Below are positions 1-64,000 of a stretch of 64,000 nt of DNA, piece after piece. Every line of letters begins with the position of its first letter. Positions within the stretch are counted from its first letter, which is position 1. The position numbers were made by a program, and so were the translations under genes. Source of the DNA: Flexibacter flexilis DSM 6793 (GTDB taxonomy: Bacteria; Bacteroidota; Bacteroidia; Cytophagales; Flexibacteraceae); assembly GCF_900112255.1 (NCBI RefSeq), contig NZ_FOLE01000004.1:62001-126000 (forward strand), written 5' to 3'. The notes under the pieces were generated by a model that had not been told where the DNA came from, ran no database searches, and saw only the letters and a program-made list of their open reading frames with translations.

Positions 1-407
1 AAATTGAGCAAAAGCGTTTCGGTATTGTCGGTGGCGTGATGTGCTGTTAGTACAAAAGAAAGTTCGTGCTGGCGGCGTGTTTGTTCAAACCACTGGTAGC
101 GCAGCGTGCGTGCCGCTTCCTGAACCGAAAGCCCTTGTTGTTGGGCAAAATCTTTGGTTTGAAATCTGATAACATGAAAAGGCACAGCCAAATGCTCGGC
201 CAGACCTTGTACAAAGCCGTGATCTTGCTCTGATTCGTTGTTTCTTAACTGAAAATTACAATGTGCTATTTGAAAAGAATAAGCGAGTTTGTGTAATAAA
301 TAACACAAAACAACCGAATCTAACCCTCCACTTACAGCCACCAATAAAGGCGTTTGCTCCTCAAACAATTTAGCAGATTTTATATAATCTGAAAACAATT
401 TCTCCAT
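1..407 (-). CDS. tilS: tRNA(Ile)-lysidine synthase, N-terminal part (runs off window)
   Basis: TilS makes lysidine at position 34 of tRNA-Ile(CAU), so that it reads AUA. I translated the minus strand from the ATG at 407. The PP-loop ATP-pyrophosphatase motif SGGLDS lies about 25 residues in, and a TAHHATDNTETLL stretch typical of TilS follows near residue 125. Only about 135 N-terminal residues are inside the window; the rest lies beyond base 1. A 60-aa ORF ends 13 bases upstream on the same strand, suggesting cotranscription. The identification is secure because both the PP-loop and the second conserved block are present and in frame. Confidence 0.93.
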   Translation of the reverse strand, partial: MEKLFSDYIKSAKLFEEQTPLLVAVSGGLDSVVLCYLLHKLAYSFQIAHCNFQLRNNESEQDHGFVQGLAEHLAVPFHVIRFQTKDFAQQQGLSVQEAARTLRYQWFEQTRRQHELSFVLTAHHATDNTETLLLN

Positions 408-420
408 ACACAAAATACTG

Positions 421-603
421 CTAATCATCTAAAAAAGGATATAATCTGCGAATTTTATTAATTATAAATTTCTTTTGCAATACAAAGCTTTCGGGGTGAA
501 TTTGTTCAAAAAGCTGTTTCCATTCCAGCCAACGGGCAGGCTCTTTTGTAAAAAAAGATTGACTATTTATCTTTTTTTGTGCCAAAAAATCTTCAAAATT
601 CAT
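421..603 (-). CDS. small conserved-looking protein upstream of tilS
   Basis: A 60-residue acidic/basic protein with no signal peptide or membrane segment, rich in aromatic and charged residues and ending in a KIRRLYPF-like block. I do not recognise a named domain. It is placed 13 bases before tilS on the same strand, which suggests translation from one mRNA. Small proteins of this look are found near tilS in other Bacteroidota as far as I recall, but I cannot check this here. It could be a chance ORF, although its composition (W, P, Q and balanced charges) looks coding. Confidence 0.6.
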   Translation of the reverse strand: MNFEDFLAQKKINSQSFFTKEPARWLEWKQLFEQIHPESFVLQKKFIINKIRRLYPFLDD

Positions 604-634
604 GTAATAAAAATAGTTATATTAAAAAAAAATG

Positions 635-642
635 TACCTTTG
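635..642 (+). promoter_or_regulatory. candidate Bacteroidota -7 element
   Basis: TACCTTTG matches the TAnnTTTG -7 consensus of Bacteroidota primary sigma factor promoters. It lies in the 225-base gap between the divergent 421-603 gene and the YfiR-like gene. No good -33 TTTG is seen at the expected distance. If real, it would give a leader of about 180 bases for the gene at 829. Confidence 0.35.
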
Positions 643-828
643 TAGTCGTTTTTTACTTGAATACAAATAACTCTATTATAAATATTTGATTTAAGCCATG
701 AAAAATTATAACTTAGTCAAATATAAATATTTATAAAAGCCCAATTCAAGTAATACCTATACAACACAAAAGTACGCCATCACAACAATTGCAATCAAAC
801 ATCTTCCTTTCTCTTTTCCGACTAAAAT

Positions 829-1332
829 ATGAAAAAACACCTACAAATTATCTTCACTATTATTTTATTTAGTTTCAATTCCTATGCTCAAAACTCCGAC
901 CACAAATTTCACAGTGTATTTATTATGAATTTTATTAAATACATTCAATGGCCAAATGTAAATTCAGATTTTGTCATTGGTGTATTGGGCAATGCTGACA
1001 TTGTGGAAGAGTTGGAGCGGTCTGTCGCCAACAAAAATGTTAGTGGTCAAAAGATTATAGTAAAAACATTCGATAAAGTTTCCGACATAGACAACTGCCA
1101 AGTATTGTACATTCCTCAGGGCAAAAGTAAGCTTCTCGCGGATGTAATCACCAAAGTTTCAGGAAAAAACACCTTGATTATTACGGAGAAATCTGGGCTG
1201 GCAGACAAAGGCAGCGGGATTAATTTTGTATTAAAAGATGGCCGTTGGAAATTTGAATTAAACAAAGATGCCACCGAAAAAGCAGGACTAAAAGTATCCA
1301 GCGATTTACTGCGATTGGCTATTTTAATTTAA
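829..1332 (+). CDS. YfiR-family (DUF4154) periplasmic protein
   Basis: A 167-residue protein with an N-terminal signal peptide (hydrophobic residues 5-18, cleavage after a YAQ motif). The first mature block, FIMNFIKYIQWP, is the hallmark start of the YfiR/DUF4154 family, and the spacing and length (about 170 aa) fit. YfiR in Pseudomonas is a periplasmic repressor of a membrane diguanylate cyclase. No cyclase gene lies next to this copy, so its partner is unknown. In Bacteroidota such proteins are often near sensor kinases, but here the next gene is a secreted subtilase with its own promoter-like element. A terminator follows directly, so the gene appears monocistronic. Confidence 0.85.
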   Translation: MKKHLQIIFTIILFSFNSYAQNSDHKFHSVFIMNFIKYIQWPNVNSDFVIGVLGNADIVEELERSVANKNVSGQKIIVKTFDKVSDIDNCQVLYIPQGKSKLLADVITKVSGKNTLIITEKSGLADKGSGINFVLKDGRWKFELNKDATEKAGLKVSSDLLRLAILI

Positions 1333-1348
1333 TTATAATCAGAATATT

Positions 1349-1394
1349 AAAGCATAAATGCATCATGTTAAAATTTGCGCATTTATGCTTTTTT
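1349..1394 (+). terminator. intrinsic terminator after YfiR-like gene
   Basis: A 12-bp inverted repeat (AAGCATAAATGC and its complement) separated by about 17 bases and followed by a run of six T. It lies 17 bases after the stop codon of the YfiR-like gene. Confidence 0.8.
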
Positions 1395-1462
1395 CTTTAC
1401 CGTTATTTAGCCTCCTGTCAAGCCAACTAATATTTTGAATTTTTATTTATAAGCAAACTTAT

Positions 1463-1470
1463 TAGCTTTG
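1463..1470 (+). promoter_or_regulatory. candidate -7 element for the subtilase gene
   Basis: TAGCTTTG matches TAnnTTTG, 42 bases before the subtilase start. A TTTTG lies about 25 bases upstream, somewhat farther than the usual 19-21 bases for a -33 element, so the match is partial. Confidence 0.4.
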
Positions 1471-1511
1471 TTAAAAAAATATTTAATATTTTACTTAGCT
1501 AATTAAGCCTT

Positions 1512-4400
1512 ATGAAAAATTACTATTCCTATGCATTGGCTCTTTTATTGGCTGGTGCAGTCTCTACCAATACGGTAGCAGGCAACGGCACGGGGGCAAG
1601 TGCTTATGCCAAACCCTCGAAACAATACACAATCCCTAAAGGCTCAGAATATTTACACGACCGTGTGGTGATTAGAGTCCACGACAGTTATAGAGCAGCT
1701 TGCGGCAAAAATAGTATCAATGTAGCTGCATTAGAACGAACCCTTAGCAATTTAGGCGGTGTTATTCGTAAAAAATTCCCTCATAATCAAGCCCCAGCAG
1801 CCAATGCTCGCAACCGCGAAGGCAAACGCTTGGTGGACTTGTCTTTGATTTATGAAGTTCGCTTTAGCAGCCCCATCAATGTGCAAAGTGCTATTGATGA
1901 TTTATTAGCAACAGGAACATTGGTAAATGCCGAACCTCACTTCATTTTTGCACCTTCTTATACGCCTAATGATGCCAATATTTCAAGTCAAAATGGATAC
2001 CTTAATGTCATTAAAGCCAAAGAGGCATGGGAATCGCAAAAAGGGGACTCAACGGTAACTATTGCCATCGTGGATTCGGGCGTTCGCTGGGACCACCCAG
2101 ATTTGATAGGCAATATTCAATATAATACAGCGGACCCCATTGACGGCATAGATAACGATAATGACGGCTATGTAGATAATTACAGAGGCTGGGATTTAGG
2201 TGGGTCTGATTACAACCTTGACACACTGGCAGAAGACAACAACCCTACCGTAACAGGCGACAACAACGGACACGGAACGCACGTAGCTGGTTTGGCGGCA
2301 GCACATACAGACAATGCCACAGGAATAGCTGGCACAGGATTCAAATGCAGAATTTTACCGATTAAATGCGCCGCCGATAACGATACACGCGGGCCAGGTG
2401 GCGTTGGCTATGTACTCACTGGCTATGAGGGTATTATTTATGCAGCAGACCATGGTGCACAAGTAATCAACTGCTCTTGGGGTGGCGCAGGCACAGCAGA
2501 TGGAATTATCCAACAAGTTATTGATTATGCCATTATAAATAAAGGCTCTGTGGTAGTGGCCGCAGCAGGAAACAACAATGTGCAAACAGACTTTGTTCCT
2601 GCCTATGCCGACGGGGTTATTTCGGTAGCAGCCACCCAAAACAACGACAGAAAAGCTAGTTTCTCAAACTATAGCTACAAAGTATCCGTAAGTGCTCCTG
2701 GCAATAATATTTATAGCACGCTGTGGAATAATAGCTATGGCACCATGAGCGGAACGTCTATGGCCTCTCCTATCACGGCTGGTGCAGTAGGTGTCATTTG
2801 CGCAAAATACCCTAACTATACCCCTGCTCAAGTAAAAGCCTTGCTTCGCTCTACGTGTGATGATATTTACAGCGTAACAGGCAACGCCACTTATAGGGAC
2901 AAATTGGGCAAAGGCCGCATCAATATGTACAGAGCTGTAACAGAATCAAATCCTGCGCTTAAGTATGTTACATTGGGTATTGCAGACGAAGACAACAACA
3001 TCACTGCTGGAGACACTGTCAAATTAGGAGGTTCATTTATAAACTTACTGAACCCCTCTACTAACATGACCGTAACTCTTTCTACGACAAGTACGGCTTA
3101 CGTTACTGTATTAAACCCAACCATTACACTTGGGGCAATGGCTACCAACGAAACGAAAGCACTCTCTAACAATGGATTTGATGTTGTAATTAACCCATCA
3201 ACGCCACTGAATACAACCCTTAATTTCAAACTAACCTACGCGGACGGTACTTATACTGATTTTGAATATTTTGCAGCTGTTGTAAATCAAGATTATGTCA
3301 ATATTGGTGTAAACAACATTACTACAACCGCTGGTAGCTGGGGGCATTTGGGCTTTATGGATTCGGATGCCTCTATTGGCATGGGCTTTCAGTACAAAAA
3401 AACCAATATGATTTATGAAATGAGTCTTATTGCGGGTGTTGCTACGGACAGCATCTCCAACTGCGCACGTGGAGCAGTAGCCTCTGGTGCGTGGGACGAA
3501 GATTTCAGTAATATTAGCCGCGCAACAGCTACCATACCAAGCACTGTTTCGGCCTACGACGTAGTAGCCAAGTTTAACGATGATGGTACATCAGCAACAG
3601 CACCATTAAATATCGAAATCACCCAAAACACTCATGCTTGGACTACGATAGCCGACAGCAACTATGTAATGGTCGTGTACGATATAAAGAATAATTCTAA
3701 TAATAATTACTACAACTTCTATTTGGGATTGTACGCGGACTTTGATGTATCAGATGGCGGCACACTCGACAAAGCAAAATGGTCTGCGGCCAAGCGAATG
3801 GGATATGTGCAAAATACTGAAACGAATGGTCTATTTGCAGGGATCGTATCGCTCAATACCAATGCTTTACCACATCACTATGCATTCAAGAACGATGGCA
3901 CTGATGGTGGACTAGGCGTGTATAATGGCTTTACCGATAGCGAAAAATTCCAAACAATATCTGGCGCAGTTTCTAAAGATACCGCTGGTGTAGCAGACAT
4001 ATCACAAACCGTAGGTTCTGGACCTTACACTTTGGCTGCTGGACAAACCATTCAAGTGGCATTTGCATTGGTAGGTGGCGAAAACTTGCCAATGATTGAA
4101 AGTGCTGCTGATGCTGCTATCACTAAATATAATTCGTTGGTTGCTACACGCAAACCAACAGCCAACACAATTGCAGTGAACGTATGGCCAAATCCCGCAC
4201 AAAATGTACTTAATATTCAAGTACCTGCCGCTGGAGCTACTACCGTTCAACTATACGACGGATTAGGCCGTCAGGTGTACAACAACAACACCGACAATAC
4301 GAGCATACGCTTGAATTTAGAGAAATATGCGCACGGCGTTTATACACTAAAAGTGCAAAATAAAGATGGCATTTCTGTACAGAAAGTAGCTATTAAATAG
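1512..4400 (+). CDS. T9SS-exported subtilisin-like serine protease (peptidase S8)
   Basis: A 962-residue secreted protease. Residues 1-23 form a signal peptide; a prodomain-like region follows to about 160. The S8 catalytic triad is visible: Asp188 in VDSGV, His254 in GHGTHVAG and Ser416 in GTSMASP. A calcium-loop-like DNDNDGYVD stretch lies between Asp188 and His254. Residues 490-880 are Thr/Asn-rich beta-type domains. The last ~80 residues (VWPNPAQN, then a GVYTLKV strand, ending KVAIK) form a type A T9SS C-terminal sorting domain, so the enzyme should cross the outer membrane through T9SS and be released or anchored at the surface. The gene stands alone between terminators. The substrate is unknown. 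Confidence 0.93.
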   Translation: MKNYYSYALALLLAGAVSTNTVAGNGTGASAYAKPSKQYTIPKGSEYLHDRVVIRVHDSYRAACGKNSINVAALERTLSNLGGVIRKKFPHNQAPAANARNREGKRLVDLSLIYEVRFSSPINVQSAIDDLLATGTLVNAEPHFIFAPSYTPNDANISSQNGYLNVIKAKEAWESQKGDSTVTIAIVDSGVRWDHPDLIGNIQYNTADPIDGIDNDNDGYVDNYRGWDLGGSDYNLDTLAEDNNPTVTGDNNGHGTHVAGLAAAHTDNATGIAGTGFKCRILPIKCAADNDTRGPGGVGYVLTGYEGIIYAADHGAQVINCSWGGAGTADGIIQQVIDYAIINKGSVVVAAAGNNNVQTDFVPAYADGVISVAATQNNDRKASFSNYSYKVSVSAPGNNIYSTLWNNSYGTMSGTSMASPITAGAVGVICAKYPNYTPAQVKALLRSTCDDIYSVTGNATYRDKLGKGRINMYRAVTESNPALKYVTLGIADEDNNITAGDTVKLGGSFINLLNPSTNMTVTLSTTSTAYVTVLNPTITLGAMATNETKALSNNGFDVVINPSTPLNTTLNFKLTYADGTYTDFEYFAAVVNQDYVNIGVNNITTTAGSWGHLGFMDSDASIGMGFQYKKTNMIYEMSLIAGVATDSISNCARGAVASGAWDEDFSNISRATATIPSTVSAYDVVAKFNDDGTSATAPLNIEITQNTHAWTTIADSNYVMVVYDIKNNSNNNYYNFYLGLYADFDVSDGGTLDKAKWSAAKRMGYVQNTETNGLFAGIVSLNTNALPHHYAFKNDGTDGGLGVYNGFTDSEKFQTISGAVSKDTAGVADISQTVGSGPYTLAAGQTIQVAFALVGGENLPMIESAADAAITKYNSLVATRKPTANTIAVNVWPNPAQNVLNIQVPAAGATTVQLYDGLGRQVYNNNTDNTSIRLNLEKYAHGVYTLKVQNKDGISVQKVAIK

Positions 4401-4419
4401 CTTGGTTAGCAACCATTTC

Positions 4420-4453
4420 AAAAAGGGACGTTGATTTTTCAATGTCCCTTTTT
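4420..4453. terminator. bidirectional terminator between convergent genes
   Basis: AAAAAGGGAC and GTCCCTTTTT form a hairpin with T runs on both strands, between the subtilase (plus) and the lipoprotein gene (minus). Confidence 0.8.
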
Positions 4454-4455
4454 GA

Positions 4456-4974
4456 TTAAAAATCGCTTTTGTCGTACCAATCCACGATTTGCCAATCGTT
4501 CGAAAACTTATTTCGTACTAATGTAAGTTTGGCACTGCCCGTTCCCCTATAAATATTTTGATCGTCTTGCACTATGGTTAGGTTAAAATATCGCTCCACA
4601 CTAGCCAAGGTATCCGAATACAATGTATCAGCAATAACATAGTTCGTCCATTGCAAAGTCGTGCTTTTTACAGACCGAAACATATTAGAAGTAGAACGCA
4701 TTTCGCTGGCCCTGTCCCAGTATTCATCGTTATTATTAGCAAAATTTTTATACGTAAATTTAAAATTTTGGCCAATAATCTGTCCATACATAAGCGTATC
4801 GCGCAACTCGTAAGAGTTCCTAAACCACTCAAACATTCCTTTCACAGTTTGTCTATTGCCCAACAAAGCCGCACGATCAATAACGGCATCGTCCAGACTT
4901 GGGGCAAACGGATTACAAGACTGCCCTAACATCAGCCCAAGCAAACCCACCCAAATTGTCCATTTTTTGTCCAT
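4456..4974 (-). CDS. putative lipoprotein with NTF2-like fold features
   Basis: From the ATG at 4974 this is a 172-residue protein starting with a short basic segment, a hydrophobic stretch and LGQSC. Cys20 would be lipidated, although the lipobox is atypical at -3. A longer reading from 5016 adds 14 residues that would put charged residues ahead of the signal, so I prefer 4974. The mature part has a one-domain alpha+beta look, and the ending WQIVDWYD resembles the last strand of NTF2/SnoaL-like domains; this is inference. I recognise no catalytic motif. It faces the tsf gene divergently and ends at a shared terminator. Confidence 0.7.
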   Translation of the reverse strand: MDKKWTIWVGLLGLMLGQSCNPFAPSLDDAVIDRAALLGNRQTVKGMFEWFRNSYELRDTLMYGQIIGQNFKFTYKNFANNNDEYWDRASEMRSTSNMFRSVKSTTLQWTNYVIADTLYSDTLASVERYFNLTIVQDDQNIYRGTGSAKLTLVRNKFSNDWQIVDWYDKSDF

Positions 4975-5174
4975 TGTCCAGAAATCTAATGTCCGAAAGT
5001 ACCGTTTTTTGACCAAAACTCCACCTTCGCATACTTAAATAAAGGCTATGTAATAAAAAAAAATACTATTTGATTGATTTTAAGAATATAAATTAAGAGA
5101 TTTGCGGCCTTATTAACCAAATTGCATTTCAGTTAATATTTCAACTATAAATTTTCAATAAATCCAATAAAGCA

Positions 5175-6008
5175 ATGGCTATTACAGCACAAGACGTAAA
5201 CAAACTACGCCAAATGACAGGCATGGGTATGATGGATTGCAAACAAGCCCTCACTGAAGCAGATGGCGATTTTGACAAAGCTGTTGAAATTCTTCGCAAA
5301 AAAGGCGAGAAAATCTCCCTCAAACGTGCCGACAACGAAACAAAAGAAGGTACTGTATTTATTCATACCAACGCTGACGCTACCGAAGGTATTGTTTTTG
5401 CGTTGAACTGCGAAACTGAACCAGTTTCTAAAACTGCTGAATTTCTTGGCTTAGGTCAACAAATTATGGCAGTAGCTACAGAGAAAAAACCTGCTACTGC
5501 TGAAGAGCTTGTTGCACTTTCTTTGGGCGAAAAAACTATCCAAGAAACTATCACTGAATTTGTAGGTAAAATCGGTGAAAAAATCGTGGTAACTGGTTAC
5601 AATGTAGTAGCTGGCGAAAAAGTAGTTCCTTACCTTCACAATGGTGCCAAATTGGGCGTTTTGGTGGTAATGAAAAACGTAAATGGTGCTGACGTTACAG
5701 AAATCGGTCGCGATGTGGCTATGCAAATCGCTGCAATGCGCCCAGTGGCTGTGGACAAAGACGGTGTTGATCAATCAATCGTTGAAAAAGAAATCGAAAT
5801 CGGTAAAGAACAAGCGCGTAACGAAGGTAAGCCAGAAGCTATGCTTGAGAAAATCGCTTTGGGCAAACTTAACCGTTTCTACAAAGATAACACGTTGCTT
5901 AACCAAGACTTCGTGAAAGATTCTAGCCAAACAGTTGCGCAAATGCTTGATAGCGTAAGCAAAGGTCTTACAGTTCAAGAATTTAAGCGTATCAGCGTAG
6001 GTGCTTAG
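5175..6008 (+). CDS. tsf: translation elongation factor Ts
   Basis: EF-Ts (277 aa) exchanges GDP for GTP on EF-Tu. The N-terminal UBA-like domain carries LRQMTGMGMMDCKQAL, the classical EF-Ts signature, and the second conserved block (LNCETEPVSKT) follows near residue 78. Length is normal for the two-subdomain core. The start is fixed by the MAITAQDV beginning. In most bacteria tsf follows rpsB; here the upstream neighbour is a divergent lipoprotein gene, so tsf must have its own promoter. GAGATTTG at 5097-5104 with TTTG at 5069-5072 is a weak candidate. A strong terminator follows. Confidence 0.97.
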   Translation: MAITAQDVNKLRQMTGMGMMDCKQALTEADGDFDKAVEILRKKGEKISLKRADNETKEGTVFIHTNADATEGIVFALNCETEPVSKTAEFLGLGQQIMAVATEKKPATAEELVALSLGEKTIQETITEFVGKIGEKIVVTGYNVVAGEKVVPYLHNGAKLGVLVVMKNVNGADVTEIGRDVAMQIAAMRPVAVDKDGVDQSIVEKEIEIGKEQARNEGKPEAMLEKIALGKLNRFYKDNTLLNQDFVKDSSQTVAQMLDSVSKGLTVQEFKRISVGA

Positions 6009-6025
6009 TCTGCATTTATAAATAG

Positions 6026-6054
6026 AAGCCCCGATATTGTCGGGGCTTTTTTTT
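6026..6054 (+). terminator. intrinsic terminator after tsf
   Basis: AGCCCCGA / TCGGGGCT, an 8-bp GC-rich stem with a 5-base loop and eight T residues, 18 bases after the tsf stop. Confidence 0.95.
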
Positions 6055-6099
6055 GAGCCAAACTATCTTTTCCAATACATTTAACTCCCCCAAAACAAC

Positions 6100-6759
6100 A
6101 TGCAATTCTTCATTGATACCGCCAATTTGGCGCAAATCCGCGAAGCCTACGAAATGGGCATTCTTGATGGTGTAACGACCAACCCTTCTCTAATGGCCAA
6201 AGAAGGCATCAAAGGCAAAGACAACATTTTCGCACATTACAAAGCAATTTGCGACATCGTGGACGACAAAGTGAGTGCTGAAGTAATTGCCACTGATTTT
6301 GAAGGCATGGTTCGCGAAGGAGAAGAACTTTACGAAATTGACCCTAAAAAAATCGTTATCAAAATCCCGATGACTCGCGACGGCGTGAAGGCCATCAAAT
6401 ACTTTAGCGACCGCGATATGCGCACGAACTGTACTTTGGTGTTCTCGGCTGGCCAAGCTCTTTTGGCTGCAAAAGCTGGCGCAACTTACGTTTCTCCGTT
6501 CATTGGTCGCCTCGACGACGTGGGAACTGACGGCTTGAATCTTATCGAGCAAATCGTTCAAATCTATGACAATTACGGCTATACTACGGAGGTTTTGGCT
6601 GCTTCCGTTCGCCACACTATGCACCTTATCAAGTGTGCAGAAATCGGCGCAGACGTGGTTACTTGTCCGCTCAACGTGATTACAAGCCTTTTGAATCACC
6701 CACTAACCGACAACGGTTTGGCGACGTTCCTTGCCGATCACAAAAAACTAAACGGCTAA
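6100..6759 (+). CDS. fsa: transaldolase / fructose-6-phosphate aldolase family protein
   Basis: A 219-residue small-type transaldolase (TalC/FSA class). The N-terminal MQFFIDTANLAQI block and VTTNPSLMAKEG are typical. Lys88 in IKIPMT is the expected Schiff-base lysine. The C-terminal region has the conserved ADVVTCP stretch. Enzymes of this size either transfer dihydroxyacetone units in the pentose phosphate pathway or cleave fructose 6-phosphate; sequence alone does not separate these, though transaldolase is the more usual role in Bacteroidota. It lies after the tsf terminator and ends at a bidirectional terminator, so it is probably transcribed alone. Confidence 0.93.
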   Translation: MQFFIDTANLAQIREAYEMGILDGVTTNPSLMAKEGIKGKDNIFAHYKAICDIVDDKVSAEVIATDFEGMVREGEELYEIDPKKIVIKIPMTRDGVKAIKYFSDRDMRTNCTLVFSAGQALLAAKAGATYVSPFIGRLDDVGTDGLNLIEQIVQIYDNYGYTTEVLAASVRHTMHLIKCAEIGADVVTCPLNVITSLLNHPLTDNGLATFLADHKKLNG

Positions 6760-6782
6760 TTATTAGCTTATTATGCAACAAA

Positions 6783-6808
6783 AAAGCTCTCGTAATTGAG
6801 AGCTTTTT
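6783..6808. terminator. bidirectional terminator
   Basis: AGCTCTC / GAGAGCT stem with A run before and T run after, so it can serve both the plus-strand transaldolase and the minus-strand gene ending at 6827. Confidence 0.9.
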
Positions 6809-6826
6809 TGTTTTTGTCTAAAAAAA

Positions 6827-7888
6827 TTATTCGGTAACCGACGGCTCAGAACGCTTCGCGATAATGGGTTTGCGATACGTACGCCACTCATAGCGCGGCT
6901 TTACTTTGATGGCCACGATACGCAACGTAGCCTTCACGCCTTCCACAAAATTATCGTTATAAAATCCAAAAGCCATTTGCCCTTTGTTCGGTACTTCGTC
7001 GGGCATGAGTCGGGCATAATCCGTTACCACGCGCAGCCCTTTTTTGAAGGACTTGAAAGGCTTATCTTCCATAAAGGCTTGGGTCTGGTCTTTGGGCAAA
7101 ATGTAATAGTCCACGTCCTCACCCACAGACACCGACGGCAACACGCTAACCGTACCCAACGCAAAGGCTGTCAGGGGGTTAGAGGAAGCTAACAACGTAG
7201 CCGCACCTTTGCCAAGTTGGGACGTAAGTTTATCAAACTGCACATTAGTTTCCTCCGAAACGCTCAAATGATACGCCCAAAAAGCCGTTTCCGCAGGCAA
7301 TTTAAATTCTACATTTGTGCGCGAAGTTTGGCGCAAATTCACCATCGAGCTGACCATAAAAGTACGGTTCATCACTTCTTCTGCGGTAGTGTCATTTTTT
7401 ACAAAAACTTTCTTTTTTTCGTACAGAAACGTGGTATCCGTCATTACTTTGAGCGGCACACGTACATCAAACTTAACGCTTTCTTCGTAAGCTGGTCGGC
7501 GCGAAATTTGCAACTTTCCCGCAATATCTGCCTTGGACGCATTGGCCAACGTAATGGCATAAATACCTTTATGTTCGATGGCTAATGTTTCTTTAAAATC
7601 CTTTAAATCAGCTTTTTGTAAAAGACTCTCCCCTTTCCAAACCTTCACTTCCACCAAGCCCAAGGCCTCCCCTTTTTGGTGCGTGTAGTTCAAATAAAGG
7701 CTGTCGTCTTCGGCCAAACGATAATAAAAAACGCGCTGTTCGCCTGCTTTGATGGCACAGTCCACTGTTGCCATTTTCACTATGTCCCACAACGACTCTT
7801 CCGCCGATGTAGAATCGGTTTGCGCCACTGCCGCAGGCACAAGGCACGAAAGTAGCCACGCCACTAAAAACCATTTTCGTAAGTTCAT
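6827..7888 (-). CDS. secreted protein of unknown function
   Basis: A 353-residue protein with a signal peptide (hydrophobic residues 6-21, cleavage after VAQ). The mature part is mixed beta with Lys/Asp-rich strands and no cysteine cluster or catalytic motif that I recognise. Its start is 3 bases after the stop of the GT2 glycosyltransferase, which itself overlaps ftsE, so it is the last gene of a three-gene minus-strand operon. The location suggests an envelope role. I do not assign a function. Confidence 0.75.
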   Translation of the reverse strand: MNLRKWFLVAWLLSCLVPAAVAQTDSTSAEESLWDIVKMATVDCAIKAGEQRVFYYRLAEDDSLYLNYTHQKGEALGLVEVKVWKGESLLQKADLKDFKETLAIEHKGIYAITLANASKADIAGKLQISRRPAYEESVKFDVRVPLKVMTDTTFLYEKKKVFVKNDTTAEEVMNRTFMVSSMVNLRQTSRTNVEFKLPAETAFWAYHLSVSEETNVQFDKLTSQLGKGAATLLASSNPLTAFALGTVSVLPSVSVGEDVDYYILPKDQTQAFMEDKPFKSFKKGLRVVTDYARLMPDEVPNKGQMAFGFYNDNFVEGVKATLRIVAIKVKPRYEWRTYRKPIIAKRSEPSVTE

Positions 7889-7891
7889 ATC

Positions 7892-8815
7892 CTAAGTTTT
7901 GGCGGCCTGGCAAAGCGTGTGCAGTTTGAGCAAATCCAACAGACGCACGGAAGGCGCAGCCGACAATAAATTTTTGACAATAAAAGGTTCTGATATTTTG
8001 TAAAACGCTGCAAATAAGGCCACTAAATGCCATTTTTGCAAGAATAAAAACGCCTGAAAAAGGCGCGTTTGGCCACCCAAACCGTATTGCGTATAAATGC
8101 GATACAGATTGCGGGTAGCCGTTTTTGTTTTTTGTATAAAAATCTGATTTTCCTCCAGTCCCACATGATATACGGGATTGTCCAGATGCCGAATCGCGAC
8201 GGCATTTTGTGCCAACAAAAACCCAAAAAGCGTGTCTTCGTGGCCGTAAGTGGTCAGGGTTTCGTCCAACGGAAATTGGGCGTAAGTCTGCGCCGAAATG
8301 AGCATATTATTCAGCGTCAACCGCTCGTAAGGCTGTGCGGTGCGCTGTGCCGCCGTAGTTTGTTCGCGCGCTCGGCCATAATACCAACGCAACGAAACGG
8401 CTTGCGAAGGCAATGTTTTTTCGTAAACTGTGCCGCCCACATAAACTTGCGCTGCACCCGAAACCATCGCATCTGCGTAACGAGCAATATAATTTTGGTC
8501 GGGCAAAAGCGAATCGCAATCCATGAACAAAAGCCATTGATAAGCCGCCTCTTTTGCAAGCAAATTTCGGATACGCGAACGCCCTACATTTTCGGGCAAT
8601 TCTTTGTAAATCAAATTTTTATACGAAATAATATTTTGATTTTTTTGCTTGAAAAAAGCCGTTGAAGCATCATCATAACAGCGAATTTCCCAAGCCACTG
8701 CAAGCTGGCTAAGTTGTGTTACGAGTTGCTGAATCAGTGGCTCAATGGCATAACAATACACAGGAACAAGTACGGAAATTCCTTGCGCTTTAGGGCTTTG
8801 TTGCACTTTTACCAA
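7892..8815 (-). CDS. family 2 glycosyltransferase (GT-A fold)
   Basis: A 307-residue cytosolic or membrane-associated glycosyltransferase. The N-terminus reads ISVLVPVY, the usual first strand of GT2 enzymes, followed by YDDAS for the nucleotide-binding Asp and MDCDSLLP as the DxD metal-binding motif near residue 98. GHEDTLFGFLL near residue 190 resembles the conserved ED-containing acceptor region of this family. The start overlaps the end of ftsE by 7 bases, indicating translational coupling. The sugar and acceptor are unknown; an envelope polysaccharide or protein glycan is likely. Confidence 0.88.
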   Translation of the reverse strand: MVKVQQSPKAQGISVLVPVYCYAIEPLIQQLVTQLSQLAVAWEIRCYDDASTAFFKQKNQNIISYKNLIYKELPENVGRSRIRNLLAKEAAYQWLLFMDCDSLLPDQNYIARYADAMVSGAAQVYVGGTVYEKTLPSQAVSLRWYYGRAREQTTAAQRTAQPYERLTLNNMLISAQTYAQFPLDETLTTYGHEDTLFGFLLAQNAVAIRHLDNPVYHVGLEENQIFIQKTKTATRNLYRIYTQYGLGGQTRLFQAFLFLQKWHLVALFAAFYKISEPFIVKNLLSAAPSVRLLDLLKLHTLCQAAKT

Positions 8816-9519
8816 ATATTAGTCAAACCGAATTTTTCTTTTTGCGAGTCAAGCACGCGGCCATTGTCGCATTTCAAAATTCGGGCTGGAAAATCTTGTA
8901 AAAATTTGTGGTTGTGCGTAGCCATCAAAATCGCCGTACCGCTATTATTAATCTCCAAAAACAAACGCATAATGCCCTCGCCAACTTCGGGGTCAAGGTT
9001 GCCCGTCGGTTCGTCGGCAATCATTAGCACAGGTTCGTTGATAAGGGAACGCGCAATCACGACGCGTTGCTGCTCACCGCCCGAAAGTTGATGCGGCATT
9101 TTGTTGTCCACCGAACCCAAACCCACGCGCATAAGCACTTCGGCCAAACGTTTTTTGATTTTGGCACTGTCCGTCCAGCCTGTCGCACGCATCACAAACA
9201 CCAAATTTTCGGCAACAGTGCGGTCATAAAACAACTGAAAGTCCTGAAACACAATGCCTAATTTGCGGCGTAAAAACGGCACTTGGTTGCGTTTGATGTC
9301 GCGGAGCGGGTACGAGGCCACTTGCCCATCGCCTAAGCGCAAATCCAAATCGGCGTACAGGGTTTTGAGCAAAGAACTTTTACCGCTGCCCGTGCGCCCC
9401 ACCAAATACACAAACTCGCCTTTGGAAATATCAAAAGTAACATTGTCCAACACGCGGTTGTCGTCCTGAAAAATGGCCGCATCACGCAAACTCACAACGG
9501 GTTCAGAAGAAAATGACAT
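8809..9519 (-). CDS. ftsE: cell-division ABC ATPase FtsE
   Basis: A 236-residue ABC ATPase. The Walker A motif GRTGSGKSS is near residue 40, the signature LSGGEQQRV near 140, and Walker B MIADEPTGNLD follows, with the switch His in ATHNH. The N-terminus MSFSSEPVVSL is usual for Bacteroidota FtsE; a Met two codons earlier (9525) is possible. FtsE works with the membrane protein FtsX to control peptidoglycan hydrolases at the septum. No ftsX lies in this window, so the partner must be encoded elsewhere. It is the first gene of an operon with a GT2 enzyme and a secreted protein. Confidence 0.9.
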   Translation of the reverse strand: MSFSSEPVVSLRDAAIFQDDNRVLDNVTFDISKGEFVYLVGRTGSGKSSLLKTLYADLDLRLGDGQVASYPLRDIKRNQVPFLRRKLGIVFQDFQLFYDRTVAENLVFVMRATGWTDSAKIKKRLAEVLMRVGLGSVDNKMPHQLSGGEQQRVVIARSLINEPVLMIADEPTGNLDPEVGEGIMRLFLEINNSGTAILMATHNHKFLQDFPARILKCDNGRVLDSQKEKFGLTNIW

Positions 9520-9553
9520 ACGCAAAAATCTAAGTTCAGCATTAAAGAAAAGC

Positions 9554-9581
9554 CAAATTTACAGTATTTTGGTTATACAAA
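9554..9581 (-). promoter_or_regulatory. candidate ftsE promoter
   Basis: On the minus strand TAAATTTG (9561-9554) fits TAnnTTTG and a TTTG lies at 9581-9578. The 16-base spacer is shorter than the usual 19-21, so this is tentative. It lies just downstream of the preceding gene's terminator, where an ftsE promoter is needed. Confidence 0.4.
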
Positions 9582-9604
9582 AAATAAAAACACAGGCCAG
9601 CCCC

Positions 9605-9632
9605 CGAAAAAAGCCCCAGCAATAGAACTGGG
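9605..9632 (-). terminator. terminator after the MurG-like glycosyltransferase
   Basis: Read on the minus strand, CCCAG / CTGGG with an 8-base loop followed by GC and six T residues. It lies downstream of the gene ending at 9682. Confidence 0.7.
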
Positions 9633-9681
9633 AATATTGATATGAATTTCAAATCTTTAATATAGCAAGACAATAAACCTT

Positions 9682-10872
9682 TTACCCTTCTTGCGGCGAT
9701 ATTGGTTCTTGTGGCAACGGATTATCCCAAAGCTGCCAAGCCTGCCAAATAGCATCTGCGGCCTCTTGTACGTGATTTTCGGGCACGTACTGACAAGCCG
9801 CTTGCGCGATGTGCTGGCGTTTTTCATTATCCAACAAAACGCCCAAATGCTGCTGCGCTATCGCCTCAAAATTTTCGTCTTCGACGGCCACCAAACACGC
9901 GCCTTTGTCGGCGGCTCGTGTGGCGCGTAACACTTGGTCGTCGTAGCCGCGCAACTTGGGTACAAACATCGTCGGGACTCCAAAATACAGCAGTTCGTGA
10001 AAAGTGTTATAGCCCGCACTCGCAAAAGCAAAATCCACGCCATCAAGCAAACGCGAAACGGGATATTCGCTGGTAACCAATACATTACCAAGCCCCTGAT
10101 ACGCTTCTTTTCGCAACAAACCTTCTGCAAACAACAACTTAATATCAGGAATTGGGGCAAGCATTCGGAGCAAAAAATCTAAGGTTTGCGGATTGGTGTC
10201 ATCACCTCCCCCACCCAACGAAATGAGTACCAACTTTTCGTGTTCCTGTATGCCAAAACGTGTGCGTACGATTTGCCGTGTGTGCGCCTCGTGGCGATGC
10301 GTAAGCATCAGAGGCCCCGACCAATAAAGCGGCACATTAAACCCCGCAGGCATTGGGATTACTTCCGTGTCGCGGTAATGCGGCGTAAGCACCAAATCGT
10401 AAAAGCGTTGTGCCTGAATCGTATAATCTTCGTAGGCTTCGAGTTTTCGCGCCCGATGTACATAGACTTTGAAAAAATTACCAAACCGCAGCACATTGAG
10501 CAGGTCTTGCATCGAACCTGTTACCATCGTGTCCACTACCAAAATGTTGGGCTGAAATACATCAAAAACAGGATTGACAACCGCCGAGTAGAGCCGCGCC
10601 AATCGCCTGTAAGTCAAGCTACCAGATTGCGAGGCCAAATTTTTACTGGGCAAATGCACGTATGGAATACCATATTTATTGAGCAAATTATCTGCTTCGG
10701 AAGTGGTAATAAACAGGGCATCTAACAAAGGGTTTTGGGCTTGCATGGCACGACACAACGCAATAAGGCGCGTGAGATGCCCCAAGCCCAAGCCATTGAC
10801 TGCATAAAAAACCGCCCTGATACGTCGTTTAGGAGTTATCTCTGTAATGGTCGTTGTCGCGGTCATAATCAT
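9682..10872 (-). CDS. MurG-like (GT-B, family 28 type) glycosyltransferase
   Basis: A 396-residue GT-B enzyme. Near the N-terminus, YAVNGLGLGHLTR is the glycine-rich acceptor-side loop seen in MurG and related UDP-sugar transferases. The C-terminal half has LVLISLGGGGD, then FASAGYNTFHELLYFGVP and a final DDQ, matching the nucleotide-sugar binding region of family 28. It is not MurG itself, since the length and termini differ and no division genes surround it. The start overlaps the end of the TPR gene by 44 bases; a second Met at 10866 is equally possible. Substrate unknown. Confidence 0.82.
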   Translation of the reverse strand: MIMTATTTITEITPKRRIRAVFYAVNGLGLGHLTRLIALCRAMQAQNPLLDALFITTSEADNLLNKYGIPYVHLPSKNLASQSGSLTYRRLARLYSAVVNPVFDVFQPNILVVDTMVTGSMQDLLNVLRFGNFFKVYVHRARKLEAYEDYTIQAQRFYDLVLTPHYRDTEVIPMPAGFNVPLYWSGPLMLTHRHEAHTRQIVRTRFGIQEHEKLVLISLGGGGDDTNPQTLDFLLRMLAPIPDIKLLFAEGLLRKEAYQGLGNVLVTSEYPVSRLLDGVDFAFASAGYNTFHELLYFGVPTMFVPKLRGYDDQVLRATRAADKGACLVAVEDENFEAIAQQHLGVLLDNEKRQHIAQAACQYVPENHVQEAADAIWQAWQLWDNPLPQEPISPQEG

Positions 10873-12856
10873 GGTGATGGTGATGATGGCGGTCTCCGCT
10901 CAATTGAGAGCCGATAATCATGCCTGTAAGCACGTCGCCCATGCGGCTGCCGCCCGAATCATAATTTCCGCCTGTTGGTGGCGTATAATCAGGGTTATAG
11001 CCTGTTTGGTTTGAGCCGCCATTGTTGTCGCGCAAGGTCAGAACGGCCTGCACCAACGCATCGGGGTGCGGCGACATATAATTCGTATATTTTTCTGTAA
11101 AAATTTCAAACAAATTGAACACTTGGACTTCTTGCGCCTCGCCTTGCCAAGCGGCTTGTTTGCGCGCATTTTCGGCTTGCGTAGCCAGTGCATCGCTCCA
11201 AGTCAAGTCTTTGCTCCAATGCACCCATTGGCCATTTACGCGATGTACACGCACTTTTACATTTGCTCCCGTTTGTATTTTGCTGGCAATCCGTTGCAAT
11301 GCCCACACCTTACGCGATTGACCACTGGGGTGCAGAATTTCTACAACTGCCGAACGACCTTCAGGAATTAATTCTGCCGTAAAGAAACAATAAAACGCAC
11401 CTTCAAACTTGGTCATCAATGGTATAAACGAACTGGTAGTCAGTTCATTGTCAAAAAATGCTTCGGGCGTTTCTTTGAGTTGTTGCAAATACCAATGTAG
11501 TTCGGCAATTTCGGCGGGACTTTCGGCTGCCAATGCCTGTTGATGCTTTTGCTCAAACAAATCGCGTACTTTTTGCACCTTATCGGCTGGGTATTTTCCC
11601 TTCAGAATTTCCCAAGTATTTTCATCAAACATCTGGGTCGTAACTGCTTGACTTAGTTCTTTTTCACGTTTATTTTGATTTGTTTTTTTATAAATTCTAA
11701 ACAAAATCCACGCAACAATAAAGCCCGACAAAATGCTAAACAAGAAACTTACAAATGAAAACCCTGACTTAGATTTGGGTTGCTGTGGAGCTGCTTGTTC
11801 GTCCGTAACACTGGCTTCCGCACTACTTGTTGCAGTTGCCACATCAGCTTCCGACCAACCGCATTTGTTTGCTTTTTCCTTGAATTTGGAAAGCGAAGAT
11901 GCGCCACCATTTTCGGGATTGGCCACATATGCCAATGAAAAATAACGTTTGGCCTCGTCGCAATCTTTCTTTTTCTGATAACACAACGCTATTTTGTAAA
12001 GCGTAGCTGCGCGTTTGTAGCTCGAATCGGCTTTCAGTGCCGCACTAAATTTTTCGATGGCATCGCTGTATTTTTTGCGGTCGTACAAATCCTCGCCTTC
12101 GCTGTAATAATTTTTGGCAGCATCAGTATTTTTGGTAGTAGCAACTGCTGAACTTTCCAGTGGCTCATCGGTCGAACTAAGTGCATTGCTTAAAGTCAAG
12201 TCGCTGACAGAGAAGCCACAAGCCTTTATTTTTTCGGTAAATTTGCTGATAGAGGACGCGCCACCATCGGCAGGGCTTGCTTGTAAGGCTCTCGCAAAAA
12301 AGCCTTTGGCTACGTTACAATCTTTTAATTTCTGATAACAAAGTCCTGTTTTGTACAAAACACTGGCCTGTTTGTACGACGAATCCAAGTTCAAAACTTG
12401 TTTGTAATACTCGGCAGCATTGGCAAACTCATTGTTTTTATAGCTTTTTTCGGCTTGTTTATAAACGTCTGCCGCCGACTGCGCCCAAGCCGCCACACTC
12501 ATTAGCAAGAATAGCAACATAGCCGAAAAATGCTTCGCTGGATTCTTTGAAAAATTCTTGAGTTTAGCTGAAAGTGCCAACTCATCAGACTCATAACCCG
12601 TGCGAAACAATGCCTTTGTTTTCATTTCATTAAACAAACTAATCGCCTGACCGTAACGCTTATTGGTGGTATCAAAGTCGTATTGTTGTCGGCGTTTGTC
12701 CCAAAGTCCTGCGTCGGTAAGGTCTGTGTAAGGCGGATATTTAAAATCGCGGCGTTGCAAAGTCAGATTCACTGGCTCAACGCCTTGCGCATTGTATTTG
12801 CGAATCAGCCACCACAAACGCAGCCCCACAATCACAAAAAAAAGTAAATACATCAT
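10829..12856 (-). CDS. TPR membrane protein with duplicated module and His6 tail
   Basis: A 675-residue protein. Hydrophobic segments lie at residues 1-18, 110-126 and 366-388. Between the last two are two copies of an ~82-residue TPR module (138-220 and 258-339), each with an SYK...LYK...CYQK core, a KDC pair, and a GGASS-SKF-EK-CG-S ending. The rest is a cytosolic-looking domain (400-600), a Gly/Asn-rich linker, and a tail of six consecutive His in an Asp/Arg-rich end. I do not recognise the C-terminal domain. The gene is followed by, and overlaps, the MurG-like glycosyltransferase. An internal signal-like segment at 110-126 ending in WAQ suggests that the TPR part is periplasmic; this is inference. 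Confidence 0.8.
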   Translation of the reverse strand: MMYLLFFVIVGLRLWWLIRKYNAQGVEPVNLTLQRRDFKYPPYTDLTDAGLWDKRRQQYDFDTTNKRYGQAISLFNEMKTKALFRTGYESDELALSAKLKNFSKNPAKHFSAMLLFLLMSVAAWAQSAADVYKQAEKSYKNNEFANAAEYYKQVLNLDSSYKQASVLYKTGLCYQKLKDCNVAKGFFARALQASPADGGASSISKFTEKIKACGFSVSDLTLSNALSSTDEPLESSAVATTKNTDAAKNYYSEGEDLYDRKKYSDAIEKFSAALKADSSYKRAATLYKIALCYQKKKDCDEAKRYFSLAYVANPENGGASSLSKFKEKANKCGWSEADVATATSSAEASVTDEQAAPQQPKSKSGFSFVSFLFSILSGFIVAWILFRIYKKTNQNKREKELSQAVTTQMFDENTWEILKGKYPADKVQKVRDLFEQKHQQALAAESPAEIAELHWYLQQLKETPEAFFDNELTTSSFIPLMTKFEGAFYCFFTAELIPEGRSAVVEILHPSGQSRKVWALQRIASKIQTGANVKVRVHRVNGQWVHWSKDLTWSDALATQAENARKQAAWQGEAQEVQVFNLFEIFTEKYTNYMSPHPDALVQAVLTLRDNNGGSNQTGYNPDYTPPTGGNYDSGGSRMGDVLTGMIIGSQLSGDRHHHHHHDYDRDNDHYRDNS

Positions 12857-13142
12857 AGTCGTTATCGTAAAAGATTGGTAGCGATCTCTTTAACTTTTTC
12901 AGATAAAAATTGAACTTGATTACAGTCAAATCCGAACAAAAATAAATAACTTTCTTATAAAACAAAGTGATTTTGTACAATATGCCTTCATTTGCTGCTA
13001 TTTTCTCCCCAAAAAGAAGAGAGAGTTAGGTGTAAGTGAAGATTTTGCAAAGAAAAATTTTGCAGTACATTTACAAGTTCTATTCTTTAGAGGCGTTTTA
13101 AACACAACATCTCCATTTTACTGGAAGGAACTAAAAAGCATT

Positions 13143-14147
13143 ATGAATTACAAATCAGTCACTTATACCTTTTTATTATTGTTTTTCTTGACCACTACGA
13201 GCTACGGCCAAGACGCGCAATTTACCCAAATCTACGCCACACCCCTGTACCAAAACCCTGCCATGTCAGGCATTTTGCACAAAAGCCGCTTGGCGGCCAA
13301 CTACCGCAACCAATGGACGGGCGTTCCTGCTCCTTTTACGAGCTACAACGCCTCTTTTGATACATATTTGTCCAAATACCAAAGCGGCGTAGGGCTTCTT
13401 TTGCACCGCACCAGCAACAGCAGTAATTGGAATACTACGTCGGTAAGCGGCTCGTATGCCTATCATTTGCGCGTGTCGCGGCAATGGGCAGTGTCGGCGG
13501 GTGCGCAGGCGGCCATGTCTTTCCGTAACCTCAATATCAGCGATTTAACTTACGGCTACCAATACAGCGGCAACGGTACTTATAGCCCTGTGGCCGACCC
13601 CGTACAGAGCGGCAATACTTCAAAACAATATTTTGACGGAAGTTTGGGAGCTGTGTTATATTCGGATAAAATGTGGTTGGGTTTGGCCGCACATCATCTT
13701 TTGCGGCCAGATGTGGGCATAGACCAAAGTCAAAAATTACCGTTTCGGTATAGCCTCAATGCAGGTTATCAAATTCCGCTGGAGGATATGCACCGCCTCA
13801 AACGCAACGAGGAGCTGACGCGCAATCTTACGTTTATGGCGCAATTTCAGCATCAGGGCACCGCCAACCAACTGGATTTGGGAGCTTATTTGCGCTACGA
13901 ACTATTAGTTACTGGATTGTGGTACAGAGGTTTACCAGTCTTAAGCAAATACCAGAAAATCAACCAAGATGCCATTGCCGCCATGCTGGGCATGAGCTTT
14001 GACGGGCTAACGATTGGTTACAGTTACGACCTTAGTTTGTCGGGCGTTACGCCACTGGGAGGCGGTTCGCACGAAATCGGGCTGGTGTATGTATTTGGAG
14101 ACGGACGCGCCTACCGAGGGCCTGGCCTACCCTGCCCAAAATTGTAA
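13143..14147 (+). CDS. PorP/SprF-family outer-membrane protein
   Basis: A 334-residue outer-membrane barrel protein. A signal peptide (residues 5-22, cleavage after YGQ) is followed by DAQFTQIYATPLYQNPAMSG, the diagnostic opening of PorP/SprF proteins, and by NYRNQW. The remainder is alternating aromatic/glycine strands ending with an outer-membrane-type beta segment. PorP/SprF paralogues associate with T9SS and often help retain a specific secreted cargo on the surface. No large adhesin is adjacent here, so the partner is unknown. The 286-base gap upstream separates it from the divergent TPR gene. Confidence 0.9.
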   Translation: MNYKSVTYTFLLLFFLTTTSYGQDAQFTQIYATPLYQNPAMSGILHKSRLAANYRNQWTGVPAPFTSYNASFDTYLSKYQSGVGLLLHRTSNSSNWNTTSVSGSYAYHLRVSRQWAVSAGAQAAMSFRNLNISDLTYGYQYSGNGTYSPVADPVQSGNTSKQYFDGSLGAVLYSDKMWLGLAAHHLLRPDVGIDQSQKLPFRYSLNAGYQIPLEDMHRLKRNEELTRNLTFMAQFQHQGTANQLDLGAYLRYELLVTGLWYRGLPVLSKYQKINQDAIAAMLGMSFDGLTIGYSYDLSLSGVTPLGGGSHEIGLVYVFGDGRAYRGPGLPCPKL

Positions 14148-14323
14148 GGCATTGAGATAGTAAACGTTTGCACAAGTCTAAGTTTAAATTTGAACAAAAA
14201 TGTGATTGCTGTTTTGGGTAAAAGATTTTGGTATTTTAGGGCATTCCCTTATTTTTACGACTTATAAAGTTCACAACGTAATTATTAACAAAATAACTAC
14301 CCGAACAACAATACCCCAACAAT

Positions 14324-15304
14324 ATGAGAGAAATTCAATTTAGAGAAGCCCTACGCGAAGCCATGTCTGAGGAAATGCGCCGCGATGAGACCGTATTTCT
14401 GATGGGCGAAGAAGTAGCCGAATACAATGGCGCATACAAAGTAAGTCAAGGTATGCTCGAAGAATTCGGTGCTAAGCGTGTAATTGATACGCCTATTGCT
14501 GAACTTGGTTTTGCGGGCATTGGTGTAGGTGCTGCGGCTAATGGCCTGCGTCCTATCATCGAGTTTATGACCTTCAACTTCTCGTTAGTAGCTATAGACC
14601 AAGTAATTAACTCGGCGGCTAAGCTTATGTCCATGTCGGGCGGCCAATACAGCGCACCAATGGTATTTAGAGGCCCAACGGGTAACGCTGGTATGTTGAG
14701 TTCGCAACACTCCCAAAACTTTGAGAATTGGTATGCCAATACGCCAGGCTTGAAAGTGCTAGTGCCTTCTAACCCTTACGATGCTAAAGGTTTGCTCAAA
14801 TCGGCTATCCGCGACAACGACCCAGTGGTTTTCATGGAATCAGAACTTATGTACGGCGACAAAGGCGAAGTTCCTTTGGAAGAATATTTGATTCCGATTG
14901 GTGTGGCCGACGTAAAACGTCAGGGTTCTGATGTAACCATTGTCAGCTTCGGCAAAATGATGAAAGTAGCTTTAGGCGCAGCCGCAGAACTCGAAAAAGA
15001 AGGCGTTTCGGCGGAAGTAATCGACTTGCGTTCGGTTCGTCCGATTGATTATGCTACAATTGTGGCTTCTGTAAAGAAAACAAACCGTTTGGTAGTCGTG
15101 GAAGAGGCTTGGCCTTTGGCTTCTATTTCTTCGGAACTTGCCTACCACGTGCAACGCTATGCGTTTGATTATTTGGACGCACCAGTAATGCGAGTAACAA
15201 GCCGCGATGTGCCTTTGCCTTACGCGCCTACATTGATAGATGCTATTCTTCCAAATATAGAAAGAACTGTAAAAGCTGTAAAATCAGTGCTTTACAAAAA
15301 ATAA
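14324..15304 (+). CDS. pdhB: pyruvate dehydrogenase E1 component, beta subunit
   Basis: A 326-residue E1-beta subunit. Early blocks [12 protein letters not shown] and [16 protein letters not shown] match PDH E1-beta, and [18 protein letters not shown] contains the conserved Glu near the thiamine diphosphate site. [10 protein letters not shown] and [17 protein letters not shown] follow in the expected order. With E1-alpha it decarboxylates pyruvate and acetylates E2 lipoamide. The alpha subunit (pdhA) is not in the window, consistent with the split arrangement found in many Bacteroidota. The gene is transcribed alone and ends in a strong bidirectional terminator. Confidence 0.95.
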
Positions 15305-15320
15305 TTTGGAATAAAACCAT

Positions 15321-15360
15321 AAAAAAACGCCGCAATTCTTTAATAGAATTAGCGGCGTTT
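15321..15360. terminator. bidirectional terminator between pdhB and the HIT gene
   Basis: AACGCCGC-AATTCT and AGAATT-A-GCGGCGTT pair with one bulged A; A and T runs flank the stem on both sides. Confidence 0.92.
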
Positions 15361-15391
15361 TGCATTAGAGAGATATACAACTAAAACACTG

Positions 15392-15784
15392 TTATAAATA
15401 ACTCTTAATTTTCTCTTGTATTTCTATGAATTGCTCTTTAGTGAGCGTGAGCTTCTGTTTAGAAAAATTCATGTCGCTTACTTGGTTGATAGGCACAAGG
15501 TGCACATGCGTATGCGGCACTTCCAAGCCAATCACCGAAATACCCACTTTGCGACATGAAATAGCACGATGAACGGCTTTCGCCACTGTGCGAGAAAAAG
15601 CAAACAACTTATCGTATGTTTCTTCGTCGAGATCAAAAATGTAGTCCACTTCTTTTTTGGGAATAACTAAAGTATGACCTTCAGCCACAGGAAACATATC
15701 CAAAAAAGCCAAAAAATCGTCGTTTTCAGCAATTTTGTAACAAGGTATTTCACCCGAAATAATTTTAGAGAAGATCGTTGCCAT
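15392..15784 (-). CDS. HIT-family nucleotide hydrolase
   Basis: A 130-residue Hint-type histidine triad protein. The motif HTHVHLVP near residue 97 is the HxHxH nucleotidyl-hydrolase site, and the N-terminal block IFSKIISGEIPCYKI is typical. Such enzymes hydrolyse AMP-lysine or other adenosine phosphoramidates; the physiological substrate is usually uncertain. It lies 15 bases after greA on the same strand, so the two are probably cotranscribed, with this gene second. Confidence 0.93.
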   Translation of the reverse strand: MATIFSKIISGEIPCYKIAENDDFLAFLDMFPVAEGHTLVIPKKEVDYIFDLDEETYDKLFAFSRTVAKAVHRAISCRKVGISVIGLEVPHTHVHLVPINQVSDMNFSKQKLTLTKEQFIEIQEKIKSYL

Positions 15785-15799
15785 AGCACAAATGTTTAT

Positions 15800-16270
15800 T
15801 TATCGTGTGATTTCGACTACTTCAAACTCAACGCTGCCCGCAGGAGCCTGAATCGTGGCAATTTCGCCTACTTTCTTGCCCAACAAACCTTTGCCAAACG
15901 GCGATTTAACGGAAATTTTACCAGCTTTTAGGTCTGCTTCTTCTTCAGCAACAAGCATATACATCACCGTTGCGTTATTTTTCGTATTTCTAATTTTTAC
16001 TTTCGATAGAATAGACACTTTGGAGGTATCAATGTTACTTTCGTCAATCACGCGAGCATTGGCCACGATGTCTTCCAGTTTCGAGATTTTTAATTCTAAC
16101 AAACCTTGAGCATCTTTGGCAGCATCATATTCAGCATTTTCGCTCAAATCCCCTTTATCTCTTGCTTCTGCTATTTGGCGAGCCATGTCGGCGCGGCCTC
16201 TTATTTTAAGGTCGTGTAACTCGTCTTTGAGTTTTTTTAACCCTTCCTCTGTATAATAGGAAATTGCCAT
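15800..16270 (-). CDS. greA: transcription elongation factor GreA
   Basis: GreA (156 aa) stimulates cleavage of the backtracked transcript in RNA polymerase. The N-terminal coiled coil begins YYTEEGLKKLKDEL and carries EARDKGDLSENAEYDAAK, which includes the acidic tip residues. The C-terminal FKBP-like domain ends in the usual beta strand. The length is close to the typical 157 aa. It is first in a two-gene unit with the HIT protein and is separated from the upstream operon by a terminator at about 16363-16396. Confidence 0.97.
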   Translation of the reverse strand: MAISYYTEEGLKKLKDELHDLKIRGRADMARQIAEARDKGDLSENAEYDAAKDAQGLLELKISKLEDIVANARVIDESNIDTSKVSILSKVKIRNTKNNATVMYMLVAEEEADLKAGKISVKSPFGKGLLGKKVGEIATIQAPAGSVEFEVVEITR

Positions 16271-16362
16271 AGTATTGTATTTTCTTTTAAAAAATTAAAG
16301 ACTTTCATAAAAAAATAAAAGCCCAAATCAAATGCGCTAAAGCGATTTAATAGGCTTTAAAA

Positions 16363-16396
16363 AAAAGAACGGCCTTTTGATGACCGTTCTTTTTCG
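16363..16396 (-). terminator. terminator of the receptor / surface protein / PorV-like operon
   Basis: On the minus strand AAAGAACGG / CCGTTCTTT with a T run, about 24 bases after the stop at 16420. A second weaker inverted repeat (AAAGCC...GGCTTT, 16316-16361) follows. Confidence 0.85.
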
Positions 16397-16419
16397 TACT
16401 GCAAAACTATGCTTTTTTT

Positions 16420-17511
16420 TTATAATTTCAAAATCAAGCTAATGGTATGCGTACCGCTATATGGGTTTGTAGAACGGAAAGAATAATCAAAACCTAAACT
16501 ACGGTGCGATTTTTCAGGAGAAGTTTCGGCAGTAGCACCTTCCTCTGTTGTTTTCTTTGTTCCTAAAAGACTAAATGGCAAATTCAGGGTTGCACCAAAA
16601 GTAGGGCCAGAATTTGCATCTGTTTTATTTGAAGTAAAGATTTGTTTTTGATAGTTCAGGCCACCACGCACTTGTACTAAATCACCAAATCCGTACTCAA
16701 GACCAGACTGCAAATTATCTTTTGTATAAGAATTTGATACAAAGTTTGCAGCAAGTGTCAGGCGATGTTCTGGGGCTAACTGAAAGTCGTAAGAACCACC
16801 AATATTTAGCAATGCTGGTATATCAAACTGAGCTGTACGGCTTTGAACAGTCAATCCAATTTGGTCGCGAGTACCTCTGAAAGAGAAGCCATCGCCACGA
16901 TATTGCATCTTAGGGCCTAGGTTACGAATAGCCGCACCAAACTTAAATTGTTTTCTTGCACCAGTTTGGTATTGTACACCCGCATCAAAACAAGCACCTA
17001 AGGCATTTGCATCAGGGATTGACTGAGAAACCAAACGCACCAATACACCAGCAGAGATAGAACCCGAGAATTGTTTGGAATAACCTACTCCTAAGTTAAA
17101 AAACTGAGGCTTAAAAGAGGAGCCAGTACCATCAGGCAATTCGTAAGTAGTTTCTATAAAATCCCCTAAGTTCATTGCGGTTACAGAAACACCTAAAACG
17201 CCCGTTTCACTAAGTCTTTGGCCTAGCCCAACAGAATTAACTTGAATACCAGAGCCGCTCATATAGCGTACGTTAGAAAGGACAAACTCTGTTTTTGAGG
17301 TATAGGCTAGCCCCGCCATATTCAAATTCATCGATTCCACTCCACGCACGCACGCTGTATTAGCACCAGCCCAACCAGAACTACGTCCCCAAGGGTTAAT
17401 TAGAAGCTCAGAGGCTCCGCCCTGCCCTCTTTTAACATCGTTACCAGCCATCAAAGGTGTCGCAACTGACATCGTGGCGGCAATAATATATGCAGTTAGT
17501 TTTTTATTCAT
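16420..17511 (-). CDS. PorV/PorQ-family outer-membrane barrel
   Basis: A 363-residue protein with a signal peptide (cleavage after LMA near residue 22). The mature start contains ELLINPWGRSSGWAGANTAC, and AGLAYTSKTEFVLSNVRYM follows; this ordering and the later beta strands fit the PorV/PorQ (UPF0164-like) family. PorV binds T9SS cargo sorting domains and carries them from the SprA translocon. This copy is probably a specialised paralogue, since it is the third gene of an operon behind a huge surface protein and a TonB-dependent receptor. It ends in a typical outer-membrane strand (ISLILKL). Confidence 0.85.
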   Translation of the reverse strand: MNKKLTAYIIAATMSVATPLMAGNDVKRGQGGASELLINPWGRSSGWAGANTACVRGVESMNLNMAGLAYTSKTEFVLSNVRYMSGSGIQVNSVGLGQRLSETGVLGVSVTAMNLGDFIETTYELPDGTGSSFKPQFFNLGVGYSKQFSGSISAGVLVRLVSQSIPDANALGACFDAGVQYQTGARKQFKFGAAIRNLGPKMQYRGDGFSFRGTRDQIGLTVQSRTAQFDIPALLNIGGSYDFQLAPEHRLTLAANFVSNSYTKDNLQSGLEYGFGDLVQVRGGLNYQKQIFTSNKTDANSGPTFGATLNLPFSLLGTKKTTEEGATAETSPEKSHRSLGFDYSFRSTNPYSGTHTISLILKL

Positions 17512-17588
17512 TTGAAAAAAGATTTTAATTCATCATTAAAGTAGTAGAGAGTGGATTATAATATCCATCTCTACTACGATGATTATCA

Positions 17589-20500
17589 TTAATTTTGCAA
17601 TGCATCAAGGTCTATTGGACGAACGCCACCACACCACTTAACTGTTTTCTCTCCCAATGAACCTGCATCTATGTGAATAAGGTAAACACCAGAAGAAATT
17701 GGAATACCTACTTGGTTTTTCAGATCCCAATCTTGAGAAGTAAGGCGGTTAGAACCCAATGAAGAAGCTGGACGATCATACTCCAACTGGCTCCATTGTT
17801 GGCTGCCACTTACACTAGAGTAATCCACATTATATTCACGAATCAGCGAGCCACCCAAGTTATAAATACGAATTCTACATTTAGTAGGCAAGTTCGTGAT
17901 TTTCACACGATTATCTACTTGAGAAGTTTCATAAGATGAGTACGCATAATAAGGGTTCGGTACCACACGAATCAAATCCAAAGCAGATTTCGCTACTTGA
18001 GTTTCATTGCGTTTAGCTTCCATTCCTTGCGAAGATATTGAATACGTTGGAATAGCCCGTGTAGATTTTTCTGACGCATTAGAAGACGCATCATACAAAT
18101 AAGGGGTATAAGATTTTTTAGCCCTCAATTTAAGCTTTGCTTCATTGGGAAGAGGATTACTTCTTGAGTAATCAATGGAAACCAATGGATTATCCAACAA
18201 TCCTAACACACCAACCCAAGAGATATTTTTCATCAGAACGGGATAAGCTCTATCTCTTGCTGTATTTGGGCTTGAAATGTTTTTGATAACATTATAAACA
18301 CTGTCCAATTTATACTCCATCCCTTTACCTTCATCGTACTTAGTCGGAACTACATAGATAAACGACTTAGCAGCAGCAAGAGCCACTTTAGAGGTAGGCT
18401 CCCATTTTAGGTTATTTCCATTCACTCTATCTGCCAGTGAAGATTCTGAGAACATCAAGTTCAGGCGAATACCTCTATCCAAATCTATGGCGTAGCCAGG
18501 GAACCAAGACATACCACGAGAAATTTGTGTAGTATCAAATGGAGATCTTGCATTCAAATCAGTTTCAAAATTATCGTTCAAGGAACGTAATCTACTCTTG
18601 AAGTTCTGTAATTTAACCAATCCTGTATCTACTTGTATCACTGGCACTCTAGTCCATTTCGATTTATCATTAGTAAACACAATATCCACGTTACCCATGT
18701 TATACAACGTTCTGTTATTTAACACATCAAAGATTCTATCAGGAATAGAAGAAGGATCATAATAGGCTATACCTCCACCAGCTGCATCAGGAGAGTAAAC
18801 ATTGGCGTAAGTATACGGGAAGAATGAGCCGTCTAATACCTTTGTCCATATCAAGGCAGGGTCGTCATAAGTGATCTTCTCCAAAAGAGCTGCATCTTTA
18901 GCAACATCAGAATTATACGAACGTTGAAACTGAAATGCTCCCCCGTTAGTAGCATCAGGAATTGTTACAAGCCATCGATATAGGGCAGTTGCAGGGAATT
19001 CAAGCCCTGAAGTAGCCAAATAACCATTTGTATAATCGTCGTAAACACGTTGACTCGGACTATGTGCATCGTTCAAAGATACAGCCAACCCACGGTTAGG
19101 GATTAACTCATCACCACCAATAGTCAATGTTTTCTTCAGATATATAGGTGTATTATCTTTCAGATCAATAAATGTAACATACTCTGCAGACACGAACTCT
19201 TCTGCTGTAGCAAAATTGGTAATCAAACCATTATTACGACGAACATTAAAAGCACCTTTGTTAGAAGTGTACGCTGCGAACTGACCAGCCTTATTACCTG
19301 TACTGGTGGATTTATTTTGACGTTGTTCACCAACAACAATAAATGTTCCACCCTCGTCTCCATTTAGCAATTTTACATCAACATTGACAAGGCTATCTTC
19401 TGTATTAACTTCTCTCACCACAACAGCTCTACCTGATGTTTGCGGGAATGAAGCACTAGCTGGTGTCACCCAAAGGGAACCTACTAATGTACTCGTTGTC
19501 GAAAATGCAGAAGCAGGTAAAGAAGATTCGATCGTATCGTTTATCTGAAGTTTTTCTCCGCCCACAGGTTTGTAAGCCAAACGACTTGTAATTTCTATTT
19601 TATACTGTGCACTAACTACAGATTTAGGATCGTATATTTTAACGGTAACAGGCGCACCACCTTCTTGGTACAAAAGCTCAGATTTATGAAAATTCTTCAC
19701 AATCTCTTGCTCATCATTTTCGCTTAAAGCCAACGTGTTACCGCTATTACCACTACCCGATAACCTTGTTACAGGCATTTCATAGCCAGACTTAGAAACG
19801 ATATCCGTTCCATATATTTCAGGATTAACTTTATGAGGAATGGCAGAATATATGCCAAGGTTCATATCCCCCTCAATAAATTTAGTATCATTCTTCGCAT
19901 TACCATTGTAAGCATAGGCTTTCACGTGGTAATAATACTTTTTATGATTAATCAATTTAGCACCAGTAAACGCATCTGTTTTCACAGTCAAGTATGGTTT
20001 AATACCTTTGTTTTCGCCATTTACTTTTAGTTGAGAAACAAGAGCATCAATTGTATAATCATACGTCTGATTAATGATTTTACTAACACCATCTTTCACA
20101 TCACACTGCATGATAAGACGTGCCTGCGTAGGGTCTGTAAGGTCTGTAACTGCGCTATTTGCTAATTGATAGAGCATATAACCTTGGAAGTGATAATAAA
20201 CATCACCGTCTGTAGCTTTAAGGCTTGGATCTCTTTCCTGATAAGTTTCTGTGTTTTTACCCAAATACTCATCGGGAGTAAGGCTAATAATTAACTCACC
20301 GTCAAGTTCTGTAATTTCCATATCAGGAGCGTTCGGGCCTTGAAGTCTTGAGAAGTTATTATCAAAACTTTTTTGAGCAATATCATCAGATTGTAACAAC
20401 AAGTTGTATGAACCTAGTGCTCCTCCTGAGTTAGCTTTAGCCCATACAACACCAATTGTCAATTCATTTACAGCACCTGGTAAAAGTGTAAATGGACCAC

Positions 20501-22064
20501 CTGACGACACAAAACGACGGTCACCAGGAGGATTGTCTGTTACAGTAGCTTCCGACCATTCGCTAAGCGTAAAATTAGGACCAGTTGTCAATACAGGATT
20601 TTGGCAAGTACCACCAATAGACCAACCACGAGTCAAATCCGATGAACCAGGGAAAATATATTTTGTTTTTGGAGCAGATGTTGAAACTGGAGTTCTTCCG
20701 ACTTTATAGTCATAGGTCATGGCAAGCCCATCACCCCAACGACCTTTTAGAAAATTATAGAACTGCGCTGGAGTATTTGGATCTCCTACACCAGCACCAG
20801 CACCGTTCGTAAATTTAGCGAAGCTCGACATCATAATAAGCTCACCTTCTTCATCTACTTCACAGTCCCTATCATTATCTATACCATCATTAGGGTCTGC
20901 TACTGCACCCCTGAAAAAGTCCACAGCAATGGTTGGTGGATTTTGACCATAGCCAGAAACCCCTTCATCATCATTGTCTCCATTATAGCATATCCCCAAA
21001 CCTCTTTCTACATCACAACCAACATAGTCATCATTAGCATTACCTAAATCTGGGTCAATAAATTGTGCAAAATAAGTACTATCCAATGTAACATTGCCTT
21101 TGTTTATTAGTTTTTGGCGATAAAATGTCATTGTATTAAGAGGCCCTGATGCCTGATAAGCAAAGCCCTCTGTTTGTATCTCCATACCAATGGCCGGAGG
21201 GGTTACCCCTCCGTTACTTTTCTTACCACCAGCATCATTGGTTATCCAAAATACAACCTGATCTGCGCCTGCTTGGTTTCCTACAGAATCAGTAACACCA
21301 GGAAGACGAGGAAACTCTCCTTGATCAGGTTGGTATATACCATCTTTATTCAAATCAACAAATCGGGCAGCATCATAAATTAACTGTGCTTGAAGCCCTG
21401 GATATTTGGCTGGGTCAATAAACTCGTTCCCTTTCGCAGGCCAGTTACGAATTGACTCATCGACCAGATCCATTTCTTCCTCAAGCAATGGGTTTTGTGT
21501 TAAATTCCTGCCTGCATCTTCCAATTCCTTTACATAGGCCTTAAAGGTATTGACAGTAGCGGCATTCACTTTAAACAAATGATTCCATGCATTGCAGCGG
21601 CTCTGAGAGGTAAGTGCAAGATTATTAGCTCCAGTACCATCATCCAACTGACCAGGGAAATAGGCCGTTTGATTACTTTGACCGAAAGTAATACCACAAA
21701 CATACTGTTGGGAAGTACCTGTTTTTATACCACCAACCCACACTGCACCCGAAAAAAGTGAATGTCTGCGAGGTTGAGCAGGATCAGTAACTTTAGGTAC
21801 TTCGTAACGAGGGCTTGAAGCCCCGTCCCAAAACATATCGCCTCTATTCAGCAACAAAGTGCGGACGTTATTGATATCAAGCTCCGCTCTTGCCGTACCA
21901 CGACTACACTCCGAAGTAGGAATTACCACATCAGTAGGTAAAGACGGCGAAGGCTTGGGAGGATTATTAGAATTATTATTCTGTGTTGGTGCCATTTTTG
22001 CCTGAGCTCCCATTGAGAGCATCAGCGCAAGGGCAATTCCATGCAAATAACTACGTTTATTCAT
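17589..22064 (-). CDS. 1491-aa T9SS-type surface protein
   Basis: A very large secreted protein. The signal peptide ends after AQA near residue 22, followed by an N/P-rich linker. Near residue 65, NNVRTLLLNRGDMFWDG, then YEVPK and SLFSGAVWVGG, resemble a family of long T9SS-exported surface proteins in Bacteroidota. Calcium-loop-like stretches occur (DLNKDGIYQPDQGE; DGIDNDRDCEVDEEGE). The C-terminal region has VVPNPYYAYS, RIRIYNLGG and SSGVYLIHIDAG, a sorting-domain arrangement, but the chain runs about 15 residues beyond the usual final Lys and ends PIDLDALQN. The gene begins 25 bases after the receptor gene and is followed by the PorV-like gene. Its function is unknown. Confidence 0.85.
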   Translation of the reverse strand: MNKRSYLHGIALALMLSMGAQAKMAPTQNNNSNNPPKPSPSLPTDVVIPTSECSRGTARAELDINNVRTLLLNRGDMFWDGASSPRYEVPKVTDPAQPRRHSLFSGAVWVGGIKTGTSQQYVCGITFGQSNQTAYFPGQLDDGTGANNLALTSQSRCNAWNHLFKVNAATVNTFKAYVKELEDAGRNLTQNPLLEEEMDLVDESIRNWPAKGNEFIDPAKYPGLQAQLIYDAARFVDLNKDGIYQPDQGEFPRLPGVTDSVGNQAGADQVVFWITNDAGGKKSNGGVTPPAIGMEIQTEGFAYQASGPLNTMTFYRQKLINKGNVTLDSTYFAQFIDPDLGNANDDYVGCDVERGLGICYNGDNDDEGVSGYGQNPPTIAVDFFRGAVADPNDGIDNDRDCEVDEEGELIMMSSFAKFTNGAGAGVGDPNTPAQFYNFLKGRWGDGLAMTYDYKVGRTPVSTSAPKTKYIFPGSSDLTRGWSIGGTCQNPVLTTGPNFTLSEWSEATVTDNPPGDRRFVSSGGPFTLLPGAVNELTIGVVWAKANSGGALGSYNLLLQSDDIAQKSFDNNFSRLQGPNAPDMEITELDGELIISLTPDEYLGKNTETYQERDPSLKATDGDVYYHFQGYMLYQLANSAVTDLTDPTQARLIMQCDVKDGVSKIINQTYDYTIDALVSQLKVNGENKGIKPYLTVKTDAFTGAKLINHKKYYYHVKAYAYNGNAKNDTKFIEGDMNLGIYSAIPHKVNPEIYGTDIVSKSGYEMPVTRLSGSGNSGNTLALSENDEQEIVKNFHKSELLYQEGGAPVTVKIYDPKSVVSAQYKIEITSRLAYKPVGGEKLQINDTIESSLPASAFSTTSTLVGSLWVTPASASFPQTSGRAVVVREVNTEDSLVNVDVKLLNGDEGGTFIVVGEQRQNKSTSTGNKAGQFAAYTSNKGAFNVRRNNGLITNFATAEEFVSAEYVTFIDLKDNTPIYLKKTLTIGGDELIPNRGLAVSLNDAHSPSQRVYDDYTNGYLATSGLEFPATALYRWLVTIPDATNGGAFQFQRSYNSDVAKDAALLEKITYDDPALIWTKVLDGSFFPYTYANVYSPDAAGGGIAYYDPSSIPDRIFDVLNNRTLYNMGNVDIVFTNDKSKWTRVPVIQVDTGLVKLQNFKSRLRSLNDNFETDLNARSPFDTTQISRGMSWFPGYAIDLDRGIRLNLMFSESSLADRVNGNNLKWEPTSKVALAAAKSFIYVVPTKYDEGKGMEYKLDSVYNVIKNISSPNTARDRAYPVLMKNISWVGVLGLLDNPLVSIDYSRSNPLPNEAKLKLRAKKSYTPYLYDASSNASEKSTRAIPTYSISSQGMEAKRNETQVAKSALDLIRVVPNPYYAYSSYETSQVDNRVKITNLPTKCRIRIYNLGGSLIREYNVDYSSVSGSQQWSQLEYDRPASSLGSNRLTSQDWDLKNQVGIPISSGVYLIHIDAGSLGEKTVKWCGGVRPIDLDALQN

Positions 22065-22089
22065 GATTGAAAAGGGTTTTGGTTAAGAT

Positions 22090-25000
22090 TTAAAAACTAA
22101 ATGAACAACCAATCCTTACTCTACGTGGAGTAACATAAAAATCTGGATTAGCTAATGCCATATTATAATACATAACATAAGCCTCAGGACTAGGCAACGT
22201 GCTGGCTACCGTTTGTTTACCATAATCAGAAGACAAGAAACCATCATCACTTGCCGAACCCGTACGGTCATAGACATTCAATGTGTTTTTAGCATTAAAC
22301 ACATTTTGAATATACAAATAAACATTCAAAATTTTCTTTCTCTTTCCTTCTTGAGCAAATTCAATATTGCGGTCAATACGCAAAGAGGTACGATTGTTCC
22401 AAGGAAGTCTGCTAGAGTTAATACCGCCCTTGATTTGGTCATTAGCACCCCATTGTGCACTGTTAGCAGTATATGGCAAACCAGAACCAGTATAGAATGT
22501 TGCATTTACACCCATGTTTTCAAATATTTTACCAAAAGCAGAAGTTGCATCACCTTTATTGATACGGTAATCCAAATTAAGTTTGATAGCATGACGTTGA
22601 TCATCATTAGATGCTACAACGTTACGAAGCGTCGGTGTAGAAGTTTGCAACAAACGGCCTGCAAAATCCGAAGCTGATGTTTCTGCAAATTGCAACGTAT
22701 AACTTGCCGATGCTTGGAAATTTTCCGAACGACGAAGCGTATATTCTAAACTCAAACTCTTTACAGTCGTGAAATCTTGATTTCCGTAAGTACGATACTG
22801 AGCAGTAGGATAAGCGCCTATTACGTTGACAATCTGAATCAAGTCCTTAATCTCGCTATAAGATGCCGTTAATTTAAGAGCTGAACGATCGTTTATTTGC
22901 TGATCAAAACCAACTTGATAGTCGATTTTCTTTTGTGGCAACAAATCTGGATTACCAAGCGTCTGAACACCTGACAATTGTCTCAAATTATAGTATTGCA
23001 ATGGACTCGCATAATTAAAACCTGGCGTAGGGCGTTGCGTAAGAATATCATAGTGAGCAAAAAAGTTTGTTTGCTCTGATACAGGGAACGAAAACGCAAC
23101 ACGAGGCATAAAATTCACTTGAGGCTTAAAATCTTTAAATGCATCTACAGTAATACCTCTATTTTGTTGCAAAGATTTAGCACTTTCACTCAAACTATTG
23201 GTGTTAAAAAAAGGATAAGCAGTACCTGCAATAATTTTCTGCTGAATAGAATTATCCTCTGTCCCATTGGCATTATACCATGTAGTTCCATTGCGATAGC
23301 CAACCACAGTTAGTTTGCTTTGCTCTACACCATCAGGATTAGAACTAACATACACTGCCCAATCATCACCCACGTTACCTGGTTTAACAGGAGACTTGTT
23401 ACTAAATTGAGAGAAATCAGTTTCGCCAACCAATTGTAAATTGGTGAAAGAGTATTTGTCTTTCAAAACAGGTTGATTCACATCAAATCTATCCACACGC
23501 AAACCAACATTAACAATCAAGTCATTGATTTCAAATTTGTCTTGGATATAGCCAGCCAAATAATTCGGACGGAATGCATCCATGTAGGTTTGGTCTGTAA
23601 AGAAATTATAAAAAGCTGCATTGCCTTTAGAACCTCTTTTTCTATTGCCAAAAATATCATACCCCTGATAGGTAGTATAAGGACTAGTATTGCTCAAATA
23701 AAGTTCTGAAGTACTAAACATATCCAACGACAATAAATTAGGGTCAATTTCGTCTATGTTAATCAACTCATTAATTGCCACTTCTTTGCCTCTTACCTGA
23801 CTGAGCTTTGCTCTTAAATTTTTGTCAAACGTGGTCTGAAGAGCTGCATTAGCAAGGTTCTCGCCACTTACCAAGATGCTACCATCAGCCAAGTGCTTAA
23901 GAGAATTTTCATCCACTACCGCAGTCAACAAACTTGTAGAAATATGAGTATTCACTTGGTTTCTGGCTGCTTGCCACAAATTACCTCTTACAGCAAATTG
24001 AGATGAAACTCTTTGTTCAAATTCACCACCAATACGGATTGAGTGATTTTTAATATCAAAACCCGCTTGCAATGATGCTCTGTATTGCTCTTGGTTTGTC
24101 TTGCGATAACGAGTTGTTTGCTGACCCAAGGTATAATCAGATCCTGACCCTGAAATAATAGCATCTGTTCCAGCTATATTACCATTAAGACCTGATTGAT
24201 ACATAGAACCCATATAAATACCGTTTCCATTCACAGCACCGCCCAAAACAGAAAGAGCATCCAGATTGTAAAAAGAGCCTCCTGTATAATCTTGAATAAT
24301 CGTGTTGTAACGACCGCCTATCGCATTCGGGCCATCAGGCGTAAAAGTAAAGCCTGAGTTAAGCGGATCATTATCGCTGACAAAACCCTGCAAAATGCTA
24401 CTTCCTTTTACATAGTATTTTTTACCAGCCAAAGCTATTCTTTCCGTAGTACCATCATTATGCACTAAGCTAAGTGTATCTCCAAAATTTGATGCCAACG
24501 CCCAACCTTGGTTAGTTGTTGTATCAAAATCAGCTAACGCTTTTTTATCTTTAAATTTACCGTAGTAGCTGTATTGAAATAGTTTATCTTTCAAATCAGC
24601 GTCTTGCGTAATGTTAGTTACATTAGAATAATCCGCTTGCACTTGATAGAAAATATTTTTCACCAAAGCACTTTTCGCATCAGCACCACCGATATGCTTA
24701 AATGTCTGACGGAAACGAACAAACGCATTATAGTCATACGTTATATTTTGGTCGTTATTATCATAGTTAAACACGTTGTAAGTCAAACCTGCTGAATTAC
24801 GCGAATTGGTATAATTGAAGTTACCCCCAACAGTCAAAATAGAATTTTCAGTTGGTTGAAAATCAAAACTTGCATTCAACTGAACACCTCCACTGGCACT
24901 ATTCGGGCGATATTTCACTTTCTCAAATTGTTTAAGAGAAAATGTATCCGAAACACTGCGGAAGTTAGAGGCCTCAGACGAGAAGAAAATAGGATTTTTC

Positions 25001-25932
25001 TTCATCAATTCCAAAGCACTGTCTTTTACTTTCCAATAATCAGTGTAAGAAGGATTGCTTTCGCGGCTATGATTAAACTGTACAGTCGCAAAATAACCAA
25101 GCAATGTACCTGCATTACTTTTCACAGCACCCGTTGAGTCCAACTTAGCTTTACGTTTAACCAGTGGTCCTGTAAGAGTTACACCACCAACTTCTTGATT
25201 CCATTTATTAAACGGACGTGAGGTTTCCAAGAAAGCACTACCCGAAGTTTTCTCCGCAGCACCTTTAGTAGTAATGTTAATAACAGCACCTAAGGCATCA
25301 CCATACTGAGCAGGTACACCACTAGTAATCAACGAAATTTCTTCGATAGATTCCACTGGAGGGTTTGAGCCACCATATTGACGAACACCGTTAACAAAAA
25401 CGATATTATCACCAGTACGATTACCGCGCACACTAATACCAGCACCATCATCAGCAGACATAACACTTGCCTGCGTAGAAAGCAATGAGTTTACGCTACG
25501 CGTAGGCATTTTGGCAATGTCTTTGGCTGTGAGTTTCGCACCACCCGATGTCTGGTCTTTGTCAACCAATGGGCGTTCGTACACAACATCTACTACTTGC
25601 AAAATTTCTGCATCAGTAGGAAGTGTAATATTAAGAGAGGTTGTTGTCTCTAAATTGATAACAACGCCTCGTACGTGTTTGGTCTGATAACCAACACACG
25701 AAACCTCCACGTCGTAAGAACCTGGCGTTAGAGGTGATACCGAATAGTGGCCATTAAGTTCGGCTTGATTGCCGCCTTTGAGTTGTCCACCTGACATAAC
25801 TTTGATTGTCGCAAAGGGAACAGGCTGTTTGTCTTTATCCAATATGTAGCCCGCCAACTTACCATTCTGAGCGAAGGTAGCCAACGATGCAAGGATAAAC
25901 AGGCCCATAATGAGTAATCTTTTTCTCATCAT
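22090..25932 (-). CDS. TonB-dependent receptor with carboxypeptidase-regulatory-like domain
   Basis: A 1280-residue outer-membrane receptor. A signal peptide (residues 1-22, cleavage after FAQ) precedes a CarboxypepD-regulatory-like beta sandwich (about 24-110). The plug follows with SVRGNRTGDNIVFVNGVRQ and PAQYGDALGAVINITTKG. The rest is a barrel ending in an aromatic strand (IGCSFSF). This SusC-like domain order is typical of Bacteroidota, but no SusD follows; instead the next genes encode a 1491-aa surface protein and a PorV-like barrel. The ligand is unknown. A good -33/-7 pair lies about 50 bases upstream. Confidence 0.92.
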   Translation of the reverse strand: MMRKRLLIMGLFILASLATFAQNGKLAGYILDKDKQPVPFATIKVMSGGQLKGGNQAELNGHYSVSPLTPGSYDVEVSCVGYQTKHVRGVVINLETTTSLNITLPTDAEILQVVDVVYERPLVDKDQTSGGAKLTAKDIAKMPTRSVNSLLSTQASVMSADDGAGISVRGNRTGDNIVFVNGVRQYGGSNPPVESIEEISLITSGVPAQYGDALGAVINITTKGAAEKTSGSAFLETSRPFNKWNQEVGGVTLTGPLVKRKAKLDSTGAVKSNAGTLLGYFATVQFNHSRESNPSYTDYWKVKDSALELMKKNPIFFSSEASNFRSVSDTFSLKQFEKVKYRPNSASGGVQLNASFDFQPTENSILTVGGNFNYTNSRNSAGLTYNVFNYDNNDQNITYDYNAFVRFRQTFKHIGGADAKSALVKNIFYQVQADYSNVTNITQDADLKDKLFQYSYYGKFKDKKALADFDTTTNQGWALASNFGDTLSLVHNDGTTERIALAGKKYYVKGSSILQGFVSDNDPLNSGFTFTPDGPNAIGGRYNTIIQDYTGGSFYNLDALSVLGGAVNGNGIYMGSMYQSGLNGNIAGTDAIISGSGSDYTLGQQTTRYRKTNQEQYRASLQAGFDIKNHSIRIGGEFEQRVSSQFAVRGNLWQAARNQVNTHISTSLLTAVVDENSLKHLADGSILVSGENLANAALQTTFDKNLRAKLSQVRGKEVAINELINIDEIDPNLLSLDMFSTSELYLSNTSPYTTYQGYDIFGNRKRGSKGNAAFYNFFTDQTYMDAFRPNYLAGYIQDKFEINDLIVNVGLRVDRFDVNQPVLKDKYSFTNLQLVGETDFSQFSNKSPVKPGNVGDDWAVYVSSNPDGVEQSKLTVVGYRNGTTWYNANGTEDNSIQQKIIAGTAYPFFNTNSLSESAKSLQQNRGITVDAFKDFKPQVNFMPRVAFSFPVSEQTNFFAHYDILTQRPTPGFNYASPLQYYNLRQLSGVQTLGNPDLLPQKKIDYQVGFDQQINDRSALKLTASYSEIKDLIQIVNVIGAYPTAQYRTYGNQDFTTVKSLSLEYTLRRSENFQASASYTLQFAETSASDFAGRLLQTSTPTLRNVVASNDDQRHAIKLNLDYRINKGDATSAFGKIFENMGVNATFYTGSGLPYTANSAQWGANDQIKGGINSSRLPWNNRTSLRIDRNIEFAQEGKRKKILNVYLYIQNVFNAKNTLNVYDRTGSASDDGFLSSDYGKQTVASTLPSPEAYVMYYNMALANPDFYVTPRRVRIGCSFSF

Positions 25933-26304
25933 ACTTTCTGTTTGTTAGGGTTAGCGCACATTTTTGATAGTTAAGAAGGTTTCAAAGATAGGTAGCAGAT
26001 TTCACAAAAGCAATACAAAATCCTGCATTTTTTTCAGCCAATGTATTTTTATTTTGCAATATATCAAACAAACGATATCTTACAACATACTGATTATCAA
26101 CACAAAAACTTATATTTATTTGCAATACAAATAAATATAGTATAAAATATATCACAATATACACTGTAGTAAAATAATTGTATCATTCTTCATAGTACAA
26201 AATTTTCTTTAATCATTTCTTAATATTTTTTTAATAGTAGATTGTCGCTTATATTGTGTTTCAATCAAAAAAAATCCGCTATTTTATTTATATTTTCATT
26301 TAAT
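25933..26304. other. 372-base AT-rich intergenic region
   Basis: Apart from the minus-strand promoter at 25983-26013, this stretch is very AT-rich with no convincing gene. A 60-codon minus-strand ORF at 25982-26164 has low-complexity, codon-atypical content. The plus-strand promoter that once drove proB would lie here, but I see no clear -7 element. Confidence 0.6.
25983..26013 (-). promoter_or_regulatory. promoter of the TonB receptor operon
   Basis: On the minus strand TATCTTTG (25990-25983) is a full TAnnTTTG -7 match, with TTG at 26013-26011 after a 20-base spacer. This predicts a start near 25976 and a leader of about 44 bases. Confidence 0.6.
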
Positions 26305-27355
26305 ATGCTTTCCTATAAAAGAATTGTTATCAAAGTTGGATCTAATGTACCCACCACAACCAATGGTTAATTAGATACCTAAACAATGGCGCAAATTACC
26401 CTTGTCAAGTCTTGGTGCTACGAAATCATTCTGGTTTCTTTGAGAGCAGTGGCAGAAGGGCGTAAGCCTTTTGCCCAACATCAAGAGCCTGTCGCAGCAC
26501 GTCAGGTTTGGGCTGCTACTGGCCAAGTGCGACTCATGAAAACCTGCCAAGAAGGCTTTGCCAAACTAAATCTGCATTGTGCTCAAGTATTAGTAACCAA
26601 AGAATATTTCAGAGATAGGCTTCATTATCTAAACATGCAGCAATGTTTTAACGCATTTTCAAAACAAAATATTGCGCCTATTGTCAACGAAAATGATGTT
26701 ATTGCTGTAACAGAACTTATGTTTACGGATAATGACGAACTGGCAGGCCTTGTTACAGCCATGACCGATGCCGTACTTATCCTGGCTAACGTTGATGGCA
26801 TTTACAACGCGCCTACCTCCTCCCTAACGCACAGTTAATCAGCCGAATAGAGCCTAATAAGTTAAATTTTCTGCCTTCATTTCTAGCTAAAAATCAGGTG
26901 CAGGGCGTGGCGGTATGATTACCAAAAGCAATACAGCCAAAAAATTAGCGCGTTTGGGCATTGCTGTACACATCGCGAATGGCAAACAACCTACCGTCGT
27001 CGAACAAATTTTGCAAGGAAAACCAGTTGGTACATTTTTTGTTCCACAAACACCCACAGCAGCCCCGCAAAACGCTGGATTGCCCATACAGAAGGCTACA
27101 CCAAAGGTATTATTTACATCAATGAAGGTGCAACAACGGCTTTAACCTCTGAAAACAAAGCTGTTAGTATTCTGCCAATCGGTGTGGTGCGTATGAACGA
27201 AGATTTTCAGAAAGGAGATATTTGCGCATAGCTCAAGAAAATGGCCAAGTGCTAGCCATTGGCAAGGCGGAATACAATGCAGAAAAGCCGCCGAAAAAAT
27301 AGGAAAAGCACGCCAAAAACCATTGGTTCATTACGATTTTTTGTTTATTTTATAA
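26305..27355 (+). pseudogene. proB: decayed glutamate 5-kinase gene
   Basis: Translation from 26305 gives a recognisable glutamate 5-kinase start (KRIVIKVGSNV), then two in-frame TAA codons at 26368 and 26380. The same frame continues with a kinase core including LHYLNMQQCF, IVNENDVIAV and FTDNDELAGLV up to about 26838. The phosphate-loop motif expected as SSGA reads SLRA. Further frames carry SGAGRGGMITKSNTAKKLA and then a PUA-like C-terminal domain (RWIAHTEGYTKGIIYINEGA, then LPIGVVR and KPLVHYDFLF), so at least four more frameshifts are needed. ProB makes glutamyl-5-phosphate in proline synthesis. No proA lies next to it. The damage is too widespread for sequencing error. Confidence 0.93.
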
Positions 27356-27384
27356 AATTTCAAATATTTTTTTAAACCCGAAAA

Positions 27385-28131
27385 ATGTTTATAGACGATT
27401 TTATTGAAGGCATACGCAGCTATCCCAAAGCATGGTTTTTTATTTCCCAACACAGACTTTGGCATTTTGTATTATGGACTGGGCTATTCAGTATAATACT
27501 CTGGTTATCAGGAATTTATGCAGCTTGGTGGCTGGCTGATGCACTGAACAATTACTTATTTTTGTGGTTTGGAGAAAACCTCTGGCAAGGCGGTTTGCTC
27601 AAGCAAATTGGGATAGTATTGTTGCTCATTCCGATAATAACGCTCATGCTCAAATTTTACAAATACTTTGTGCTATCCTTGTTTTCGCCCCTACTTTCCA
27701 TTATCGCCGAGAAAGTACAAGAGATTGATACACAACAAAAAAGCCCAACAGGAATACGCGTATTTTGGAATAATTTTATGCGTAGTTTGTACATGAATTT
27801 GCGTAGCCTTGTAGCCGAATTATTCCTGACAGCAGCTTGTTTTGTGATCGCCTTTATCCCGATTATCAATATTTTCACGCCATTGCTGCTGCTAACCGTG
27901 GACTCTTACTTTTGGGGTGCGGCTATGCTCGACTATCGGCACGAGTTTCATGGGCTGAACGGCAAGGACAGCATGGCCTGGACTAAAAAGCACAAGGGAT
28001 TGGCTATTGCCAACGGTATAGTTTGGAATTTTTTGTTACTGATACCCATAATCGGGGCATTGGTGGGCATCGTCTTGAGCGTAACGGCGGCAGGGCTTGC
28101 GGCCAATACTTTACAAAAGAAAGCAAGTTAA
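27385..28131 (+). CDS. EI24-domain integral membrane protein
   Basis: A 248-residue protein with four or more hydrophobic helices (about 25-55, 70-95, 145-175, 210-240). The opening FIDDFIEGIRSYPKAWFFI and the mid-protein FIPIINIFTPLLLLTVDSYFWG, followed by a paired-helix end, match the EI24/CysZ-like family. CysZ in Enterobacteria imports sulfate, but many EI24 proteins in Bacteroidota have no proven substrate. It begins 29 bases after the proB remnant and probably once shared its transcript; it must now use that promoter or one of its own. A hairpin follows the stop. Confidence 0.82.
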   Translation: MFIDDFIEGIRSYPKAWFFISQHRLWHFVLWTGLFSIILWLSGIYAAWWLADALNNYLFLWFGENLWQGGLLKQIGIVLLLIPIITLMLKFYKYFVLSLFSPLLSIIAEKVQEIDTQQKSPTGIRVFWNNFMRSLYMNLRSLVAELFLTAACFVIAFIPIINIFTPLLLLTVDSYFWGAAMLDYRHEFHGLNGKDSMAWTKKHKGLAIANGIVWNFLLLIPIIGALVGIVLSVTAAGLAANTLQKKAS

Positions 28132-28135
28132 GGCT

Positions 28136-28182
28136 TTGAAGCCCAATCGCATTACATAAAAAAATATGTGATTGGGCTTCAA
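28136..28182. terminator. hairpin between convergent genes
   Basis: TTGAAGCCCAATC / GATTGGGCTTCAA, a 13-bp perfect stem, lies between EI24 (plus) and the 95-aa gene (minus). There is no strong T run on either side, so termination is likely but not certain. Confidence 0.65.
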
Positions 28183-28191
28183 TAATTCATA

Positions 28192-28479
28192 TTAAATTTT
28201 TACTAAACGGTAATTTTCATTTGTGAAAATCTCGCCGTCTTCGCGCTTTACGCGGTAGGTAATGATACCATTTCGCTTCAAAAAAAGAGGCTGAATTACC
28301 GAACCTGTACAAACGTAAGTCTCGCCATCATAAATCTTCACAAAATCGCCAGTTTTGAGCGTAGATGTTTCATAAATGATGCGATTAACCACATCGGCAC
28401 GCTTCTGCATAAATTCACCGATTTTTTTGTCCATCTCAGCAATAAGCCTGAGTTTGTCCTCTGGAATGCTATGTGTCAT
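28192..28479 (-). CDS. small protein of unknown function (95 aa)
   Basis: A 95-residue soluble protein: an N-terminal helix (about 5-40) and then an SH3-like small beta barrel (TGDFVKIYDGETYVCTG, then a strand with IITYRVKREDGE). This arrangement resembles small helix-plus-barrel adaptor proteins, but I do not recognise a named family. It has a monocistronic setting, convergent with EI24. The composition looks coding. Function unknown. Confidence 0.7.
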   Translation of the reverse strand: MTHSIPEDKLRLIAEMDKKIGEFMQKRADVVNRIIYETSTLKTGDFVKIYDGETYVCTGSVIQPLFLKRNGIITYRVKREDGEIFTNENYRLVKI

Positions 28480-28655
28480 TTTTGTTAATCAATTAAAATT
28501 ATCAAACTTTCCTCTTTAGTAAAAAAACTACTACAATAAAAAATGTATATCCGCGAAAATACAACAAAAAACAATAAACTCATACGAGACCGCACAAAGT
28601 TTATGTTATTTTGTTGAATTTTTTCGCCATAACAAAGCACACTCATTGCACTTAT

Positions 28656-29474
28656 TTAACATAATGCAATAAGTTGGCTATAAATTTCGGCCAATAAGAC
28701 ATCGGCTCGCGCAGCCACTGCCACAATTTCCTCTATGTTTACAGATTGTAAATTATCAGGATCACACTCGTCGGTAAGTGCCGAAATCGCTGCGCAACGC
28801 AATCCCATCTGATGCCCAACAATCACTTCTGGCACTGTGGACATGCCCACCGCATCCGCGCCAATCATACGCAAAAAGCGATACTCCGCGCGGGTTTCCA
28901 ATTGAGGCCCAAGCACGGCCACGTACACGCCTTCGTGTATAGCAATACCTTTACTTTGTGCTATTTGCTTGATTTTATCGCATAAATCCGCCGAATAAGG
29001 TTGGCTCATGTCTGGAAAACGATCGCCAAACTCGTCTAAATGCTTGCCTACCAGCGGACTACTCCCCAGCAAATTGATGTGGTCGTTGAGCAACATTATT
29101 TCTCCTTTTTTGTAAGAAAGATTTAATGCACCTGCCGCATTAGACAATAATAAAGTTTTGATTCCCAGCCATTTCATTACGCGTATCGGGAACGTAATTT
29201 GCTGAAAAGTATGACCTTCGTACGCATGCATGCGGCCTTGCATCAACAAGACTTTGCGCCCTGCAATCGTACCATACAGCAAGCGGCCTTTGTGTTGCGC
29301 CACCGTAGCAGGTACAAAATTGGGGATTTCGGAATAGCTTACACTTACTTCTACTTCCATGCGCTCGGCCAACGCATTAAGGCCAGTACCCAACACTACG
29401 CCTACTTCTGGAGCTGTAATCCCTTTGCCGCGCAAAAATTCGGCAGTTTGTTCTATTTGTTCAATAATATTCAT
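28656..29474 (-). CDS. punA: purine nucleoside phosphorylase (trimeric type)
   Basis: A 272-residue PNP. VGVVLGTGLNALA carries the phosphate-binding glycine loop; MQGRMHAYEGH contains the conserved phosphate-site residues, and LLLSNAAGALN and VAVLGPQLETRAEYRFLR (substrate-site Glu) follow. ALTDECDPD near the C-terminus supplies the purine-base Asn/Asp position. It cleaves inosine and guanosine to free base and ribose 1-phosphate in purine salvage. It follows the EamA terminator at 29527-29562, so it is probably transcribed separately. Confidence 0.95.
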   Translation of the reverse strand: MNIIEQIEQTAEFLRGKGITAPEVGVVLGTGLNALAERMEVEVSVSYSEIPNFVPATVAQHKGRLLYGTIAGRKVLLMQGRMHAYEGHTFQQITFPIRVMKWLGIKTLLLSNAAGALNLSYKKGEIMLLNDHINLLGSSPLVGKHLDEFGDRFPDMSQPYSADLCDKIKQIAQSKGIAIHEGVYVAVLGPQLETRAEYRFLRMIGADAVGMSTVPEVIVGHQMGLRCAAISALTDECDPDNLQSVNIEEIVAVAARADVLLAEIYSQLIALC

Positions 29475-29526
29475 GTGATTTGGGGCAAATTGGTGTTTTT
29501 ATTTCACCATTTTACAAAATTTATCT

Positions 29527-29562
29527 AAAAAAAAGCCGCACAATCGACTAGCTATGGCGGCT
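29527..29562 (-). terminator. terminator after the EamA transporter gene
   Basis: On the minus strand AGCCGC / GCGGCT with flanking pairs, followed by eight T residues. Confidence 0.85.
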
Positions 29563-29607
29563 AATGTAATAGGTTTTTATTTGATAAGTAATAACACTTT
29601 CAGAAAA

Positions 29608-30498
29608 TCAGGACGCAATCAGCACAATGGCCAGCACCGCCAAAGCCAAGCCCAATTTGTTCAGCAAAAGAAGTTTTTCTTTGAAAGCAAACATGGCCAC
29701 CACCGCCGAAACCAAAATTACACCAATATTGGCCACAGGATACACAAACGCACCATCATTGTTGTAAGCGTGCAAGGCTTTTAGCAAAAAATAAACCGAA
29801 AAATAGTTAGGAATCCCCAGCACCAAACCGCCCACCAAATTGCGCAAAGCCAATTTTTCTTGCCCAGTTACCAGACGAATCCCAACCCAAGCAACACCCA
29901 AGCAAGCCGCCATCGCAAACAAAGTACATGAAAATAATGCCCTGTCCGCATCCGAATGCAAATGCGTGTTACTAGTATAAGCAAAAAGCGTGTCTATCAT
30001 GCCGCTGCCCACAAAAACGCCCACAGGCAACAGTACCATTTGCCAAACAGGAATTTGTGATTGCTGTTGCGCCGTCTGCTCCTTCACGGAAGCCAACACC
30101 ACCGCCGCAATAGCCAACACGACCCCCAAATAATTAGGCCAAGTGTAATGTTCGGCGGTTCTAAAAATAAAAATAGCGGCAAGCACAGGCATCACCATCG
30201 CAATTTTGGCGGCGACAGAGGCCACCGTAAGCCCAATGCGTTGGGTGGTGAGAGCCACCAAATAAAATATCGAAATAAATAAAAAACCTAAGATTAAGCC
30301 CCAAACTATCCACTCGGAGGCATTTCGTACCGAATGTTCTACGGCACTCATATCATCAATAAAAAACAAGCTTTCGATAAGACAAACGATATAATTTATC
30401 ACTAAAGCCTGTATCGTAGAAACATTGTATTTTTGGTACAAACTAAAAATAACAAAAAAAGAACTTGTTAGTAAAATGCTGATTATTAGGTATATCAT
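29608..30498 (-). CDS. EamA-family (DMT) transporter
   Basis: A 296-residue membrane protein with about ten hydrophobic helices, arranged as two five-helix repeats as in drug/metabolite transporters. The C-terminal repeat ends GVILVSAVVAMFAFKEKLLLLNKLGLALAVLAIVL, the usual EamA ending with a conserved Glu-Lys pair (split by a glycine-rich stretch). The substrate cannot be predicted; metabolite or amino-acid export is common. It is 95 bases after nadD on the same strand and may be the last gene of that unit, or separate. Confidence 0.88.
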   Translation of the reverse strand: MIYLIISILLTSSFFVIFSLYQKYNVSTIQALVINYIVCLIESLFFIDDMSAVEHSVRNASEWIVWGLILGFLFISIFYLVALTTQRIGLTVASVAAKIAMVMPVLAAIFIFRTAEHYTWPNYLGVVLAIAAVVLASVKEQTAQQQSQIPVWQMVLLPVGVFVGSGMIDTLFAYTSNTHLHSDADRALFSCTLFAMAACLGVAWVGIRLVTGQEKLALRNLVGGLVLGIPNYFSVYFLLKALHAYNNDGAFVYPVANIGVILVSAVVAMFAFKEKLLLLNKLGLALAVLAIVLIAS

Positions 30499-30593
30499 AA
30501 ATAGTTTTTAATAAATAAAGACAAAACAATGCTTTCGCCCAGCCCATTTGGGGGCGCGAATAAACACATTTTGACGCAGAAAAAAGGAGGTAT

Positions 30594-31166
30594 TTACAAA
30601 TAAAATTTCTTCTGAAGCAAGTAATGCTCTACTTCTTGCGGCACTAAATAGCGGACAGATGCACCCAACCGCAAACATTTACGAATAAACGTAGCAGAAA
30701 TATCTAGCAGCGGTGCTTCTACCATGCGTACGCGTTCGTGCATTTGCAAATCCGAAGGCTTCGACTGCGGACGCGGATACACATACAAGCCAAACTCATC
30801 AAGTATCTGTTGGGCATTTTTCCACTTCGGAAAATCGGCCAAATTGTCCCCGCCAATAATCAAAACAAAATCGTGTTTTGGGTATTTTTGGCGCAAAAGC
30901 AATAGCGTATCAATGGTATAACTTGGGCGTGTCATGGCAAATTCTACGTCCGACACTGAAAAATTAGCATTATCAAAAATGGCTTTTTCGACCATATCAA
31001 GGCGGTCGAACTCATGCAGCAAATCCTTTTGTTTCTTGAAAGGATTCTGAGGCGAAACAATAAACCAAACACGGTCTAAATCAGTGGTTTCTACCATCGT
31101 GTTGGCTACAATCAAATGCCCAATATGAATGGGATTGAAAGAGCCGAAAAAAAGTCCTATTTTCAT
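30594..31166 (-). CDS. nadD: nicotinate-nucleotide adenylyltransferase
   Basis: A 190-residue NaMN adenylyltransferase. GLFFGSFNPIHIGHLIVANT holds the (H/T)xGH nucleotidyltransferase motif, and LLDISATFIRKCLRLG near residue 155 is the ISSTxIR-type motif. The middle has FVLIIGGDNLADFPKWK, typical of NadD. It makes nicotinate adenine dinucleotide in NAD synthesis; nadE lies at 46-48 kb. It is 36 bases after the MORN-repeat gene, so the NUDIX, MORN and nadD genes are probably one operon. Confidence 0.96.
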   Translation of the reverse strand: MKIGLFFGSFNPIHIGHLIVANTMVETTDLDRVWFIVSPQNPFKKQKDLLHEFDRLDMVEKAIFDNANFSVSDVEFAMTRPSYTIDTLLLLRQKYPKHDFVLIIGGDNLADFPKWKNAQQILDEFGLYVYPRPQSKPSDLQMHERVRMVEAPLLDISATFIRKCLRLGASVRYLVPQEVEHYLLQKKFYL

Positions 31167-31202
31167 ATAAAAACAAACTAATAGTCTATTAGACCATTAT
31201 TT

Positions 31203-33083
31203 TTAATCAAAAACACCATGTTTGCTATACAGCAAGCCGATCGAAAAACCAAAGCGTAACGGAAACGAATATTTGCTGGTGCGCACTTGCTGAAAAACCA
31301 ATGCATCAGGGACATTCGTTTGGCGATAAGCCGCCGCAATGCCTGCATACATATCCGCGGAAAGCGTTAAATGCCGACTCAATGTCCAAAAAAGGCGATT
31401 CCCTGCCGTAACAGCCAACTCTATCCTAGTTTCATTGGCCTTATACTCTTTGTAATAAGAGGTTAAAGAGTCTGTCATTTCTGTTACTTTCGCCGAATAA
31501 TCTACCTGCGAGAAACGCACTTCCTGCGAAATATAAAAACTACCTGCGCCTCCATTAGGGTGGTAAAGTTTTTGTCTGAAATCTACATTAAAGCCATTTT
31601 TATACAACCTATCGGGCTGAATAGTGCCACCATGTTCGCTAAAAAACGGATTGCGCAAAACCGTATAACGCAACTCATAACCCAAACGCTCATGCCAATA
31701 ATATTCTATACTGATGGGCAATTCATTGAACATAATCGGCAGCGGATTGAACGAAAGCATTAACCCTTTCGACTCATTGATGCGTTTTACAAAATAGCGA
31801 GGCAAACGTTTCTTTTGAATAAAATCAGGCTTTCCCGTCGGTTTTACGTGTACCACAGGAAGTGGCTTCACCGTATCGGCAGGAGCCGGATTATGTTTAC
31901 TTACAGGCAATTCTTTATTATAAAAAGTTTTGTAATAGCCTGCAAATGAACCATCTTCGTTATACAATGACCACTGCCCTACTTTCTGGCCATCTTTGAG
32001 CTTGCCAGTCATTTTGATTGTGCCGTTTCGGTACATTCCTTTATACAAACCTTCGCCATTGAGGTATTCGCAACGACCTTCTACTACGCCATCCTCATAA
32101 TAATAGGTCCAAAGGCCGTGATTTTTGCCATTTTGCAAATATCCTTCTATCCGTAATTTACCATTGTCGTAATATTCTTTGTAAGGCCCATTTCCATTCT
32201 CAAAAAAGCCCTCGCCCATGAATTTACCAGACTCATAATACAGCCGCCAATGGCCTTGTTTTTGTCCTTTTTGCTGTTGGCCTTCCGAACTGAGTTTGCC
32301 CGACTCATAATAATATTTCCAGTTGCCGTCTAGCTCGCCATTGCTATATGCACCTTCGCTAGCCAACACGCCATTTGCATGATAGAATCGCCAATTCCCT
32401 TGTTTTACGCCATTTTTTTCCAAACCTTCGGCTTTGAGTTTTCCGTTTTCATGGAAATACTGCCATAGGCTATCGCTCTTCCCGTTGTCAATAATGCCTT
32501 GCATTTTGGGTTCGCCAGTATCATAGACTTCCTTATAAAAACCACGCCCGCGCACATAAAGCGCAGTTGCTTTTTTATTTCCATTTTCGTAATAATACGT
32601 CCAAAGGCCTTCATTTTTGCCGTCTTCAATAATGCCTTCGCTCTTGGCATTTCCATTTTCATAATAAAATGCCCAAAGACCAATTTTTTGGCCATCGCGC
32701 ATCATACCTTTACGGCTCAATTTGCCATTTTCATAAAAATATTTCCAAGATTCTTGTTGCACGCCATTACGCAGCGTGCCCTTCATTTTGGGTTTTCCGT
32801 TTTCATAAAAATACTCCCAATAACCCGTCGTTTTGCCTTTGGTATATTGGCCTTGCGTTTTGGTTTGGCCATTATAGTAATACTCCACAAAATCGCCGTG
32901 TTGTATGCTGGGCTTATTTTGCATTACAAAATAAACTTGCTTGGGTTTATGTTTAGCCTTGTCATAATATTCCACCATTCGTTTGGTAGGAATATTGGCA
33001 GCCGTATGCTGAGCCATTGTATTTTGTACAATCGCCCACAGCATTACTACCAACAAACAAGTTATAATATTTTTATCTCTCAT
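31203..33083 (-). CDS. MORN-type (YwqK-like) repeat protein fused to an outer-membrane-like barrel
   Basis: A 626-residue protein. After a signal peptide (residues 8-24, cleavage after MAQ) come about 14 tandem units of roughly 23 residues (63-390), each with a YxENGK core and a KxEG/KMxG-type turn ending in G-W-Y-like residues. These are MORN_2 repeats, as in YwqK-type proteins. Residues 400-420 are Pro/Lys-rich, and the last ~200 residues look like an outer-membrane beta barrel with alternating aromatic strands, ending near GLLYSKHG. I do not recognise this combination by name. Its start overlaps the NUDIX gene by 11 bases and nadD follows 36 bases downstream. Confidence 0.85.
   Translation of the reverse strand: MRDKNIITCLLVVMLWAIVQNTMAQHTAANIPTKRMVEYYDKAKHKPKQVYFVMQNKPSIQHGDFVEYYYNGQTKTQGQYTKGKTTGYWEYFYENGKPKMKGTLRNGVQQESWKYFYENGKLSRKGMMRDGQKIGLWAFYYENGNAKSEGIIEDGKNEGLWTYYYENGNKKATALYVRGRGFYKEVYDTGEPKMQGIIDNGKSDSLWQYFHENGKLKAEGLEKNGVKQGNWRFYHANGVLASEGAYSNGELDGNWKYYYESGKLSSEGQQQKGQKQGHWRLYYESGKFMGEGFFENGNGPYKEYYDNGKLRIEGYLQNGKNHGLWTYYYEDGVVEGRCEYLNGEGLYKGMYRNGTIKMTGKLKDGQKVGQWSLYNEDGSFAGYYKTFYNKELPVSKHNPAPADTVKPLPVVHVKPTGKPDFIQKKRLPRYFVKRINESKGLMLSFNPLPIMFNELPISIEYYWHERLGYELRYTVLRNPFFSEHGGTIQPDRLYKNGFNVDFRQKLYHPNGGAGSFYISQEVRFSQVDYSAKVTEMTDSLTSYYKEYKANETRIELAVTAGNRLFWTLSRHLTLSADMYAGIAAAYRQTNVPDALVFQQVRTSKYSFPLRFGFSIGLLYSKHGVFD
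31914..32897 (-). repeat. tandem MORN_2-type repeat block inside CDS 31203-33083
   Basis: About 14 units of 20-24 codons encode residues 63-390. Cores such as YFYENGK, YYYENGN, YYYESGK and YYDNGK recur at regular spacing. The repeats are in protein sequence and do not form exact DNA direct repeats, so this is not a CRISPR array. Confidence 0.88.
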
Positions 33084-33531
33084 AATAAAAGCCTTCTATT
33101 CCTGCGGCTTTGAGTCCTTTTTCGATAATATTGTCATGGTCTGTCGCCAATATTGGTAACTGATTTACAGCAAACCATGCTGCATTGGCTGCATCGTCGG
33201 CGGCTTGGGGTTGATGTTGCACAGTGGCAAAACCATAAAACGCAATAGAAATGTTACGGCCTCTTGGATCGCGATGCAAATCGCCAAAAGCATGAAATTG
33301 TGTTAGTTCAATACCTTCCAAGCCTGTTTCCTCTCTCAATTCGCGGACTGCACCCTCTTCGAGCGTTTCTTCCATTTCTAAAAAGCCACCAGGACAAGCC
33401 CACGTACCTTTATATGGTTCTTTTTTTCGCTGAATCAATAGCACTTCTGCTTGCAAATTTTCAGATAATTTCCTGATAATAAGCGCATCAACACAAACCA
33501 TTGGGCGCGGATATTCGTAGCAATAACTCAT
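33073..33531 (-). CDS. NUDIX hydrolase
   Basis: From the ATG at 33531 this is a 152-residue NUDIX protein beginning MSYCYEYPRP, a start common in Bacteroidota NUDIX enzymes; an upstream Met at 33591 would add 20 poorly conserved residues. The NUDIX box GGFLEMEETLEEGAVRELREE-TGL is intact, with the REExEE-type Glu metal ligands. It probably hydrolyses a nucleoside diphosphate derivative; being in the same operon as nadD, an ADP-ribose or NAD-related substrate is plausible but inferred. Its end overlaps the MORN gene start. Confidence 0.9.
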   Translation of the reverse strand: MSYCYEYPRPMVCVDALIIRKLSENLQAEVLLIQRKKEPYKGTWACPGGFLEMEETLEEGAVRELREETGLEGIELTQFHAFGDLHRDPRGRNISIAFYGFATVQHQPQAADDAANAAWFAVNQLPILATDHDNIIEKGLKAAGIEGFYYER

Positions 33532-33915
33532 AAATAATTCGGCAGAATACACCTCGTTATAAAACGCGAATTTGTACAAAAAAAACGACAACTACCTGAT
33601 TTTATTTAGAGAAACAATCCTTTTTTAGCCCTATAAAATAATTTTAACAAGAAACACTACAGTCTCAAGACTTCTCTTCACAGAACGATTTCACAAAAAA
33701 ACAATGCAAAACCCATTTCCCTTTTTTGGTTGTTATTTTAAGGATCGACTATCCCTAAATTTACCTTAATTTTTGATTTTTTGGCACATTATCCCCCAAA
33801 AGCCCCTAACTTTGGCCTATTATCGAAGTAAACGTTTGTTTCATCTAAAATTTTGAACAAAAAACACGCGCCAAGCACTTGGCCACCAGTGTCTTTCTGT
33901 TCTGTTTTGTGTACC
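33532..33915. other. 384-base divergent intergenic region
   Basis: AT-rich spacer between the NUDIX gene (minus) and the FAH hydrolase (plus). TAACTTTG at 33807-33814 matches the -7 consensus, with TTTG at 33780-33783 but a 23-base spacer; it points towards the FAH gene. I see no gene here. Confidence 0.5.
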
Positions 33916-34527
33916 ATGAAAATATTTGCCATAGGCCGCAATTACGCCGACCACGTAAAAGAACTTAACAACGAACGCCCAGAATCGCCAGTGGTTTTTA
34001 TGAAACCTGACACGGCTCTCTTGCGCGAAAATGCGCCTTTTTATTACCCTGATTTCAGCCAAGACGTTCACCACGAAGTAGAAATCGTGCTCAAAGTTTG
34101 CAAAGAAGGCAAGCACATCGACGAAAAATTTGCCCACAAATACTACGACGAACTGGCCATCGGCATCGACTTTACGGCGCGAGACCTGCAACAAAAACTC
34201 AAAGAAAAGGGCTTGCCTTGGGAAATTGCCAAAGGTTTTAATGGTTCTGCGCCTGTTTCTAATTTCGTGCCAGTGAGTCAATTTACTGATTTGCAAAATA
34301 TTAACTTTAGTTTGAATGTAAACGGCCAGTTGCGCCAACAAGGAAATACGCAAATGATGATGTATCGTTTCGATTACATCGTTTCGTATTTGTCCAAATT
34401 CTTTACGCTCAAAAAAGGCGACCTTATTTTTACGGGAACACCCGCAGGCGTTGCACCCGTGCAGATTGGCGACCGATTGGAAGCGGCCATCGAGGGCGAA
34501 GTAATGCTCGACTTTTTGGTAAAATAA
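33916..34527 (+). CDS. fumarylacetoacetate hydrolase family protein
   Basis: From ATG 33916 this is a 203-residue single-domain FAH protein, beginning MKIFAIGRNYADHVKEL; the 21 residues before it in the longer reading look non-coding. VVFMKPDTALL and the metal-binding acidic set in HHEVEIVLKV and then YYDELAIGIDFTARD fit the YisK/FAHD1-like family, and FTGTPAGVAPVQIGD is the usual C-terminal block. Members act as acylpyruvate hydrolases or oxaloacetate decarboxylases with Mg; which one cannot be told here. A terminator follows. Confidence 0.92.
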   Translation: MKIFAIGRNYADHVKELNNERPESPVVFMKPDTALLRENAPFYYPDFSQDVHHEVEIVLKVCKEGKHIDEKFAHKYYDELAIGIDFTARDLQQKLKEKGLPWEIAKGFNGSAPVSNFVPVSQFTDLQNINFSLNVNGQLRQQGNTQMMMYRFDYIVSYLSKFFTLKKGDLIFTGTPAGVAPVQIGDRLEAAIEGEVMLDFLVK

Positions 34528-34583
34528 AATCCTGATTTTGTAGGTAGTTTAAATTTCTTTCAAACTTACTTTTTTCTCATATT

Positions 34584-34632
34584 TCCCAACGGCAAAGCCC
34601 TGTATGTCAGCGGTTTTGCTGTTGGGGTTTTT
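34584..34632 (+). terminator. terminator after the FAH gene
   Basis: CCCAACGGCAAA / TTTGCTGTTGGG forms a long stem with one mismatch, followed by five T residues, 56 bases after the stop and 10 bases before the next ATG. Confidence 0.75.
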
Positions 34633-34641
34633 CTGCTTATT

Positions 34642-36558
34642 ATGAAGTATTCGGTAAGAGCTATTTTGTTGATTTTCTGTTGGTTAGGTGTAAATATGGC
34701 TCAAGCGCAAATGGTTTCGCGCTATCCCCAAAACTATTTTATGTATCCCATCAACCCTGGCCAAGCCACTTCCCTTACTGGCAACATGGGCGAGTTGCGC
34801 ACCAACCACTATCACGGCGGTTTGGATATTCGGACGGGTTGGGCGAGCGGCTTGCCTGTGTACGCTGCCGCCGATGGCTACGTGCAGCGTGTGGAAGTGG
34901 ATACGCGCGGCTACGGCAATGTGATTTATTTGCGCCACCCCAACGGCCTGACGACGGTTTATGCGCATTTGCAAGAATTTTCAGAACCATTGGCCGAATA
35001 CGTGCGTTCGCGCCAATACGAACGCGAAACTTTCGAGATAGATTTATTTCCCAACAAAAATGAAATTAACTTCAAAAAAGGCGAAGTAATTGCCATTTCG
35101 GGCAATACGGGCGGTTCGGGCGGCCCGCACCTGCATTTTGAAATTCGGGATTCGTTGAATAACATTCTAAACCCAATGCTTTTTGGGTTTAAGGAAATTA
35201 CCGATACGCAACGCCCCTATTTCGGGAAAATGGCCATTAAAACCCTTGACATCAACGCCCGCGTAAATGATGCTTTTGGCCGTGCCGAATTTTTTACCAA
35301 ACGCATCGACCAAGACGAATACGCCATCGCCAAACCCGTGAAAGTACACGGCAAAATTGGGGTGGAAGTTGTCGTGCGCGACCGCATCAACAACGGTTCG
35401 CAACGTGCGGGCATTACCTGCTTGGAAGTGCGCTTGGATGGCCGAGAAGTTTTTTATCACAGCCTCGAAACTTTCCATTTCGATGAGTCGGGAACAATAA
35501 ATGTACTCATTGATTATGAGCATTATAGAATTTCAGGGGAGCGTTTTCAGCGTTGTTATTTGGCCGACGGCCACCCCGAAAAACCCGAACGCGACGACGA
35601 CAAAATGGGTTATATTACCATCAAAGACACGTTGCCGCATACGCTTATGATTAGTGCTTGGGACGCAAATCGCAACGGCACACACCTCAACGTAATGTTG
35701 CAGGGCGCAAACCCAAAACCCAACCTCAAACTTGCGCCTGTTTTGGGCGTGCTAAAGCCGCGTTTGCAAAAGCATCAACTTTTTGAAAATACACTGAAAA
35801 TGAGTGTTTTGAATAGCAAAAAAGATTTCTTAACGCTTTTTTCGGGCAAAAAACAATTTCGCGTCCCGCTTAGCTACGTGAAAGAAAAAGAAGCAGTGTT
35901 TTTGTGGGATATGCGACGCGGTTTGCCCGATTCGGTGCGCTCGGACACGGTTACTTTGTATCGTTTTCATTTCAAACAAGTAATTCCCCCGAACAAAAGC
36001 CTACAATTTTTGTTGGGTGCGCTCAGGCTACAAACCAAACAAATAGTGCTGTTCGACACGCTGTATTTGGAAATGCAACACAACGAACCTGAAGGCACCA
36101 TTACCATTAACAACCCGCTGATTCCTCTTATCAGTGCCATGAAATTGGGCTTTAAACCCGTAAAAGAAGTATTCGACCGCAGCAAAACGGCGGTTTATAT
36201 GGAAACTTTCTCCAAAAAATTAAAATATGTCGGGGGAATTTGGGAAGGCGATGCCATTAGTTTTATGACCAAATCGCTGGGGCGTTTCAGGTTGGCAACC
36301 GACTCCATTCCGCCCAAAATCAAGCCTGCGGTTATCTCGCGCAATGCCATTCGCGTACACATTTACGATAATTTGTCGGGCATAAAAAGTTTTAGGGCAA
36401 TGCTCAACGGCCAATGGTTGCTGATGACCTACGAACACAAACAGAATTTGTTGTTTGCCGAACCGCGCCAAAAAGGAATGCCACTTTCGGGCGATTTTGT
36501 GCTCACCGTTACCGACAACGCAGGCAACATCACCGAAATAAAACGAAATATTCAGTAA
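34642..36558 (+). CDS. M23-family (LytM-type) metallopeptidase
   Basis: A 638-residue secreted protein. Signal peptide residues 5-22 (cleavage after AQA). The LytM core is near the N-terminus: His58 and Asp62 in HYHGGLD, His109 in VYAHLQ, and His163/His165 in GPHLHFE are the expected zinc and catalytic residues. It should cleave peptidoglycan cross-links or act as a scaffold. The remaining ~450 residues are beta-rich, with an Ig-like or adhesion look, and are not assigned. It is followed closely by a terminator and a GNAT gene. Confidence 0.92.
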   Translation: MKYSVRAILLIFCWLGVNMAQAQMVSRYPQNYFMYPINPGQATSLTGNMGELRTNHYHGGLDIRTGWASGLPVYAAADGYVQRVEVDTRGYGNVIYLRHPNGLTTVYAHLQEFSEPLAEYVRSRQYERETFEIDLFPNKNEINFKKGEVIAISGNTGGSGGPHLHFEIRDSLNNILNPMLFGFKEITDTQRPYFGKMAIKTLDINARVNDAFGRAEFFTKRIDQDEYAIAKPVKVHGKIGVEVVVRDRINNGSQRAGITCLEVRLDGREVFYHSLETFHFDESGTINVLIDYEHYRISGERFQRCYLADGHPEKPERDDDKMGYITIKDTLPHTLMISAWDANRNGTHLNVMLQGANPKPNLKLAPVLGVLKPRLQKHQLFENTLKMSVLNSKKDFLTLFSGKKQFRVPLSYVKEKEAVFLWDMRRGLPDSVRSDTVTLYRFHFKQVIPPNKSLQFLLGALRLQTKQIVLFDTLYLEMQHNEPEGTITINNPLIPLISAMKLGFKPVKEVFDRSKTAVYMETFSKKLKYVGGIWEGDAISFMTKSLGRFRLATDSIPPKIKPAVISRNAIRVHIYDNLSGIKSFRAMLNGQWLLMTYEHKQNLLFAEPRQKGMPLSGDFVLTVTDNAGNITEIKRNIQ

Positions 36559-36572
36559 TTTTTAAGAAAGGA

Positions 36573-36600
36573 AAAACCGCTGATAATCTCGGCGGTTTTG
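36573..36600 (+). terminator. terminator after the M23 peptidase
   Basis: AACCGC / GCGGTT stem with A/T flanks and a short T run, 15 bases after the stop codon. Confidence 0.7.
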
Positions 36601-36615
36601 TTCATTTAATGCTAT

Positions 36616-37119
36616 ATGATTTTAAGAAAAGCAACTGATTCAGAACTTCCCATTATTTGGGAAATATTGCAAGCAGCCATCGCCCAACGCAAACAAGATG
36701 GCAGCCGACAATGGCAAGACGGCTACCCTAACCCGCAATCCATTCAGGAAGATTTGAACAACGGTTGGGCGTATGTACTGACAGACGGCACAAATATTTT
36801 GGCTTATGCGGCCATCATTTTTGGTATAGAACCCGCCTACAACACCATCGAAGGCCAATGGCTCAGCGAAGGCGAATATGTGGTAATACACCGCGTGGCA
36901 ACCTCTGCGGCCAGCAAGCAAAAAGGAATCGCTACGTATTTATTTAAAATGATAGAAAATTTATCTATTGAAAATCAAACATATAGCATCAAAGTAGATA
37001 CCAATTTTGACAATATTCCGATGCTCCGCATTTTAGACAAATTGGGTTACACGTATTGCGGCGAAGTATATTTTCGAGGAAGTGCGCGCCGCGCCTACGA
37101 GAAATTACTACCCAAGTAA
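36616..37119 (+). CDS. GNAT-family N-acetyltransferase
   Basis: A 167-residue GNAT protein. The opening MILRKATDSELPIIWEIL is a usual GNAT start. The acetyl-CoA loop region HRVATSAASKQKGIATYLFKMIEN (Q/RxxGxA-type) and IKVDTNFDNIPMLRILDKLGY near the C-terminus complete the fold. The acceptor is unknown. It ends 11 bases from the end of the convergent radA gene. Confidence 0.9.
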   Translation: MILRKATDSELPIIWEILQAAIAQRKQDGSRQWQDGYPNPQSIQEDLNNGWAYVLTDGTNILAYAAIIFGIEPAYNTIEGQWLSEGEYVVIHRVATSAASKQKGIATYLFKMIENLSIENQTYSIKVDTNFDNIPMLRILDKLGYTYCGEVYFRGSARRAYEKLLPK

Positions 37120-37130
37120 TGCCTTTTCGT

Positions 37131-38516
37131 CTATAACAGTCTTTCAAAAACTTCATTGAGTTTGGTAACCGTTACTACTTTGATTTGGTAGGCCGACGGG
37201 TCAAGGCTTTTGTGGTTGTAACGCGAAATATAAATTTCCTCAAAACCCAATTTTTGAGCTTCGGCAATGCGATTTTCGATGCGATTCACAGCGCGAACTT
37301 CGCCACCAAGCCCGACTTCTGCCGCAAAACACACATTTTGCGGAATAGCCACATCTTCGTACGAAGACACCACTGAGGCACAAATAGCCAAGTCCATGGC
37401 GGGATCTTCTACTTTCAGGCCGCCCGCAATATTCAGGAACACATCTTGTCCGCCGAGCCTAAAACCGCCACGTTTTTCCAACACCGCCAACAACATATTC
37501 AGGCGTTTGGCATCAAAACCCGTACTGGAGCGTTGCGGCGTTCCGTACGTGGCAATACTCACAAGCGACTGTGTTTCAATCAATAGCGGCCTGTTTCCTT
37601 CCAAAGAAGCCGCAATCGCCACGCCGCTCAAATCGCCTTCGCGCTGCGAAATCAAGATTTCGGAAGGATTGCTCACTTGGCGAAGCCCCGAACCCAACAT
37701 TTCGTAAATTCCCAGTTCGGAGGTAGAACCAAAGCGGTTTTTGATAGTGCGCAAAATGCGGTAGGTCAGATGCCTGTCGCCCTCAAACTGCAACACCGTG
37801 TCCACCATGTGTTCCAGCACTTTAGGCCCCGCCAAACTGCCGTCTTTGGTGATGTGGCCAATCAGAAATACAGGCGTTCCGCTTTCTTTGGCAAATTTGA
37901 GCAGCTCCGCCGTACACTCGCGCACCTGCGAGACGCTACCCGCCCCCGATTCTATAAACGAGGAATGCAGCGTCTGGATAGAATCCACTATCAGCACATC
38001 GGGGCGCAATGTTTCGATTTGTTTAAAAACATTTTGCGTACCTGTTTCGGCCAGCACATAGCAGTTACTTGCTCCTGCCGCGATGCGTTCGGCACGCATT
38101 TTTATTTGTTGTTCACTTTCTTCACCCGACACATACAACACTTTCAAGTGGCTAAGGCTCAGCGCAATTTGTAACATCAGTGTAGATTTACCAATTCCAG
38201 GTTCGCCACCAATCAGCACCAACGAACCGCGCACGATACCGCCACCCAACACGCGATTCAGTTCGGCATCGTTGGTAGAAATGCGGGGCTGTTCTTGATA
38301 TTGTATCTCGTTGATTGGACGGGGTTTATTGGCGATTTGTAGGCTCGAACTTTGGCCAGCCGTGGCGGCAGCTTTCCAAGAAGTTTTGCCGTCGTCTTTC
38401 TGCAAAATTTCTTCTACATACGTGTTCCACTCGCCGCACGAAGGGCATTTGCCCATCCATTTGGGAGAACTTGCGCCACAATTTTGGCAAAAATACGAGG
38501 TCTTTTGTTTGGCCAT
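37131..38516 (-). CDS. radA: DNA repair ATPase RadA (Sms)
   Basis: A 461-residue RadA read from ATG 38516 (MAKQKTSYFCQNCG); the 25 residues before it are not RadA-like. The N-terminal zinc ribbon CQNC...CPSC is followed by a RecA-type core: Walker A GGEPGIGKST near residue 105 (from 38516), and the RadA-specific KNRFG motif near 265. The C-terminal half is the Lon-like domain. RadA promotes branch migration in recombinational repair. The neighbouring gene on the plus strand is unrelated and divergent. Confidence 0.96.
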   Translation of the reverse strand: MAKQKTSYFCQNCGASSPKWMGKCPSCGEWNTYVEEILQKDDGKTSWKAAATAGQSSSLQIANKPRPINEIQYQEQPRISTNDAELNRVLGGGIVRGSLVLIGGEPGIGKSTLMLQIALSLSHLKVLYVSGEESEQQIKMRAERIAAGASNCYVLAETGTQNVFKQIETLRPDVLIVDSIQTLHSSFIESGAGSVSQVRECTAELLKFAKESGTPVFLIGHITKDGSLAGPKVLEHMVDTVLQFEGDRHLTYRILRTIKNRFGSTSELGIYEMLGSGLRQVSNPSEILISQREGDLSGVAIAASLEGNRPLLIETQSLVSIATYGTPQRSSTGFDAKRLNMLLAVLEKRGGFRLGGQDVFLNIAGGLKVEDPAMDLAICASVVSSYEDVAIPQNVCFAAEVGLGGEVRAVNRIENRIAEAQKLGFEEIYISRYNHKSLDPSAYQIKVVTVTKLNEVFERLL

Positions 38517-38647
38517 ATCTTTAAACTTTCGGCGGTAAAAATAGCATACAAATCCTTTTTTAGTACCTTTGGTAACATTTGTATTGGGCAAAATGGCTTT
38601 TATGGCTATTTTTCAAACAAATAATTTCACCAAAAACATTTTGTGTT

Positions 38648-39121
38648 ATGGAATTTAAAGTTAAGTATATTTATATAGTATTAGGTATTTTGTATTTTAT
38701 TTTCAAACAAATACGCGCCGCGCAAAAGAAACAAAAAGAAGAAGCCGCTTCGCAACAAGGCGAAAAGGCCAGCGTTCCGCAAGTGAGCTTTGAGCAACTG
38801 CTCAAACAGATACAAGAGCAAAACTCGCCGCAACCGCAAAACCTTGAGCAAGAAAGCTATACGGGAACATACCGCAACATAGAAGCGGAAAATATGGACG
38901 TGTCGGAACGCGAATACAAGCAAGAACGTAAACGCCGCAAAGCCAAAGTACAACGTTACGAATCCATAGAACCCGAAGCGGTGGAGAGTTTCCAAAAATC
39001 TATTTTCAAAGAATATAATACGGCTGAAAAGCCTAATCCGTATGCCAAACTTTTGCGCAATCCTAATTCGGTGCGTAAAGCCGTGATTGTGAGCGAATTG
39101 CTTAACAAAAAATATTTTTAA
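38648..39121 (+). CDS. single-pass membrane-anchored protein of unknown function
   Basis: A 157-residue protein from ATG 38648. Residues 7-20 form a short hydrophobic anchor, then a long Lys/Gln/Glu-rich probable coiled coil (22-75), a hydrophilic middle and a small C-terminal helix (KAVIVSELLNKKYF). The C-terminal helix ending in KKYF looks conserved. The longer reading from 38579 is rejected because it starts with an unlikely sequence. I do not know its function; proteins of this type in Bacteroidota sit in the inner membrane. Confidence 0.7.
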   Translation: MEFKVKYIYIVLGILYFIFKQIRAAQKKQKEEAASQQGEKASVPQVSFEQLLKQIQEQNSPQPQNLEQESYTGTYRNIEAENMDVSEREYKQERKRRKAKVQRYESIEPEAVESFQKSIFKEYNTAEKPNPYAKLLRNPNSVRKAVIVSELLNKKYF

Positions 39122-39206
39122 TACAATTAATTTCAATATACATCTACGCTAACCATTAAAATTTTACCAACATCATTTGATAAAATTTCTATAACCAACA
39201 ATCTAA

Positions 39207-40448
39207 ATGTCTTTATTTTCTTTACCAAAACTACAACACAACTTATTATTAGCCATAGCCTTTACAATTCCTCTCCCGAAGCTCGTCGGTTTAAATAGTG
39301 TGTTAATTGTTATTCTTGCTATTTCGACCATTATTTTTCATATCAAAAACAGGAGTTACTATTTCTTAAAAAACAAAAATATCTGGTTTCTTTCTAGCTT
39401 TTTTGGAGCATATCTTATTGCGGGATTATGGACATCCAACCCAAAAGCATACGGCTTTGAATTAGAAAAAAAGGCTACATTACTGCTTTTACCCGTTTGT
39501 TTTTCGGGGTTACATTTCTCCAAAAAAGAAATATCTTCTGTGCTATGGGCTTTCGTAATTGCCTGTTGTCTGTTACCAATTATGGGCATAGCAGTTGGCG
39601 TTTATCGTAGCTATACTCTTATGGGGTCGTATTGGCATTATGAGTTTTTTTTAGGACAAAGTTTAGTGCATTTTGTTGGTTTGCATCGTGGTTATGTGGC
39701 CTTACATACAGGTTTATCAATATTATTTTTACTATTTTTTACTGAAAAAACTAACACAAAAAACATACTAATAGCAAGTTATTTGCTTGTTTTTACATTC
39801 TTTTTAAATGCACGAATTGCCATTATTGGGCTAATGCTCATTGCCGTTATTTACAGTATCATGGCCATTCTAAACAAAAATAAAAAAGCAATACTATTTG
39901 TAATAGTTGGCTTATTATCAATGATTTGTGTATTGTTTGGTTCTGAAAAATTATCGCATATGACCAAGCAATTATTCACTTTAAACTTTGAGAATGTAAC
40001 ACCACAAACGGTGGACGAATATAACAGTATAGAAATCAGATATTTTATTTGGAAATCGGCTATTGCCACTATTCAAGAAAGCCCCGTGTGGGGATATGGC
40101 GCAGGTGCTGGCAATGATGCTTTAGCCAATTATTATAATAAGAGTAATTTCACCTTAGGCCAACGCGACAATTACAATGCACACAATCAATATCTACAAG
40201 CCATGCTTGATGCTGGAATAATGGGCTTAATTGTACTAATTAGTTGGTTCGTTTATATGCTCATATTTGCCTACAAACACAAAAGTATTTTTTACTTTTT
40301 CTTTGTGTTATATATTGCAGTTAATTGTTTGGCCGAAAATATCTTTTCGATACAAAAAGGCATTGTATTTTTTGCTTTTTTTAACTCAATTATATTTTTC
40401 TTTTTGGAACAAAAAAATAAAGAAACAAATTCAACTTATTCGTCTTAA
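39207..40448 (+). CDS. O-antigen ligase / Wzy-like polytopic membrane protein
   Basis: A 413-residue protein with about ten or eleven hydrophobic helices. A large soluble loop lies near residues 260-325 and holds GYGAGAGNDAL and AHNQYLQAMLDAG, the HN-x-L-like element characteristic of Wzy/WaaL polymerases and ligases. It probably joins or polymerises lipid-linked glycans at the periplasmic face of the inner membrane. No other O-antigen gene is adjacent; lolD follows 29 bases downstream. AT-rich codon use differs from lolD. Confidence 0.85.
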   Translation: MSLFSLPKLQHNLLLAIAFTIPLPKLVGLNSVLIVILAISTIIFHIKNRSYYFLKNKNIWFLSSFFGAYLIAGLWTSNPKAYGFELEKKATLLLLPVCFSGLHFSKKEISSVLWAFVIACCLLPIMGIAVGVYRSYTLMGSYWHYEFFLGQSLVHFVGLHRGYVALHTGLSILFLLFFTEKTNTKNILIASYLLVFTFFLNARIAIIGLMLIAVIYSIMAILNKNKKAILFVIVGLLSMICVLFGSEKLSHMTKQLFTLNFENVTPQTVDEYNSIEIRYFIWKSAIATIQESPVWGYGAGAGNDALANYYNKSNFTLGQRDNYNAHNQYLQAMLDAGIMGLIVLISWFVYMLIFAYKHKSIFYFFFVLYIAVNCLAENIFSIQKGIVFFAFFNSIIFFFLEQKNKETNSTYSS

Positions 40449-40477
40449 AAAAGACTTGAATTATATAAAAATATACG

Positions 40478-41131
40478 ATGTTAGTAGCAAATAACATACA
40501 AAAAAAATACGGCGATTTGTCGGTGTTGCGCGGCATAGACGTAAGTATCCAAACGGGCGAAATTGTGGCCATTGTGGGCGCGTCTGGGGCTGGCAAAAGT
40601 ACGCTTTTGCAGATTTTGGGCACACTCGACAAACCCGACGGCGGCAAAGTGGAAATCAATGGCCAAGAAGTCGTGGGGCTGAAAGGCAAGGATTTAGCAC
40701 AATTCCGTAACAAAAACATTGGTTTTGTATTCCAGTTTCACAACCTTTTGCCAGAGTTTACGGCCTTAGAAAACGTCTGTATTCCAGCGTATTTGGGCGG
40801 CGCAGAACCCGCCAAGGCACAAGCCAAAGCCACCGAACTACTGGAGCGTTTGGGTTTGGCCGATAGGCTACATCACAAGCCTTCGCAGATGTCGGGCGGC
40901 GAGCAGCAGCGCACTTCGGTAGCGCGTGCGTTGGTCAATAATCCCGCCATTATCTTCGCCGACGAACCCAGCGGCAATTTAGATTCACAAAATGCCCAGC
41001 AATTGCACGAACTTTTCTTTGAGCTGCGCAAAGAACTTAATCAAACTTTTGTAATAGTAACACACAACCCCCAGTTGGCAGCGATGGCCGACCGCACGCT
41101 TACGATGCGCGATGGGCTTGTAGTACAATAA
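40478..41131 (+). CDS. lolD: ABC transporter ATPase, LolD-like
   Basis: A 217-residue ABC ATPase. Walker A GASGAGKSTLL near residue 37, the LolD-typical Q-loop FVFQFHNLLPEFTALENVC, the signature MSGGEQQRTSVARAL and Walker B ADEPSGNLDS are all present. This subfamily (LolD/MacB/FtsE-like) releases lipoproteins from the inner membrane with LolC/E or drives MacB-type export. No permease gene is next to it, so the assignment as LolD rests on sequence alone. The start lies 29 bases after the ligase gene. Confidence 0.86.
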   Translation: MLVANNIQKKYGDLSVLRGIDVSIQTGEIVAIVGASGAGKSTLLQILGTLDKPDGGKVEINGQEVVGLKGKDLAQFRNKNIGFVFQFHNLLPEFTALENVCIPAYLGGAEPAKAQAKATELLERLGLADRLHHKPSQMSGGEQQRTSVARALVNNPAIIFADEPSGNLDSQNAQQLHELFFELRKELNQTFVIVTHNPQLAAMADRTLTMRDGLVVQ

Positions 41132-41184
41132 CTTGAATTTCAATTATTTATCAACTACCTTTTACAAAATTATCAACCCTAAAA

Positions 41185-43299
41185 ATGAGAAAAATAACAA
41201 CCGCAATGGCGGTGGTTTGTAGCATTTCGACCATGAACGCCCAAACAAAAATCACGTACCCTGCCACTGCCAAAGGCACGCAAGTAGATACTTATTTCGG
41301 TACAAAAATCGCTGACCCTTACCGTTGGCTTGAAGACGACCGCTCCGCCCAAACGGCCGAGTGGGTGAAAGAAGAAAACAAAGTTACTTTCGGGTATTTG
41401 GAAAAAATCCCGTTCCGCGACGCACTCAAAAAGCGCATGGAAAAACTTTGGAATTATGAGAAAATCTCTGCGCCGTTCAAGGAAGGCAGCTACACGTATT
41501 ACTACAAAAACGACGGCCTTCAAAATCAGTCGGTTTTGTATCGCAAAGATGCGGCAGGCAAAGAAGAGGTTTTTCTTGACCCCAATACTTTTTCCAAAGA
41601 TGGCACAACCTCGCTTGCCAGCGTTGATTTTTCCAAAGACGGCAACATTTGCGCCTATTCCATTTCGGAAGGCGGCAGCGATTGGCGCAAAGTCATGATT
41701 ATTGATGCAAAAACGAAAAAAACATTAGAAGCGACACTCGTGGACGTGAAATTTAGCGGCATCGCGTGGCGCGGCAACGAAGGTTTCTATTATTCGAGCT
41801 ACGACAAACCGCAAGGAAGCGAACTTTCGGCTAAAACCGACCAACATAAATTGTATTTCCACAAATTAGGAACGGCACAAAAAGACGACCAAGTTGTTTT
41901 TGGTTTGGATAAAAAACGTCGTTACGTGGGCGGTTCTGTAACCGAAGACGGCAAATATTTAGTGATTTCGGCGGCCAACTCTACTTCTGGCAACGAATTG
42001 TATATCAAAGATTTAACGAAACAAAACAGCCCGATTATTACACTCGTGGACAATTTTGAAAATGATTTTGATGTGTTGGATAATGAAGGCGGTCGTTTGT
42101 TGGTAGCTACCAATTACCAAGCTCCCAACAAAAAAGTAATCGTGGTGGATTTGGCCAAACCAGAAAAAAACAACTGGACAGACCTTATCGCCGAGACCGA
42201 AAATGTACTTAGCCCCAGCACAGGCGGCGGTTATATTTTCGCCAATTACATGAAAGATGCCGTTTCGGTTATCAAACAATTTGATTATCAAGGCAAATTG
42301 CTGCGCAATGTAGAATTACCAGGTTTGGGAACGGCCAGCGGCTTTGGTGGAAAAAGAACCGAAACAACGCTTTATTATTCGTTCACCAATTACACCACGC
42401 CTTCGACGATTTACTCATTTGAAGTAAAAACGGGCGTTTCGGCTGTTTATCAGCGTCCGAAAGTAGATTTCAAATCCGAAGACTACGAGTCGAAGCAAGT
42501 ATTTTATACGTCCAAAGACGGCACAAAAGTACCGATGATTATTACCTACAAAAAAGGAACACAGCTTAACGGCAAAAATCCAACCATTTTGTACGGTTAC
42601 GGCGGGTTTAACATTAGCCTTACGCCAAGTTTCAGCATTGCCAACGCGGTTTGGTTGGAAAATGGCGGCGTGTACGCGGTAGCCAACTTGCGGGGCGGCG
42701 GCGAATACGGCAAAAAATGGCACGATGCAGGCACGAAACTTCACAAACAAAATGTGTTTGATGACTTTATTGCGGCAGCCGAATTTTTGATAAAAGACAA
42801 ATACACGTCTTCGGACTTCTTGGCGATTCGCGGAGGCTCAAACGGCGGTTTGTTGGTAGGCGCGACCCTCACGCAACGCCCCGACCTGATGAAAGTGGCA
42901 TTGCCTGCGGTAGGCGTGTTGGATATGTTGCGTTATCACACCTTTACGGCGGGAGCTGGCTGGGGTTATGATTACGGCACAGCCGAAGACAACAAAGAAA
43001 TGTTTGAGTACCTAAAAGGCTATTCGCCAGTGCATAACGTGCGCAAAGGCGTGAAATATCCTGCGGTGTTGGTAACCACTGGCGACCATGACGACCGCGT
43101 AGTTCCTGCGCATAGCTTTAAGTTTGCGGCGGAGTTGCAAGACAAACAAAGCGGCGCAAACCCCGTGATGATTCGTATAGACGTAAACGCAGGACACGGC
43201 GCAGGCAAATCCGTAGCCGCCACCATTCAGGAAAATGTAGATATTCAGGCATTTACGCTTTTCAATATGGGCATTAAGCAACTGCCAAACTTGAAATAA
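41185..43299 (+). CDS. prolyl oligopeptidase (peptidase S9A), secreted
   Basis: A 704-residue enzyme. A signal peptide (residues 1-20, cleavage after MNAQ) places it in the periplasm or outside. Residues 30-420 form the beta-propeller; residues 425-700 the alpha/beta hydrolase domain. The catalytic triad is Ser~552 in GGSNGG, Asp~637 in GDHDDRV and His~670 in AGHGAGK. It cleaves short peptides after proline. Length fits the family (~700). The gene is preceded by 53 bases and followed by a strong hairpin. Confidence 0.96.
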
Positions 43300-43324
43300 C
43301 AGTTTGATTTTAACACAAAAAACA

Positions 43325-43358
43325 ATCCCCGCCAGACATACATTTGGCGGGGCATTTT
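43325..43358. terminator. terminator between convergent genes
   Basis: CCCCGCCA / TGGCGGGG, an 8-bp GC-rich stem with a 10-base loop; A/T-rich flanks on both strands. Confidence 0.85.
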
Positions 43359-43382
43359 ATTATTACAAACAATGTAAATTTC

Positions 43383-45122
43383 TTATTCGTATAGCTTTTT
43401 ATCGGCTATCTTTTTGCTCAGTCGCGCATCGTCTTCCGTGCCGAGTTCTTTGGCTTTTTTCCATTGCACCAAAGCGGCTTCTTTGTCGCCGAGCTGGTAA
43501 AGCACATCGCCGTAATGCTCAATTACTACGCCGCTTTTAGAGGTTTGAGCGGCTTTTTCCAAATATTTTCGGGCGGCGGTATAGTCTTTGTCCACATAAA
43601 GCACCCAGCCGTAAGTATCCAAATACGTGTCTTCGTTAGGCGCGATTTCTACAAGTTTTTCACCCATTTTGCGGGCTTTGCCCAAATGGTCTTTGCGCAA
43701 GGACAGATAATAGCTGTAATTGTTCAGCACGTGGGCGTTTTTATCGTCAATTTTTAGCGCAGCGTCATACGATTCGTCCGACTTTTTGTAGTCTTTGGTA
43801 GAATGATACGCGTCGCCGAGTTGCGCGTAAATGTCCAATAGCATTTTATCATTGCCGAAGGCCAAACGTCTGCTTTGTTCTAAGGCTGTAATGGCTTTCA
43901 GATAATTTTTTTGAATCAAATGCGCCAAGCCATTGTAATACCAAAAGGCCACATTATTCGGGAAATATTCTAAAGCGGCTTCCGTGTGCTTAGCTGTGCT
44001 GTCAAACTCATTATTTTCCAAATCCGTTTCCACGATATTAGCCCACAAATTATCGTTGTTGGCATCTAATTTGGCCGAAAGAAGATATTGTTGGCGGGCT
44101 TCTTTCTTTTGGTCAGCCAATTTCAGAAAATCGCCATAAGAGGCTAAAGCGCGGCTACTGTTCGGGTGCGTGCTGACGATTATGCGCGAAAGTTTCAATA
44201 CAAATTCTTTTTCTTCGGGAGTAGAAAATCCTCTAACACGATACATATCAAGGATTTGTATTTTTTCGTCAGCCTCCAACTCCCCATTTTCAAACGCCAT
44301 CGTCAAATAGTCGTTGGCTTCTTTGGTTTTGCCTTGGCTTCTATAAATATCCGAAAGAAGCAGTTGGGCGTGTGGCTCGTCTGGAAACTGCACCAGTGTT
44401 TGTTTTGCCAGTTTTTCCGACTCTTCTATTTTGTTGTTGGCGGCCAAAAGCTCGGCCAAACTTACCTGATAAAGTGGCTCGTCGGGATAGGATTCCATGA
44501 GTTTACGGCCTTCTTTTACGGCATCGTCGAGGCGGTTGGTGCGCAAATAAATCTGTTGGCGCGAACGCGAAATTTCTTCGCTTAGTCCTGTTTCTTTTTC
44601 CAAACGGTCATATACTTTCAATGCGTCTTTGTATTGCCCATCGTTGATGTACGCGCCAGCCTGCAAGTAATAATATTCGATGTCCGAAGGATACTTCTTG
44701 GTCAGTTGCGTGTAGATTTTGGCCGCATCAGCAAAGCGGTTTTGCTTTTCGTAGATTTGCGCCAAAAGCGTATAATAATAGGCGTTGGAATCGTCAAGCT
44801 TGAGTGCTTTTTCCGCGTCGGCGACTGCTTCAGGCACTCTATTTTTTTTCAACTTAATTTCAGCCATTTTAAAATACGCCGCCGCATTGTCAGGCGTGTA
44901 TTGCAATACTTTTTCCAGCGAAGAGAGGGCTTTGTCGTAGTTTTCGAGTAGGTCATATTTCATGGCCTCTACAAAATTTTCTTCTGCTGCCGTGCGATTA
45001 GCTGCCGAAACGTCGCCTTTGCGGGCGCGTTGTGCTTGTGTGGGAGTGCTCACAGCCAACATACTGGCCAAGAACGCCGCCGCTAACCATTTACGAGATA
45101 TATAACCAGTTTTCAGATTCAA
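43383..45122 (-). CDS. TPR-repeat protein, secreted
   Basis: A 579-residue protein with a signal peptide (residues 12-27, cleavage after TQA) and about 14 TPR helices pairs from residue 45 to the end, each with a spacing of 34. The helical pairs include A-x-A/LGDxxY patterns typical of TPR. It should be a periplasmic or outer-membrane-associated scaffold. It lies 82 bases downstream of the DUF58 gene on the same strand, so it may belong to that operon or have its own promoter. Function unknown. Confidence 0.85.
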   Translation of the reverse strand: MNLKTGYISRKWLAAAFLASMLAVSTPTQAQRARKGDVSAANRTAAEENFVEAMKYDLLENYDKALSSLEKVLQYTPDNAAAYFKMAEIKLKKNRVPEAVADAEKALKLDDSNAYYYTLLAQIYEKQNRFADAAKIYTQLTKKYPSDIEYYYLQAGAYINDGQYKDALKVYDRLEKETGLSEEISRSRQQIYLRTNRLDDAVKEGRKLMESYPDEPLYQVSLAELLAANNKIEESEKLAKQTLVQFPDEPHAQLLLSDIYRSQGKTKEANDYLTMAFENGELEADEKIQILDMYRVRGFSTPEEKEFVLKLSRIIVSTHPNSSRALASYGDFLKLADQKKEARQQYLLSAKLDANNDNLWANIVETDLENNEFDSTAKHTEAALEYFPNNVAFWYYNGLAHLIQKNYLKAITALEQSRRLAFGNDKMLLDIYAQLGDAYHSTKDYKKSDESYDAALKIDDKNAHVLNNYSYYLSLRKDHLGKARKMGEKLVEIAPNEDTYLDTYGWVLYVDKDYTAARKYLEKAAQTSKSGVVIEHYGDVLYQLGDKEAALVQWKKAKELGTEDDARLSKKIADKKLYE

Positions 45123-45204
45123 AGTAAAATTAATTGGATAGACTACAAAAAACGTTGCGAAATGTATCGCAGTTTTGGCAATAATACAAACCGTTTAACA
45201 CAAA

Positions 45205-46080
45205 TTAAGCCTTAGAACGCTTGTTGCGTATCCTAAACATTTTGATAAGTGCAGGAATATATTCCTCGGTTGTATTGATGGCCACATAATTAATTTGATT
45301 TTTCTTACAAAACGATTCGAGCTGCGCTTTATTTTGGCTAAACTGCTCACTCAGGCCGCCCACAAACTGCGCCGAGGAGGTATTAACCCAAACGGTTTTA
45401 CCGCGTTCCTTGTCGTAAAGGGGAATAATGCCCAGTTTTGGAAAATTCGTTTCACGCGCATCGGTTACGTGTACTATCACCAAATCGTGCCGACGGGCTA
45501 AGGCTTTGAGGGCGTGCTCGTAGTTTTGGTCAATAAAATCAGAAATCAGGATGATAACACTTCGGCGGCGAATAATGTTCAACGCCATATAAATAGCCGT
45601 GTTAAGATTGGTTTTGAGCGAAGCGGGTTTGAGCGTAAAAATACTCGTAATGATGCGGTACGCGTAATGCAAGCCTTTGCCCGCCTTGATGTATTTCTCT
45701 TTTTTATCCGAAAAACAAAGCGCACCCACATGGCTACCTTCCTTCACGGCAGACAGTGCCAACACGCCGCAAATTTCGCGGCAAACGTCCAATTTTTTGC
45801 GTTGCGTGTTGCCGATTTCCTGCGAGGCACTCACGTCCAGCAAGAAAAATACGGTTTGTTCTTTTTCTTCCTTGAATGTTTTTACATACGTTCCGTCGCC
45901 TTTGGCACTTACGTTCCAGTCGATCGTTCGCACGTCGTCGCCGTATTGGTATTCGCGCACGTCATTAAATTCCAACCCTGTTCCTTTAAAAACGGAATGG
46001 TAATCGCCTTGCATTTGCGTATCTATTACCTTGCGAATTTGTATTTCAAACTTGCGAATTTTCTGCAAAATCTCTTTCAT
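45205..46080 (-). CDS. DUF58 (VWA-like) domain protein
   Basis: A 291-residue DUF58 protein. EYQYGDDVRTIDWNVSA is the hallmark motif, followed by a VWA-type domain with the metal-ion site DVSAS and a downstream LISDF. No signal peptide is present. Proteins of this type sit beside MoxR ATPases in aerotolerance (BatA-type) gene clusters; no moxR lies here, but the adjacent nadE gene could be unrelated. It is 26 bases after nadE on the same strand, so it is probably cotranscribed with it. Confidence 0.93.
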   Translation of the reverse strand: MKEILQKIRKFEIQIRKVIDTQMQGDYHSVFKGTGLEFNDVREYQYGDDVRTIDWNVSAKGDGTYVKTFKEEKEQTVFFLLDVSASQEIGNTQRKKLDVCREICGVLALSAVKEGSHVGALCFSDKKEKYIKAGKGLHYAYRIITSIFTLKPASLKTNLNTAIYMALNIIRRRSVIILISDFIDQNYEHALKALARRHDLVIVHVTDARETNFPKLGIIPLYDKERGKTVWVNTSSAQFVGGLSEQFSQNKAQLESFCKKNQINYVAINTTEEYIPALIKMFRIRNKRSKA

Positions 46081-46106
46081 GCCAGCCTGTGGTTTGGGTG
46101 TAAAAT

Positions 46107-47990
46107 TTACATTCGTTCCAATGCCTTCAGCTCTTGCTCAAAGCCGCCCGACAGAATCGGGAAACGACACCAACTCCGCGAATCTACATTAAAATCATCT
46201 AAATGAAACGATGGCGCAATACGTTCGCGTTTCCATTGGTTACGCGTCCATAGCCTGAAAAACTTGATAATGTGTGCTTTAAGCAAAACGTCATCTTCCA
46301 GATTTTGGGTGCGAAGCGCGGTGTAAACTTCCACAGGCGAGCGGCGGTCGCGAATGGCAACCACTTCTATTTCGCGCAAAATATGGTAAGGCATCAAATC
46401 TTTTTCGTCGGTTTGCACGCGTTCCAGCGGTCGCAATTCCGCCGAAGGTGCCAAATTGTTTACATAATTTAAGCCATAATAGCCCAAATATTGCTCCGCC
46501 CAAACGAGCCAATGACGGATAAAATCTTTGTCCACGCCTGCAATCGGCGCAATACTGCCCGACGTGTCGCCGTCCATTGTGGCATAGCCAACATCGCCTT
46601 CGCTGCGGTTGGAAGTGGTGATAAGCAAGGCGTTACGCACATTGGTCAGCAGCCAAATGATAGGCGAACGGCTACGGGCTTGTATGTTTTGCAAGGCGAT
46701 GTCGTCGTGTTCCCATGTGAGGGCGCGGCCAATGGCATTTTCTATTTTTTGGGTATAAGAAATTACTTCTTCATCTATTTTCCATTCATAAAATAAAGCT
46801 CCCACCGAATCGGCCAAGCTTTTAGCAGAAGCAAAAGTATCTTCTGAGGAGTTGCGCGTACCCTGATACGCACACGTAAGCAACTGTTTTACAATGGCTT
46901 TTTCCAAGATTTCGCCATGAAGTCCCGCCAACGGTTCGGTATTCAGCCACGTTATTTTTTGCAAAAAGCCTTCCAACTCGATTTCGGCTAAGGCGCGATG
47001 TACCATTTCGGCCACCAACACGGCGCAAGCCGACGAGTCCGCGCCACCACTCAACGACAGTACAAAACCTTTGCTGTGGCTTTTGCGCATATAGTCGAAA
47101 AGTGCCAACGGAACGGCTTCGGCAAACTCCGTAAATTTGTCTTGGTCGTCGTCATTGAGCGGCAAAACAGGCGTAAGGCTCGCGTCTGTCAGGTGCACAG
47201 GTGCACTCACCAAGTTTACATTTTTATAAGAAAAACGGTTGTTGCGCTGCACCAAATGGCCGTTTTGCGCAATCATAATTTCTCCGTCATAAATCATGCG
47301 GCCAGCTTCATTGCCCAACAAATTGACATACAAATAAGTACAGTTCATTTGCTGGCTGCCGCCGACCACGATTTTTTCACGGATTTTGGTTTTGCCAAAA
47401 GCACAATGACTAGCACTCGGATTCAGGACGAGTTTTACGCCGTGTTTTTCGCAATGCTCCAACCCAGGTCGCAAGTTGCCGCGCCAAGCGTCTTCGCATA
47501 TTTCAAAGCTGATTTTCAGGCCATTTACATCATAAACTACATCGCCAAACGGATATTTTTGGCCTTGCCATTCCCATTCGATGCGTTTGTGTGTAGGCCA
47601 AGCCGTAAACCAACGCGGTTCGTAGTGCACGCCTTCATTAGCCAAAAATTGCTTGGCCGAAATGCCCAATAACTGCCCGTTGTGAATCAGAGCGGCACAA
47701 TTGTAAGTAAGTCCTTCGAGGCGAATGGGCAAACCTACGCTTACGGTAATGCCCTGACACAGTGGCACGATGTCGGCCAATTGCTCAAGGGCTTTGGCGG
47801 GTAGCCATTCGGAAAGGAAAGTATCTTCGCAGCCATAACCCGAAATACATAGTTCGGGAAGGCAAAGAACGGCTATTTTTTCGCGGCGAGCCTGCTCGAT
47901 GGCTTCTGCAATGTTATTGAAATTACCTGTCCAGTCGAATGGGGTTTGGTTCAGGGCTGCGCCTGCGATGTATGTGAGGGAGTTAGGCAT
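46107..47990 (-). CDS. nadE: glutamine-dependent NAD+ synthetase
   Basis: A 627-residue two-domain enzyme. The N-terminal nitrilase-like glutaminase domain (1-280) has Glu in CLPELCISGYG, Lys in the GISAKQFLANEG region, and Cys in FEICEDAWRG. The C-terminal ATP-binding domain has the PP-loop LSLSGGADSSA near residue 315. It amidates nicotinate adenine dinucleotide to NAD+ using glutamine. It is preceded by a cyclic-nucleotide-binding gene (25-base gap) and followed by the DUF58 gene (26-base gap), suggesting one operon. Confidence 0.96.
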   Translation of the reverse strand: MPNSLTYIAGAALNQTPFDWTGNFNNIAEAIEQARREKIAVLCLPELCISGYGCEDTFLSEWLPAKALEQLADIVPLCQGITVSVGLPIRLEGLTYNCAALIHNGQLLGISAKQFLANEGVHYEPRWFTAWPTHKRIEWEWQGQKYPFGDVVYDVNGLKISFEICEDAWRGNLRPGLEHCEKHGVKLVLNPSASHCAFGKTKIREKIVVGGSQQMNCTYLYVNLLGNEAGRMIYDGEIMIAQNGHLVQRNNRFSYKNVNLVSAPVHLTDASLTPVLPLNDDDQDKFTEFAEAVPLALFDYMRKSHSKGFVLSLSGGADSSACAVLVAEMVHRALAEIELEGFLQKITWLNTEPLAGLHGEILEKAIVKQLLTCAYQGTRNSSEDTFASAKSLADSVGALFYEWKIDEEVISYTQKIENAIGRALTWEHDDIALQNIQARSRSPIIWLLTNVRNALLITTSNRSEGDVGYATMDGDTSGSIAPIAGVDKDFIRHWLVWAEQYLGYYGLNYVNNLAPSAELRPLERVQTDEKDLMPYHILREIEVVAIRDRRSPVEVYTALRTQNLEDDVLLKAHIIKFFRLWTRNQWKRERIAPSFHLDDFNVDSRSWCRFPILSGGFEQELKALERM

Positions 47991-48015
47991 TAACTTCTGA
48001 AATTTCGGGAATAAA

Positions 48016-48531
48016 TTATTTGTAGGCCGTACTCAAATCAAAGAAACCAAAAGATGATTGGTAGGCTTTGAACAAATTGACCATATATTGATTGTAAGAC
48101 GTGGAAAGTGCCGCGTACATTTTGGCTTTGATGCGTGCGTCGCGCTCAAATACCGCCAATAAATTGGCTTGCGGCAACACATACATTTCGGCTACTTCGC
48201 TGGTAACGATGGCATTATAAATGCGTTTGGCATTGGGAATAAGTGAATTGTCGCCCAACGTTTGATGGGTACTTACACTGGTCAGATATTCGGTTTTGTC
48301 GCTTAGGGTAATGCTAAGTGAAATCTGGCCTTTTTGGATAATGTACAAGGCCTGACTTGGGTCGTTACGAAAAAAAACAACCTCATTTTCTTTGTATTGG
48401 CGCAAATACAAATACGGCAGAAAGTTATACAATTCGTCTTGCGTAAGCTCGCTAAAAAGTGTTGCTTTTTGCAAAAAACGAAAAATATCTAACTCTTCTG
48501 CGTTATATGATTTTCGAAAGGGATTGAGCAT
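48016..48531 (-). CDS. cyclic-nucleotide-binding domain protein without DNA-binding domain
   Basis: A 171-residue single-domain protein. Residues 20-130 form a cNMP-binding beta-roll (FSELTQDELYNFLPYL, EVVFFRNDPSQALYIIQKGQISL, then a GDNSLI turn where the phosphate-binding cassette should lie). No helix-turn-helix follows; the C-terminus is an amphipathic helix. It could bind cyclic nucleotide or act as a CRP-like scaffold, and lacks a typical RA motif for cAMP. It lies between a VIT-type transporter gene and nadE. Function unknown. Confidence 0.85.
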   Translation of the reverse strand: MLNPFRKSYNAEELDIFRFLQKATLFSELTQDELYNFLPYLYLRQYKENEVVFFRNDPSQALYIIQKGQISLSITLSDKTEYLTSVSTHQTLGDNSLIPNAKRIYNAIVTSEVAEMYVLPQANLLAVFERDARIKAKMYAALSTSYNQYMVNLFKAYQSSFGFFDLSTAYK

Positions 48532-48589
48532 CTGGTAATTATAAGTAAGGATAGTAAATTGAAAATATCGCGGCGGTAAATGACTGATT

Positions 48590-49291
48590 TTATTCTATAA
48601 AATGCGCTACCGCAAAGGCCGCCGCTGCCGCCAATGTACCGATAAGTGTAACTTTCACAGCACCCCAAACAGGAGGCTGGCCAGTCATTTTACTTTTGAA
48701 ATAACCGAAAGCAAACAAACACAACAGCGTCACCGCACACGAATACATCAGGCCATGCAGCGCGTCTTGTGCAAAGAAATAGGGCGTAAGCGGAATAATA
48801 CCGCCAATAGCATACGAAAGCCCAATGGTGAGGGCACTTTTGCGGGCACGGTTCACGTCGGGTTTTTCGAGACCAAGCTCGTAGCGCATCATAAAATCCA
48901 CCCATTTATCTTTGTCTTTGGCCAGTTCTTCTACTACAAGTTCTTGAGAATGAGGGCTAAGGCCCCATTCGGCAAAAATTTCGCGTATTTCGGCTTTTTC
49001 GCGTTCGGGCAAATGCTCCACTTCCCAGTATTCGCGTTTGAGTTCGGCGGCATAGTGTTCTTGTTCGGTTTTGCCCGCCAAATAGCCACCTAATCCCATG
49101 GCAATAGATCCCGCCACGATTTCGGCAATACCTGCTGTAGTTACAATGTTCGTACTGGCGACAGCACCACTAAGACCCGCCGAAAGCGCAAAAGGAACAG
49201 TAAGCCCATCAGACATACCAATAACAACATCAGTGATAAATTGTGAACTGGTAAGATGCTCTTCTTTGTGTGGGTGCGAATGATGTTGCAT
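48590..49291 (-). CDS. VIT1/CCC1-family iron/manganese transporter
   Basis: A 233-residue protein with five hydrophobic helices. FITDVVIGMSDGLTVPFALSAGLSGA opens the protein as in VIT1/CCC1, and AGSIAMGLGGYLAGKTEQEHY ends the first repeat at the conserved G-x-Y/TExE metal-binding region. The cytosolic helix (residues 75-125) with REYWEVE and EIREIFAEWGL is also typical. It should move Fe2+ or Mn2+ across the inner membrane. It is the first gene of the minus-strand run with the cNMP protein and nadE. Confidence 0.92.
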   Translation of the reverse strand: MQHHSHPHKEEHLTSSQFITDVVIGMSDGLTVPFALSAGLSGAVASTNIVTTAGIAEIVAGSIAMGLGGYLAGKTEQEHYAAELKREYWEVEHLPEREKAEIREIFAEWGLSPHSQELVVEELAKDKDKWVDFMMRYELGLEKPDVNRARKSALTIGLSYAIGGIIPLTPYFFAQDALHGLMYSCAVTLLCLFAFGYFKSKMTGQPPVWGAVKVTLIGTLAAAAAFAVAHFIE

Positions 49292-49447
49292 ATTTTTATG
49301 AAAAATAAAATAAAAAATATTGTTTGGTCAATTAAATTCAAAACAGACGACAGAAACAAAATTACAACAGATATATTGGCTATTCAAAATTTATTTATAG
49401 ATTGGCGCAATATTCTCTTACTGTTTTCTCTTGCGTAAAAAAATATT

Positions 49448-50419
49448 ATGAAAACTTCTACGGGACGTTTATTTAGTAATTTGGTATTGAGTTGGGCGGC
49501 AATAGCTGCTTTGCAGGCGTGTTCGGGCGGCAGTAACGAGCAAAAAGCCGTTAAAGAAATAAAATTAGATACGGTGCAAACGGCTGAAATTTCCGAGAAA
49601 TTAGAAACGAGTATTTCAAATTTGCCATCACCCGTGGACGTGGTAACACAACTTAGTTTGTCTAAAGTTTCGTACAAGCACGAATGGCTTAGCAACCCGA
49701 ATCATGCAACAAATTATTATGCAACTCCCACCAAACAAGCCCTGAATTTGGGTGTTTACATGGCGGATTTGGGTTATACTTGTTCTTATTTTCAGGTGCA
49801 AGATGCGGTAAATCGTTTGGCCTCAACCAAAAAATTATCGGAAGAACTTTCGATGCTAAACAACTATGAGACATCGTTGATGACGCGCTTTGAGTCTAAT
49901 CTTAAAAATAGAGATTCGCTCATTAATATTGTACGCGAAGTGTATTATTCGGCAGACGATTATTTGCGCAAAAATAAACGCGCTGATGTGGCGGCCATTA
50001 TGCTCACAGGAGCTTGGGCGGAAGGCCTGTATCTTTCCACGCAAGTGAACAAGTCGTTCCCTAAGTCCATGGCGGATTCTACGCAACACAAAGCACATAA
50101 ATCCATTATGGCACAGATTGGTTACCAGAAAAAAACTTTACCATACTTAATTTCCGCACTAGAAAAAATTCATTCGGAGTCGGATTTGAAGGAAATTATT
50201 GACAAACTCAAGATCATGGAAGGTACTTTTGCGAAAGTAGAAATAAAGGATCCTGCGCTTAACGATACGCTTCCAGATATTACCAAACTCAGCGACGCAG
50301 GCGAAATTACAGACATTACAGTACTGGGCATTGCTAATAATGTGGCGATTACGCCAGAGGTAGTAGCCGAAATTACAAAAGAAGTAGAAGAATTGCGGGA
50401 GTTGATTATCAGCAAATAA
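49448..50419 (+). CDS. lipoprotein of unknown function
   Basis: A 323-residue lipoprotein: a hydrophobic signal (12-24) ends in LQAC, with Cys25 as the lipid site, followed by GGS. The mature part is mostly helical with heptad-like patterns (140-250), and its central NYYATPTKQALNLGVYMADLGYTC is distinctive. I recognise no named domain. It is divergent from the VIT gene and ends in a terminator, so probably monocistronic. The hydrophilic helical structure suggests a periplasmic-side scaffold. Confidence 0.78.
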   Translation: MKTSTGRLFSNLVLSWAAIAALQACSGGSNEQKAVKEIKLDTVQTAEISEKLETSISNLPSPVDVVTQLSLSKVSYKHEWLSNPNHATNYYATPTKQALNLGVYMADLGYTCSYFQVQDAVNRLASTKKLSEELSMLNNYETSLMTRFESNLKNRDSLINIVREVYYSADDYLRKNKRADVAAIMLTGAWAEGLYLSTQVNKSFPKSMADSTQHKAHKSIMAQIGYQKKTLPYLISALEKIHSESDLKEIIDKLKIMEGTFAKVEIKDPALNDTLPDITKLSDAGEITDITVLGIANNVAITPEVVAEITKEVEELRELIISK

Positions 50420-50447
50420 CGCAGTAACGACATCTCTTATTATACCT

Positions 50448-50484
50448 AAAAGCGGTTGGTTTTGTATAAAAGCCAATCGCTTTT
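50448..50484 (+). terminator. terminator after the lipoprotein gene
   Basis: AAAGCGGTTGGTTTT and AAAAGCCAATCGCTTT pair across a 4-base loop with minor mismatches and a short T run. Confidence 0.75.
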
Positions 50485-50761
50485 GCTATATGTGTCGAAT
50501 ATTCTTTTGAAAACAATGTAATTTTTAGCTTTATTGGTTAGGAATATAGCAAATAAATATCATGTTTCATCTGAATCAATGTATCAATTACCTCCATATT
50601 CAAAAAAAAGTAAAAAAAATAGCCGTTAAATTGTGTATATTTTTGAAGAAATTACTAATATTATGCCCTAATCGCCGATGTAAGGTTGTGAAGGCGTTTT
50701 CATCGGTGAGGTTTTCCTTTTCATACGTTTTTTGTACAGATTTTTTAAGCCTTAAAAGGTT
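50485..50761 (+). promoter_or_regulatory. leader region of the helical orphan gene
   Basis: This is the remainder of a 342-base gap. TATTTTTG at 50638-50645 fits the -7 motif. Downstream CGCCGATG (50673-50680) can pair with CATCGGTG (50701-50708), or its CGCC with GGCG (50693-50696); these are mutually exclusive. No SD sequence precedes the ATG at 50762. Confidence 0.4.
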
Positions 50762-52201
50762 ATGGCTAAACTCAAAAATATTATAAAGCAATTATCCGCC
50801 AACGATTATGTAGCCATTTACGATTCGTTGTTGGCCAGTAACGCCGAAAAGTCAGCGCATTTGCTGCGTTATATTCGCGAAAAGCAAATGTCTGATGCCA
50901 AAATAATGGAGGAGCTGGACGTAAACACCAACGCATACTATACTTTGCGTTCGCGTCTGAACCAAAAAATTGAGGAGTATTTGCTCCAACAAATGGAAAA
51001 TCCGCGCACGGATTTGCTTAAAAAAGTGGCCAACATTAGTGAAATCGTTTTTACCAAGAAACGCGCTATTGCTATTGCCACACTCAAGAAACTGGAAAAG
51101 GAGTTGCTCGATTATGACTTGTCGAACGAGCTGACAATTATCTATAAGACACTCAAGAAGTTACACATCAACACGCCAGACCATTTCACTTATTCGCAGC
51201 TCTACAACCGCCATGTGGCGTATATGTTGGCTGTGGACAAATCCGAAGATTTGTTGGCAGAATACTTCAAAAAATATGGTAACTATACCATGACGGGTAG
51301 CGACATCGACAAGTTCGAACTTTCACTTCTGAACAAAGAAATCGCTAATTTGGGTGGCTTGTATCAGTCGCACCGCTTGTATGTGTATCAGAGTTGTTGC
51401 AGCATTTTTCATCGTCTTTTTGTAGATAAAAATGAAAATGAAGCCGCTGATGCTGAGCCAATTGAGGATATTCTTAACAACGTAGAAAAGATATTTGAAA
51501 CCTACTATCTAGATGCCATTTACTATAACTTGAAAATAGTATTTGAATTTTTGAAGTTGGAATATTATACGCACTACAAAGTATATCGCAAGGCTGAAAA
51601 GTATTTTGAAGACCTCAATATTAAGACAGGTTTGTTGTTGGCCAACTACAGTTTGTACAGCTATCCAGCGCAATTCTTGCTTACCAAAATCGACCGCCAT
51701 GTACGTGCCGATACGGAGCATTTGTTGTACGAAGAAAACAAGCAGCTTTTTGCGGAATACGATTCGGACGCAAATGACTTGCCAAAATACATGACTTACG
51801 TGGTATATCGTGCCTTAAGTTGCTTCTATGCAGATCGTTACGAAGAGGCGGCACGTTGGCTGAACAATATGCTCAACGACCTTAGTCTTAAAAAATATGG
51901 TCAGGCACAAATTGAAATTAAATTGTTCCTGACACTGCAATACTGTATGCTCAATGATTACGATTTGTTTAACCAATCCATCAACAGCATACAACGCCAA
52001 ATCCGTCTGACGGGCAAGGAAAGCAGCGAGCATATTTCATTGTTTATCAAGATTTTGAAAGCAGCACTCGGCGACAACAAACGAGCCAAAGCCGCTAAAA
52101 TCAGAAGTTTGGTAGAGAAGCTTAAACAACAAAATGTAAATCACTTCTCGCCAATCAAACATTTGAAATTAGACGAAAAATTTATCAATAAATTGCTATA
52201 A
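50762..52201 (+). CDS. large helical protein of unknown function
   Basis: A 479-residue soluble protein without signal peptide or membrane segment. It is nearly all helical with repeated aromatic/charged positions, resembling TPR or similar alpha-solenoids; no clear repeat unit is visible. Its N-terminal part (KQLSANDYVAIYDSLLASNAE, then EELDVNTNAYYTLRSRL) may be a small helix-turn-helix-like segment, which is speculative. It has its own leader and a strong terminator, so it is transcribed alone. I do not recognise the family. Confidence 0.75.
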   Translation: MAKLKNIIKQLSANDYVAIYDSLLASNAEKSAHLLRYIREKQMSDAKIMEELDVNTNAYYTLRSRLNQKIEEYLLQQMENPRTDLLKKVANISEIVFTKKRAIAIATLKKLEKELLDYDLSNELTIIYKTLKKLHINTPDHFTYSQLYNRHVAYMLAVDKSEDLLAEYFKKYGNYTMTGSDIDKFELSLLNKEIANLGGLYQSHRLYVYQSCCSIFHRLFVDKNENEAADAEPIEDILNNVEKIFETYYLDAIYYNLKIVFEFLKLEYYTHYKVYRKAEKYFEDLNIKTGLLLANYSLYSYPAQFLLTKIDRHVRADTEHLLYEENKQLFAEYDSDANDLPKYMTYVVYRALSCFYADRYEEAARWLNNMLNDLSLKKYGQAQIEIKLFLTLQYCMLNDYDLFNQSINSIQRQIRLTGKESSEHISLFIKILKAALGDNKRAKAAKIRSLVEKLKQQNVNHFSPIKHLKLDEKFINKLL

Positions 52202-52215
52202 CAAAACATTTGCAT

Positions 52216-52262
52216 ACACGACAGTATTTCTGTATTTTTCGGAAACACTGTCGTGTTTTTTT
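52216..52262 (+). terminator. terminator after the helical orphan gene
   Basis: ACACGACAGT / ACTGTCGTGT, a 10-bp stem with a 21-base loop and a long T run, starting 15 bases after the stop. Confidence 0.9.
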
Positions 52263-52285
52263 ATTTTTTACATCAATTTAATTCA

Positions 52286-53119
52286 ATGAAATTACATACC
52301 ATCAATACAGGCCATTTTAAGCTCGACGGCGGTGCAATGTTTGGGGTAGTTCCCAAAAGTATTTGGAATAAAAGCAATCCCGCTGACGAGAATAATTTAT
52401 GTTCGTGGGCGATGCGTAGCCTGTTGATAGAAGACGGTAACCGTCTGATACTGATAGATAATGGAATGGGCGACAAACAAGACGCTAAATTTGTATCACA
52501 TTATTATTTGCACGGAACGGATAGCTTGCACGGCAACCTGAAAAGTGCAGGATTTCAGGCTTCTGACATTACGGATATGTTCCTGACACACTTGCATTTT
52601 GACCACTGCGGCGGCGGTGTGGCTTATAATGGAGACAAGCTCGAACTGGTTTTCAAAAATGCGACATACTGGTCGAATGAAGCGCATTGGGATTGGGCTG
52701 TGCGTCCAAATCCACGCGAAAAAGCCAGCTTCTTAAAAGAAAACATTATGCCTATGCAAGAAAGCGGGCATCTGAAAATGGTATCGCCTCAATCCAGTCC
52801 ATTTGACGGCATTGACATATTATTTATGGACGGACATACCGAAAAACAAATGTTGCCGCTTATTTCTTACAAAGGGCGTAAAATCGTATTTGCAGCTGAT
52901 TTGATTCCGTCGGTAGGACATATTCCACTGCCTTACGTCATGGGCTACGACACGCGCCCACTTCAAACAATGGTAGAAAAAGAAGCTTTGCTCAATAAAG
53001 CCGTAGAGGAAGACTATATCCTTTTCTTTGAACACGACCCCGTAAATGAGTGTGCGACACTGCAACGCACCGACAAAGGAGTTCGCGTGAAAGAAACGTT
53101 CAAATTGTCAGAATTATAA
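52286..53119 (+). CDS. metallo-beta-lactamase-fold hydrolase
   Basis: A 277-residue MBL-fold protein from ATG 52286; the longer reading starts inside the terminator T-run and is rejected. The zinc motif HLHFDHCGGG is intact near residue 100, and downstream His/Asp (VFAADLIPSVGHIPLP, FEHDP) supply further metal ligands. It may hydrolyse a lactone, thioester or phosphodiester; the family cannot tell. It is transcribed alone, between two hairpins. Confidence 0.92.
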   Translation: MKLHTINTGHFKLDGGAMFGVVPKSIWNKSNPADENNLCSWAMRSLLIEDGNRLILIDNGMGDKQDAKFVSHYYLHGTDSLHGNLKSAGFQASDITDMFLTHLHFDHCGGGVAYNGDKLELVFKNATYWSNEAHWDWAVRPNPREKASFLKENIMPMQESGHLKMVSPQSSPFDGIDILFMDGHTEKQMLPLISYKGRKIVFAADLIPSVGHIPLPYVMGYDTRPLQTMVEKEALLNKAVEEDYILFFEHDPVNECATLQRTDKGVRVKETFKLSEL

Positions 53120-53161
53120 TATTCTGTTTTACGATAGATTTATCCAACTTTAAATATTGCA

Positions 53162-53217
53162 TTTTCGGATCAAATAGTTGCCAAGTAAGTTGTCTTTGGG
53201 CAACTATTTTCCGAAAA
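53162..53217. repeat. long inverted repeat (19-bp stem)
   Basis: TTTTCGGA-TC-AAATAGTTGCC (53162-53182) pairs with GGCAACTATTTTCCGAAAA (53199-53217), leaving a 2-base bulge and a 16-base loop. It lies 42 bases after the MBL gene. It may act as a terminator although no T run follows, or as an RNA element before the sensor kinase gene. Confidence 0.75.
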
Positions 53218-53334
53218 GTTTTATTGCTATTTCGGATTAAAAATTACTTTATAGAGCAGCAATAGATTTTGTAATATTAGTAGAGAATTGCGTTATTGCT
53301 TTAGTGGTAAAGAAACACAATCAATCTTTTTTGT

Positions 53335-55545
53335 ATGAGTAGGCTGCTTTTAAGTTGTTGTTTGGTACTTTGGCCATTAGTGGAGCTTTTGGCCTTGTCG
53401 CCCGACAGCTTGTTGAGGATTTTGCCAGAACAATCTGACACAGCAAAAATATATACGCTCAACCAATTGGCTAAGGCCTATAAATCAGACTCTGTAACGC
53501 GCTCTTTGGAGTACGCCCAAAAGGCATTGCTCTTAGCCGAAGAATTAGCCGACACTAATGGGCTAATTGCTTCTCATAATAGCATTGGCGAATATTATTT
53601 GGAAAAAGGAGAATACGCCAAAGCACAAACGAGCTTTGCCCAAAGCCTGTTTCTATCTAAAAAAATACATGATATTTTTCTGCAAGCTGTTGCCAAAGCC
53701 AAACTGGGTGTAGTGTGTTATTACAATAATCAATACCCACAAGCCTTTGATTATCAGATGTCAGCATTAAGAATATTTCGCAATAATGGTGCACTGGCGC
53801 AGCAAGCCGAATGCATGAGTGCCTTGGGGTATATTCTGGACAAACAAGGCTATCAGGAAAAAGCATTGCATTATTACTGGGATGCGTTGCGTCTTCGCCA
53901 GAAAGTAGGCCAACCCAACGATATAGCCAAATCACTCAATGCCATTGGCGACTTTCATTATTTTCACAAGGAATATGCGGAGGCTCTTAGATATTATATC
54001 CAATCGTATAACCTTAGCAAGACAGCTGATAATGCAAAAGGCGTAGCCATTGCCCTCAATAATATGGGAATGGTGTACATAGAGCAAGGACGCTACGATG
54101 AGGCCGTTTCGCATTTATTCGAATCGTTGAGCAAAAAGAAAAAAATTGGCAATAAAAAAGAGATTGCTATCACCTTAACCAATATAGCACAACTATACGC
54201 CCGCCAGAAAAAGTATCCAGAATCGCATGAGTATTTTAGACAGGCTTTGACGCTTCAGGAATTTCTGTCCGACAAAAGTAGTTTGTTGCGCACCTATAAA
54301 TTATTGGGCAAGGTTTATTTGGAAAATAAAGAATACGAACAAGCCATTATTTCTTTCCAAAGAGCATTGGATTTGGCCCAAACACTCCATTCTGCGGCAT
54401 ACAAACAAGAAACCTACGAGTTGATGGGAGAAGTATATTTGGCGCAGGATAAGGCACAAGAATTTCTAAAATACTATAAGCTGGCACAGCAGTTTCACGA
54501 TTCACTGCAAAATGAGGCTCAATTGGTGCGTATTCACGAAATGCAAATCGAATATGAGCGAGAAGAAAGCAGGGAAAAAATACGCGTTTTGCGTAAAGAA
54601 CAAGAAACACAGCGCATCGCTTTAGAAAACGAGAAAACTACCAAACGCGCTTTGTTTGTGGGCGTGGTATTAGCTTCGGTATTGATGGGTCTGATTTATA
54701 TGTTTTATCGATTAAAAATAGATGCAACCCAGAAACTTGAGCTACAAAATGAGCTGATACTCAGACAAAATACAGAGCTAAATGCTGCCAATCAAGAATT
54801 ACAGTCTCTAAACAAAAATTTGCAAGAGTCGGAAGTGGCTTTGCGCCGCTCCAACGATACCAAGAATAAATTTTTCTCTATTATTTCGCATGATTTGCGC
54901 GGCCCATTGGCTACACTTTCTTCGTTTTTGAGTCTGCTTATTCGTTTCAACGACAAACTGACCAAAGAAGAGTTGGCGGTGTTGGCCGCAGACATCGAAA
55001 AGTCGCTCAAAAATGTCTCCATGCTGTTGGATAACCTGTTGCAATGGTCGCAAGCGCAAATGAATGTGATTGCCTTTAGGCCTGAGCCTTTGTCTTTGGC
55101 AGAAAAGGTTTCCGAGACGCTTAGTCTTCTGACGGCCAACGCACAGCGCAAAAATATCATGCTGACGGCTGGCGAAATGGGAAACTGTACAGTTTTGGCC
55201 GACAAAGGAATGTTTGATTTTGTTTTGCGTAACCTTATCAGTAATGCCATTAAGTTTACGCCACCTTCTGGGCACATCAAAGTAGAGTTGCGCACCAGTA
55301 CGTCTTTTGCGTTTATCTCCGTTGCGGATACGGGAGTAGGCCTTAGCGACCAGCAATACGAACGTTTGTTTAACCTGACGCGTATTTCTACGATTGGCAC
55401 GCAAGGAGAAACTGGCACGGGTTTAGGGCTTATTTTGTGTAAAGAATTTGTAGAAAAACACGGCGGCCATATCGAGGTAAAACGCCTTACTGTCGGAACT
55501 GTCTTTACATTCTCTATACCGTTGGCAACTACTGTTGTGATATAA
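53335..55545 (+). CDS. TPR-containing membrane sensor histidine kinase
   Basis: A 736-residue kinase. Signal peptide (5-20); TPR repeats from about residue 35 to 400 in the periplasm; one membrane helix at about 440-460 (ALFVGVVLASVLMGLIYMFY); a coiled coil 465-510; then the HisKA domain with His in FFSIISHDLRGPLA; then HATPase with the N box NLISNAIKFTP, the G1 box VADTGVGL and G2 TGTGLGLIL. It autophosphorylates and should pass phosphate to an unlinked response regulator, since none is adjacent. It converges on the tRNA genes. The ligand sensed by TPR is unknown. Confidence 0.95.
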   Translation: MSRLLLSCCLVLWPLVELLALSPDSLLRILPEQSDTAKIYTLNQLAKAYKSDSVTRSLEYAQKALLLAEELADTNGLIASHNSIGEYYLEKGEYAKAQTSFAQSLFLSKKIHDIFLQAVAKAKLGVVCYYNNQYPQAFDYQMSALRIFRNNGALAQQAECMSALGYILDKQGYQEKALHYYWDALRLRQKVGQPNDIAKSLNAIGDFHYFHKEYAEALRYYIQSYNLSKTADNAKGVAIALNNMGMVYIEQGRYDEAVSHLFESLSKKKKIGNKKEIAITLTNIAQLYARQKKYPESHEYFRQALTLQEFLSDKSSLLRTYKLLGKVYLENKEYEQAIISFQRALDLAQTLHSAAYKQETYELMGEVYLAQDKAQEFLKYYKLAQQFHDSLQNEAQLVRIHEMQIEYEREESREKIRVLRKEQETQRIALENEKTTKRALFVGVVLASVLMGLIYMFYRLKIDATQKLELQNELILRQNTELNAANQELQSLNKNLQESEVALRRSNDTKNKFFSIISHDLRGPLATLSSFLSLLIRFNDKLTKEELAVLAADIEKSLKNVSMLLDNLLQWSQAQMNVIAFRPEPLSLAEKVSETLSLLTANAQRKNIMLTAGEMGNCTVLADKGMFDFVLRNLISNAIKFTPPSGHIKVELRTSTSFAFISVADTGVGLSDQQYERLFNLTRISTIGTQGETGTGLGLILCKEFVEKHGGHIEVKRLTVGTVFTFSIPLATTVVI

Positions 55546-55591
55546 TAAAAAAAACGCGGCTTCTCTGCATCAAATACAGAAAAGCCGCGTT
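55546..55591. terminator. bidirectional terminator between kinase and tRNA genes
   Basis: AACGCGGCTT-TCTG and CAGA-AAGCCGCGTT pair with A/T runs on the kinase side. On the minus strand it ends in eight T residues after the tRNA-Arg(CCG) gene. Confidence 0.9.
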
Positions 55592-55592
55592 A

Positions 55593-55667
55593 TGGTGACC
55601 TTACCGGGAATCGAACCTGGATCTTGAGTTCCGGAGACTCACGTACTATCCATTGTACTATAAGGCC
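55593..55667 (-). tRNA. tRNA-Arg (anticodon CCG)
   Basis: Read on the minus strand, the acceptor GGCCTTA pairs with TAAGGTC, with a G-U at position 2; T8-A9 follow; the anticodon stem TGAGT/ACTCA closes loop CTCCGGA with anticodon CCG; T-arm GGTTCGATTCC is typical. Discriminator A is followed by an encoded CCA. It reads CGG. Confidence 0.95.
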
Positions 55668-55680
55668 AGTACCGAAAAAG

Positions 55681-55752
55681 TAGCCTCGACGGGAATCGAA
55701 CCCATATCAAAAGTTTAGGAAACTTCTATTCTATCCATTGAACTACGAGGCC
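55681..55752 (-). tRNA. tRNA-Arg (anticodon CCT)
   Basis: Minus strand, acceptor GGCCTCG pairs with CGAGGCT (G1-U72 wobble); anticodon loop TTCCTAA gives CCT, reading AGG; T-arm GGTTCGATTCCC is typical. CCA is not encoded. It lies 13 bases upstream of the other tRNA-Arg, so one transcript is likely. Confidence 0.94.
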
Positions 55753-55898
55753 GCTAAATGAGGCCGCAAAACTAAGTATCTGTTTCGGTAATTAAAAGAA
55801 CTTTTTGAGGATACTATCAAAAAAACATTAAAATAATAATCAAGAAGTATAGCCCCAAAATCGTATAAATCGCTTTTCACATATCAACATTCGCCATA

Positions 55899-55931
55899 AA
55901 AAAGCCCGTCGCACATCGGCAACAGGCTTTT
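55899..55931 (-). terminator. terminator after the acyl-CoA synthetase
   Basis: On the minus strand AAAAGCCTGTTGC and GCGACGGGCTTTT pair, followed by T residues, 38 bases after the stop at 55969. Confidence 0.85.
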
Positions 55932-55968
55932 GATTTACATAGGTGAAGTTTGTTTGTATGGTAATATT

Positions 55969-57879
55969 TTATGATTGAACCTCAAAAGCTACTCCGATAC
56001 GGCGCAGTTCAAAAGATTCTTTGATTTCGTCCAAAATTGCAGGGTCATCAATCGTAGATGGCACGGCAAACGGTTCACTATCCGCAATTTTACGAATAAT
56101 TTTGCGTAAAATTTTACCCGAACGTGTTTTTGGTAAACGCTTCACCACAATCGCATTTCTGAAAAATGCTACTGCACCGATTTGCTCGCGCACTTTCTCC
56201 ACAAGTTCGGCCTCCAACACTTCTGGTTCTATCGGGTGATTGTCTTTGATAACCACCAAACCCACAGGGCGTTGGCCGCGCAAACCGTCAGCGATACCCA
56301 CAACGGCGCATTCTGCCACCGACAAGTGTCCCGCCAAGATTTCCTCCATTTCGGCAGTAGAAAGGCGATGGCCTGCCACATTGATTACGTCGTCTATACG
56401 ACCCGTAATGTAGAAATAGCCGTCTTCGTCTTTATAGCCACCATCACCCGTGAGGTAATAGCCTCTGAACGTGTTCAAATAACTTTCTTTGAAACGCTCA
56501 TCATCGTGCCACAAAAACGGAAACGCGCCTGGCCCCAAAGGCATCTGGATTACTACAAAACCTTCTTTGCCCGCAGGAAGCTCCGTACCGTCTTCGTCCA
56601 TAATGCGCACATCGTAGCCGCTCACAGGCTTGCCAGGCGAACCCGCTTTTACTGGAAGTGCCTCTACACCAAGCATATTGGCCAACATCGGCGAACCAGA
56701 TTCGGTTTGCCACCAGTGGTCAATCACAGGAATATTAAGATGTTGCTTTGCCCATTCGAGTGTAGCCACGTCGCAACGTTCGCCAGCCAAAAACAAAGTA
56801 CGGAAATTACTCAAATCATATTTTTTGATAAACTCGCCTTCGCTGTCTTCTTTTTTGATGGCACGAATAGCCGTCGGAGCAGTAAAAAATACCGAAACTT
56901 TGTGCTCGGCAATCACGCGCCAGAACGTACCAGGGTCAGGTGTGCGCACTGGTTTTCCTTCAAAAACAATGGTCGTACAGCCATGAATCAGCGGCGCATA
57001 AACGATATACGAGTGCCCTACAGCCCAACCAATATCCGAAGCAGCCCAGAACGTTTCACCTGGTTTTACGTTATAAACGGCCTCCATGCTGTATTTCATC
57101 GCTACGGCATGGCCGCCATTGTCGCGCAAAATACCTTTTGGCTTGCCCGTAGTACCCGAAGTGTAAAGAATATACAATGGATCCCAAGCTTCCACAGGCA
57201 CGCAATCAGCTGGAAGTGCTTTTTCAGCTACCTCTTTCCAGTCGTAGTCGTGACCTTCTTTGAGGTCGGCGGCAAGCATGGGGCGTTGCAAAATAACAGC
57301 CGCTTTTGGCTTGAAAAACGCTTCGTCAATGGCGCGGTCAAGCAACGGTTTATAAGGGATTACTTTATCAAATTCGATGCCGCAAGAAGCCGACAAAATC
57401 ACTTTCGGGCGTGCATCATCAATACGCAAAGCCAATTCGTGCGGCGCAAAACCTCCAAATACGACCGAGTGAATCGCACCCAAACGCGCACAAGCCAACA
57501 TCCCGACAATCGCTTCAGGCACCATTGGCATATAAATGATGACAGTATCGCCTTTTTCTACACCCAAATCGCGCAATGCTCCCGCAAATTTGGCTACTTG
57601 TGTTTGTAGCTCACGGTAAGTAAATTTCTTTTGCGTTTTGGTAACGGGTGAATCATAAATCAAGGCTGTCTGCTCGGCGCGACCGTTGGCAACATGATAA
57701 TCCAAACACAAATACGCCGTATTCAGGCTACCGCCTTCGTACCAACGCCAAAAGTCTTTGGGGTCTTTGCTAACGATTTTTTCTGGAAATTTGTACCAAT
57801 CAATATTGGCGGCTTTTTCTTTCCAGAATACTTCGCGGTCGTTTACCGAAGCATCAAATTCTTGTTGATAATTTTTCAT
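55969..57879 (-). CDS. prpE: acyl-CoA synthetase of the PrpE (propionyl/acetyl-CoA) type
   Basis: A 636-residue AMP-forming synthetase from ATG 57879 (MKNYQQEF); the extra 20 residues upstream are not family-like. The adenylation motif YTSGTTGKPKG near residue 265, GDGGYKDEDGYFYITGR near 500 and the C-terminal KTRSGKILRK with the acetylatable Lys are present. FGGFAPHELALRIDDARPKV matches PrpE/ACSS3 better than classical Acs. It activates propionate and perhaps acetate. TATTTTTG at 57944-57937 (minus) is a possible -7 site. It lies between the tRNA genes and the VOC gene. Confidence 0.92.
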   Translation of the reverse strand: MKNYQQEFDASVNDREVFWKEKAANIDWYKFPEKIVSKDPKDFWRWYEGGSLNTAYLCLDYHVANGRAEQTALIYDSPVTKTQKKFTYRELQTQVAKFAGALRDLGVEKGDTVIIYMPMVPEAIVGMLACARLGAIHSVVFGGFAPHELALRIDDARPKVILSASCGIEFDKVIPYKPLLDRAIDEAFFKPKAAVILQRPMLAADLKEGHDYDWKEVAEKALPADCVPVEAWDPLYILYTSGTTGKPKGILRDNGGHAVAMKYSMEAVYNVKPGETFWAASDIGWAVGHSYIVYAPLIHGCTTIVFEGKPVRTPDPGTFWRVIAEHKVSVFFTAPTAIRAIKKEDSEGEFIKKYDLSNFRTLFLAGERCDVATLEWAKQHLNIPVIDHWWQTESGSPMLANMLGVEALPVKAGSPGKPVSGYDVRIMDEDGTELPAGKEGFVVIQMPLGPGAFPFLWHDDERFKESYLNTFRGYYLTGDGGYKDEDGYFYITGRIDDVINVAGHRLSTAEMEEILAGHLSVAECAVVGIADGLRGQRPVGLVVIKDNHPIEPEVLEAELVEKVREQIGAVAFFRNAIVVKRLPKTRSGKILRKIIRKIADSEPFAVPSTIDDPAILDEIKESFELRRIGVAFEVQS

Positions 57880-57967
57880 TGAATTACATAGTTTTAGTAA
57901 GGGTATAAAGAATTGCTTTTTCTGATTGCAACCAAGCAAAAATAATATTTTTTAAAGGAGCAGCCAA

Positions 57968-58357
57968 CTATTTTTCGTATAATTCTAAGGGCAGTCCGTC
58001 GGGGTCTGAGAAGAATGTAAAACGTTTGCGTGTAAACTCATCGGTTCTGATAGCCTCTGTTATTACATTTTTTTCTTGTAGAAATGCCGTAGCAGCCTCA
58101 ATATCAGCCACCTGAAAAGCCAAGTGCCTAAGGCCTGCCGCTTCGGGTCTGGACACACGCGGCGGCGGCGCAGGAAATGAAAAAAGTTCTATTACATACT
58201 GACCCGCCAACGACAAATCCAATTTGTATGACTGTCGCTCTTGCCGATACGTTTCGGCCACAATTTCAAAGCCCAAGATTTCGGTATAAAATCGTTTGGA
58301 GCGTTCGTAATCCGAGCAAATAATTGCAATATGATGTATTTTTTCTATGCCAAGCAT
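57968..58357 (-). CDS. gloA2: VOC-superfamily glyoxalase-like metalloprotein
   Basis: A 129-residue protein from ATG 58357 (MLGIEKIHHIAIICSDYE), a standard opening for the SMU1112c/YaeR glyoxalase-like group. Two VOC beta-alpha-beta-beta-beta modules are visible, with metal ligands His9, Glu in VIELFSF, His in LRHLAFQ and Glu in PLELYE. The nine residues in the longer reading overlap the next gene and are not kept. It probably binds a divalent metal and acts on a methylglyoxal-like or related substrate. It is 8 bases downstream of the alpha/beta hydrolase gene. Confidence 0.9.
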   Translation of the reverse strand: MLGIEKIHHIAIICSDYERSKRFYTEILGFEIVAETYRQERQSYKLDLSLAGQYVIELFSFPAPPPRVSRPEAAGLRHLAFQVADIEAATAFLQEKNVITEAIRTDEFTRKRFTFFSDPDGLPLELYEK

Positions 58358-58365
58358 TCTATTTT

Positions 58366-59214
58366 TCAGACGGTTTCCAGCCAATTTAACGGAATATTCC
58401 AGAGGTTTTTTTCAAATTTATTTCTAAAAAAATTAACGTGACCAATTGCTTTTGTTTTAGCTTCCGAAAGTAAAATATGTTTACGTTCTACTTTCGCATT
58501 TTTAAGCATTTTTTGTACGAAAATATCAACGGCTTTTTCGGGAGCAATCCAGTCGTCTTCCAAGCTAATTACCAGCACAGGTTTATCTATTTTTTCGTAA
58601 AAATTATAGGATTGTTCGGCCAATGCCATCGCCGATTTTTTACTAACAATAAGCGTGCGCCAATCTTTGGCAACACCCACAGGCAACGACTCGCCCATAC
58701 TCTTTACTTTGGAAGGAAAATAGCCCAACATTTTGCTTAAAACAGGCACTAAAACATAAAAAAACCAAAGCACAGCGGGTTTATTTTTATTATAAAAATT
58801 CTTCCAATAACCAAATTGGGCGGCCACTGTTACGAAGGCATCATATTGTTTGTAGGCGGGTGTAAGTCCGATAAAAATGCCACCAATGCTATGCCCAATA
58901 TGAAACTTACGAGCATTGGGGTGCGCATCTGTTACAAAATCAGTAATTGCTTGAAAATCTTTGGTAGCCCAATCGCGCATAGTAGCTTGAAAACCAGATA
59001 TTTTGTCTGGCTTTGAAAGACCAATTCCACGATAGTCATAGGTGTAAACCGTATAGCCTTGCGCAGCAAATTTGGCCGCAAAACCCGCATAAAAACGCTG
59101 CTTTATGCCTGTGGCACTGCAAATTACAATTACATTTCCGTTGGGGTTTTCGGGCACAAAACGAGTAGCCGCGATACGGTAATTGTCAGCCGTCAGTACG
59201 CTGAATTTTTCCAT
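58366..59214 (-). CDS. alpha/beta hydrolase
   Basis: A 282-residue alpha/beta hydrolase from ATG 59214 (MEKFSVLTAD). The oxyanion region YDYRGIGLS, nucleophile elbow GHSIGG, Asp in LEDDWIAP and His in IGHVNFF give a complete Ser-Asp-His triad. No signal peptide. The substrate is unknown; the group includes esterases and lipases. It lies 8 bases before the VOC gene on the same strand, so they are probably cotranscribed. Confidence 0.9.
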   Translation of the reverse strand: MEKFSVLTADNYRIAATRFVPENPNGNVIVICSATGIKQRFYAGFAAKFAAQGYTVYTYDYRGIGLSKPDKISGFQATMRDWATKDFQAITDFVTDAHPNARKFHIGHSIGGIFIGLTPAYKQYDAFVTVAAQFGYWKNFYNKNKPAVLWFFYVLVPVLSKMLGYFPSKVKSMGESLPVGVAKDWRTLIVSKKSAMALAEQSYNFYEKIDKPVLVISLEDDWIAPEKAVDIFVQKMLKNAKVERKHILLSEAKTKAIGHVNFFRNKFEKNLWNIPLNWLETV

Positions 59215-59310
59215 AAAATATAATTGACAATATATACTATTTTCTCTCTGTGCGAAAATACGCAAGTCTGCGAATTTATTCTACAAAAATTTTATCTTTT
59301 TTACATAAAA

Positions 59311-59344
59311 ACAAAAAAGAAACCTCCCTTTTGAGGAGGCTTCT
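59311..59344 (-). terminator. terminator of the porin/MFS operon
   Basis: On the minus strand AGAAGCCTCC and GGAGGTTTCT pair around a short A-rich loop, followed by six T residues, 26 bases after the stop at 59370. Confidence 0.85.
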
Positions 59345-59369
59345 TTGATTAAGAAAAGTGAATTGAATA

Positions 59370-59591
59370 TTATACGTCATCGTACTCACCTTTTACAGAG
59401 AAATAGCCGAAAGTGGCCAAACCTGCAACAATAAGAGGAGTAAGAATTGCAAGAATAATAATCCCGAAAACGAGGTCATCTTGCTTGCCTGTAGCTAATT
59501 TTGGTAAACCAAAAGTAAATATGCAGAAGTATCCAGAAAAGGCGGCAAAAGCAAGCCATACGATACCTAAAAAACGCTTTAATGCTTTCAT
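59370..59591 (-). CDS. small two-helix membrane protein beside MFS transporter
   Basis: A 73-residue protein with two hydrophobic helices (about 7-27 and 43-65) and a short C-terminal GEYDDV tail. It resembles the small membrane proteins (DUF6814-like, as I recall) that follow MFS transporters in Bacteroidota; I cannot verify that name. It begins 18 bases after the MFS gene and a terminator follows, so it is cotranscribed with porin and MFS genes. It may stabilise or regulate the transporter, which is inference. Confidence 0.75.
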   Translation of the reverse strand: MKALKRFLGIVWLAFAAFSGYFCIFTFGLPKLATGKQDDLVFGIIILAILTPLIVAGLATFGYFSVKGEYDDV

Positions 59592-59609
59592 ATTATTTGT
59601 GTGCTAATT

Positions 59610-61148
59610 TTATTCGTGAATATTTTTCTTTGTGTTAATGTAAACCATACCAATAATAAAGCTAATTGAAGCAATAATTATCGGATACCACAAACCTTCA
59701 AGGTAAAATGTAGGGTCTCCATTGTTTTTAGCATTCGTTACCAAGTAAGTAGAGATAGCAGGTAGCAAACCACCGAAGATACCGTTACCTACGTGATACG
59801 GAAGCGACATAGAAGTATAACGAATATTCACAGGGAACATCTCAACCAAGAATGCCGCGATTGGGCCGTACACCATTGTTACGAAAATCACTTGCACGAA
59901 AATAAAGAACACCAACGTCATAATATCTCCATTTGGAATGGTTTTGGTGGTTTTGGTGTCGATTTTAGCTTTGCCAGTTTTCTCATCAATGGCAGCTTTG
60001 CCATCTTTGAGGTGAACCGTTTTCACTTCCACTAACTTAGTACCATCCGTAAATTCTTTGGTGGTAGTATAAAGTGAGTCAACTTTACCTGCTTTTTCTT
60101 TGATAGAAGGTACTAAAGTTGTTTTCTCAACGATTTCTGTTTTCTTCTTCACGTCCGTTACATCGTACATGCTTTGGTAGATGAAACGGTATGAAAGAAT
60201 ACCTAACAACATACCCGCCATCATGATAGACTTACGGCCAATTTTATCGCTCAACCAACCAAATACTACGAAGAAAGGTGTACCAATCAAAAGTGCAGCC
60301 CCCAAAAGTGTATCTACTTGGTTGCTTTCCACGAACATTACTGTTTTCAGGAAGCTCATTGCGTAGAACTGACCAGTGTACCAGATTACACCCTGACCCA
60401 TTGCAGCACCGAAAAGAGCCAACAAAACGAATTTAAGGTTGTAAGTGTTACCAAAGCTTTCTTTCAATGGGTTTTTAGAAGTTTTGCCTTCTGCTTTCGC
60501 TTTCGCAAACTCTGGAGACTCGTGCATATTCTTACGGATAAGGTAAGAAACGAATACCATTAGGATAGATACCCAGAACGGAACTCTCCAACCCCATTCG
60601 TCGAAAGACTCTGGGCTTAACATTGTTCTGGTGATAAGAATAACCATCAACGAAACGAAAAGACCAACCGTCGCTGTAGTTTGAATCCATGATGTCCAAT
60701 AACCACGTTCACCTACTGGCGAGTGTTCGGCCACGTAAGTAGCAGCACCGCCATACTCACCACCAAGAGCCAAGCCTTGCAACAAGCGAAGGATAAGCAC
60801 TAAGAAAGGAGCTAAGAAGCCAATGGTTTCATAACTTGGCACGCAACCAATAACGAAAGTGGCACCACCCATCAAAAGCAATGTTGCCATGAAGGTATAT
60901 TTACGGCCAATAATATCGCCCAAGCGACCAAAGAACAAGGCACCAAAAGGACGCACCACGAAGCCTGCGGCAAAAGTAGCCAGCGTACTCAAGAAGGCCG
61001 CCGTAGGATTGTCTGAAGGGAAGAACTTCGTAGAAATTACAACGGCAAGACTACCAAAGATGTAAAAATCATACCATTCGATAAGCGTACCTAGGGAAGA
61101 GGCTGAAATTACTTTCCAGATTCCGTCTGTAGATTTGTTATTACTCAT
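59610..61148 (-). CDS. MFS metabolite:proton symporter (MHS type) with periplasmic insertion
   Basis: A 512-residue 12-helix transporter. The N-terminal SSLGTLIEWYDFYIFG and PFGALFFGRLGDIIGRK, with RLLQGLALGGEYGGAATYVAEH, match the metabolite:H+ symporter group (ShiA/ProP/KgtP). A second GRK loop follows helix 8. Residues 328-407 form an 80-residue charged, Lys/Thr-rich insertion after helix 9, predicted to be periplasmic. Its substrate is probably an organic acid such as acetate or propionate because a PrpE-type synthetase lies 2 kb away, but this is inference. It follows the porin gene by 38 bases. Confidence 0.93.
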   Translation of the reverse strand: MSNNKSTDGIWKVISASSLGTLIEWYDFYIFGSLAVVISTKFFPSDNPTAAFLSTLATFAAGFVVRPFGALFFGRLGDIIGRKYTFMATLLLMGGATFVIGCVPSYETIGFLAPFLVLILRLLQGLALGGEYGGAATYVAEHSPVGERGYWTSWIQTTATVGLFVSLMVILITRTMLSPESFDEWGWRVPFWVSILMVFVSYLIRKNMHESPEFAKAKAEGKTSKNPLKESFGNTYNLKFVLLALFGAAMGQGVIWYTGQFYAMSFLKTVMFVESNQVDTLLGAALLIGTPFFVVFGWLSDKIGRKSIMMAGMLLGILSYRFIYQSMYDVTDVKKKTEIVEKTTLVPSIKEKAGKVDSLYTTTKEFTDGTKLVEVKTVHLKDGKAAIDEKTGKAKIDTKTTKTIPNGDIMTLVFFIFVQVIFVTMVYGPIAAFLVEMFPVNIRYTSMSLPYHVGNGIFGGLLPAISTYLVTNAKNNGDPTFYLEGLWYPIIIASISFIIGMVYINTKKNIHE

Positions 61149-61186
61149 ACTGTATTAATTTGGGGGGTTTGTTTGCATTAAATAGA

Positions 61187-62563
61187 TTATAGATACATCG
61201 CCAATTGCATCAAGAATTCGCCTTTAGAGCTATACTTGTCTGTTGCGGTATAAACAGGACGTGTAGAATATTGCGTTGTGATTTTTGCATGGTGGCCATC
61301 AATCAACCAGTTTACACCAAGGTCGAACTGAGTACTTGCTTTATCCAATGCCTCAAAGTTTTTGTAAGCCATGCTTCCAAATGGTTGGATTCTCAATTTT
61401 GGTTTTTCTTGAGACGTTGGCAACAAATAGCCCACTTGTGTAAACCAAATAGAACCTGTTCCGATTGTTGCTTGCGCATTACCCGCACCAGCTAATGCTT
61501 TTGTACCTGTAAATGACGCATCAGCCAAACCTACGTTCATGATACCCAAGTTGCGCAAGTAGTTCGGACCGAAATCATATTTATAGAATACCGAATAAGC
61601 CGTAACCGCTGCTTTTTTAGTACCTACAGGCATATCCAAGAATACGTCTGCCGAGAACAACTTAATATCATGCTTCTTCACGGCACCATTATCTAAGTTG
61701 CGTGTTCCATCAGGAGCAGTATAGAAACCAGCACCTACGTTAAACACTTTTTTAGTACCCAAATAAGTACCTACTTTGAAAGGCAAAAGATTTGATTCTG
61801 AATCTAAGAATTGGTATTCCACATAACCCGCTTTGCTCCATTTTGTATTACCATTGTTATCTACGGCAACAGCTGTAGTAGGCGTTACGTTGGTAGCAAA
61901 TGGTTTGTTATAGCTAAAGCGGTATTCAAATTTACCATATTTACCTTTAGCAAAAAGACCCATTTGACGTGCAAACTGGTCAGAGTTTTCGATAAGAGGC
62001 CAGTTGAAAATCGGAGCATCTGCACCCAAGAAATTCAGCGTAGAAGCCATCGTAGCACGAGACAAGCCCATATAGTAGTGCAAACCACCACCTAATGTTA
62101 AGCTAAATTTTTTCTCTGGAGCTGGCAACACTACTGCGTATTCGTTCCAAGCATCATGAAAGAACAAACCTGGCTTTTTGGCAGCACCATAACCACCCGT
62201 GCCTGTAGAGCTGGCAGCACCACCATTAGTAAAAGTTTGGTTGTTGATACCAAAGTGCGTAAGAATCATGTAACGCTTTGTTACTTGTGCGTAAAGCAAA
62301 GTACGCAAACGACGCATTCCAATATCCGTACTCGAAGAAGCTCCTTCACCGTTAATGGCTGTACCTGGGTTCATTTCCGTAGAGCGGAACCAAACTTGAT
62401 TCCAAGCAATCATACGAACATACTTAGAACCGTCTTCGTTGAGGTTCATTTTCAAGCCAGAGCCATAAGCATCCGAACCTTGTGCGCGAACTTGTACGGT
62501 AGCCGCAACCGATAGGCATAGCGATGCCACACCTGCTAAGAGGGTAGATTTTTTAATTATCAT
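61187..62563 (-). CDS. outer-membrane porin
   Basis: A 458-residue outer-membrane protein from ATG 62563 (MIIKKSTLLAG). Signal peptide (residues 8-27, cleavage after VRA). The mature part is alternating beta strands with aromatic girdle residues (KYVRMIAWNQVWFR, RRLRTLLYAQVTKRY) and a C-terminal strand ending in MYL, the outer-membrane sorting aromatic/hydrophobic ending. It resembles phosphate/organic-acid selective porins. It is the first gene of an operon with the MFS transporter, so it may carry the same substrate. Confidence 0.82.
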   Translation of the reverse strand: MIIKKSTLLAGVASLCLSVAATVQVRAQGSDAYGSGLKMNLNEDGSKYVRMIAWNQVWFRSTEMNPGTAINGEGASSSTDIGMRRLRTLLYAQVTKRYMILTHFGINNQTFTNGGAASSTGTGGYGAAKKPGLFFHDAWNEYAVVLPAPEKKFSLTLGGGLHYYMGLSRATMASTLNFLGADAPIFNWPLIENSDQFARQMGLFAKGKYGKFEYRFSYNKPFATNVTPTTAVAVDNNGNTKWSKAGYVEYQFLDSESNLLPFKVGTYLGTKKVFNVGAGFYTAPDGTRNLDNGAVKKHDIKLFSADVFLDMPVGTKKAAVTAYSVFYKYDFGPNYLRNLGIMNVGLADASFTGTKALAGAGNAQATIGTGSIWFTQVGYLLPTSQEKPKLRIQPFGSMAYKNFEALDKASTQFDLGVNWLIDGHHAKITTQYSTRPVYTATDKYSSKGEFLMQLAMYL

Positions 62564-62704
62564 AGTTAATTTATGTAGGTATAATGGGTAGTTAATAGCT
62601 GTCAACTTTCACGTACAAACCTCATACATCAAATTGTTGTAAAGGGTCTTAGTTGGTGTTTGTTGGACTTGGATACAATATTATGATATTACGGAATACG
62701 TTTG

Positions 62705-62720
62705 CATGACAAATGTCATG
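62705..62720. promoter_or_regulatory. perfect palindrome, possible operator of the porin/MFS operon
   Basis: CATGACA-AA-TGTCATG is a perfect 7-2-7 inverted repeat 142 bases before the porin start. Its size and symmetry are those of a dimeric regulator site (Crp/Fnr-like half-site TGACA or similar). No regulator gene is adjacent. Confidence 0.45.
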
Positions 62721-62912
62721 TAAACAGAAAAAAGTTTCGATTTATGTTTGTTTTACCAAATAATATATTTTATTAAAATTTTAAAACAGAATTATATTTC
62801 CTGTTAATAAAAACTTAAGCAAATCGCCGTTTTTTTATAAAAATGTTTTCATAACACTTAGAAAAGCAACAGATTTATCTAAAAAATCCAAGAAAAACAG
62901 TGTTTTGAAGGC

Positions 62913-62953
62913 AAAAAAATAGCCTTTCAGCGATAAAAATCACTAAAAGGCTA
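62913..62953 (-). terminator. terminator after the hotdog-like gene
   Basis: On the minus strand TAGCCTTT / AAAGGCTA with an extra partial inner stem, followed by seven T residues, 26 bases after the stop at 62979. Confidence 0.85.
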
Positions 62954-62978
62954 AATTCTTTTCCAAATAAAATATGGT

Positions 62979-63368
62979 TTATATTGTTCTGACCGAATCA
63001 AACAATTGCAGGATTCTTGATTTTGGAAGCAGTCTTTGTTCGGTTTGGCCTTTGGCCACAAGTCTCTGCCCTACGTGCATGGTATAATCACAAACCAAGA
63101 TTTTGCCGTCCCAACTTACAATTTTTGCCAAAACATTCACGGTTTGCCCCACCAACGCAGGGCTATGATGTTGCACGGACAAAGCAGAGCCGATTCCTTC
63201 CTCGTCGTCGGCTTTTATTTCTAACAAAAGTAAACGCCCAGCCCATTCGGCCTCGCGAGCCAACACAAACGTACTGCAAACAGGATGCACTTGTTTACCG
63301 CCAAAACTGGCCGTGTCCGCGTCCGTTACAACAAATGTGTACGATTGTGTTTTGCCCACGATTTCCAT
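62979..63368 (-). CDS. hotdog-fold thioesterase-like protein
   Basis: A 129-residue protein with a hotdog layout: an N-terminal strand, GKQVHPVCSTFVLAREAEWAGR as the central helix, GIGSALSVQHHSPALVGQTVNVLAKI, and final strands. This order resembles fluoroacetyl-CoA thioesterase (FlK)-type hotdog proteins, with the His-His and Glu in the expected region. I cannot name the substrate; an acyl-CoA is likely. It follows the small secreted protein by 13 bases. Confidence 0.72.
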   Translation of the reverse strand: MEIVGKTQSYTFVVTDADTASFGGKQVHPVCSTFVLAREAEWAGRLLLLEIKADDEEGIGSALSVQHHSPALVGQTVNVLAKIVSWDGKILVCDYTMHVGQRLVAKGQTEQRLLPKSRILQLFDSVRTI

Positions 63369-63381
63369 TTAGCTGAATTGA

Positions 63382-63801
63382 TTACCCTTTATGATTCTTT
63401 ACAATATATTTCTGCAAATTCGTATTGAGTGGTACTTTATAAATAAGTTTGCCCGCAGGCCCAAACACTGACAATTCGCCTTCCAAAAGGCCATCTTTAT
63501 TGGCTAACTCTTTTAGTGTGCCAATATTTACGCGTACAAATACATCTTCACTTTCTGGGTTAGGCAAAAAATAATCGTCCAATGTAGTACGGACGTGTTG
63601 AATTTTTTTGTTTTTAGTCGTTTTGACTTCTACAAATTCTACACTATTGACCATCTCAACCCCAAAGCTCACTTGAATTTTACTTTCTTCGGTCGCGTTA
63701 GAGGAATCTGGTACTGTAACTGTAATAGAGTTGGCTTGTGCAAAGCTCGTGCTCACCGATCCAAATGTGAGAAAAAACGAGCAAATAATACCGTATTTCA
63801 T
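63382..63801 (-). CDS. small secreted protein of unknown function
   Basis: A 139-residue protein with a signal peptide (residues 5-21, cleavage after FAQ). The mature part is Thr/Val-rich beta structure, with a VRTTLDDYFLPNPES stretch and a C-terminal GKLIYKVPL strand; it resembles neither a T9SS sorting domain nor a lipoprotein. It is the first gene of a two-gene unit with the hotdog-like gene. Function unknown. Confidence 0.65.
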   Translation of the reverse strand: MKYGIICSFFLTFGSVSTSFAQANSITVTVPDSSNATEESKIQVSFGVEMVNSVEFVEVKTTKNKKIQHVRTTLDDYFLPNPESEDVFVRVNIGTLKELANKDGLLEGELSVFGPAGKLIYKVPLNTNLQKYIVKNHKG

Positions 63802-64000
63802 AAGTATTAATCAAAATAGTTTAGAGATGATAATAAAAGTTTCAGAAAACACACTCCAGCTAAAAATTTTGCAATAGTGTAAGTATTTGTAAAAAATATT
63901 GTGGTTGGCCTGTGAGCTTGTTTTTTAGGTTTTGAGCCCCTGCTACCACCAATAACAGCCATTACATTTCTTAACTTTAAGGTAAAAAGCTGTTAATGAA

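Follow-up and report, generated by a model that had tools for sequence, protein, structure and literature searches.

The window analysed here, a 64,000-nucleotide stretch of the Flexibacter flexilis DSM 6793 genome, holds three adjacent genes encoding a TonB-dependent receptor, a large surface protein (hereafter the cargo) and an outer-membrane barrel of the PorV/PorQ family, flanked by a promoter-like site and an intrinsic terminator. The features are as follows.

25983..26013, minus strand: Bacteroidota-type promoter-like site with a 20-base spacer; consensus match, statistically weak
22090..25932, minus strand: TonB-dependent receptor, 1280 aa; open reading frame with CarboxypepD_reg and plug domains and a divergent barrel
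17589..22064, minus strand: 1491-aa surface protein (the cargo); open reading frame without a Pfam or NCBIfam family
20340..21908, minus strand: beta-sandwich region of the cargo, residues 53-575; fold match to the N-terminal parts of GH94, GH15 and GH116 enzymes
17619..18005, minus strand: C-terminal T9SS-type sorting domain of the cargo, residues 1354-1482; Ig-like, with PorZ and PorU nearest
17592..17636, minus strand: C-terminal tail of the cargo past Lys1476, 15 residues; model confidence low
16420..17511, minus strand: PorV/PorQ-family outer-membrane barrel, 363 aa; open reading frame matching NF033709, proposed as a dedicated carrier and anchor
16361..16395, minus strand: intrinsic terminator 3' of the barrel gene; hairpin and T run

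The three genes run in one direction, from the receptor across a gap of 25 bases to the cargo and across a further 77 bases to the barrel, and the list of open reading frames confirms this arrangement as it had been described in an earlier note on this DNA. The terminator that the note had placed after the barrel gene was likewise recovered, as a strong hairpin at about 16395-16361 with 14 pairs, a stability of −19.9 kcal/mol and z = −6.4; none of 200 shuffled sequences was equally stable, and the hairpin ends in a T run, part of which is itself paired. A simple consensus terminator scan did not list this hairpin. For the promoter proposed before the receptor, the site with its 20-base spacer is present (TTG-N20-TATCTTTG at 26013-25983, upstream of the receptor gene), judged by the Bacteroidota-type consensus. 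However, the frequency of the pattern is near chance, with three matches in the window against 1.8 expected and at least three in 27 of 100 shuffles, so that what speaks for the site is its position, and we dropped it as evidence for the trio. That the trio is more than a chance arrangement follows instead from the conservation counts in the locus sets, the picked regions and the paralogous trios described below.

The receptor scores above the Pfam cut-offs for CarboxypepD_reg (51.6 bits) and for the plug (34.2 bits). It does not match PF00593, a model that has 22 matches in the same genome. In searches with Pfam and NCBIfam, the receptor gave no match to the SusC/RagA model at E ≤ 1 and its partner none to SusD; therefore the description of the receptor as SusC-like found no support, and the reading of receptor and cargo as a SusC/SusD pair was dropped. 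The same applies to the proposed sensing role, the domains above cut-off being CarboxypepD_reg and the plug, whereas import of a substrate is plausible, judging from the family of the receptor. A loose text pattern for the TonB box matches 49 of 97 receptors and was discarded as uninformative.

Pfam and NCBIfam searches with the window cargo gave no match at E ≤ 1, and its N-terminus resembles a Sec signal when judged by eye. AlphaFold2 models were obtained for residues 45-860 (pLDDT 87) and 800-1491 (pLDDT 76), and fold searches were centred on residues 53-575 and 1354-1482. In structure comparison, the modelled residues 53-575, presumably a beta-supersandwich, resemble the beta-sandwich found at the N-terminus of GH94, GH15 and GH116 enzymes, the best match having a Z of 18.5 over 255 aligned residues at 3.3 Å and 12% identity. 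The catalytic part of enzymes of this type is a bundle of a dozen helices, but such a bundle is absent from both cargo models. A shared fold shows no function, and an enzymatic reading of the beta-sandwich was dropped, since it would be drawn from fold likeness at 6-12% identity over the matches shown.

Residues 1354-1482 are modelled as an Ig-like domain, for which the top structural match is the PorZ sorting domain 5m11 (Z 10.5, 2.4 Å over 87 residues, 24% identity), followed by PorU 6za2 (Z 9.1) and by the peptidase Vpr (Z 8.7), which to our knowledge is unrelated. The sorting domains of mirolase (Z 7.7) and RemA (Z 6.9) did no better than unrelated Ig folds, and a sequence search of solved structures returned PorZ (E 0.3) and PorU (E 0.48) as its sole entries at E ≤ 10. 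Among 73 members of the cargo family compared with NCBIfam at E ≤ 0.1, 64 match PorZ, 62 type A and 50 PorU, the type A count referring to this E-value and not to the 23-bit cut-off member by member; 37 match models of the flagellar protein FlgD, and the type B model TIGR04131 is outside the 17 families matched. Within this comparison the window cargo matches PorZ alone, weakly and in its sorting domain only (21.7 bits, under the 260-bit cut-off). It is below the type A cut-off (TIGR04183, 23 bits) and unmatched by that model at E ≤ 1, while its predicted model ends in the C-terminal Ig-like sorting domain that is characteristic of type A. Given the FlgD and Vpr matches, we describe the domain as an Ig-like fold whose T9SS identity comes from the rank of PorZ and PorU and from its C-terminal place; with its fold and family matches, it supports the assignment of the 1491-residue protein to the T9SS, which had previously been inferred by the earlier note. 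According to the portions of a review that treat PorU and PorZ, both keep their sorting domains uncleaved and bound to PorV and PorQ, respectively, and cognate PorV-like barrels may protect such retained domains (PMC10202324).

The barrel scores 133.6 bits against the PorV/PorQ family model NF033709, above its cut-off of 90, and its profile (A2) matches the PorV chain 6h3i_F at 5.8e-11. Against the models of the individual proteins it remains far below the scores needed, with 54.4 of 250 bits for PorV (NF033710), 62.3 of 220 for PorQ (NF033711) and 36 of 325 for PorV2 (NF052325), and canonical members of all three are encoded elsewhere in the genome, at 453, 356 and 497 bits, respectively. SprA, PorU and PorZ are present as well, PorZ proper being at C9:155205 with 541.8 bits. 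The same genome has 118 type A matches (E ≤ 0.001), with the window cargo outside them, and seven PorV-family matches, so that most type A cargos cannot have a PorV-family carrier to themselves.

Cargo matches were found in 20 of 59 genomes searched, F. flexilis included; the match is long in 17 of these and no more than weak in three. The 20 surrounding regions comprise ten with the full trio, five with two trio genes and a contig end, and five with none (L057, L061-L064); two of these last five hold four cargo genes in tandem with no barrels, and the genome concerned carries a complete trio at another place. A larger set of 80 loci represents the best 80 of at least 581 confirmed stretches and hence leans to close relatives, although its taxa include assemblies of Cytophagales, Chitinophagales, Flavobacteriales, Bacteroidales and Saprospiraceae. 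It holds 81 cargo genes of at least 1000 aa and several near-copies (77 long cargos reduce to 72 at <90% identity), and a few of its contigs are the same as among the 20 regions (e.g., L104 and L048). In this set, 65 of the 81 cargo genes lie between a preceding receptor and a following barrel, with a small open reading frame intervening in one case, and the median gaps of the trio are 23 and 22.5 bases; for another six, one partner is present and the contig stops on the opposite flank. Ten are off the trio pattern, including two for which one flank is out of view. Eight of the ten genomes with misfit cargos have a barrel that scores at least 308 bits against the profile of the window barrel, and for the misfit at L108 a complete trio on the same contig supplies it. 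In the misfit genomes G446 and G447, whose completeness is not stated, the PorV-family matches are weak only (56.8 and 29.8 bits). In 57 of 61 cases the genes behind the trio are greA and HIT, which is also what the window shows, and the position of the trio in the 80-locus set is therefore partly inherited.

Sampling of the phylum extends the trio further. The cargo profile matches in 214 of 395 genomes, among the matches listed and with at most two candidates scored per genome, the weakest of which may reflect the sorting domain alone. Regions were picked from 38 of the 214 positive genomes, mainly for strong matches and leaving out L199, the cargo frame of which was uncalled, and 32 of the 38 cargo genes stand in a full trio; two others lie at the end of their stretch and four are without a partner (L195, L204, L209, and L211). 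Here greA and HIT occur near the trio in the same-class regions L185-L189 and in none of L190-L223. The view that the trio forms a unit is thus borne out by 65/81 and 32/38 cargo genes, and a confinement to close relatives, which the earlier note had named as evidence against its view, was searched for, with conservation found to reach far beyond them. With the 31 trios described next, these counts across the phylum exclude both a chance gene run and conservation in close relatives only. SprA is present in all 214 genomes positive for the cargo profile (among the matches listed) versus 303 of the 395 overall, which is consistent with export by the T9SS without being independent proof, because the absence of SprA runs through whole lineages and taxonomy confounds the comparison.

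Some genomes contain the trio many times. G318, G276 and G404, from the phylum but outside the class, have many PorV-like genes each, and the surroundings were taken for 20/20, 14/14 and 8/13 of their PorV-like matches, respectively (0/11 for G305). These regions contain 42 PorV-like genes above 50 bits, 31 of which are the last member of a receptor-cargo-barrel trio, with 14, 10 and 7 such trios in the three genomes, while two lie behind a receptor without a cargo and nine have neither. Outside the class, the trio is found at many different places of one genome. When the cargo and the barrel of a trio are each matched to another genome, their best hits belong to one and the same trio in 46 of 62 comparisons, compared with a null mean of 6.8 and a largest value of 25 over 2000 permutations, and the corresponding figures are 48/62 for receptor and cargo and 42/62 for receptor and barrel. 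Mantel r for the trio members is 0.84-0.93 against permutation maxima of 0.25-0.30. On the basis of these 31 trios, the three genes have been inherited and multiplied as a set.

A further link between cargo and barrel lies at the C-terminus. Type A domains have a near-invariant Lys close to the C-terminus that contacts PorV, with contacts that vary, as stated in one paper (PMC10994853). This Lys is conserved in all 76 cargos of the 80-locus set with complete ends and in the window cargo, and the tail beyond it is exactly 13 residues long in 74 of the 76, 16 in the other two and 15 in the window cargo. Nine cargos with complete ends but without a barrel directly behind them also have a tail of 13 residues. 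By eye, 30 type A proteins of the F. flexilis genome end no more than a few residues from their last strand. In 65 further cargos, the window cargo included, the tail has 13 residues in 37, 12 in one, 15 in the window cargo and exactly 5 in 26, and in this short-tail set the Lys is at the conserved position in 19 of 26. The cargo tail has low confidence in the AlphaFold2 model, as might be expected of a region that becomes folded only once bound to its partner.

Tail type is reflected in the phylogeny of the barrels. In a tree that included every fourth barrel of the 80-locus set (a short search, with 28 weak forks), a single change divides the barrels that accompany 55 long-tail cargos from those that accompany 26 short-tail ones (SH-aLRT 99), an agreement that none of 500 shuffles reached. 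Both groups of partner barrels are apart from PorV, PorQ and PorV2, PorQ and the barrel of contig C5 being long branches whose place is unsure. The match between tail and barrel represents one evolutionary split; it therefore fits recognition of the tail without proving it, and plain co-inheritance could explain it.

A second set of related genes was observed in the F. flexilis genome: contig C2 encodes a short-tail protein of 698 aa, and contig C5 a receptor next to a barrel. Within the regions fetched from G318, G276 and G404, the units L233 and L261 come closest to them, with identities of 44-45% in the cargo, 38% in the receptor and 34-35% in the barrel. From these sequence relationships, F. 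flexilis seems to carry two units, one of the long-tail and one of the short-tail type, the cargo of the latter being set apart.

Taken together, we favor the hypothesis, as somewhat better than evenly founded, that the operon encodes a three-part outer-membrane unit, in which the barrel carries an uncut T9SS cargo and anchors it beside the receptor. In this model, the cargo would be exported by Sec and then pass through the T9SS translocon SprA, in keeping with the co-occurrence of SprA in 214/214 genomes. The PorV-family barrel of the same operon, and not the general PorV, would take the cargo from SprA via the C-terminal domain and would stay bound to it, so that the sorting domain escapes cutting and the barrel anchors the cargo in the outer membrane, in the manner of PorQ with PorZ and of SprF with SprB. 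The receptor beside this pair would probably import what the cargo binds; contact between them is suggested by gene order and co-duplication. In SusCD and BtuB-BtuG, a TonB-dependent receptor has a surface lipoprotein encoded beside it, and the T9SS-displayed cargo might fill the place held there by the SusD- or BtuG-type lipoprotein. What the data show is the gene order, its wide conservation, the joint duplication of the three genes, the predicted fold of the sorting domain, the tail length and its agreement with the barrel clade; carrier function, domain retention, receptor contact and import are what we infer for the unit.

That the barrel is dedicated to its cargo is well supported as an inference, given the type A-like sorting domain, the gene order, the co-duplication and the barrel clade that matches the tail type. 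The same observations uphold the earlier suggestion that the PorV paralogue serves this cargo, while export and formation of a complex stay at the level of what the model would predict. The joint inheritance of the trio suggests a way of displaying and anchoring surface proteins without an existing name. More tentatively, and with the balance of our expectation against it, the trio could represent a third mode of T9SS carriage, in which the barrels of a PorV-family clade distinct from PorV, PorQ and PorV2 would each be dedicated to one type A-like cargo, read a tail of fixed length (13 residues past the Lys as opposed to 5) and keep the cargo as the surface lid of a TonB receptor, a phylum-wide counterpart of SusCD that has been multiplied many times in some classes.

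Alternative to anchoring, the barrel might be a mere shuttle, with PorU cutting the domain and attaching the cargo to LPS or releasing it, as for ordinary type A proteins. The predicted type A fold of the cargo domain, the retained type A Lys and the presence of PorU, PorV, PorQ and PorZ in the same genome would all be in keeping with this, yet the nearest domains are those of PorZ and PorU, reported as uncleaved in the relevant part of the review (PMC10202324), and a cargo that is only in transit has no obvious need of a carrier of its own when 118 type A matches stand against seven of the PorV family. We therefore regard a shuttle as unlikely.

It is still less probable, in our view, that the barrel works as a channel of the FadL type and admits a hydrophobic compound or some other substrate, the trio being an uptake system whose cargo is secreted via the ordinary PorV. 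PorV was described as a FadL homolog in a passage of one paper (PMC12578637), the operon contains a TonB receptor, and a FadL-like barrel is found elsewhere in the genome (L071). However, the family match of the window barrel is to PorV/PorQ and not to FadL, and a tail split that follows the barrel tree is unexpected for a channel, although co-inheritance could also yield it. Finally, the three genes may merely share regulation and vertical inheritance without forming one complex, the receptor acting alone. The position of the trio next to greA and HIT in 57/61 cases of the 80-locus set is what an inherited neighborhood predicts, but outside the class the trio lies at many places in one genome and duplicates as a unit, and greA and HIT were unmatched in L190-L223; we give this explanation little credence. 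The three-part unit, our preferred reading, can be compared with systems already described.

The closest likeness that we propose is to PorQ-PorZ and PorV-PorU, in which a surface protein stays attached to a PorV-family barrel through a C-terminal domain that is retained, according to the review text on these pairs (PMC10202324), and the sorting domains of PorZ and PorU are those closest to that of the cargo. Unlike in these pairs, the curated scores place the barrel of the trio outside both PorQ and PorV and its passenger is not PorZ, the end of the cargo mostly exceeds that of the short-tail set by 8 residues, the operon includes a TonB receptor, and some genomes have many paralogous units. 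In type B systems, such as the SprB-SprF and PG1035-PorP-PorE operons, the cargo is encoded beside its cognate PorP/SprF shuttle, sometimes with a third partner, and orphan cargos share one carrier, as outlined in parts of a recent study (PMC12618676). The trio resembles these in having one cargo with an adjoining cognate carrier, and cargos without barrels parallel the type B orphans; by contrast, its carrier is of the PorV/PorQ family, its sorting domain is type A-like, and its third partner is a TonB receptor rather than PorE.

Two recent papers hold that the general carrier PorV handles every type A domain, and that dedicated carriers go with type B cargo (PMC12618676, PMC12635249). If our model is true, a widespread set of PorV-family carriers, each dedicated to a type A-like cargo, would alter the rule that PorV serves all, the many PorV paralogs would gain a reason, and secretion would be tied to TonB-dependent uptake. 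Among the matches listed in a search of open PubMed Central papers, with preprints outside its scope, we found no description of the trio. The likeness to SusCD and BtuB-BtuG is that a TonB-dependent receptor has a surface partner encoded alongside, whereas here a T9SS-type protein that has a barrel to itself stands in place of a lipoprotein, and SusD and SusC/RagA are unmatched. Surface proteins of the T9SS that stay bound to their carrier are already known, and the receptor-cargo-barrel trio, as read from its genes, would be a new variant of such systems.

The genome that carries the window also seems to hold a second unit, which is present in two pieces, with the cargo gene on one contig (C2) and the receptor and barrel genes together on another (C5):

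L073:4900-6996 (contig C2), short-tail cargo of 698 amino acids
L069:5662-9599 (contig C5), receptor-barrel pair

The pair on C5 is preceded by an M28 peptidase gene and followed by a gene for an NHL-repeat protein. Two units from other genomes, L233 and L261, are relatives of this split unit, and in them all three genes are found in a single stretch.

Cargo genes also occur in other arrangements in other genomes. Genome G018 has a tandem array of four cargo genes without receptor or barrel (L061:6995 to L062:7171), and it also carries one complete trio (at L060). A tandem of two units is present in G388 (L220), the first being a complete receptor-cargo-barrel trio and the second comprising a receptor and a cargo, which together reach the end of the fetched stretch.

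Three further features were recorded in the window:

31203-33083, minus strand, 626-amino-acid protein with MORN_2 repeats (107.8 bits)
26386-27250, plus strand, amino-acid-kinase fragment (PF00696, 55 bits)
13143-14147, plus strand, PorP/SprF-family barrel (209.8 bits)

The kinase fragment sits just upstream of the trio's receptor gene, and the reading is interrupted downstream of it; it looks like a decayed gene, which we take to be that of glutamate 5-kinase. The PorP/SprF-family barrel lies beyond the trio, separated from it by about 2 kb. For type B cargo, PorP/SprF-family barrels are a known type of carrier.
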